Assembly (NCBI GenBank): GCA_963978895.1
Contig: OZ022238.1
Location: 2,497,917-2,561,916 of the forward strand
Source of the DNA: Erpobdella octoculata
Lineage: Eukaryota > Annelida > Clitellata > Hirudinida > Erpobdellidae
Direction of reading: 5' to 3'
Length of the DNA: 64,000 bases
In this document: positions 1 through 64,000 of the stretch, piece by piece
Layout of the letters: each line of letters begins with the position of its first letter
How positions within the stretch are numbered: position 1 is the first letter of the stretch
Translations under genes and position numbers: made by a program
The notes under the pieces: model-generated
What the model saw: only the letters and a program-made list of their open reading frames with translations
The model's database searches: none
What the model was told of the DNA's origin: nothing

Positions 1-889
1 AATACGTTTTTATTACCCCCTTCAAAAGTCCCGCCCGCTCCTTGTTACGCTACGCAACTGTTTAGCCCCGTGGTTTTGTAGAAATGTATCTGAGACTGAT
101 GAAATATTCTAGATCGAATAGAGTCGGCGGTTCGAATACGAAAAGCTAAGCAAGTTCGGGGGTTTTACCGCAGAGTTCCTTTTGACATGATGTCTCTATA
201 ACGTGTGTTTGAGTTTGAGAAAGGAATGCAAATGGGGGGGGGAGAGCAAGAGAAAGATGGTTGGAAGAGAAAGATAAAAGAGAGAAAAAAAAGAGAGAAA
301 GATTAATGGTAAAAATAGGATAAACTACCTCATACATTTGTCGACCATTAAATCGTTTCGTTCAATTAGTTATCCTTTCAATTCCTTACTCCTTGCATGC
401 AGCGTTCAAGCGTAACATTAATTTCATTTTCCATCCGAACGTATCCGTCCTTGATCCTTGACAGGGGGACGGCTCTCAAAATCCACCAGATGTTAGTGTC
501 GAAAAATTACCCCACGACAACTTTCAACAAAAATAACTTTTATAAAATCGCAGATAAAAAATATAAAAAAAAATATGCCAGTAAAGATAAACTATTTCTA
601 AACATACGTAGATAAAAAAAAATTTTAAACAATGCAGAAATTAATTTTTTTGGGTCAATTTTTGAAAAATTGTTCCTAAGAAGGGACGTTTTGCGCCGGT
701 GGGTTAAAAAATTCAAAATCATTACGTAGAAACACACGTTCGGCCAAAAATACTGAACGTGAGACGAGGATGGCTTGTAATGTTGGAAGTATTCGTTCAG
801 GGCTGATTGATGGTTGCAGTAATCAAATTCGGGCTACGAAAAAAAAGACCATATGCAACAAATTTTTGCTTCAGGGAGAGCAGAGGTAC

Positions 890-1126
890 TGTAGCCTACC
901 AGCACCGATACCATAGCCTATGAAGTTCAATCAGAGGCATGGTTAAATAGCAAGCTGAAAGGAAAGTTGATTTGCTGGCCCTGTCCATCTTATTACACAG
1001 CAAGCAGTAGCTTGCGGGCTGAGCTAAATCAAGCAGCGTGCTAACGAAAGCTTTGTGCTTTCGATGGCCTCTCCGTCCCAAACCCAAAAATATAACACGG
1101 ACACTCGTTTCGCGCCACATAAACAC
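890..1126 (-). repeat. Dispersed repeat, minus-strand copy
   Basis: The reverse complement matches 5455-5640. Shared landmarks in the same order are gaaagcacaaa followed by ctttcgt, a segment around cagccc, and cataggctatggtatcg. It is a diverged interspersed repeat of at least about 190 bp. It has no protein coding and its class is unknown. Confidence 0.6.
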
Positions 1127-2571
1127 GTCACATTCTCAGACAGCTGTGGACGTTAATCAATCTAAACAGTGTTCGTGTCAGACTTGAGGTGTTTTGTATT
1201 GTCTCGGCTTCTTGTTTCACACCCGCCACTTGTCTGTATTAGTGGGTAGGGTTTCACAAGAGTCAGACAGTCACCAGAGTTCCGATTTCACTAGAGTGTC
1301 ACCTGCAAGGGCTCACCCAACGGGGGGTTTTGGGATTAGAATCCCCACAATTATTTTTGAAAAAGTTACTACTTGAAAATAAATTAATGAATTAGTTTTT
1401 CTTGATGATAAAAAAGCAGACTGTAAAAACGAAGTTTTTTTTCACAAATTCCTTATATTTCATGGTATGTCGGTCTTCATTTAATGCAAGTTTTTCTTTT
1501 AAAACAATTTTTAAAATTTATTTATGTAACTAATTATATAACTGTGTTTAATTTGTTGCTGTTTAGAAACATAGAAAAGTAATTTTTTTAAATGAAAAAA
1601 AAATCTTTTAGAAAATTTTCTAAAATTAATAAAATGCATTGACATGAAAAGTTTGAACATTTTTTGGAAAAAATCGTCTAAAAATAATGATTATCTATTT
1701 TTTAAAACAAAAACAAATCAAATACAATTAAATAAATTCCAAAAAATGTCGTTTTAAAGAAACATTTTCTTTGCAATAAATGAAATACCGACAAAGTCAG
1801 AAATATAAGCGATTTGTTAAAATTTGGTTTTCACGGCTTGCTTGTTTAACTAAGATAAATCTGTTTTGACATGCTTGACAATATATACATTTTTGAATTT
1901 AGAAATAAATTTATTCTGCTTTTAAAACTCAAAAATGACTTAATATTTGACTGTATTTCAAACATTTGCTGTTTGATAGGATTTGAAAAGTATTAAATAC
2001 GCAATTGAAGCTGGAATTTTTTTCCCAAAACCCCTCGAAAAAAATCCTAGGTGCCCCAGCGGGTGACCAGAGTCCATAGATGTCACAAAAGTAAGAGTGT
2101 CACGAGATTCAGCATGTCACACAGGATTCAGTGTGTCACACGCGATTCGGAATGTCACCGGAATGAGTGAGGAAATTGCAAAAGTCAGGGATTCGGGACG
2201 TGTAGAATTTATAATTGATCAAATGGGTTGATACGCTAATTGATCAAATTCCCTCGTCAATTCCGTTTGCTTCGTTCACCCGTTTTATACTGATTTGCCT
2301 AAAATTGCAATCATGTTGTCGATTTGGGAGAGTTCAGGTTTGGGGTAGGGAATGGAGATAAAATGTTTTTTTGAATACATTCCATTACGGAAATGGATAT
2401 CTAATCGGAAGCTTTCAGGATCTTTCTTCTTTCATTTTTTTTCATTTTTTTTCATTTTCTTCACTCTTTTTTTACTTTTTTCTCCCTTTTTTATCTTTTC
2501 TGTCACTTTTTCTTTAACTCTTTATCTTTTTCTTTCTTTCTCTCTTTCTTTTTTTTTCTCTTCCTCTCGCG

Positions 2572-2574
<3 letters not shown>

Positions 2575-2660
<86 letters not shown>
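2575..2660. repeat. (CT)n microsatellite
   Basis: An almost pure CT dinucleotide run follows a pyrimidine-rich stretch from about 2420. The apparent open frames on both strands (Leu/Ser and Arg/Glu dipeptides) are artefacts of the repeat. Confidence 0.95.
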
Positions 2661-2661
<1 letters not shown>

Positions 2662-2906
2662 CTCTCGCCGTAAGCCGGCCATCGGAATACAAATCTTTTG
2701 AAAACGAAATGCAATTTTCCTAATGCAGCGGTGCCACGTGACGCAGTCAGCTGATGCTCAGTCGCAGATAACAGCCAGGTTCGAAACCTGGTCAAGGTTA
2801 CACGAGTTGAAGGACGGCTGGTTAATCGTGTAATTTAGCTAATTGTACTTTCAAGGCTAGCTCTACAATTCGACACGCTGTTATCCATCCGTTTATTTAT
2901 CCATTC

Positions 2907-2993
2907 ACCCATCCATCCATCCATCCATCCATCCATCCATCCATCCATCCATCCATCCATCCATCCATCCATCCATCCATCCATCCATCCATC
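2907..2993. repeat. (CATC)n microsatellite
   Basis: A tetranucleotide CATC array of about 21 units. Confidence 0.95.
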
Positions 2994-3752
2994 ATTCCGT
3001 CTGTCCGCTTATGTCTTCGTCTATCATTCCTTCCACGGTTTGTTTAATTTGACGCGAGACTATCTATCTATACTACTATCTATCTAGACGTCACGGCGAC
3101 TCACGTCATGCTTCAGAACGTCACGAATCTGTCATGTAAGCAAATGTACATTCTATACATATACAGGCAGGCAGACGAGCAAACAGATACAAACAAACAT
3201 GAAACCTGACAAGCAAACAACGCAAGCAGATGAACAAATACACAAACGAATAAACATGTAGGTACAAACAGAGTCAAACAAACAAACATGCAAATATCCG
3301 AGCAAATGAGGAAATACACAGACAAATATACAAGTAAGCAGAGAGCAGAGGGGGACATGTGTTGTATTTACCCATGGGTTGGGTCAACTTTATTGTCTAC
3401 ATTTATCGACTGTCACATCGAATTAACACAGACAGATGGACAAGCAGACACACACATGCACGCACATGCATAAAATCAAACCACAATTCAACCAAACAAA
3501 CCTAAACAGATCCACCAGCAGAGACAGTGGCGAAACAACAAAAATATAAGATTCAAATCAAAACTTACACCAGACAGTTTTATTGCAATCGATTAATCGG
3601 TTGTCGCCATCGGCGACAACTCCACGGTGGTCTTCTTCGTTCAATGAGTCACATTCATCTTAAAAAAAAAAAATTTTTTTACTCATCTTTTATATTGAAT
3701 TTTTTTCGCCATTTTTTTTAAATTTTATTTTCTTTTTAAAACCTTCACCCAG

Positions 3753-17695
<13,943 letters not shown>

Positions 17696-19389
17696 GTTAC
17701 ACGCGGACGAGGGAAAACAGGCCGGCAAGTAAAATATATAAAAAAAAATGTTTACAAAATTTTCGCGCGTAAAAGAATTGCATACTGTATAACAAACAGC
17801 TGTCCTACTGTGCGTTCGTCTATTTTCCTATCGCGAAATCGAAACTATTTCTTTCTATTTCCACGGGAGCTCCGATCTTTACTTTAGAATAAAGAAAGAA
17901 GTTTTATCGTTATCTTGTGAAACTCTGTGAAAGGCGAGACTGAAATTTACTTTTCGTTTCATGAAATTTTTAAAAGCGATCCGGTTATAAAGCTTCACAC
18001 GACCTTAAGAACTTCCGATAAACGTGCAAAATAATCAACCTGCCTATTAATTGCTCACCTTAGTAAGTTAGGCGATCATTATTATTAATTATTATCATCA
18101 TGAATCGATAATTTTGTTCTCAAGTTTTTTAGTTTTGTTTTCTTTCCACCTGCAGCTTTGTTTTGCTTATGTTATGTTCAAAATTTATGGTTGCCTACGG
18201 AAGCCAAATTAAGTTAAATTGAGCTACAAATCGCAACGAATCCTGCATAAATTAACAGTTGAAAACTGCATTTTTTTAGACTCTTCTTAAGTAATTTTGT
18301 GTCTGTTTATTTATATAAGCAATTTTTGCAAACTTGGACGTTATCAATCATGCCCAATAAAAATGTCAAAAATGTTCAAGTAAAACGCTGGTTTATATTT
18401 TGCAACGATAATAATTGAAGATATGTCGTATTTACGAATAACAACAACCTTCTACGGGGAGAGTCGTAACAAACCTGAAAATGTGTTGCGTTGGATCTAA
18501 AAAAAAAAATTTAACAAGCATGGGCTGGGTTGAATTAAAATATCAACTTTGTTTAATAATTTTTTAGTGGGTTGGGTTAGAAATTTAACTTTTCAGACGG
18601 GTTCGTTGGAATGGGTTGGTGGATATGGTTGAGTTGAGTAAGTGATTGATTGGGTTGCCAAAAGTGGACCCATATCCACATCTGAACGGTACTTTATTTG
18701 ATTAAAATCTGTAGTACATATGACATATATTTCTGGTTAGAAACTTAACTTTTCTGTGTCAAAAAAGCTTATAAATTGCCAGATTTTCACTTGAGGTTCA
18801 TCAGCTTCACCTCTTTGTTTTTTCGACTCAGCAGGTTTTAAAATCAAAATTAAAGTACATATATTTATTCACTAAAGAATATAAAAATTAAATATTTTTG
18901 ACGACGCAATTTTACAAACTTTGTAAACGAGATACGCAGTGCGCAAAGCCCACAAATTTAACACCAAAACAAAGGAGACATCTAAGTACACTTTAACATA
19001 CATATAAAGAATAAAATTGGAAACTTAAGTAATTTTTCTAATAAAAACTTTATTGGCGGTTCAATAGGTACGGTGGCCAATGTGGTGGCCATTCAGCAAC
19101 ACTCTCCCCTGCACCTACATCTATATATATAAATATTCATGCCCATGAGAGTAGGTTTGTTTTCAAGTTTCTACTTTTATTATCTATGCGCGCTGTCGTC
19201 ACAGTCAAAAACACACAAAGAATAACAAAAACTTATCAAACAGCACGTCGCACAAATAATAAATAAACTTTCTATTCGTTCTGTATATAGAAATAAACAT
19301 CAACAAAACCGGAAAGCAGAAAAAAAAAAACAAGAAAAAATCACAACGGAAGGTCATCCGGAAAGAAATGTTTTAAATGACAACTCAAC
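17696..19389. other. 3' UTR and intergenic DNA
   Basis: The first part after the stop at 17695 is probably the neuregulin-like 3' UTR. An AATAAA lies near 17888 and another near 18356. No other coding sequence is recognised before the ATG at 19390. The region is AT-rich and non-repetitive. Confidence 0.6.
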
Positions 19390-22300
19390 ATGCAGACCGC
19401 CATGCTCTCCGACTGCAGCTTCCCGGTCATCGTTTCCGGGAAAGATTTATTCGTCGGCGATGATGACAGTGCGCCTCACTTCTCGGCCGGTCCGAAGATG
19501 ATATGTTTCGGCGATGGAGAAAGAGGAGAGGCATTAAAGAAGCGGGTAGTAACTGACAGCTCCGCCGCGGGATTTCTGCTGATGGACAGTGGAAACGATC
19601 GCCTGAGAGTGTGCTCCAGCACGGAAAACAGCAAGTGCCAACCGACGGATGAGGCGTACAATGTGTTCAGTAGAAATACCTCTCTCGTGAACAACGTCAG
19701 GCGCCTATCGTCGCCGGAGTTTCGCCCGGTTAAAGTCGACGATCTAGTCGACGAAGAGAAGAGTCGAGCTGCGGCTAATCTTTACAGGCCACTGAAGGAG
19801 GTAGAATGCCTGGCGACAAAGAGAATGGAGACGCTGCTGTTGAATTCCGAACCTTCTAGTCACATGCCTCGCTGCTACAATACTCCTCCATTTACACGCA
19901 ATTCACCGGCAGTGCTGAAGTGAGCATTCCTCAGAGGGGGGGTTGAGGGGTTGGGGTAGGGTGGTTCTTATTTAAATTAAAATGAATGGCGAAGAATGCG
20001 GTTAGTTGGTTACATGCAACATGTGTTATACATTTCTAGCAAACAATTAGATACTCTTAGCCGTTACTCTTAGTTTGAGACTCTTAGTCGCTACTCTTAG
20101 TTCGAGACTCTTAGTCGCTACTCTTAGTTCGAGACTCTTAGTCGCTACTCTTAGTTCGAGACTCTTAGTCGCTACTCTTAGTCGCTACTCTTAGTTCGAG
20201 ACTCTTAGTCGCTACTCTTAGTTCGAGACTCTTAGTCGCTACTCTTAGTTCGAGACTCTTAGTCGCTACTCTTAGTTCGAGACTCTTAGTCGCTACTCTT
20301 AGTTCGAGACTCTTAGTCGCTACTCTTAGTTCGAGACTCTTAGTCGCTACTCTTAGTTCGAGACTCTTAGTCGCTACCTCTCGACTGACAACTAGTTTTA
20401 TCGCCTTTTACGAGTTTCGCTCCATAATAGCGTTAGGCCTTCGGATGGCTCAATGGGTCATTGTTTAACTAAGATCAGTTTCATAACGAAAGATTAAGGT
20501 TCTCTATATCTAACCCACGTCATCAAAATTACAGAGTAAGTCGGTTCTTTTTACGTGCTGTACTTACTCTTTATATAGGCGTAGTTTATGCGGTGGAGGC
20601 CCAAAAAATAGAACAGTTTTTAATCAGGAATGTCATTTCAGCAAAACCTTCAGAGCGGCACCGTGTTCTCGGAGCCCAACAATTTTCAAAAAAAACCCTC
20701 TGTTTAATTTTCTCTCCAAAAAAACTGATGACCGGGGGGGAGGTAATTGGAGGAACTTTATCCAAAATTTTCAAAAAAAAAAAAGCTGAAGGCAAGGGGT
20801 TGGGGGTCTGAGGTACTTTTCCCAAAAATTTTCAAAACCCTCTTTTCATTTTTCTTCACACAAAAAAAACTGATGACCGGGGGATAGTTAAACGCATTTC
20901 TCTGTTTGCCTAAAAAATTAATGACCCACTAAAATTGAGAAGGCATTTTCACCTGCATTCCACCCCCCCCCCCCCCGTCACTTGCGCCTATGATTTAATT
21001 TTATTAAAAACTATTAATATGTTTGTTTTAGCAGTCAAAAAGGCAGTTAAATAGTGAGATGTAGCGAGGAGACAGGAAAGGTCATATGTCCCTGGACGCC
21101 ATTCGGATTGCACATTAAGTTTTACTAGTAAAAGTCACTGGGAAAATCCATATTCTGAATATTATCAGAAAGCTTTCGTTTTTTAATTCATAAATCAACC
21201 CTTATTTATTGAAACTCAGAACTTTATGTTATGACATCTCCCAGCTCAGCAGACCGCTTGCCCAGCATCACGAATGTAAATCATCCTGTCATCTGTCGCT
21301 GCCGTGACAGGCCCGATTCGCCAGATAGCAAGAAGAAGCAAGCTGTCAGGATTCAGCAGAGGAGCTCGCTCGAAGAGCACAGCTCATTTCCGTTCGAACA
21401 CTCTGCTGGCTGCCACTGTCACGGCCACGGCTCTAAAGAACGGAAGAAGTTTGCTCAAAGCCGGTATTTCGTTTGTCAATCTTTTATGGCGTAGTCGCTC
21501 TTCCGTAAAAATTTATACTCGAACCAAAGTTTTTTTTCGGCGAAGCAAATAAATCTGTTTTTTTTTTTTTTAGCAATAAATGAGTTTTGTATGATTTTGT
21601 TTAAGGTGATCTTTGTGTCTTTGTAATTTTTACACACCCGTTATGAGTGGCGGATCTAGGAATTTCGTAAGGTGGGGGGCCCAAAAAAATTTTTCAGTTT
21701 TTTTTTTAAATTTTGATTGCTGTCGTTATAAAGTCCGTTGTAAGATATCTTGAATTTTTTATTTAGCAATATCAACACAAAACACTTCTTCTTTCATCAT
21801 AGAGTTAGGTCATCAGACTCTTAAAAGCTAAAATTAATAAGTGAACCATGAAAAACTTTTGCAATTAGGCGGCTACTAATGTTTGCAATTTTTTGATGAT
21901 AATTTGTCTATAAAATAGAATAACTTTGACCACATTCTTCTAAATACTTGATATGTGAAATATGTGTAAATTGAAAATATAAGAAACTTTCGAATCAATA
22001 TGGAAAAAACTAAGCTTTTTATAACTTTTTACTTTAAAAAATCAAATATCGCTTTCATTAAATAAACTAAAAACTGGTGATTCGTTTCTTTACAGAAAAG
22101 TTCAAATCTCTGTATCTTCAACTTCACACTTCTTAAGCCAATTTTGGGACTTCATTTCTGTTTCTTGGGGGCCTAAAACTATGTCAAGGGGCCCACTGAT
22201 GTCAGAAGGGGAATACCCTCTCTGCTCCCTCCAAATTGACGTCCCTGAACTCACAGCTTTTATTTAGATTACAAATGATTACTGTTTTAAGAACTTGTTG

Positions 22301-25300
22301 TTGAGCCGTCTAAACTTATTTAGAACAAGTGAAGCAAAAACAAAGTTTTTTAAAAACACACTTTTATATTTTTTTTCCTACATAAACAACAAACATATTA
22401 GCATAGACAATAAATAGTTTGACGAAAATATCACAAATAAATACTTCATTAAATTTTGTCCAATCGATCCGAAAATTTGATAGAACTCATTATTAATTAG
22501 TTCGGAGGTATGGTTAAATTTTGAAATCTCTAGCTCATCGGGAAGTTAGTTTAAAATCGATTGCAAAATTTTACGACAAACAGATAGACAGACAGAGAAG
22601 TCAAGTTCAGTAAAAGTGTGTAAAAAGAAGGTATCATTTTCATCTTTTTTGCTGGATCTGCCCGTGAAAGTCGAAATCTTTTTTGAGATATTTTTTGAAT
22701 TAGATTGTGAATTGAATCAGTTTGAAAAAGGCCCGAAATTCTTAAATATCTGCCAATTATCGGAACTATTGATGGTCGAGAGGTGAATTTAGTAATGATA
22801 AAGCCTCAGGATACAGAGACAAAAACTTTAAGATAAAAAGTACAATTTTTTTGAAAACTCTAAGGGGGCCCGCCCCCCTCCCCATAGATCCGCTAGTGTC
22901 CGTTATAATGTTTGCAAGATATTTAAATTCTTGGTGAAACAATCTTTAAAAAGGGCTGCTGCAGCAGTACTTTTCACTCAGCTATCTGCATACTTTCTCA
23001 CTTGTTTAGTCATTTTATTGTGGCAAGGGGCGGGCCAGCATAATATAGTTATCAAAACAACTAAAACAAGCCAGGTCGGGCCCAAGTCATCACTGTTCGA
23101 GTCTGCAGCGGTCCGAGTTGCACTTGGGTCAGGCCTGAACAAATTGGCCCGTGCAGGGCCCTAGTAGCAGTCTTCTATAGCACCTCTTCTAACCTTCAGA
23201 CGTTTGTGACGGTGACGGAGATTAAACCTCCGACCATCCTTTTTTATATCATCGGTCGTGCCACCAGCGTCCCTAGCAGGGAGTTATGCAGTTTAAATTA
23301 ACAGAAGGTTCTAACCCATATTTTGCAAATATGATAATTTATGGTCAGAAAAAAATAAGTTAAAACTGAATCAAACGAAACAGTTTTTATTGGCTTTCAG
23401 GTCAAACCGAGGGTCAAATAAGAAATCGAAAAAACGACGGACGCCGGATTTCTGCTATTGTTACATATGCGGCCAGCAGTACTCCACCTCATCGTTGCTT
23501 TTCCACGAGCGATACTGCCTCCAGAGGTGGATTGCAATCAATGACAAGAGACCGAGAAATTTCAAAAAACCCCTGCCGAAAAAACCCCCAGAGCTCACCG
23601 ATGCACCGAAGGGTATTCTGTCCAGGTTTGCGACGAATATGTTTTGAGAATTTTAACGGAACTATTAAAACAACTTTTAATGCTAAGTTTTTTTTCTTAT
23701 TTTGTGGTGAACTAGACAAAAGAACTGATACATTAGTCTGATTTTTAGAGTGACCAGTCCGTCTTTAAACCTCCGCCAGAAAAAAAACGCACTCATTGTG
23801 TTCATTGTAAAGGTAATAAGTTCATTGAGATTGAGGAGCTCCAAACTCAGTTCGTTTATATGGGACCTGCCACCTATGTATATACCTGAAGCCGGAATTT
23901 GGGGTGTCATTACGGCAAATCCATTGTGTGGGGCAAGACGTTTAGATAATCTCGAGGGGGCAAAGTTTTTTTAAAGACCCAAACATTACAAATATTTTCT
24001 AAAATAACTAATAACCGGGGGATATTCAGAAGTACTTTTTTTCAACAAAAAAATTTTTGACTGGTTTCGGGATTACATGAAGAACCGATCACAATATGTC
24101 TGCTACAACAATGTGTTATCACAATCTTTACCCATCAACTGTGGCGTACCACAGGGCTCTATATTGGGTCCACTCCTATTTATTATATATATCAATGACT
24201 TACCTTTAATTTCTAACCTGTTCAGTTTTTCTTTATTTGCTGATGACACTAGTCTGTTTGCTTCTGGTGACAATTTGAACATTTTATTTGACAGCGTTAA
24301 TAATGGTCTCATATGTATTTATGATTGGTTTTGTGCCAATAAGCTTTCTTTAAATGTAAAAAAAACCAACTATATCATATTTCATCCAAAGAGTAAATCT
24401 ATTATTACAAAGTCATGTCTCAGCATTTCTGGTGTTTCTATTACCCGTGTCACCTCATATAGATTTTTAGGTGTGTTTCTTGATCAACATTTAACATGGA
24501 CTGATCACATTAAGCATGTTAAATCTAAAGTTTCTAAGTATATTGGAATTATGTATAGATTACGTCGTTTTATAGACACAAAAACTTGTATTATGTTGTA
24601 TTATGCATTTGTCTTTCCCTATATTTCTTACTGCAATATTGTTTGGGCTTCTAATTACCCAACTCGTCTTCTTTCTTTACACATTTTGCTCAAACGACTC
24701 ATCCGTATTATTTTTTTTTTACATCCTCTTTCTTCTTGTAAGTCAAAATTTACTGAACATAAGCTTTTAAACATTTATCAAGTCAATCTGTTTCAAATTG
24801 GTTCTTTTATGTATAAATATTCTAATTCTACTCTACCTCAATCCTTTCATGATTTCTTCTTGAAGTCGTCCGATATTCATACCCATTTTTTGCGATCATC
24901 TAATCTTTTCCGTCCAGAATTTGCAAACACAAGACTAAAAACCTTTTCTATTAAATGTTTAGGTCCGCGTACATATTCAGTCATCCCTATTTCAATACAG
25001 TCCTCTGAGTCCTTTTCATTATTTAAATCTCGTCTTAAATCTCACTTATTAAAATTATAATATATTCTATCATCTCAGATTCGAACGTATATTGTATATT
25101 ATTAAATGTTAAATTTTGTTATTTTGTTCATCTTAGTAATTTATTTCAGTTATTTTACCATTCTAAATTTATTGTATTGTATGTACCTGTATTATTATTA
25201 TTCGTAAATGTTTCATCTGCACTGGTCATCCTCAAGCGAGATTCATCTCTTCGGATGTTCCTTTTGGGCACTACTCATTCATTTTTTGTTGCATGCTTTT

Positions 25301-26722
25301 ATTTCAATTTTTATGTGTTTCTTTAATGTGTTTTTGTATGCCCAATAAACAATGATAAACAAATAAAACCCTATGAACTTCTGCTTTTTCCACCTTTTTC
25401 TTTACAAAATCCTTGGGGCAATGTATTTCCCTGCCCCCCAGCCGGAGTGGGCTCAAACTCATTCCTTTTAGTTGAGAATTATTTGATTACCACATGCAGG
25501 AGAAAGGCTGACCGCCGTAACAGTGAAATCATCACCCATAGGGTGCTACGCGATGCTGTTTGTTTCCTCTTCGAAACCCCGAGTATATAAAAAGCTAAGA
25601 ACATAACTCTTGCTATAATATACAGCCATTAGCCATCACGCCTCTAACAATAGCGTTTATTACTTTCAATAGCATGACCAAGAGCAAGACAATCTGCTTT
25701 GGTATCCTAGTGAGATTCATTTCACCTTCTTTCTAATAATGCACACTTTTTTTAATTTACCTATTAATGGAGCCTTCGTTTTGCAGCTTTAATCTCACTT
25801 ATACTTATTTCTCTTTTCGGCGAGATCTTAAAACTTAGCTGTTTTGATTCATGACAGCAGCATCGACGAACTTCAGTAAAAGACTTTCTATTTAAATCTT
25901 ATCGACTTATTCTAATTCTAAATCAAATCGGTAGGTTCATGACGTCACAAATTTCTATCTCCAGGAAACGAAGGCAGAACATACAGTGGCAAGCCTACCT
26001 GACCAACAGACCGCAGTGTAACTTCTGCTTCAAGAAATTCTCACCGTACAGAATCGACAGCCACGAAGTAGTTTGCGGGAAAGTAGGTTCTGAAAATGTT
26101 GTTCGGGCAGTGGCGTAGAGTGGGCTTCGGCCACCCGGGGCGGAACCTCTTAAAAAAAATCAATGACAGGGGGACAGTGGCAGGGGTTAAGACATAATCA
26201 AATTTTATTTTTATTTTGCGAAAATTCCTCTCAACTTACTTTTTACAGAGACAAAGACCTTCTCCAACGCCGGCGAGCCGAGAACTGTCAAAGAAGCTGG
26301 CTAGGAAACGCACAGTGGAGGAAAACTTCAGCCTGTCCAGATCGTTGGCGCTGTCCATCAAATCCGGCTTACAGATCATTGCCAAGAGCTCGCCGACATA
26401 CTACTTTCTCGGAAACCCGAAGACGAAGCCGCGCGGCTGCAGGAGTCGCTTCCGGGAAGAGTATCCGCTGAAGTACAAGTCGCTGTGCGACCTCCACAAG
26501 AGGAAATCCGAGCGGATGAAGCAGATCAAGAAAAGTAGATCCAGTGCACCGCGGCAGAGTGCTTCGATCAAGTACGCCAAACAGCTCGAATGCCAGAAGA
26601 TCGATCCGCCGATAGACGAGAACGTCATAAAAAAGGTGAAACAGTGGCAGCTGACGTCGATACAGAAGGAGCCGAAGAATCTCATCATGGATCTGAACTG
26701 GGATTGGGAGAACGGGGAATGA
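19390..26722 (+). CDS. Two-finger C2HC zinc finger protein (ZNF474/ZC2HC1-like)
   Basis: Five exons join in frame to 521 residues: 19390-19919, 21245-21463, 23401-23625, 25965-26082 and 26249-26722 (stop TGA). Two fingers of the form C-x2-C-x11-H-x3-C are seen: CYICGQQYSTSSLLFHERYC (about 270-289) and CNFCFKKFSPYRIDSHEVVC (about 343-362). The stretch after finger 1 (LQRWIAINDKRP, then Pro/Lys-rich) resembles the ZNF474 pattern. The remainder is Ser-rich and basic and is not recognised. Each finger sits in its own exon. The start is the first ATG of an open, coding-like exon; its donor is AA|GTGAGC. Function is unknown beyond zinc binding. Introns carry a 27-bp minisatellite, hAT-like elements and a LINE. 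It lies tail to tail with METTL3, 277 bp apart. Confidence 0.85.
20058..20378. repeat. 27-bp minisatellite
   Basis: About 12 tandem copies of agactcttagtcgctactc plus ttagttcg, nearly identical, in intron 1 of the C2HC gene. Homogeneity suggests recent expansion. Confidence 0.92.
20574..20992. mobile_element. Degenerate hAT-like element
   Basis: The ends TATAGGCGTAG and (reverse complement) CATAGGCGCAAG are inverted. The interior repeats the family motif ctgatgaccgggg three times. No target duplication is recognisable, so the boundaries are approximate. Confidence 0.55.
21645..22898. mobile_element. 1.25-kb hAT-like element
   Basis: Inverted ends (left gagtggcggatctagg; right, reverse complement, cactagcggatctatgg) lead into G-rich ggggggcccaa and ggggggcgggccc. 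The flanks cccgttat (21637-21644) and tccgttat (22899-22906) match at 7 of 8 bases. There is no transposase ORF. It lies in intron 2 of the C2HC gene. Confidence 0.75.
24057..25378 (+). mobile_element. 5'-truncated non-LTR retrotransposon with RT C-terminal half
   Basis: An open frame to 25060 carries reverse transcriptase motifs in order: GVPQGSILGPLLFIIYINDL, the catalytic FADD box (FADDTSLF), NKLSLNVKKTNYIIF and FLGVFLDQHLTWTDHI, then the usual C-terminal region. It begins abruptly inside the RT at about 24057. The 3' UTR ends near 25378 (aataaacaatgataaac). It is a Jockey/CR1-type element. The frame is intact for 327 residues, so the insertion is young. It landed in a hAT-like fragment within intron 3 of the C2HC gene. 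Confidence 0.9.
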
Positions 26723-26945
26723 TACCCGAAGATCGGAGAGCAAGGAAGATAGAAGGGAAAATGCGCACGGAAAAAAACACGGAGTTAAAAAAAGAAAACT
26801 ATTGATAAATCTATAATTTCTGAATACTTAAAATGAGAATTAATAACTGAATTAAATATTGTTTTATACTCAAATAACAGAAACAAGAAAAAACACTAAC
26901 AGCCCAGCTCTGCACTTAAAACAAGCATTACAATATTTCTTAAAA

Positions 26946-26951
26946 TTTATT
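26946..26951 (-). promoter_or_regulatory. Probable polyadenylation signal of METTL3
   Basis: AATAAA on the minus strand, 49 bases after the stop codon. Confidence 0.5.
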
Positions 26952-26999
26952 TTGATTAAGTGTAAAACAAAAATCTTTAAGGAATCCGGTAGTGGCCAT

Positions 27000-29419
27000 T
27001 CACTTCATCGGGTTCCCGTCCGGATAAACCCCCTTGAAAGATCGGACCACTTCAGGGTCGATCAATTTAACTCCGTCCACCTGATTGCCGAGGGTGACCC
27101 AGTTGGGCTGGATGTTGTGGGGTCGACCGAAGAGTTCGATCTTTCTCGTTCCTGGCGACAGTCTCTCGATGATGCCGTAGATCTCGTCGGGCTTGTGACT
27201 CGTGGCTCGCACCTCGGACACGATGACGTCACAGTCCAGTCCCCGGTTGACTCCCTTGAGGTTCCCTTTCACTCCGACTAAGCAATGTTCCTGCCAGATC
27301 AGCAAAAATATTTCAGTCATAACCAGCCAAATATTCTAGCATACAAAACAAAACTTCACTAGAAGTTGTAGTAGTTTAAGATCAGTTATTATTATTTCCG
27401 AGAGATTTGGACTTAATGAAATTTCTTGCATACAAAAGCAATATAATGCCAGTGCACTGACCTTGCCGTGGTTGAGCCAATGTCCTGTTCTACCGGTTCT
27501 GATTATCCTCTGGAGCTGGTTCGTTTTAACCCAGATGAGCTCATCGACACGTTCATAACCCCAAAGTGTCAGGCATTCTCTGCCCAGTTCCATGGCTCTG
27601 CCAGTCACCCATAAGAATATGTAGCCATCGTCTTGTAGGAAAGGAATGTTCAGTTTTCTCATCTCGTCATCGGACATCGTGCCGTAGGGGAGTTCCATGT
27701 GAATGTCCCAAGGTGGATCGGCCATGACGACTGCGAACTTGCCTAGAACCGACATGTCGAAGTGTCGTAAGTCGCACTGGATCCACTGCGGCGGGAAAAG
27801 CGTGGTGGACGAGGGGTCGTCGAACTTCGCCGCCCCGCTTCCGCTCATGTCCGTCCAGATACGACTGGCGGCATTGACCGAGTAGACCTGCCTGGGCCCG
27901 TCCACCGTCGGTCCGTCGCCGCCGTCGCATTCTATCTGGTAGTGGACGTACTTGCAGGTATCCATGTGGAAGCAGGTGTTGAGAAACGAGCAGTCCCCCA
28001 GGGATTCGTCCGTGTGCTTGTGTATGATCTTCTTGAAGTGGAGCTTCTGGCACGGCTGGTTCGGATTGGACGATCGCTGGCACTCCTCCCTGGTTCCGTA
28101 GCTGCAGAACTCGCGCACCTGCCTGCCCCCCTGGGAGCGGAATCTCTCCGTCAGCAGGCGCTCCTTGGTCGTCGGCTTGCTGAGAAGCTGGAGAATGTCC
28201 TCGGTCAGTTTCTTGGTTTCTCTCTCCTTGGCTGATTGCGTGGACAGTAGGCTTTCGATGACCTGATCTGATTTCGAGGTGTCCGTCTAGAAAAAAAAAT
28301 TTTTTTAACTTGATTTTTTCTCAATTTAGTGGGCTTTGTTTAATTATTATCAAGATAATAAGACTCCCTAGATTAGTAAATTTCATAGATTTTCCAACTC
28401 CTGAGATATTATAATCAGACGACCTAGAATGTTACAGGTCATATTTTATTAATCATTGTAGATTTTTAGACTTCCGAACGATTAGAATTTCGAGATTATA
28501 GGACATTTTAGAATACTTCACCGAATTTTCTAGATCATTGGACTTCCAAGATTATTTTAACTCAAAAACTTAATTCCTCAGAATATTAGACAACTCGAAT
28601 TACTGTCATTGAACATAGAATTCATGGATTATTGAACAACATGGATTTTCAGACCAACCTTTTTAACCTGCTTGCCACTCTTCCCGTGTGGCTCATCTTT
28701 TTCATCCAGTTTTCTTTTCAAATTTTTTCTTGCCGCGTCGCTCGCCGAAGCCTCGCTACTCGAGCCGCCGAATTCCAACTCGTAGAGAGCCGTCAACTTC
28801 TTGTGGTCGACTGACTCGATGGTAGTGATCGAGGAATCGCGGGCGGAGCTTATGGTGATCAAACTCTGGACGGCATACTTCTGGATGAGGTTTTCGATAC
28901 TGGAAATCGAAGTTGCGTCTTCTGGAGTCTGCGAGAAATGCAACTGCATTTTAAATAGCAAGCTAAATATCTTATAAAAAAATTTAATCCAGCTAAGTTA
29001 TTTACCTTGTTTAATGTTTGATAGAGCGTCACAACATCAACAGGCAAATTAAGAGATATATCAGTCAATTGTGTTAATAGAATTTTTTCAATCTCACTCA
29101 AATCTTCTGGCTTGGAAACCAAGTCGTTTTTTTGCTTTGAAATAAATCCCGACGGAGGAAGCTCATCCTGAGCAGTTATCGATGGCGAAGGAGCTGCATT
29201 AGTTGCAAACCCTTTGTCGCTCGGTTTCGGGGAAGCATTTTGATTTGAGAAATCGACTATGGTAGCCGATGCTTCAGTAGAAGCGGCACAAGGTACTGAA
29301 ACAGAAAGTATTGCAGCGGAACTAAGTTCAGCGACTTGTTTCTTTCTCGCCGCAATCCTCTCTTTAAGGTTTATTTGTTTGTTTTTAATCGCCTGAATTT
29401 CATTCCATGTGTCAGACAT
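27000..29419 (-). CDS. METTL3: METTL3, catalytic subunit of the mRNA m6A methyltransferase
   Basis: Four exons on the minus strand, all phase 0: 29419-29006, 28928-28659, 28286-27462 and 27290-27000, giving 599 residues (human 580). It begins MSDTWNEIQ, the leader helix that binds WTAP in the human complex. The CCCH pair spans about 287-343 (EFCSY; then TCFHMDTCKYVHY). The catalytic DPPW is at about 418-421, with gate loop MELPYGT. The C-terminus retains GRPHN and LGNQ, which bind AdoMet. METTL3 with METTL14 writes N6-methyladenosine on nuclear RNA. Every active-site residue checked is conserved, so it should be the functional copy. A polyadenylation signal lies at 26946-26951 on this strand. 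Confidence 0.97.
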
Positions 29420-29849
29420 TTTTAATTTTTAAGTGCCTGTGTAACTGTTTAGCGTGGTGATTTGAAATTCATTAACTAATTAATTGCTAATAATTGTATT
29501 ATGCCAACCGCTCCGTTGAACAACTTAACTTGCTATAACTAGTATAACTAGTAGAATAACTATACTTCTTTCATTTTAGCAACAAACACAAACATGAAAC
29601 AACACGGTGTTTTTGTTTATTTTATTGAAATGTGAATAAAGTATTTCTAAAAATATAAAAAGTACTTTTTTTCTAAAAAAAATGAAATAAAATTTATTAT
29701 TGCATTGCAATGTTTATGGTTCTGTAACAAGCAAATTTTAAATTTTAAAAACTAGTAAAAGTTAAGAGCGAAATACACAACAACAATTTATGAATCAACT
29801 AGCAGGGTACCCGGCGTTACCCGGAGTTTTTAGAGATTTTTCTAATGTT

Positions 29850-30810
29850 TGTCTCTCTTGCTCCCGCTTTCCTTCCCGCTTGCTCTCGTGCTTACGGTCG
29901 CTTTCCCGTTACCGCTTGCTCTCTCGTTCCCGGTCGCTCTCCCGCATAGGCGCAACTGGACGGCCAAAAAAAGGGGGGGGGGGTTATGGGTCTGTAAAAT
30001 AGAACAAGAGCATGGACGACTCCCACTTTTCAAAAACATTTTGTCTATTATTTTTTGGTTTGTTTTATATAATAAAAATAATAATAATAATGTTAGTGTT
30101 TTTGTGTTTATTAAATTATTAACAAAACAAAATAATTAAGACCAAAAATATTGAATAAATAATTCAAGACCAACATGGTGCCTACAGACAGAAACTTTAC
30201 TAACAAGGCAGCAAAGTATCTGTAGTACAAATACTTTAATAACAAGGCAAAATTTTTGAACAATAAAACTTGTGAATTGTTGTGTATTTATTTTGTCTTG
30301 GAAAATAAAAAAAATGGCTAAAACAAACCCAAAAATAATAGGAAAAATGTTTTTGCGAAGTGTGAGTCGTGATTGCTCTTGTTCCTTTTTACAATGCAGA
30401 CACAATTCAGATTAGATGCAAATTTTGAACCATCTTAAATAATTAACATTAGAATTAAGGTTTTAATTTATATACCATTGGGGGGTTTCAACCCCCCAAC
30501 CCCCCCACCCTGGTTACGCTTATGCTCTCCCGCTCGCTTTCCCGATCCAGGACGCTTTCCCGCTCCTGGTCGCTTTCCCGCTCTCGCTTGCTTTTCCGCT
30601 CCTGGTCGCTTTCCCGCTCTCGCTTGCTTTCCCGTTCGCTTTCCCTTTCCCGATCGCTCGTTCGCTCTCAGATGCTTTTCCGTTCCCGCTTGCTTTCCCG
30701 TTCCCGCTCGTTCTACCGTTCCGCTCGCTCTCCCGTTCCGCTCGCTCTCCCGTTCCGCTCGCTCTCCCGTTCCGCTCGCTCTCCCGTTCCGCTCGCTTTC
30801 CCGCTCAATT
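29850..30810. repeat. gctctcccg-type minisatellite split in two
   Basis: Units of 12 to 17 bp based on cccgctcgctttcccgttc occupy 29850-29944 and 30525-30810. The 580 bp between them are a transposable element with an 8-bp duplication of the minisatellite itself. Confidence 0.8.
29945..30524. mobile_element. hAT-like foldback element inserted in a minisatellite
   Basis: The ends CATAGGCGCAACTGG and (reverse complement) CATAAGCGTAACCAGG are flanked by CTCTCCCG at 29937-29944 and 30525-30532. Inverted similarity continues inward (gaacaagagca near 30002; its complement near 30375), giving arms of about 100 bp. It is non-coding. Confidence 0.85.
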
Positions 30811-31830
30811 TTTATCACTATAATTGTCTCCCATTGACTTTCAAGGTTGTGTAAAAATTTCATTACGATCGGATGAATGGTGTAGCAACGCATAGAGAAC
30901 ATACATACTTACTTACAGTCATTTATAATTATCTCAAATTTAGACACAAAATTCAAAATAAAGTATTACAATATTGCATTGTTAGCGGAAATCCATGTGT
31001 TTGGAAATTTTCAAGTCAATTGGACTTGTAGAAGCGGTCGAAAAATCGATTACAAAACAGGGACCCGTCTCACTTTTTTTGGCCCACCCTGTATATATAG
31101 ATTACACTTCTATTAGCTTCACGCGGTGTTTGTTCATTTGTATGTGTAGTAAAAATATTGTAGGCAATTTTTCGCCACTCATTGATCTTACATTTTTACA
31201 CATAAACGTTCTTTTTAAGACAATACACAAATCCTGGGGCGTCATTTGGGACGGCAGAGGGACTATTGCCTCCTCCTCCTCAAATTTGTCAAAATAACGG
31301 GAATCGAAGTCAGATTTTACGGGTGTATTTTTGTATTAGCCCCTGAGCTGACAGTTAATAATACCAGCTTTCATGAAACATGATTGGCTGTTAGTATAGT
31401 ATAGTTGTTTATTTAGCCTAAGCTGCTCAGTAGACCTTGACAGCCTCTATGTATTACGATTCATCTCAGAATGCCAACTGTATAAAAGTATGAGGTAGAA
31501 GTTGGCTGCGCAGCTGGATCCCCGAACTATAGTGCAAAAAAAAGTTCGTGCATTGGGGTTGTGCTATAGATCGTTGGAAAGGTATTTAACAAAGAAATAT
31601 AATGGTGTAAAAATAAATTTAATATTGCAAAAAATAAAAAAGTTATAGGCGAAAAACCGTCGCCGTCCCTATGTAAATGTATGGAGACGATTGTTCATAC
31701 CCTGATCTATATTTTGCTTCATAACCTTTTTATTTGTTGGACTATTTTCCAAAAATTAGTTTCTATGTTTAGCTAATATATTTGTCTTTCTAATGCATTA
31801 AGTTAGAACCCCAATGCAGTCGAAAATTTT

Positions 31831-31920
31831 AATCTACATGGCTCCAAACGCAAGTGAAAAATCGTCCCTATGTAAATGTATGGAGACGATTTTTCACTTG
31901 CGTTTGGAGCCATGTAGATT
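31831..31920. repeat. 90-bp palindrome with perfect 35-bp arms
   Basis: 31831-31865 and 31886-31920 are exact reverse complements around a 20-base centre. The centre plus its edges (29 nt, cgtccctatg...gacgatt) also occurs at 31664-31692 as a direct copy without the arms. No ORF is present. Confidence 0.9.
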
Positions 31921-31989
31921 AATATTTTGTACGTTCTTGTGGCTATGGCGGTTGTTTAATCGTTCCTTGACCAGGAGGACTGGTTTACA

Positions 31990-32208
31990 ATGACATGATT
32001 TGGTGCTAGGTTAGCTGAGTTGGTAAAGGGTTAGCCTTGAATGTGAGAGCTTCACGGTTCGACTCCCACTCACTGCCTAGTAGCCCATGTCAACGGAAAA
32101 TTTAGCGGGTAAAATCGTTCTCTCCGTGGGGCATGTAAAAGAACAGCGCCTTTGAACAAAGCGGAAAAGGCGCTCAATAAATTAGCAAACATTTACATTT
32201 ACATTTAT
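31990..32208 (+). mobile_element. tRNA-derived SINE
   Basis: The head carries a textbook A-box (tagctgagttgg, 32012-32023) and B-box (ggttcgactcc, 32056-32066), the internal RNA polymerase III promoter. A unique body with gcggaaaaggcgctc follows, then a tttacatttacattta tail. Truncated relatives are at 55210-55325 (+) and 49267-49302 (-). Confidence 0.88.
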
Positions 32209-32626
32209 GATCAAAGGTTGCGTCTTGCCGTGAAAGTAATGTCAATCTGAAACTAAGTGTTTGATTTATGTATTATCACTTGAAAAAAAACAGTTTTTAA
32301 GGTTTTTAATAAGAAAAAATAACGATAGACGAAAGTAGTTGTTTTTCTATTATTTTGGTTTGTTGAAAAATGTATTATATACTTGTTTGCGTTCTGTTTC
32401 TACACAATTGGTCGCATTGTGGTTAGCTATTTATTCATTGGATTGCAATATAGTTCGAATTTTAGGTCGCGTTTTACCGGCTCGTAGATCGCAGTTCGCG
32501 TTTTATGGACATCCCTTATCCATATTTTATTATTATCTTATCTTTAATCTTTTCACTTGAAATAAGTTATTTTTAGTAACAAACACGTGCAGATTTCACG
32601 CTGCGAAGTAAAAAGAATATTCCATT

Positions 32627-34854
32627 TTATTTATAAAAATTCCAATAACTCTCTAGAACTTTCGACTCGACTATGTTCGTCCTTTCCATTTGATCGCCAA
32701 GGGTGGTCCAGTTGGGCCGGACGTTGTGGGGGCATCCGAATAGTTCAACTTTTCTCGTACCCGGAGATAGCCTTTCTATGATCCCGTAGATTTCATCGGG
32801 CTTGCGACCTGTTCCTAAAACTTCGGACACGATGACGTCACAGTCTAGACCGCGGTTAACCTTTGGACTGCCTTTGACCCCGACCAGACAGTGTTCCTTT
32901 AAAATAATGCAAATATGTTAGTTATTTTTAAAAATTTTCTCAGGTTAGAAATAAAACTTGAAAAACAATTTAGAATAATTCCCTTCCTCTCCCAGAAATG
33001 TAGTTATTTATTTAGCAGTGCATTATTGGCTGCTGGGCCAAAGTATTTACTATTTATCATATTCTGTAAAACGTCATAATGATCTATACATACCTTGCTA
33101 TGGTTGAGCCAGTGGCCAGTCCTGCCTGTTCTTATAAAACCCTGCAATTGATTCGTCTTTACCCAGATCAACTCGTCCACGTATCGGTAACCCCACAAGC
33201 TCAGACATTCCTTGCCGAGCTCCATCGTTCTTCCGGTCACCCAAAGGAATATGTAACCGTCGTCTTGAAGTACCGACACGTTGAGTTTCTTCATGTCGTC
33301 ATCGGTCACGGCGCCCGAGGTCTGTCCGGCGTGGCTGTCCCACGGAGGATCGGCCATGACTACGGAAAACTTCCCGAGGACGCCGATGTTGAAGCAGCGC
33401 AGATCGCATTGGATCCACTGCGGCGGATGTAAGACGTCGACGTCGGTAGAGTTTCTCGGGAAATCTGGGTCGTCAGTCTCCGAGTGTTCCAAGTCATAAT
33501 GAACGTGCTTGCAGGTGCTAGGGTTGAAGCAGTGCCTCAGGTAGTTGCAGTCGCCGTTTGTCGTGTCCGTGTGTCGTTTGATGATCTCTCTGAAGTGAAG
33601 TTTGCGACAGCTTTTAGAATAGTTGACCGCCTCGTTGCACTCTTCTCTGGTTATGTAAGAGCAGAACTCTCTGATTTTTGGTCTCTTTCGCGTGCCAGAA
33701 CTTTTTTTGTTAGATCTAACAAGATCATCTGATTCAGGCGTTATCTGACCGCGATAGTGAGCGCTCTTTTTGTGTAAACGATAGTCCGATTTTTCACCCT
33801 GAAACAATGTATAATAAATTAATTTTTAATACTAAAAAAAACTCAGGTAGACATTAAAAAGGCCTTAAATAAACTTATAACACCATGCCATCTACAATGT
33901 TTCTGATTTATAGGCGTGCACCTATAATATAACCTATAGAAAAGATTGATTACTTACCTTGGTACTTGATGAAACCGTATTCCTTGAGTCGTAATCAGTC
34001 TGCCGACAATTGTTTCGATCGTCGACATCTGAATCGAACCTACTCGAATGACGATGAAATCTCACCGATTCAGGATCTGCCGCAATAAGCCTCCTGTCCT
34101 CATGTCTACCGTCTTTTCTCTCTCTTTCTCGTAGTTCCGTCGGTGTCAGAGCGGCGTACCTGGAGTCTCTCCGGGTAATTGAACCGCAGCGGGAGGACGA
34201 ACGCGACGAGTAATCTCGTCCGTCGTAATTTTTATTTCTTTGAGTCACCTTGATTTCCTCTTTTTTCTTCTCTTCTTTGTCTCTTCTACTTTTCGTGCTG
34301 CACTTTTCATACTCTGAGCTTTCACCGCGTCCTACAGCTTTCAGGCATTCGCTCCGCGTTAGGGACATCTTCTTCATTTTAGCTGATCGACTTTTGTCAT
34401 CACGATTCTTTGGACGTCTGCTTTCTGGGTACGCATCACTATCGTAGCAAGCACTTGCTTCATTATCGCTCGTAGGTTTCGTCTCTTTTACTTTTCTTTC
34501 ACAATCATCTTTATCGTTCCGTTTGCGTTTTAAGCTAACCCGCGGTGATCTGTCTTTGTCGCGCACCCGACTTTCCTGTCTGTCGTAACCTCGAACTTCG
34601 ACCTTGCTACTCTTCTTTTCAGAGCTCGTAACTATATCAGCACGTTCCTTTTGAGATGGGACTGAGGTTTTTTTGGCTGATTTATCTTCTTCTATAGACA
34701 TCTTCTTCTGGGGAACGCCAGATTTTTTCAGATTCTTAGCAGAAGAAGGTTCACATTTCTCTTCGCGGTAATACTTTCTAGTTTCGTTTTCGTTGTCTTC
34801 TAAATAATTTGTCGCCATTTTTCTTCGCACATGATGACTTCTGCTGGCAGACAT
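32627..34854 (-). CDS. Divergent METTL3 paralogue with a charged N-terminus
   Basis: Three exons on the minus strand: 34854-33958, 33798-33094 and 32896-32627, giving 623 residues. Residues 1-299 are highly charged (Arg, Ser, Lys, Glu), with no METTL3 leader helix. From about 345 the protein follows METTL3: CCCH pair (EFCSY; CFNPSTCKHVHY), DPPW at about 449-452, and the NQLQGFIRTGRTGHWLNHSK block. The last intron (NHSK|EHCLVG) is at the same place and phase as in the neighbour. The gate loop reads DSHAGQTSGA instead of DIHMELPYGT, so human Tyr406 becomes Ser; Arg536 becomes Cys (32732-32734) and Asn549 becomes Asp (32693-32695). No stop or frameshift interrupts it, so it appears maintained, perhaps with altered or lost catalysis. 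The joining of the first exon rests on strong splice sites and phase only. Confidence 0.85.
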
Positions 34855-35054
34855 TATGGCTTGCTAAGAAGTTAGCTTTAGCGTTTGCTACTGATGTTCA
34901 AATTTGCAGTTACGAATTTTGATCTATATTGGACTTATACGATTTCAAAAAAAGACTTACAAGCCAGGGTTTAATTTGATTTGTAGCTTCTTGTGTGTGG
35001 AGGTCCACAGATATGTAAACACAATGCAATGATAATAAATAATATTAAATATTA

Positions 35055-35203
<149 letters not shown>

Positions 35204-36468
35204 AAATATACCTTTTGAAACTTGTTATACATAAGTTTTCAAACAAGATAACAAATTAAATGAATTTTTTATATATTGTTTATGACTTGAAAAGAATTCT
35301 GTAACAAATTCAAGCCAGTTTGTAATTTAGAAAAAAAAGTAAGTAGTGACATAATATGTTGCATTATTAACTGTTTCATAATAACAATAAGACTAATAAG
35401 AGATTCGATTAGTAAACGATTAAAAAAAAAAGATCGCTTCATATCTCTCTCTCAATGTCGACTAGCTCGCAAACATAAAATCATCGTCAGACACAAATAA
35501 GTAGGTGACGCTATATCGTCTAGAAGCTCTCTGAACCTTTTCTCACTAGTGTCTTTTACGATTACGCCCAATAAGATTGTACATAAGAATGAACACTATA
35601 AGCCACGCCCTCGATAAGGGGCTGGCGAATGAAAAGACACGGCAGGTCGAAGACGATATACGAGACAGGTAAAATACTGGCACTGAAGAGGTAAACAGTT
35701 TCCACACGTCGAAACGGAAAAAATAAAATAAAATATTTTTGAATCGAGCGACGTTGCATATGATAAATTCTAATTGTTCGTAGAATATATTTCTTTGACA
35801 CACGAAAAACAGCTTTGCAAAAATTCAATAGATAAAAACGCATCGACTTTATGAAACATACGACACAGAAAACGAGATTCGTTCAAGTCTGCATACGATA
35901 TTTTTGATCAATCACTCAACCAGTCAATCAGAAGTAAAAAAAAAACACGGAGCAATCCGTGGGAGAGACTAGATTCGGTTTACGTGTAAAAGTGAAACAT
36001 AACATTAAAAAAAATGTAAATAAAAGAAGCGCGATCTTGCATACAGTCCGAGATATAGCAGAATAGCGGGGGTTTGCGATCTGATTATACGGGGAAAGAA
36101 AAGGGCCAGAATATGGTTAAGATTGGCAAGGGGCAGAGAAAATCAGAGAGGTAACTCTTAATTAGTCTAGAATGTAATAGGCAATAGAACGGAGATGAGT
36201 GGTTATGGGTTTGCACAAAAATAGAACAAGTGGAAAAAAATTGAAGTCTCAAAAAGTCTAATTGAAAACAGAAAATCTGCTTACGTTCATATTTCCGTAA
36301 TTTTATTTTTACATTTAACTCAATAAGTTTAAAAAAAGAAAGCTTTAGACAAAATCTAGAACAAAGGATCAGTCAGAAGATCAGTTTTAGTGACATTCTG
36401 AAAGAATAGGAATTGCTATGGAACAATAACAATTCTTTTATTGATGCAGCCCATATTAAAGTTACGAC
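35204..36468. other. Intergenic DNA with nothing recognised
   Basis: AT-rich single-copy-looking sequence. Short frames on the minus strand (35546-35843) show no known protein and no coding-like composition. Confidence 0.5.
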
Positions 36469-36715
36469 CCAGTGGCCCTCCAATGAGAGATGTTTCTTTC
36501 CAGATGCCCTCCAATAAGAGATGCTTCTCTCCAAAGGCCCTCCAATGAGAGATGTTTCTTTCCAGAGGCCCTCCAATCGCAGATCTTTCTCTCCAAAGGC
36601 CCTCCAATCAAAGATGTTTCTCTCTAGTGGTCCTCCAATCAGAGATGTTTCTCACCAGTGACGTTCCCATCAGAACATTTTTTCTCCAGTGGCTCCACAA
36701 TCAAAGATGTTTCTC
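36469..36715. repeat. About 37-bp minisatellite overlapping the end of the glycosyltransferase CDS
   Basis: About seven units of the form ccctccaatgagagatgttt plus ctctccagtgg. The last unit (tcaaagatgtttctc, 36701-36715) contains the stop codon and final codons of the gene at 36701-40964. Confidence 0.85.
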
Positions 36716-39700
36716 GGGCTGACCAACGTCAACAATAAAGTGCGTGTACAGAGGCATTTCCTCCGTGGCAACAAGCGTGTATCGGAGAGAGTTCAAACCG
36801 TCGATGTGGTACCTCCTCACTCCTGTGTACAATAACTTCAGTCTGGAAACAATAAACAATAAATTATTTGAATAAATGAGTGAGAGATAATCACGAGAAG
36901 ATATTATTGAAAAAAATTTGTTTTTCAAAGTGGTCCCACGGTCGAACAAGTTTCGGAGCTTATAATAACTTATACAAGTACTTTTGGTACTTTGAAAATA
37001 ATTAGTTATAAATATTAATAACAATAACACATCTACATCATTGATATAATCATGGTGTTCTAAACTTAAAACTTTCAATTTTCAATATTTTGAAATCTAA
37101 TCTTGAATCTGTTGCCCGCTTGTTTCATTCAGCGTGGGGGGCATGTAAGAGAACAGTGCCGTAGAGCTCTGTAGGAGTAGCTCTATAAAATAACCCCAGG
37201 GATTTATTGTGCTACAGACCATCAAGTTTCGTTATTCTAAATAAAGCCTTTTCTGGAGAGTCCAAATAATATAAGTTTCAGTAGTCCCTTATCAATTGGT
37301 AGTCTAAAATTTCAAAAAGTATTAGTCATCTCTCTCAGTGATAAACAGGTTTCATGTAAACAAGATAGCTAGCTACGTACAAGGTGGGTACATATACCAA
37401 CAAAGAGAATACTTTTTATTATCCCAACTCATTTTTAAATAACAAATAAAATGAATAAAAAAAATACAAATGGAGGACAACCTTTTGACCCAATCAGAAG
37501 GTTTTCTCTTGACGTGCTTGATCATCTTGTACCTGGCCACCACCTCTGACGGCCGCGTAATCCTCAGCCCGACAAACATTAGCCTGAAAGTTGCGATCGT
37601 AATTACGGATGAATGACATTGAAAAAAAAGGGCGATAGCAATAACGTCGCCATGACAGCAACATTATTGCTTAAGAGCATTACAATGTCTACAACTAGGC
37701 GAGTTGATAAGTCTATCAAAATAAATTCTCAAAATTTTACATTACAACACTAACCTATAAGTCATGTCCTGCAGATCAAAAACATTACAACACTAACCTA
37801 TAAGTCATGTCCTACAGATCAAAAACATTACAACACTAACCTATAAGTCATGTCCTACAGATAAAAAACATTACAACACTAACCTATAAGTCATGTCCTA
37901 CAGATCAAAAACATTACAACACTAACCTATAAGCCATGTCATCATCCTCAGCACCCCAACCCCAGTAAAGATTAGAATAGCCATTGACCATCTCAAAGTG
38001 CTCTCTTCTCATATTCAAGACTCCTCCAACTAGCTCCTTATAGGCCAGCCTGTATAGCCAATCAGATAATTTTTTCAGATTAACTAACTTTGAAATAACG
38101 CAACTAAACGATACATAAAAATATTAAAAAATATCATTTATATAGAACTAAACGACTATCTGTTTATGATGTCCTCAGAAGGTCAAGGTTATTGAGATCC
38201 TTCTAATCTCCCTTATCCACACAGAAGACTTGACAAATCCTTTAAATCTTGTGGAGATCCGGATAAAACACACACATACTTATCTCGAAACAGACAGTAT
38301 GACAAGATTCAACTATGATAGGTTTTTAATTTATTTGAAATTGAACTACAAACTACGCTCTCATCCTGGAGTGATCTTGCTTGATCGACACTTTCTATTA
38401 TATATATATATATATTACTTTTATGCAATTATCATCTTCTTTATTATTAGTATTATCATTATTTTTATAAATTTCGAGGAAAATTTATTGACATATTTCT
38501 ACTTTTAATTTGGTCTGCTGATGATCACAACAACTGCTGGAAAATTTTCCATATTTCAATGAGCTAAATAGAAGACACCCTCTGAAGGACATACTCCCTT
38601 CATTTGCATATAAAAAATTTTATAACTATAATATTAGATCTTATTTATTTTTTTATTGAATATTCTGAATTGTTAAATGATAAATTTACTCCACTCCCTC
38701 TGAGTCAATAAATGAGCATATCCTTAAAATATTTTTTAAGTATAGTCCCCCCATGGAGCTGACCCTGTCCTTCCCCTCCTACTCGACCCCTAGACACTGC
38801 CCCCTCTCCTTGGACATCATAAACGAACAGTCCTTCATAAAGAGTTATACTTGCACACCTGTAATTCATCTCGTCGATAGCGACGGACAGGTGTCTCGGC
38901 AGAGCGGGACAGGTGTAAAGGTTCCTGTCGTCCTCCGGTACCAGGTCGACGTCGTGGAAGACGAAACACTGAAAGTCGAAGCGCTTCGAAGCCTCCAGAA
39001 AGCCGGCGTTCATCAGCCGAGCTTTGTTGAAGACGAATCCGCCGGTCTGGTTTTTGGCGGTTGAGACGAATAATTGATCAATTGATTGATTGATAACGAA
39101 TTAATGAAGTGTCATTTACATCACATCATTACCGTATAATTCTTATATCGTTGCACATTGTCATTACCACGACTATCAATATCGGTGTCATTTATTTACA
39201 TTACATTAAACCATATGATTCTTATATCGTTGTACATTGTCATAACCACAACTATCAATATCGGTGTGATGCAATAATTACCTTCCCATTTTCAATACCA
39301 GTTCGAGGATACCTGATAACCCATGCTTCTTACTCTTACTCTCCCCCATTCTTGCCGTTAACCACTTACCTGTTCCACTACGAATATTCTATAATCCAGT
39401 TCCTGTCTTTGCAACATGGGATGAAGGTGAGAAAGAAGTGTAAGCAGATGTAATTTCCTATCCCTGTAAGTATCGTCATATTCGATATTAATAGAAATGA
39501 ATTGTGAAAACCTGCAAAAGGCTAAAAATCATTGACAGAGCTAGAGATCTATCAATTCAGGACTCAAAACATAAAAACCAGCCATCAAAAATAATAAAAA
39601 AGTTCTTATAGCCAGTGGCGTAGCGTAGGGGAATTGGGGGCGGGGTTAGCCCTGAGCAGAACTTTTGAGGGGGCGGCAAGTGTTTAGAAGCAGAAAAATT

Positions 39701-40964
39701 TGAGAAAAAAATTCAATGTAAGTTTTATTACCAAGTTATAAACTTTTCCCCTTGATCAATAATTTCTTTTTTTATTAGGGTTTCTCCTACATCAGTCATC
39801 ATCTTTTTCGAAGGAAAAGTTTATAAAGATTTTTTGGAAAAAATGTCAACATCTAAATTGGGGCAGCGAGCTTGGCCTGCAGTCCCATATGGCCAAAAGC
39901 CACTCTATGCCACTGCTTATAGAGTCTCTTATTAAAGCTCACAAGAGCTCCACCAGAAAGCAATGATCCAGACAAGTCTTTAGGTCTTATTGAAAAAGCA
40001 GTTAGCAAACCAACCATCTATCTCATATGACCATGTTGGAAGCAACGATGAAAAAAATACCACGTGAACCGAGAAAGTTAATTGATGAACTGGAAATAAT
40101 ATGCCGCTGATGAATTTAAATAAAATTATTATTTGGTAAAACAACCTATAAGGCACAATAACTGCAACTCTGTGGCGTGCCACACAGTTCAAAGGTCGCC
40201 AAGAACCGCCAGGGCCGGTTGTTACCTTCTCAGACACAGAAGCAGCATTTTCAAGGTTGACAGATATGTTGAGAGGGCCTTCTGCAAAATAATATTAATT
40301 TTTAAAACTATAAAAATACTTTTAATATTTGTTTTCCATTTCCTAGTTATTGAATCATTAGTTGTTAAAATTTAAAATAAATTAGAGCTTCGAAACATCA
40401 TCTTATAATTAAGCCTTAAGCTTTAAAATACATCGTAAGACTTTTATCTAAAACACAGTATTATTGTCAGCACATACTCAAATTTTTGGGCACAACCGAG
40501 CAATACGAAAAACTGTGTTTCTGAACAAACTCCATCTGAACCTGTTGAAAAATCTTTTTCTTTGTTTCAAAATTGCCACTTTCTTCATTCTCAATCTGAG
40601 AATGTGAAGATCGATTGCCATTATATTTCCATCTGACAGTTATTTTTGAGGACACTCCATCTGCCAAAAACTGACTGTATTCCTGAGCTTCTTGAAAGAG
40701 TTCTGTCGCTCTTCTGGCATTGACTCGGCACTGTAACCGATCTCGGAATGTTTTGAGAGAAGGAACATCTTTGGACAAAATTTCGTCGAGACTGGCTTCA
40801 AGCTTTTGCAGCTCACGCTGGATTTTTAGCACCTTGTGAATACTTTTGCTGTTGTCATAGCGTCCGTTGTGTACGATGAGAATCTGAGAAAGAGTCAGAA
40901 TGATCAGCAGTATAAGCAGTCCCAGCAGAAGAACAGGTGGCAGATCCCGACGTTTTAACCGCAT
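36701..40964 (-). CDS. Beta-1,4-galactosyltransferase family enzyme, predicted GalNAc-transferase
   Basis: Seven exons on the minus strand, phase-consistent, 423 residues: 40964-40478, 40281-40146, 39463-39370, 39046-38859, 38049-37927, 37583-37482 and 36842-36701. It is a type II membrane protein: a short basic tail MRLKRRDLPP, then a hydrophobic anchor (about 11-31) and stem. GT7 motifs follow in order: GGSWRP and VAVIVPYRDR, FNKARLMNAGF, the metal-binding DVD (about 271-273) in FHDVDLVPEDD, GGV, and WGWGAEDDD. The end is HIDGLNSLRY. It should act in the Golgi on GlcNAc-terminated glycans. At the position of mammalian B4GALT1 Tyr289 the residue is Leu308, as expected for an enzyme using UDP-GalNAc. 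The start is the first ATG before the anchor. It lies head to head with the RASSF gene, 588 bp between start codons. Confidence 0.93.
37741..37926. repeat. 43-bp minisatellite duplicating a splice donor
   Basis: Four tandem units start at 37741, 37784, 37827 and about 37870. On the minus strand each reads ctgtagGACATGACTTATAG followed by gttagtgttgtaatg. This copies the last bases of exon 5 and its donor (exon end 37927). Confidence 0.9.
39613..39915. mobile_element. hAT-like element in a glycosyltransferase intron
   Basis: The ends CAGTGGCGTAGCGTAG and (reverse complement) CAGTGGCATAGAGTGG are flanked by CTTATAGC (39605-39612) and CTTATAGA (39916-39923), matching at 7 of 8 bases. It is non-coding and lies between exons 2 and 3. 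Confidence 0.8.
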
Positions 40965-41552
40965 CTAGCACATGCACCTTACATAATATAAACAGTTCGA
41001 TTGGATCAAATCATACGGCCTGGAAAAATGGAAAAACTCGGTCAGGGCTTTGTTACATTTCGCCAATTCAACTTAAACACAAAACACAAATGCTCATCTG
41101 AGCATCAGTTTTAGGAAAAATATATTTACAAAAATAATGTTTTTGTTTGTTTTAATTCACGCAACTCGACAAAATGTTTTTAAATCTAAAAACGTTTTCT
41201 AGTTTAAGCGTTTTTTAAATTTAAATTAAATTAAGTTAGTTTAAGTTTAGATATATATTTAATTTTTTGTTTTATTTTATTGTCTGCTATAAACGCTTAA
41301 GCACTTAGTTGTACCAATGCAATGATTAAAAAAACAAGCCGGTATTTGGTAATTAACCCTCTGAAAGTAACAGGACTGAACTAGCTGTAAATTTTGTTAA
41401 TTTTGTAAAAAAACTTTACTGAACATCTACTTATTAGTTGAATAATAGAAATATGTGTTTATGGCTTAAAAATATACATGCAATAACTGTATTTATTAAA
41501 GTTTAAGTTTAAAATATTTATTAACCACTACTAACTAAATAGGAACTTGTGA

Positions 41553-43357
41553 ATGATGCACAGGTAAGGTAGACTATTTATATTTTTGTTTTAATTTTAG
41601 TTTTTATATTTATTTAGTTTTATTTTAATCTATTTCAGACCCGATTTTTTAATGAAATTACAACAGTACAACAAATATTATGAAGGCAAACCAAAGCAGC
41701 AAGTTTTACAAATTGATGTGAGTCAATATTATTTTTAACTATAAATTAAACAGTTGATAAGGTTGATCTACCTAAAATAAAATTTTATAGAATGTATTAG
41801 ATTTGAAATGAGACTTATAGTTAAAAGTTAAAAGCTTTTGAGAGAATAGTGAAAGCTATTGAGAGAATAGTGAAAGCTATTAAGAGAAGACAGATTTTCA
41901 GTTAATTCATGGGGTTGGATATTCTAGAGTCTAGAGCTTTTGAGATAAGAGTCTTGTGAGATAAGATCAGAGTCTTATCTGAATGTCTATTATCATAAGA
42001 CAGATTTTTAGTTGATTCGTGAGTTTGGATATTCTAGACTGAGGCAGTTAGTGCAACATGACAGAAAGCCTTGTCTGTCTGAAATTCAGACTCTGAATCA
42101 TGTTGTGTGTGGTTATATATCCAAATTTAGATGTTTATTAAAAATTAATAACTTTAAAAGTATATATTGATTTATTATTTATATTATACCCTAAGTTTTA
42201 TTATGCATCAATTAAGTTTTATTTATTTTCTCATTTTTAGAGTGGAACTGAAGATGTAGGTGTGGTTTATAGAGGCAGCCTACGAGTGTACTGGGGCCTT
42301 ATTCAACCAATCAGACTCAAGCTCAAAGATGATGCTCCACCCAATGACGAGTTGATCAGACACAGCTTCAACGGCAGTGAACCATCGCAACAGGTGTTGT
42401 TATATAATAATGCATTTAAGTATAAATTCGTTTATTATGAGATTGTTTTTTCGTGCTAACTCGTTTATCTCCGTGTTTCATCTTTGTTTGTTTATTCTTT
42501 CATAATGGTGTATTTGCTTTATTAGCGTCAATTATTTAATTCAGAATTAGCTATGAAGAAATTTTTTGAGCCAGAAGAAATAAAAATCCGAGATATACGT
42601 GATTTTTGAATTTAGGAGACCCAGCTGGACTACTTCCTCAAGCTGTCAAAGAGCAGCAGTTCGGGTGTCGACCAGATTATTGATTCGCCCAATGAGGAGA
42701 CCTGCCCGAAGGACCGCCCACCTAGTCTCTCGTCCAGTCAAATCTCACGATCTCAGAGTAGTGTTGTCATGAGGCCCAATAGAAAAAGGCCTGTGAAGAA
42801 GAGGCAGTCCATTATAAATGGACATCTTTTTAGTGCCGAGGTTTCGTTTCATTTCGTTTTTTTTTTAAACGATTTTCTCATAAATAATCGTTTTCAATAA
42901 ATCAGCTTATTTATTTAACTTTGTTCAACAGTTTTACATGGTTGAAACGAATCAGTGTCATTTTGATTAAAATGAATTGTCATATGCAGTTATCTGTCAC
43001 TAGCTGTTTTTCGGGGGGCAAGTCGCCCCGTGATCCGAAAGTCAACCGCGAGAAACAGAAACGTTATCCCACTCGTTTCATTCTTACCTCGTTATATCCC
43101 ACCTGTTTCATACCTGCCTTGTTATATCCCACTCGTTCCATTCTTACCTCGTTATATCCCACCTGTTTCATACCTGCCTTGCGTATGGGCTTTAGTATAA
43201 TTACAAATTCCATGTCATTATAACAACCTTATTTTTATAATTTATCTGGTATGGGTTGAGTCTATCTAGTCACTTTTTTTTTATAACATTAGTTGAATAG
43301 TAAACAATTTTTGTCTTGATAAATTGATTCCTGTTGGTTGAAGTGTGCATGTTGTGT

Positions 43358-43388
<31 letters not shown>

Positions 43389-44647
43389 TTTGTATATAAA
43401 CAAGTTGAAAGATGTGTGTTTCTGAATGAAAAAAGTGTTTCTCAATGAAAAACACGCTTTTCTGAACGTAGTCGAGATTTACCCAGAAATCGCTTTTCCG
43501 TTTCCGTCCCCCCCTCTCTTACAGACGAGCATGTTCACTCCGATGCACGGCACGCCGATGAGTGTCGTCGTCTCCAGTCTCGACTCGACGTTCTCCGTCA
43601 TCAAATCACTCCTCAACAAGTTCAAGGTTAGAAAAGCTTAATGACATCGGCATATAATGATGATACTAGTTATTTTAATGAAATACTGGTTATGGTTATG
43701 ATACTATTTATGATTGTGATATTGGTTATGATTATGATACCAGTTATGATTATGATACCAGTTATGATTACAATACCAGTTATGATTATGATACTAGTTA
43801 TTATTATGATACCAGTTATGATTATGATACTAGTTATTATTATGATACCAGTTATGATTATGATACCAGTTATAACTATGATACCAGTTATGATTATGAT
43901 ACCGATTATGATACCATTTACGATTAGGACACTGGTTACGATACCATTTGCGGTCATGATAATGATATTACTTATGAATTTATATTAATTTTATTACATA
44001 TCTGCTCTTCTGATATAATCTACAGGTTGACAACTCTCCCTCTGAATTCTGCCTGTGTGCCATAAGAGCCAGCGGAGGTTTAATTTTCTATCAGTTTTAT
44101 TTTCATAATTTCATTTCGACCAATTAATCTATTTTTAACTTTCTTTATGACTTTACGAGTTTCCGTGCCGACCAAATTACGCCGACATGCTAGAGTAATT
44201 ATTTGTAATTTTGGCTAATCTACTCGTAGGTTATTAATATATGTAAACTTTTCAAAGATGGTTTTCAAAGCAGGCAATTAAAATAATACCACATGACACC
44301 CCCCGTGTTTCTCTAGAGACTCGGACGCTGGCGGAGAGTAATGCCCCCCTAATGGAGAGGGTGTGTTACGGCCCCCTGGAGGATGACGTCAAGTTCTATC
44401 TTGTCGAGAAGTATCGAGTCGTCGACATCAACGAAGAGGTCAGTCGAGGTCGATTAACGGAGTTGAATCGTAATGTTAAAGAAAGTGTAGTTGTTTGAAT
44501 AATGTTATTTTTTGTTGTTTTGATCGTTGTTGTTGTTGCGGTTGAGACCATTGTTGTTGTGGTTGAGACCATTGTTGTTGTGATTGAAACCATAGTTGTT
44601 GCGGTTGATACCATTTTTGAGATTATCTGTTATTCTTTTCTCGTATC

Positions 44648-44689
<42 letters not shown>

Positions 44690-44699
44690 GTGATGATGG

Positions 44700-44730
<31 letters not shown>

Positions 44731-44862
44731 AATGATGGTAATACTGATGATGATGGTGGTGGTGATGATGATTTAATGATGGCAATGATGATAGTGATGA
44801 TTATGATGATGATGATGGTGATAATGATGAGTATGATGATGATGACGGTGATAATGATGAGT

Positions 44863-44900
<38 letters not shown>

Positions 44901-44905
44901 AGTGG

Positions 44906-44948
<43 letters not shown>

Positions 44949-45687
44949 AGTGGTGATGATGATGGTTATGATGATGATAATATCATTCCAGGTAGCAAAC
45001 TTCGTCAACCTGCCCGACGCAGTTCTCGAAGCTTTCTTAATGAAATACTCAGACGATGAAAAACTCGAAATGGAGATGATCAAAGAAAGGTGGTGGCTTA
45101 TTTATTTAATGAAAAGTTAGCTAATTAATTTATAGTTTTTTTTAATTCAAATTTAAGTAAATTAATTATATTTTTAGAAGTAGAAATTAACAAATTAATT
45201 TTTAGTTTTTTTTTATAAATAGAAGTTTGTTAAATAATCTGTAGTTTTTTTAATTAAAAGTTAAACAAATATTTTTTTAATTTAAAGCTAACTTCATTGT
45301 AGTTTTTAAATTAAAATTGATTACTTGTTTGTTTAATCAGTTAACTTTGAAACATTGATTGCAACTCCTGTAGGGTTTCACCGTTTAGTCGGTATTTGTA
45401 TTTTATTAATACCTTATTAATAATTATTAATACCTTGGTGTCAATAGATGAATATAATCTATAAAGTTTAATTATAATTATTATTTGACGTTTGATGGTT
45501 CAATCATTAACAGTTAACTAATTAATTGAATCTTCAATAACTGTAGGTTAACTAATTCGATTCGGGATTAATCGTTTAATATTTACGCAGACTAATTAAT
45601 TAATTGATCAAATTTTAACCGCGAAGGTATCGAATCTACGGAGAGAAACTGGAAGAAATGCTCGGAGACGTCATACCGGCCACATGA
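41553..45687 (+). CDS. RASSF2/4-like Ras-association and SARAH domain protein
   Basis: Nine exons give 300 residues (human RASSF2 326): 41553-41563, 41639-41717, 42241-42393, 42616-42840, 43525-43626, 44026-44077, 44317-44438, 44992-45089 and 45627-45687. The N-terminus LQQYNKYYEG and WGLIQPIRLKL match the conserved RASSF2/4/6 segment. KKRQSIINGHLFS and TSMFTPMHGTP lead into the RA domain (about 150-245; LLNKFKVDNSPSEFCL). The C-terminal helix after about 250 (LMKYSDDEKLEMEMIKERY) fits a SARAH domain, which binds MST/Hippo kinases. The start is inferred: ATG at 41553 is directly preceded by an in-frame TGA, and the 11-nt coding part gives MMHR. Three introns hold repeats that touch splice sites. 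Confidence 0.92.
43055..43180. repeat. About 60-bp tandem repeat in a RASSF intron
   Basis: Two units of a compound repeat (ttatatcccactcgtttcat then cttacctcg; ttatatcccacctgtttcat then acctgcct). Confidence 0.75.
43675..43965. repeat. 18-bp minisatellite in a RASSF intron
   Basis: Tandem gttatgattatgatacca units with scattered changes, starting about 50 bases after the exon end at 43626. Confidence 0.88.
44648..44982. repeat. (GAT)n microsatellite abutting a splice acceptor
   Basis: A GAT triplet array with GGT and AAT variants ends about ten bases before the exon at 44992. The acceptor region is therefore built from repeat. Confidence 0.95.
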
Positions 45688-47202
45688 TGACAGCTGCGGA
45701 TTATTTCCGAGTTTCATTTTATATTACCGTAATATTAATCGATACGATTTCGTTATTACGAAATGTAATTTTAGAAAAGGATGAAGAGTTTCGTGTTACG
45801 AGAGACTTTGCTGCGTTTTGTCGATGAATTTGGTGAATGTGTTAGTTAATGTGCCATTTTTGTACCAGCTGTTGAACGCGCTTATTATTTTTTTTTTTTT
45901 ACAAATGCATCAATTCGAATAATTCACATTGTCACAAGTATTAACAAGATACACTGTGGTTTGAAAAGTATGTTCGATATTTAAAAGACCATTTGTCGGT
46001 GATGAAACATTTAAATTTTATACATTATTTCTAATTTAATTCATTGAAATGTCAGCCAATCAATCAATCAATCAATCAATCAAAGGTGTTTATTACAGTA
46101 ACTTGGTTACTCATTTTTTTCCTTTCTAGTTAACAATTGCCTTTACATTTCTAACCGATAGCATTAAAGTCGTGAATTATTGAATTGGGGGGGGGTGGTG
46201 TCGGTGTATTAAATCTTTTCATTTCTTCTCTTCATCGTTCAAGTTAAGTCATTCACTACTGGACTTTTCCAGAATTTAAAAAAAAAGATTATTTCTATAT
46301 TTAGTTGTAAATCTGATTAATAATGTTTATACCAGATTTTATTCGATAAGACATTCTATGTGGATTCCGTTGTTCTAGATAATCTCGTACATGGAAAGCG
46401 ATTTTTTTTATTTGCTAACTTTTTAAGTGAATTTGTTTAATTCGACGTTTTTCGTCATTTTCTTGTTTCCTATGTCACAATCTGAATAGAGAAATATATT
46501 GATATTTTCTATTTAATTTTGGCAGAGTCATGTTCACCAAGTGAAACTAAGTCATCCTAGTTATTCATAGTTTCATTACCTTACGTTTCTGTTTTACACG
46601 TAACTCGAGGGAATTTATTTTAAGTTTCAAATTGTAAAAAAAAATGAATTTCAATTTATAGCACCTTTTTATATTTCACGTTCCTGCTGTTGTTGTTCAA
46701 TCTCGTTTTGATGTATATTTAATATTATTTAACACATTTTTTTTCTTCAACGTCTGCCTTCTCTAAATAATACTTCATGAAACTTTTTTTGTTCGTATAT
46801 ATTGAATAAAAACACTAAAAAATAAATTGTAAAGAACAAACAAAACAACAACGAATTCAACTTCTGAGACAAGATGAAAAATACTTTCTGAAACATCATG
46901 AAGCAAGTGTAAACAATGAGAATATAAAAGTACTCGGCAACAAAGGTGGAGATAAAATGTAATGGAAATCTGTACGGAATTATTATTATTATTATTACTA
47001 TTGAACAGTTGATAATGTAACATTAATACTCAATGGTCAAAATTAAAGATCAGCTCAGAAAAAGTTCAATACACAACAATAAAATAATTTCTGGTCTCAT
47101 TATTATGCTTTATGACTAAAAAAATGTTGATGAAAAAAAAATTCAAGTTGATTCTGACAAACAGAATGATGCCAAGTACAGTTTATTTCCATCGTGGAAG
47201 TA
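45688..47202. other. RASSF 3' UTR and intergenic DNA
   Basis: AT-rich, no coding sequence recognised. Short (TCAA)n at 46060-46082 and (ATT)n near 46981-46996. AATAAA occurs at about 46804. Confidence 0.55.
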
Positions 47203-49007
47203 TCATATTTCGTAGTTTCTGAACATGGATAAGACGTCGTTCGGATCTTCGGTGGTGGTGGTGCCACGACCAGCAGTGCTGGAGTCATCTGGGAGATTTA
47301 AAAATCATTTCTAGTTAAAATTAAGATTGTTGAAAAATGTGCTGAAAGATAATAAAGGAAAAGTTACAAGCTTACTTATGTTGTAAACAAAGTACTTATG
47401 ATGCAGGTTTTATTCGTTAATAACAGAACCAATAAAAAAATCCTGTATATTTTGGATTTGATTCTTAGACCATAAATAAAACAATTTTTCAGATTAAAAA
47501 AGAAAATTAATTTTGTCTAAATGCTTGATATGTGGATTATGTGAGGATGGAAAATATACCAGACTTTTGGATCAATATGGTAAAAATAAAGGTTTTTCTA
47601 TTTGTAATTTGAAAAATTAATTATCTGTAAAAAAATTAAAAGTTGCCCAATTACTGCCAATTACCAAATATGAACCATAAAACACTTCATTTTACTCGTT
47701 TTTTCTTCCAAGATTTGTCTACATGCAAACAAGACCAGCAGTAAAGTTAATAATAAAAAAAATATTTAAAAAGAAAACTCCTTCTTTTTTTCACTCTTTT
47801 ATGGGCTACTATCAAAATTTTTTCTAAATGTTTGCAGTTTGGGAAACAAAAATCTTACCGGTCTTGCTCTCTGCTGCCGTCAACGTAGACTGCTTTTTGG
47901 GAACGGGTTGCCAATGCATTGCCTGGAAATATATATAGTGCAATATGAAATGAAATGATTAAAATGTTGAATTCTAAAATTAGTCTCATAACAATCATAA
48001 TTCAGATAAAAAAAAGTTATGCATCGATTTATAACTTTAAAATGACCTTTTTAATATTGTACATGTGTATCATTCAAAGATGGCACATACTGGAAACTAT
48101 AAGATCATATTATTTAAATCTGGAGTGTTTGAAACAAAAGTTCTATATTCTTGAAAATGTGATAATTCATTCTATTTGTAGAGCAAAAAGTAAAAAAATA
48201 ACTTTTTTTTTTAAAAAGCATTTGTGGAGATAGGCTAGTCTCAATAGTAATAAATTTAAAGCTACTTACAGCAGAGGGACTTTTTCCACCATAGAGGGAT
48301 TTCCACAACTTGAACGGAATCTTTAATCCACTTCTTCTCCATCTGTCATACTCTTTCCTTTTGTCCGGATCGCTTAGTACCTCTTTGGCTTCTTGGAGTT
48401 TCTTAAACATTGAGTCATCTACAGTGAACCGTTTTATTTTAAATAAATCTCATTGATACAAATAGGGATCACACTTACAGGTAGCAGTTAAAAACTTTTT
48501 TATATTTGCTGGACTCTTAATATTTACTTCAGAGAAACAACTAAAATATACAGAAAAAATTATTGAATAATGTTGAAAAAATCATTGTTATATGCAAACA
48601 TTTATTTTTTTTTAATAAATAAATAAATATTGAAGCATCAGGAAATGTCACCACCAAAAGTACTTCAAACAAATCATGTCTTATAATTAAGCTAGTTAAA
48701 ACGATAAAATAAGATCACATATGATGAATATAACAAACCGGAGTTGTATGTTTTTTTGTCTGGATGGCATTGTCTGGCTTTATTTTTATATTCACTAATT
48801 ATTTGTTCTGTCTGTCAATTTATTAAAATTAAATAAAGTTATAAAAATACAAATAAATGACCATTAATGAGGCAAATAATTAACAAATCTCAGAAAATGT
48901 AATCTTACACTTGACAGCTCATCGCATCCAATTATTGCGTAATAACAGTCAACTGACTCTTCCTCAGCAGAATGACTCAGTATCGAATCCAAGACTGAAG
49001 TATCCAT
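47203..49007 (-). CDS. DNAJC12: DNAJC12, J-domain co-chaperone
   Basis: Five exons on the minus strand, 156 residues (human 198): 49007-48909, 48811-48739, 48418-48270, 47922-47859 and 47288-47203. The N-terminus runs through CYYAIIGCDELSS, then the HPD tripeptide (49-51; CHPDK). FKKLQEAKEVLSDPDKRKEYD and RWRRSGLKIPFKLW complete the J domain. AMHW and the final FRNYEI are hallmarks of DNAJC12. HPD stimulates Hsp70 ATPase; the human protein helps fold aromatic amino acid hydroxylases. A possible 16-residue cassette exon lies at 48526-48479. AATAAA follows the stop within about 15 bases (47182-47187). It lies head to head with ZFAND2. Confidence 0.95.
48479..48526 (-). other. Possible in-frame cassette exon of DNAJC12
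   Basis: 48 nt bounded by ctctgaag and a strong donor T|GTAAGTGT, phase 1 in and phase 1 out. It would add VNIKSPANIKKFLTAT between HPDK and the KLQEAKE helix. Skipping it gives the normal J-domain spacing. Confidence 0.35.
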
Positions 49008-49257
49008 AACGACGAAGCATCTGTGGCCTCTGTGACGACCTTTGATAAATAAACAACTTGTTCTTTTTAGTTTCTTTTTTTCTCGTAATCTACAGCATTC
49101 ACAACTGTTTTTCTTTTTAAATTTTTGTATGATAATTGTTTGTTCATAACCTTTGCTTTGAAGCAGGGATGTGGTCTTCGAATACAAAGCCTTTGGTCTC
49201 GAAACTTCTCGAGAACTAAAAAAAAATCATTGATTTTCTGTACAATGTTTTGTTTGT

Positions 49258-49302
49258 TGTAAATGTTTTGCTAATTTATTGAGCGCCTTTTCCGCTTAGA
49301 CT
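49258..49302 (-). mobile_element. SINE 3' fragment
   Basis: The reverse complement contains gcggaaaaggcgctcaataa and attagcaaa, matching 32162-32192 of the full SINE. It lies between the DNAJC12 start and the first seen ZFAND2 exon. Confidence 0.8.
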
Positions 49303-49369
49303 TATAAAATTAGTCTATTAAATTGTATGCTATTTCTGTTATTTATCAAACTGAATGTTCACATTTCAG

Positions 49370-54390
<5,021 letters not shown>

Positions 54391-54518
54391 CGTCTCTTGC
54401 CGAATATGCAAAAGAGGAATTTTATCGAATTTTTTTAGTCGACATTTTTCTGATTCTTATCGTGTATGAGTTGTTTCAATATTGTAATTAATTTTTGTTT
54501 ACTTAAAATAATCGTGTG

Positions 54519-54524
54519 AATAAA
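54519..54524 (+). promoter_or_regulatory. Probable polyadenylation signal of ZFAND2
   Basis: AATAAA 129 bases after the stop codon at 54390. Confidence 0.55.
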
Positions 54525-55209
54525 ATATTTTTTGTGGTTTATTGTTTTGTTTTTTTTTTCAGTACAAATTGGGCTCGTTGGGAAAAGTGGGGGTTTTTGG
54601 GTGGAGATGTCACTAAAGTGAAATGATTAGAAATTTTAGATTTTATGCTCCAAGTCCTGACATTGCTGTAACAGTGGGGGGAGGGGTTAGACATTTGAAA
54701 CGATGTAGGACAAGGTGATGTCACACTAAAAATTATTATTTAAAGGCTCCAACACAGAAAATGTATACTTTGAATATTAACAAACACTAATTTTATTTAA
54801 TTAATTTTTTTTGCTAAATAATGATATGTTTATAGAAATTTTCTCGAGTGCTTAGAAAATTCGTTTAGAGTGTTTTTTAAGGAGGGGGTCAGAGCATTGA
54901 GACATCATATTTGAGGGGTCTGACTTTGTGACGGGGGAGGGGTCCAAACACCTCAAAAATTATGTCACGTCATTTATGTAATATGGATGACCCCTTGGCT
55001 TACTGAAAGTCCATAAAGGCTTCCCTTTTGATAACTAACTATTGGATTGGTAGATAAATACAAACTATCGATATTTTCTGGCTAATAAATTAATCAATTC
55101 TAATTTAAAATGTAGTTGTCACATGAGAAGAGTCACATGTCGCCTTGCTTATCATTCAAGAAGTCTGCTTTTGTAATAAAAAATGACTTTGTAAAAAAAA
55201 GCGTAAATT

Positions 55210-55325
55210 TGTGGTTAAATTTAGCGGGTAAAATCGTTCTTTCTGTGGGGCATGTAAAAGAACGCCGCCTTTGAACAACCCGGAAAAGGCACTCTATAAA
55301 TGATCAAACATTTACATTTATTTAC
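55210..55325 (+). mobile_element. SINE 3' part
   Basis: Matches 32098-32208 (aaatttagcgggtaaaatcg; tggggcatgtaaaagaac; tttacatttatttaca tail). The tRNA-like head is missing, as expected for a 5'-truncated copy. Confidence 0.88.
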
Positions 55326-55412
55326 ATTCTAGCTGTCATTTTGTCGCAATTAATATGATAGATTTTGAAAGCCTGTGAGATTTTGAGGAGTCGGTAATAT
55401 CCGTCTTCTGAC

Positions 55413-55464
55413 CGTGTGTGTGCGTGCGTGTACATGTGTGTGTGTGTGCCCGTGTGTGTATGTG

Positions 55465-55515
<51 letters not shown>
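55413..55515. repeat. (GT)n microsatellite
   Basis: A GT array with GC interruptions in its first half and pure in its second half. Confidence 0.95.
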
Positions 55516-55519
<4 letters not shown>

Positions 55520-56802
55520 ATTCTCCGTCTTCCGGGTTGTCTGCTTTGTTATTTTTAGCTTTGAAAGTTTTTACTTTTTACACAACAAGCAGCGATAGCT
55601 TTTACAATCAAATTATTTATATCATAATACTAACGCAACGACATTATCATAATTTATTCTATTATTATCCTAATAATTCAAAATTCGTTTTTTTAGACCA
55701 CACGATCAAAGTTCTTTAAGCTATTTTTATATATAATACCGGGCACAGTTCTACAATGCCTAGCTCAGCTACGTGTTAAAATTATAGTAGGCCATTAGCA
55801 ATGACAATAAAGCTTTAATAAATTAGCATTTAGCTAGCGTAACTTTTTGCAGGCATACTTCAATGTGACAGCTAAGCCATCTCTCTTCCTTATTGCATAC
55901 AGCTCTGTGTAACTTACTGAATTGCAAAGAGAACTCTTGACTACGACAATATACCTGTTGTTATCAGGGCTGAACAGTCTTTGTTAATTATTTTTGTCTT
56001 TGGCTAATTTTATATTTAAATTTAAATAAAAAGTTCAACTATGTTAGGAACTGATGTGGATAACAGATCAATGGATTTCGTCTAAAGAAAATCCACAGGT
56101 ATTATACTAACTACCACCACCGTTATTTGTTAAATATTTTTTTAAATATGAAATTTAAAAAAAATAAAATAAAATTGATGGAGACCAGACAGCCATCTAA
56201 ACCTTTAAGGTTTTTCAAATGAAATAACACAAGTCTAGGTAGGTAAGTCTTGCTTGAAATTTCGTAGAGAAGGCCAAGGAAATTCAGTGGTAATATAACT
56301 TTTCTATTTCATCCCACAGATCCCGCAGCGGCGTCCAAACGATAAAACCTGAAATCCTCTTTCACTATAATCGTATTTATCAAAATCTTTTTTTTAAACA
56401 CGCTTCTACTTAATAGCTCCCAAATTTCCATACATTTATAATATGTAGCCATATATAAAGCCATCATTATTGATATTATTTGATAAATAGGTATAAATGA
56501 ACCATTCCAATAAAATCACATCATAAGAATAATATGTATGTATATATGGAGCCGTCATTGAAATATAGGTAGATATCAATGAGAACCATTTTACTCACAC
56601 AACTTCGGTATACATGCATTATTTCGTGGCCTAAAAGTCTGGTTGACTCACGTCACGTTGAAGATCGCCAAAATGAATTGAAATTGAACTGAATCATACA
56701 ACACCGACACTCTTTATTAGGCTTATTAAACGCTCTTATGAAAGTAAATGTCTATATGAGCTCCATGAGTACAAAAACGCTATTTAGGTTTATTTTGATT
56801 GA

Positions 56803-56970
56803 ACTCCGCCTTGCTTTTGCAAGCCAGTCCCAAGCCTGGAGAAAAGAGGAGGGAAAAGTTAAAAAGATCAAATTATGATCTACGACAGGAAGTACTTAGG
56901 TGCTTTCAGCATACAGCAATTACAGTATTAAAACACCTGGTGTAAAGGACTATAAACTATTACAAGAAAT
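56803..56970 (+). repeat. About 150-bp dispersed repeat, copy 3
   Basis: gaactccgccttgcttttgc, gccagtcccaagcctgg, hairpin agatcaaattatgatct, aggaagtacttagg, then taaaggactataaacta and an attacaagaa tail. Confidence 0.85.
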
Positions 56971-57304
56971 TACAAGAACTTATTTTGATTAATTGATTGA
57001 TTTAAGCAGCAACTCAAAATGCTGGACAGGTTTATTAGAAGTTTCAACTCGAAATAACGGTTATGCCCTCTGAGTTCAAGGGCTAATGGGTTGATCACTG
57101 ACTGAGTTTGGAGAACTCTTCAAATCTGCTTTTTCGACAAACGTGGATCACTCACCATCGTCATTCGGTGGTTGACAAAATAGAAGCATTAAGACCATCG
57201 CAATATTTATTCAACTCACAATTTTTCGTAAGGATATAAAAATTATCGCATATGTACTGTAATCAAAATACCGGAAACAAAAAGAGAGAGAGAGAGAGAG
57301 AGAG

Positions 57305-57338
<34 letters not shown>

Positions 57339-57963
57339 AAGAGAAAGAAAAAGAAAAAAGAGAGATTTTTAAACAAACCAACAAAAATATGACCAATTAT
57401 ATATTTAAGCTAATTACAAACCAATGATTATTTCAGCAATTATCGGGGTCGTCGGTAAAAACCCCAAAGAGATAATAGCACCATTAACACACCAACGCTT
57501 TCTTAGAAATCAGCACTTAAACTAACTCTCAAATAACAAGTTCAGACAGTTTTTAGAGTAATAATAGAAAAAGAGGACACAATTCAATCGAATGGTCAAG
57601 GGGTCAGCATTCGGATGGACAAAACGATCTGATCTTTATATAGTAAAGTAACTGAGTTTCGCTATTTTACAACGTTTTTATTAGGTCACAAAGTTGTTTG
57701 TTTGTTTGTTTTAAATTCAGTTTCTGAGAGACATAAAAAAACAAACTTGGAAATGCAAGTGAAATATTTGCTTAAGAAAGCTACGCGAGTGAAACGTCGA
57801 ACGCTTTACCGCAATACCTCCCCCCAATACCCCACAATACCGTGCCAATACCTATTTGAAATACAGTAGTAATTTTATGTCATTTCATACGAAAACAGGC
57901 TATCTTCTTTTTCATCATCATCATCATCATCTTCTTCCAAGAATCACTGGTGGTCTGGAAGGA

Positions 57964-60900
57964 ATGACTTGTCACTCACTCTGTCATCTGCCAACACGTT
58001 CTGAAAACTTGGTGGTACCTCTATTATTGCTAATCGCGAGTCTATTGGCAGCTGTTACATTGACGGTAAGTACCATACGGTTGAGTCTCTTTTTGTTTTG
58101 TTTGTAATTGTATTTTTTACTAACTTTTAACTAGCTTCACTCGTCTGTTGTCTGTATAGGAGGAATTGTTCAAAATTTTTTTAGCAATCTTCCCGATTAG
58201 CTAGATGCCTGAAACTTCAAGCGTAAACGTTAATATTTATTAACTAAAAAATACTTTAAAGAGTTTGTTTCCAAAATGTTTTGTTGTACATTCTTCGTTT
58301 ACTCTTAATTGGAGAGCAATTAGGTACCTCTTCTGTTCTGTTCTAAATGGCAAAAACACCAAATATTAAGCACAATCAGAATGAAAGATAATAATGTGCA
58401 AACCATAATCATATGATAGGAGTGATTCGGCAAAATTCTAGGCCACAGACTAGTTTCAAGTAGTTTCTAACTGTAAGAAAATTTCAGTTTCAATTGCAAT
58501 TACAGAAAAAAGTGCTCTGAGAACCTATCTTAACCGTTCATTTATAGTCCGCGGTTATAACCTCTGGTGGGTGTAGCTATATTGCTATATTGCTACTCCA
58601 AAGTCTTGAACCAGCAACCGAAAATCTTTTGTCATTGGGTATTCTTAAAGCGAATTGCAGTGGCAGGGATGAGAGAAGTGAAGACGAGTTACTATGACAA
58701 CCTCGGTCTCAGCCGAGTCTAGTCATCGTCGTGATGAAAAAGCAAAAGAAAAGAAAGAAACAACACGCTCTGTAGTTTCTTTGATCACAAAGCAGAGTAT
58801 TTAATTAATTTACATTGCCATCACTTTGTTCTGGTATTATGATCTGGTGGGTCTTGAATTAGAATTGAATGAAAATCTAATTATAGCGTTCTCGAAAGAG
58901 AAACATCTGAACTTAAGCTTACACATGCTTGTTAAACGTAGGTGCATTTAGGCGCTGTTTTTGAGTCGAGGCTGACACAATAACACTAGGATCAGCTTCC
59001 ATTTATGAGTTCACACAATTCTTCCTATCTGCCTGCCACCCGCATGTGTATCCGAAACTTGGCAACGTACATAAAGTAGAAAAATAGATGGTTTTTTTTT
59101 ATATGTTTTGTGTTTATATTTTTAACCAGAGAAAAGCAGGACAAGATGGTGCACGGGACAAATAAATAGATGGTTATTTAGTGAGCTTTTGCTTGGTGTC
59201 ATATGTCATAAGTGTCTGCAAAAGGTCTGAGTAGGCGCCTGCCTATAAATGACTGGCTCTGGTTGTTCTATTAAACGGATGAGTAAATTTAGATTAGTTA
59301 TTCGTGACCTAGAGCTCTAAGGATTAGAACCACAATTCCTATACGTTAAACAAGTCAAACTTTTAACTTTTATTTGACAGTTTTTAATGGTTCAACATGG
59401 ACACATTGAACACTGCCAACAATTATTTATTATCATGTTTGTAGTTATAATTCATCTAAACACAAAACCGTCAAAGCCAAACAGCAACAAACAAAGCCAA
59501 AAAATTTCGGTGTTTATCAAAAGAATTTTAGTCAGCAATGAGAAATACTTTTAGAAAATTTTCGTCTAACCTGATTTAGCATGCAGTGTCCAATGGAACC
59601 CATATTTGAATAAAACCCCAGAAATTTTGGAAAACATTTAGTATAATGCGACAAAAATGATGACAAGTTTTGAAACAATAATTTACAAAGATAGGTTACC
59701 CTCGACAGTGGCTGAACAACATTAGAAACAAGAAAATAGTAGAGGAGATCTTATTTGAGACATTTAAATTGTTGACAAACAAAGTAAACGTACCAGTTTT
59801 GAAATCTTTCCAAACGATCGATTAAATGGCATAATGAGGTCGTACATAAAGGATATAAGATATTCAAAAAAATCAGAAGTCACCATAGAACGTAGATTTT
59901 TCAGCAACCAAAAAGGTCAACACTTGAACCTATTGACTGAAGACAAAATTGTAGGGGAGTTGATCAGTTAAAAGATAAAACTCAAAAAATTTTAACTTTA
60001 GATTTTGATTATTTTTTTTCTAGTGGTTGTTACTCGGACGTTCTTTAGAACTTTTTAAAATCTGAGTATGTTGTGGGAGAAACAAGTTAGTGATAATGTT
60101 ATAATTTTAGATTTTGTAAAGCTAAAGTTCAAGCATTGAGATCAGCCAAAGAAATGAGTAATCACCAGTTCTTATGTAGGTCGCTACTGAAGTGCTGTTT
60201 GTACATAGAATGAATCATTGCATTTGTGCAATGAGAAGTGCTGTTCGGAGTTTTATGGTTTATTTGAAGATTGTTCGCGTCTCTTGAAAGTGTATTTTAT
60301 GGACACCGTTGGAGTGGTTCTTTGGGGAATTTACCGCAAACACGTCTAAAATTTAAATGAAGAAGGGAGGAGGGAAATAGAAAATGAGATCTGAGTCAGA
60401 AAATAAGCTGTTAATTTTTACATTTTTGCTTTTATAATTTTAAGACGCTTAGTTTAGCAAACTCTAAACTATTTAGAGAAAAACGTTTTGTATAAGGTGA
60501 CAATTATGTGGGTGGACACATTGGTGTGTGAGTGTGTGCGTGTGCGGCATATTATCCCTTGGCTTCTAACGAATCATGAAGGTATGCTGTAGATTCAAAA
60601 CCTAGGCTGAAGAGATGAGAGTTATAAAAACAAACCTTTTTTTGATTTGTTTCCATCGAAAATATTGAATGCATCTTTCTGCAAAAAATTTCGCAGTAGA
60701 TTCGAACTCAGGCAAATTGCTATCAGCCGAAAAAAACAAAAATTTGTTTTAAATTACCCTCAGATCAGCATGACACTCAAACCGAGCACCACATATGACA
60801 GTTTTGGGATTTCTTTCTTGCTAAAAAATCTCGCGGAACTGTCAGGTTAAAAGTTGACTCGAGCTGGTTTTGGAACTTGTTGGCAGAACGCCAGCGGGGA

Positions 60901-61495
60901 GTAGATAGAGAAATCGTATTTTTTTCATAAGAAATGACAAAAAAATTATTTCAACACTTTGAAAATTTATAAAAAAAAACGTAATTCCTTAAAAAATATT
61001 AACAGGCCTACGGGATTCAATTAGGGGGTTTTAACGAGAGAAATGCAATGTGACTTGCTTCCTCTTTCTATAACAATAATTGAGCAGGCAAAGTCTATTC
61101 AATCTATTGTTTTTTAGTCAGTCAAGTTGACGATACGCCAGCTATTCTTTGGCCCACGGTATACTTGAGTATACCGGTTATGTTTGATGGTTAAAAAAGC
61201 GCCACCTCAATTTCAACTCTGAATTGTTAGCTCATTATTAAAGAGGCTAAAATGTAATCTGTTCTCAATTGTATACAAGTATTTGAATTTTAAAATTACA
61301 AGTATTACTTCAACATCTTGTTTTGCTTATTAGCGTATTAGCACAACATGATTTTTATGTACAATACTTGTTGCTTTTCTTTCTCAGTGTATTAACTTGT
61401 TTTGCAACAAATTGTGTATATGCTGTTCAACATTTTTCAGGACAACCCTTGTCATGAGCACGAATACTACGTTCCTGGCGGTGTAAATGACAGTG
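57964..61495 (+). CDS. First two exons of a probable secreted or membrane protein (3' incomplete)
   Basis: Exon 57964-58065 encodes 34 residues ending LVVPLLLLIASLLAAVTLT, a convincing signal peptide core, and stops at a strong donor ACG|GTAAGT (phase 0). Exon 61441-61495 has a good acceptor (catttttcag) and encodes DNPCHEHEYYVPGGVNDSG, ending in phase 1 at GTATGT. The Cys-x-x-x-Glu-Tyr-Tyr pattern straight after a signal peptide resembles the start of TNF-receptor/EDAR-type ectodomains, but one motif is thin evidence. The ATG at 57964 is preferred because it leaves a short n-region; upstream in-frame ATGs lie within low-complexity sequence. The rest would be beyond the window. Confidence 0.45.
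58066..61440. other. Likely intron, nothing else recognised
   Basis: AT-rich sequence without open frames of coding character, microsatellites of note or recognisable transposon ends. Confidence 0.5.
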
Positions 61496-61892
61496 GTATG
61501 TTACCTCTTTTTTCATTCTTTAACAAATTAAATAGAACGATAAATGATGGGTGACGAAAAAACGTTTTTATTTCATTTATAAAACAAGTAAAATATTTGT
61601 TGATAAAATACTTAAGGATTTTTAGAGAAGGGGATTGACTTTATAGAAAGGCTGATTAAAATCTCATAGTCCTAGACAAGCACTCGACTAAAAAAAACTT
61701 TCTTAAATGAGTCAATAATCATGTTTCAGGTTATGAACTAGTGACGTCTAAGCTCCCAGATCGTGCTTATGGGACGACAGTTTTATAGTCACTAACTTCC
61801 TAATAGTCATTTTTATAGTCACTATCCTAAATAAAATAGTGCTGAACTTTAATGATACAAATCCAAAACTATTACTTATTTTGTCGACCCAA

Positions 61893-61955
61893 GCAGGCGG
61901 TGGTGCTAAAGCGGTAAAGCGCATAAGTCGGCTGTTCGAATCTCACCGGAGTCAC
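61893..61955 (+). repeat. tRNA-like sequence, possible SINE head
   Basis: A B-box-like gttcgaatctc follows gcggtaaagcgcataa in the order and spacing of a tRNA-derived promoter. It does not fold into a credible full tRNA by eye and is probably a decayed SINE. Confidence 0.35.
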
Positions 61956-62037
61956 CAGTTTACTAAGCAAGGAGTTTACACGCATTTCTCAGGCTACTCA
62001 GGTTGAGTGTCTCGCGGAGTTAACTAACTCCTTTCAC

Positions 62038-62362
62038 CAGTGGCGTAGCGAGGGTATCTGGCGATCAGGGGCAAGGTATAAAAATGTGCCCCATCTTCCA
62101 ATGTCTTCTCAATTGGACGACCAAACCTAGAGGACCGAAGGCGCCCGAGCCATATCCGGGGCTCGGTGAGCCCCCTCCTCAAAATATTTTAGAAATCACG
62201 TGTGGAATAATGCAAAAATACAATTTGTTAATTTTACATGTTTTACATGTTCAAAAATGACTTAAATTTGGTGAAATAATTGTCCATCCTTTTGCCTTTT
62301 GTCGCCCCAAAGCCTTGCGCCCGGGGCAGATGCCCCCCTCTGCCCCCTTCGGTACTCCACTG
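62038..62362. mobile_element. Non-autonomous hAT-like element with exact 8-bp TSD
   Basis: The ends CAGTGGCGTAGCGAGGG and (reverse complement) CAGTGGAGTACCGAAGGG are flanked by CCTTTCAC at 62030-62037 and 62363-62370. It is non-coding. Confidence 0.9.
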
Positions 62363-62370
62363 CCTTTCAC

Positions 62371-64000
62371 TAACCTTGGAAAGGCTTCTATTCTCTTGAG
62401 TTTTAAAATACACTTTTGACCGGCCACCACTTGGTCTACCTTGGCGTAGAACAGGATGAGAGTGAAACATATTTGAATTTTCAACAAAACGTAGGGGGAG
62501 GGAAGATGTAAATCTGTATAAAAAAAGATTTTCATCAACAGAGGGGTTTTAATTAAATACATGTTGGCCAAATTAACGTTTTGCCACACTTCGCTATTTT
62601 TAGTTAGCCAGGTGGCTCAGCCTGGGTCACCTTCTGGCTTCTACCTATCTTTCTCTAACAATAGTTGCGTTGCAATACTCGAACATTAACACGTGAAAAA
62701 CAGGTGCGAGAGAATGTAGTACAAACCGATTTAATCCTGCGTTTAGCGATCTTTTGCAGGATATTTGAACGAACAACTGTATGCATAGCATTATTAATTA
62801 ATGTGGACAGTTTGTATAATAAGTTGAAAACTTTAAGATTTCATTAAACAAAACTCACTTGAAATGAATAATTTTTAATTGCTAAGAAATATTATTTGTA
62901 TTGGCTTTTATTTCTCGTTACATGTTAAGCAGGGACGTTAATTAAAGGAGCAGAGGAACATCTAACTCCTCTAATTTTGAAGTGGGGGCCCCTACTGACT
63001 TGAAGCGCACCCACTTGACATTTGTACGGTATATTTTATAGAAAAGCACCTACGACTGCCCCCCCGTTCATCACCCATTTTTAAAGAAAAAAGTTAAGTT
63101 TTTAGAATTGTTTATGTTTATACTACCCTCATCTCCGGTATTCATTTATTTTAGGATGAAAATGTCAGTATTGTTAAGATAAAATTTAGAAATGTGGGCT
63201 TTTCAGCAGCTGTAGTCTAGTTCTTCCGTTGTTTTGTTGAAACGACATCCCTTATGTTAAAACTAGATTTGATTTGTCAAAACGAGCATTAAAGTGTATT
63301 CTAAAAATGACTATTGAGAGTACAAATTATTTTTCAATTAATACTTTCTTATCTGTGTCTATAGACTTTTTCTTATTAATTAATCTCAGAAAAGTTGAGC
63401 TATCGTTATTGGTGATTACGTGAACTTCAATCGACCAGTCTCAATTGCAGTTATTGAGACACAGGTTTTGATTAAGTGTGTATTTTTTCTAATAAATTTG
63501 GGCCCATTTATATAGAACCTGAGTACAGTTAATAATATTATAACAATACGTATTTTTTCGTAATTGTCTACAGATGTCCTATACGGCTCTCGGATGAAAA
63601 AAAAACATCTGCCCCCTGGTTCAAGCCGGACCGATAAACTTAAACAATAAACATACTCATTGTCTCTTAACATTCAGTACAATTAATTATGGAAACGATT
63701 ATTATTAATAGACGGCCCTTTTATACGTCATCAACAAGGAAGAATTTTTTCTGTAATGTATAGTAAACAATGACATCACATTTAATACCATTTAAATAGA
63801 TATGGATATTTAAAATTGGCTAGATTAGTTGGATAGTCTAACTAATCCTTGATCCCTCTTCGTTGTGGTTTTTACATGATTTTATCCATTTGTTTATTTT
63901 CTACTTTTCTCGTCCAACCGTTTTAAAATCTGTTATTCTGCCAGTTTAAAATGCCTATTAAAACATTAGACTACTGTTTTATAATACTTTAAAATCTTTT
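62371..64000. other. Non-coding, nothing recognised
   Basis: AT-rich DNA. A partial hAT-family-like patch occurs near 62932-63085 (gcagggacgtt; ccccccgttcatcaccca). No exon is identified. Confidence 0.5.

What the first reader, a model, noticed from the sequence alone, without database searches (positions are those of the whole stretch)
27000..34854. Tandem METTL3 genes, one with a rebuilt N-terminus and an altered AdoMet pocket
Two METTL3-type genes lie on the same strand 3.2 kb apart and share the NH(G/S)K|EHCLVG intron. Seen: the canonical copy keeps MSDTW, MELPYGT, GRPHN and LGNQ. The other keeps the CCCH pair, DPPW and an open frame but reads AGQTSGA, GCPHN and LGDQ. Known: human Tyr406, Arg536 and Asn549, which these replace (Ser, Cys, Asp), contact AdoMet. 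The leader helix that binds WTAP is replaced by about 300 charged residues. Inference: a duplicated writer has become a non-catalytic RNA-binding regulator, a METTL14-like partner, or an enzyme with changed specificity.
Basis: partly seen in the sequence, partly recalled or inferred. Interest (0 to 1): 0.85.

Follow-up and report, generated by a model that had tools for sequence, protein, structure and literature searches.

The report
Worm's second, altered RNA-methylation enzyme
An annelid worm, probably a leech relative, carries an old spare copy of the enzyme that marks messenger RNA with m6A; the copy's catalytic pocket has been rebuilt and it has gained a new charged front end, and two main partners of the enzyme have spare copies in the same genome as well, so the worm may run a second, probably non-methylating, version of the complex.

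Summary
Two METTL3-type genes lie in tandem on the minus strand: canonical METTL3A (27000-29419) and divergent METTL3B (32627-34854), both open and with proper splice sites. A/B synonymous differences are saturated while 145 of 200 methyltransferase-domain residues are identical, so B is an old retained copy, not a decaying one. Against 197 METTL3 homologues, B changes 10 of 19 near-invariant positions in the two published active-site loops but 15 of 116 elsewhere in the domain. Changes include Y406S, S511G, H512R, R536C and N549D; published alanine mutants of Y406 and of N549/Q550 abolish activity. DPPW and the METTL14-facing region (5 of 45 changed) are kept. The WTAP-binding leader helix is replaced by a 299-residue charged exon. 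Best reading: METTL3B is a pseudo-methyltransferase that keeps the METTL3 side of the METTL3-METTL14 dimer, plausibly paired with METTL14B. Transcription, partners, activity and orthologues were not shown. My searches of open-licence papers found no report of such a set.

The parts
33958..34854 (-). METTL3B exon 1: 299 codons from the ATG, new charged N-terminus (45% K/R/D/E, 15 RS/SR dipeptides), in place of METTL3's leader helix and N-terminal part
   Evidence: open frame, donor AAG|GTAAGT; no Pfam match at E 0.001 in this part; no second copy in the window by tblastn
33094..33798 (-). METTL3B exon 2: zinc-finger pair and most of the methyltransferase domain, DPPW kept
33490..33675 (-). METTL3B CCCH zinc-finger pair (approximate bounds): zinc ligands kept, RNA-recognition surface changed (R301E, F316Y, N318R, T319H in human numbering)
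   Evidence: alignment to human METTL3; mutant data in PMC6418081
33310..33351 (-). METTL3B active-site loop 1, DPPWDSHAGQTSGA (human 395-408; canonical DPPWDIHMELPYGT)
   Evidence: 7 of 14 near-invariant columns changed
32627..32896 (-). METTL3B exon 3: end of the methyltransferase domain and stop codon (TAA overlaps an AATAAA)
32801..32818 (-). METTL3B active-site loop 2 (human 508-513; R508L, S511G, H512R, K513 kept)
   Evidence: 3 of 5 near-invariant columns changed
32732..32734 (-). R536C codon (AdoMet methionine contact lost)
   Evidence: contact from PMC5023411
32693..32695 (-). N549D codon (AdoMet ribose contact changed)
   Evidence: contact from PMC5023411
29006..29419 (-). METTL3A exon 1 with the leader helix MSDTWNEIQAIKNKQINLKERIAARKKQ
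28659..28928 (-). METTL3A exon 2
27462..28286 (-). METTL3A exon 3: zinc fingers and most of the methyltransferase domain
27000..27290 (-). METTL3A exon 4 with GRPHN and LGNQ

Best explanation
METTL3B is an old, functional paralogue of the m6A writer subunit METTL3 in an annelid. Shown: intact frame with good splice sites, saturated synonymous divergence with a conserved protein, changes concentrated in the two active-site loops, the METTL14-facing region kept, leader helix replaced by a charged N-terminus. Inferred: it no longer methylates GGACU-type RNA, keeps the METTL3 side of the METTL3-METTL14 heterodimer, pairs with a METTL14 copy (most simply the divergent tandem copy METTL14B found here), and works as an RNA-binding pseudo-writer. 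It would reach nuclear RNA through its own charged/RS-like tails and not through the leader helix-WTAP contact, and would compete with or steer the canonical writer.
For: Active-site loops as defined in PMC5023411: 10 of 19 near-invariant columns changed against 15 of 116 in the rest of the domain, Fisher p 2.6e-4; with the kept DPPW left out (399-408, 508-513) 10 of 15 against 15 of 120, p 1.4e-5. Region 430-480 (my approximation of the dimer region) 5 of 45; W475, L476, R468, H474, H478 kept. None of the 197 homologues has B's residue at Y406, R536 or N549. PMC5023411 (passages, sections 6 and 9): Y406A and N549A/Q550A give background activity, R536 binds the methionine part of AdoMet, Y406 bonds S511, W475 inserts into METTL14. 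PMC6418081 (passages): F316A under 10%, R301D about 10%, N318A under half; B has F316Y, R301E, N318R. PMC8865655 (passages): leader helix responsible for WTAP binding. A/B pS 0.767, pN 0.227 over 282 codons. METTL14A/B share exon sizes 54, 179, 139, 93, 117, pS 0.837, pN 0.26; METTL14B keeps EPPL, I134, RRCED and the inserted Phe and has 31 RS/SR dipeptides in the first 135 modelled residues against 2 in the first 60 of 14A. WTAP has two loci, each open over its modelled exons.
Against: DPPW, D377, K513, F534, H538 and Q550 are kept, which a long-dead active site need not do; N549D can still bond a ribose hydroxyl and H512R could stand in for R536C (my inferences), so AdoMet binding may survive. 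F316Y is a mild change, unlike the tested F316A. No orthologue of B was seen (best 120 of 2524 hits listed), so constraint rests on one A/B comparison. No RNA evidence. Pairing of METTL3B with METTL14B is inferred from co-occurrence and similar tails only. R465 of the RNA groove is lost. The loop test was run after the substitutions had been seen, and the 197 homologues are the best-scoring ones, which inflates conservation.
Confidence: 0.52

Rival explanations
1. METTL3B is an active methyltransferase with a changed acceptor (another base context, structured RNA, or DNA). AdoMet still binds through D377, K513, H538 and Q550 with R512 in place of R536, and the rebuilt loop takes a different substrate.
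For: DPPW kept; of the nine AdoMet contacts that are near-invariant columns, six are kept; the loop is thoroughly changed, which also fits re-shaping of the acceptor site; the zinc-finger RNA surface is changed as well.
Against: Y406 and S511, which cap the site, are Ser and Gly; Y406A gives background activity in human METTL3 (PMC5023411). The new loop DSHAGQTSGA has no aromatic cap.
Confidence: 0.2
2. METTL3B works alone or with other proteins as an RNA-binding or splicing factor; it does not pair with METTL14B, and the METTL14 and WTAP duplications are unrelated events.
For: Charged, RS-containing N-terminus; the WTAP loci lie on different contigs (C1, C2) and METTL14 on C7, so the duplications are separate events; VIRMA gave one locus.
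Against: The METTL14-facing region is a well kept part of the domain (5 of 45 changed, dimer loop 1 of 12), hard to explain without a METTL14-type partner.
Confidence: 0.17
3. METTL3B is a decaying duplicate (pseudogene in progress) or a gene-model artefact.
For: Fast protein evolution: 25 of 135 near-invariant methyltransferase columns changed against 1 of 135 in METTL3A; long branch in the trees; no expression data.
Against: Synonymous differences saturated (pS 0.74-0.77) while pN is 0.16-0.23; 623 codons open; good splice sites; changes clustered.
Confidence: 0.06
4. METTL3B takes METTL14's role as non-catalytic partner of METTL3A.
For: A dead active site next to a live METTL3 copy is the METTL14 arrangement.
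Against: METTL14 is present, twice; B keeps the METTL3-type interface loop and matches METTL3 far better than METTL14 (399 against 110 bits).
Confidence: 0.05

Closest known systems
METTL3 (MT-A70, PF05063; catalytic subunit of the m6A writer)
   Same: Two CCCH fingers, DPPW, MT-A70 domain, interface loop with W475/L476; 145 of 200 residues identical to METTL3A in the methyltransferase domain
   Different: Active-site loops 1 and 2 rebuilt, R536 and N549 replaced, zinc-finger RNA surface changed, leader helix and N-terminal region replaced by a charged exon
METTL14 / yeast Kar4 (non-catalytic partners)
   Same: A methyltransferase-like subunit whose active site is no longer the canonical one
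   Different: METTL3B is METTL3-like by sequence, keeps DPPW (METTL14 has EPPL) and the METTL3 side of the dimer, and has zinc fingers; as far as seen it occurs in one lineage, while METTL14 is widespread
MTA9 / MTA9-B type inactive MT-A70 paralogues of ciliate MTA1 complexes (recalled, no call)
   Same: Lineage-specific inactive MT-A70 paralogue within a methyltransferase complex
   Different: Ciliate DNA N6-adenine system; no direct comparison was made here
SR/RS-domain splicing proteins
   Same: RS/charged low-complexity N-termini in METTL3B and METTL14B
   Different: No RNA-recognition motif found; Pfam finds only MT-A70 in both

Membership tests
METTL3 (sequence family) | MT-A70 domain above the Pfam cut-off, best match METTL3 | tested here: met
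   PF05063 E 1.3e-51, 175.4 bits over cut-off 23.9; best PDB matches METTL3, 399 bits against 110 for METTL14
METTL3 (sequence family) | Tandem CCCH zinc fingers before the methyltransferase domain | tested here: met
   Cys and His ligands aligned in place
METTL3 (sequence family) | DPPW motif | tested here: met
METTL3 as active m6A writer | Active-site loop residues and AdoMet contacts (Y406, S511, R536, N549) | tested here: not met
   Y406S, S511G, R536C, N549D; 197 of 197 conserved in the homologues compared
METTL3 as active m6A writer | Leader helix that binds WTAP | tested here: not met
   no MSDTW-type start; exon 1 is unrelated charged sequence
METTL3 as active m6A writer | Methyltransferase activity with METTL14 | not testable with these tools
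   needs protein
METTL3-METTL14 dimer | Interface loop with W475 and L476 and a conserved interface region | tested here: met
   dimer loop 1 of 12 changed, region 430-480 (approximate) 5 of 45 changed; binding itself not testable
METTL14 | EPPL motif | tested here: not met
   METTL3B has DPPW
Pseudogene | Stops, frameshifts, constraint lost throughout | tested here: not met
   623 open codons; pN far below saturated pS; clustered changes
Second writer complex (METTL3B-METTL14B-second WTAP) | Physical association of the divergent copies | not testable with these tools
   only co-occurrence in one genome shown

The most novel reading that the evidence does not exclude
This animal has a second, parallel m6A-writer-like complex: METTL3B, METTL14B and a second WTAP, each an old diverged copy, the first two with new RS/charged tails, sharing a single VIRMA. 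It binds pre-mRNA without depositing m6A (or deposits a different mark) and so opposes or redirects the canonical writer. It would be an animal case in which the core of the writer has been duplicated and one copy turned into a non-writing complex.
Probability: 0.3. Interest if true: 0.85.

Novelty: new variant of a known kind. Interest (0 to 1): 0.62.

Why it matters
METTL3, METTL14 and WTAP are usually described as one core complex in animals (recalled). A genome with a conserved and a diverged copy of METTL3 and METTL14 and two WTAP loci is a natural experiment that separates RNA binding and complex assembly from catalysis. It would make methylation-independent roles of METTL3 and METTL14 directly testable, and it shows substitutions retained together at positions whose mutation kills or cripples the human enzyme.

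Tried and rejected
Insect origin (first impression) was dropped: METTL3A groups with the leech Helobdella (96/96; 83/93, not starred, in the trimmed tree), and the best full-length named hit is the annelid Ridgeia. The top hit, P0002 from the firefly Lamprigera, was rejected as an orthologue: it is a protein with two canonical domains (sequence). The top hit (P0199, 49% identity) was not used as evidence of orthology, though it stayed among the 120 METTL14 rows, as P0002 stayed among the 197 METTL3 rows. Dating the METTL3 duplication by tree failed: B is a very long branch, and A+B, A+B+Helobdella and B with the clitellate-like group are all not rejected (p-AU 0.433, 0.437, 0.358). By identity B is closest to Ylistrum (59% over 316 columns) in one tree and to METTL3A (65% over 281) in the other. 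METTL14A+B are one side of a branch with support 28/0 only. A fold of exon 2 alone had mean pLDDT 49.1, pTM 0.34 and says nothing; no fold search was run on it. Rfam: 0 matches in the window. A shared repeat as the cause of the duplications is neither shown nor excluded: a G+C-rich repeat in the METTL3A-METTL3B spacer (30681-30878) is 75% alike over 212 bases to one in the METTL14 spacer, but its frequency in the genome was not counted. The first scripts had wrong exon ends for exon 3 of METTL3B and exon 2 of METTL3A, corrected; the WTAP-A model was out of frame at one junction and was corrected. In one search the most upstream METTL14A exon was cut three bases short of its likely donor, which changes nothing used here. 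Start codons of METTL14B and of both WTAP genes were not found; those models begin at internal exons. Literature searches whose listings showed no relevant report: (open-licence PMC only; listings seen, papers not read except the passages named). YTH (PF04146), Hakai (PF18408) and fibrillarin (PF01269, as a single-copy control) could not be counted: the tool did not complete.
Full report
What is there. On the minus strand of the window two METTL3-type genes lie 3.2 kb apart, METTL3B upstream of METTL3A. METTL3A (27000-29419, four exons, 599 aa) is an ordinary METTL3. METTL3B (32627-34854, three exons, 623 aa) has a 299-codon first exon of charged sequence, then the zinc-finger pair and the methyltransferase domain. 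All modelled introns have GT..AG ends and the exons join in phase 0. The DNA similarity found between the two genes lies in the two domain-coding exons, 74% over 339 bases and 76% over 217. The simplest account is a tandem copy of the 3' half that took up a new first exon.

The organism. The genome held is unnamed, 386 Mb in 94 contigs. METTL3A groups with Helobdella (leech) at 96/96 in one tree and 83/93 in a trimmed tree. In one search the best full-length named hit is the annelid Ridgeia; mollusc hits follow, and many better hits are unnamed. I infer a leech-related annelid; the species is not known.

Age and constraint. Over the zinc fingers and methyltransferase domain A and B share 187 of 282 residues, with pS 0.767 (saturated) and pN 0.227; over the methyltransferase domain alone 145 of 200, pS 0.738, pN 0.162. 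A neutral copy this old would be expected to hold stops. No closer relative of B than ordinary METTL3 is among the best 120 of 2524 hits, so either the orthologues are not in that database or they rank below the list. The trees cannot date the split.

The active site. The 197 METTL3 homologues listed (best 120 of 2524 and of 2507 hits; the two-domain P0002 included) were aligned with A and B. Of 135 columns in human 369-570 that are at least 95% conserved, A departs at 1 and B at 25. In the active-site loops as PMC5023411 defines them (395-408 and 508-513) B departs at 10 of 19, in the rest at 15 of 116 (Fisher p 2.6e-4); with the kept DPPW left out, 10 of 15 against 15 of 120 (p 1.4e-5). In 430-480, my approximation of the METTL14-facing region, B departs at 5 of 45. 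The list is biased towards close hits, which inflates conservation, and the test was made after the changes had been seen. By PMC5023411 (passages and sections 6 and 9) Y406 caps the product and bonds S511, R536 and H512 lie at the methionine carboxylate, N549 and Q550 bind the ribose, W475 inserts into METTL14, and Y406A or N549A/Q550A drop activity to background. B has Y406S, S511G, H512R, R536C and N549D but keeps D377, DPPW, K513, F534, H538, Q550, W475 and L476. Upstream of the methyltransferase domain, mainly in the zinc fingers, B departs at 17 of 43 conserved columns and A at 0. B has R301E, F316Y and N318R, at positions where R301D, F316A and N318A cut activity to about 10%, under 10% and under half (PMC6418081, passages); F316Y is milder than the tested change. 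The zinc ligands are kept.

The partners. A search of the whole genome with MT-A70 gave METTL3A, METTL3B, two METTL14 genes in tandem on contig C7, and one further locus on C11 that I take for METTL4 without having checked it. METTL14A and METTL14B have the same exon sizes (54, 179, 139, 93, 117), 178 of 295 core residues identical, pS 0.837, pN 0.26. Against the 120 METTL14 homologues listed (of 1002) 14A departs at 9 and 14B at 48 of 174 conserved columns: for 14B 23 of 50 in the N-terminal part up to about human 163 and 25 of 124 after it. 14B keeps EPPL, I134, Y198, RRCED and the inserted Phe. It has an RS-rich N-terminus (31 RS/SR dipeptides in the first 135 modelled residues) where 14A has 2 in 60, and a Gln-rich C-terminus. 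WTAP also has two loci, C1:134411-134850 and C2:47568260-47568956 (one of the four matches holds a TAA, which lies where the match runs past the modelled exon into the intron). Both are open over the modelled exons, both match human WTAP in the PDB (1.6e-47 for 187 residues, 2e-42 for 214), and they share 51 of 85 core residues with pS 0.797, pN 0.271. The C2 copy carries a 208-residue charged and Ser-rich tail without RS dipeptides; human WTAP has a Ser-rich tail as well (recalled), so that tail is not by itself a novelty. VIRMA gave three exon matches in one place, C7:10219379-10223081, thus one locus (128 of 150 candidates scored). One VIRMA and one other MT-A70 locus speak against a whole-genome duplication, but wider controls could not be run.

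How it probably works. Shown: B is an intact, constrained gene model with a remade active site, a changed zinc-finger surface, a kept dimer face and a new charged N-terminus in place of the leader helix, which is held responsible for WTAP binding (PMC8865655, passages). Inferred: B does not write m6A at the usual motif; it dimerises with a METTL14, most simply the also diverged METTL14B; the pair binds RNA through the interface groove (R468, H474, H478 and the RR of RRCED kept; R465 lost) and reaches nuclear RNA through RS/charged tails. It would act as a competitor or guide for the canonical writer. The kept DPPW and part of the AdoMet site leave room for an enzyme of changed specificity.

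Known or new. METTL14 itself is the precedent for an inactive MT-A70 partner. My searches of open-licence papers (listings seen) showed no report of a METTL3 paralogue with a rebuilt active site in an animal, or of joint second copies of METTL3, METTL14 and WTAP. In the planarian paper PMC12661160 (passages) the table lists one METTL3, one METTL14 and one WTAP. The finding is a new variant of a known kind.

Noticed in passing
L009 4103-7902 and L010 917-4346 (genome contig C7, outside the window): METTL14 is tandemly duplicated; the divergent copy METTL14B has an RS-rich N-terminus and a poly-Gln C-terminus, and shares five exon sizes with METTL14A.
   Followed up: yes
L016 2968-4541 (contig C1) and L017 1372-5327 (contig C2): Two WTAP genes on different contigs, open over the modelled exons; the C2 copy has a 208-residue charged, Ser-rich tail.
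   Followed up: partly
window 24008-25060, + strand: Reverse transcriptase fragment (RVT_1, E 1.7e-12), about 2 kb beyond the 3' end of METTL3A.
   Followed up: no
window 30681-30878 and L009 about 8933-9143: A G+C-rich minisatellite-like repeat (GAGAGCGAGCGGAACGG-type units) lies in the spacers of both tandem pairs, 75% alike over 212 bases; whether it is common in the genome was not counted.
   Followed up: partly
L009 about 8625-8808; window about 4040-4181, 53249-53431, 56802-56969: A different dispersed repeat from the METTL14 spacer with 89-95% identical copies in the window, none of the listed ones in the METTL3 spacer.
   Followed up: no
window 35059-35201: Long (AT)n tract upstream of METTL3B; similar tracts near 51.9 kb and beside METTL14B in L009.
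   Followed up: no
window 37917-38123, - strand: Exon of a galactosyltransferase-type gene (Glyco_transf_7C, E 2.2e-20).
   Followed up: no
window 36373-36651, - strand: Short imperfect repeat in open frame (SLIGGPLER / WRAFGEK-like units), seen in the frame listing.
   Followed up: no
METTL14A in L010: METTL14A's C-terminal tail lacks the RGG repeats seen in Ridgeia and Potamilus and is Gln/Ala/Pro-rich.
   Followed up: no
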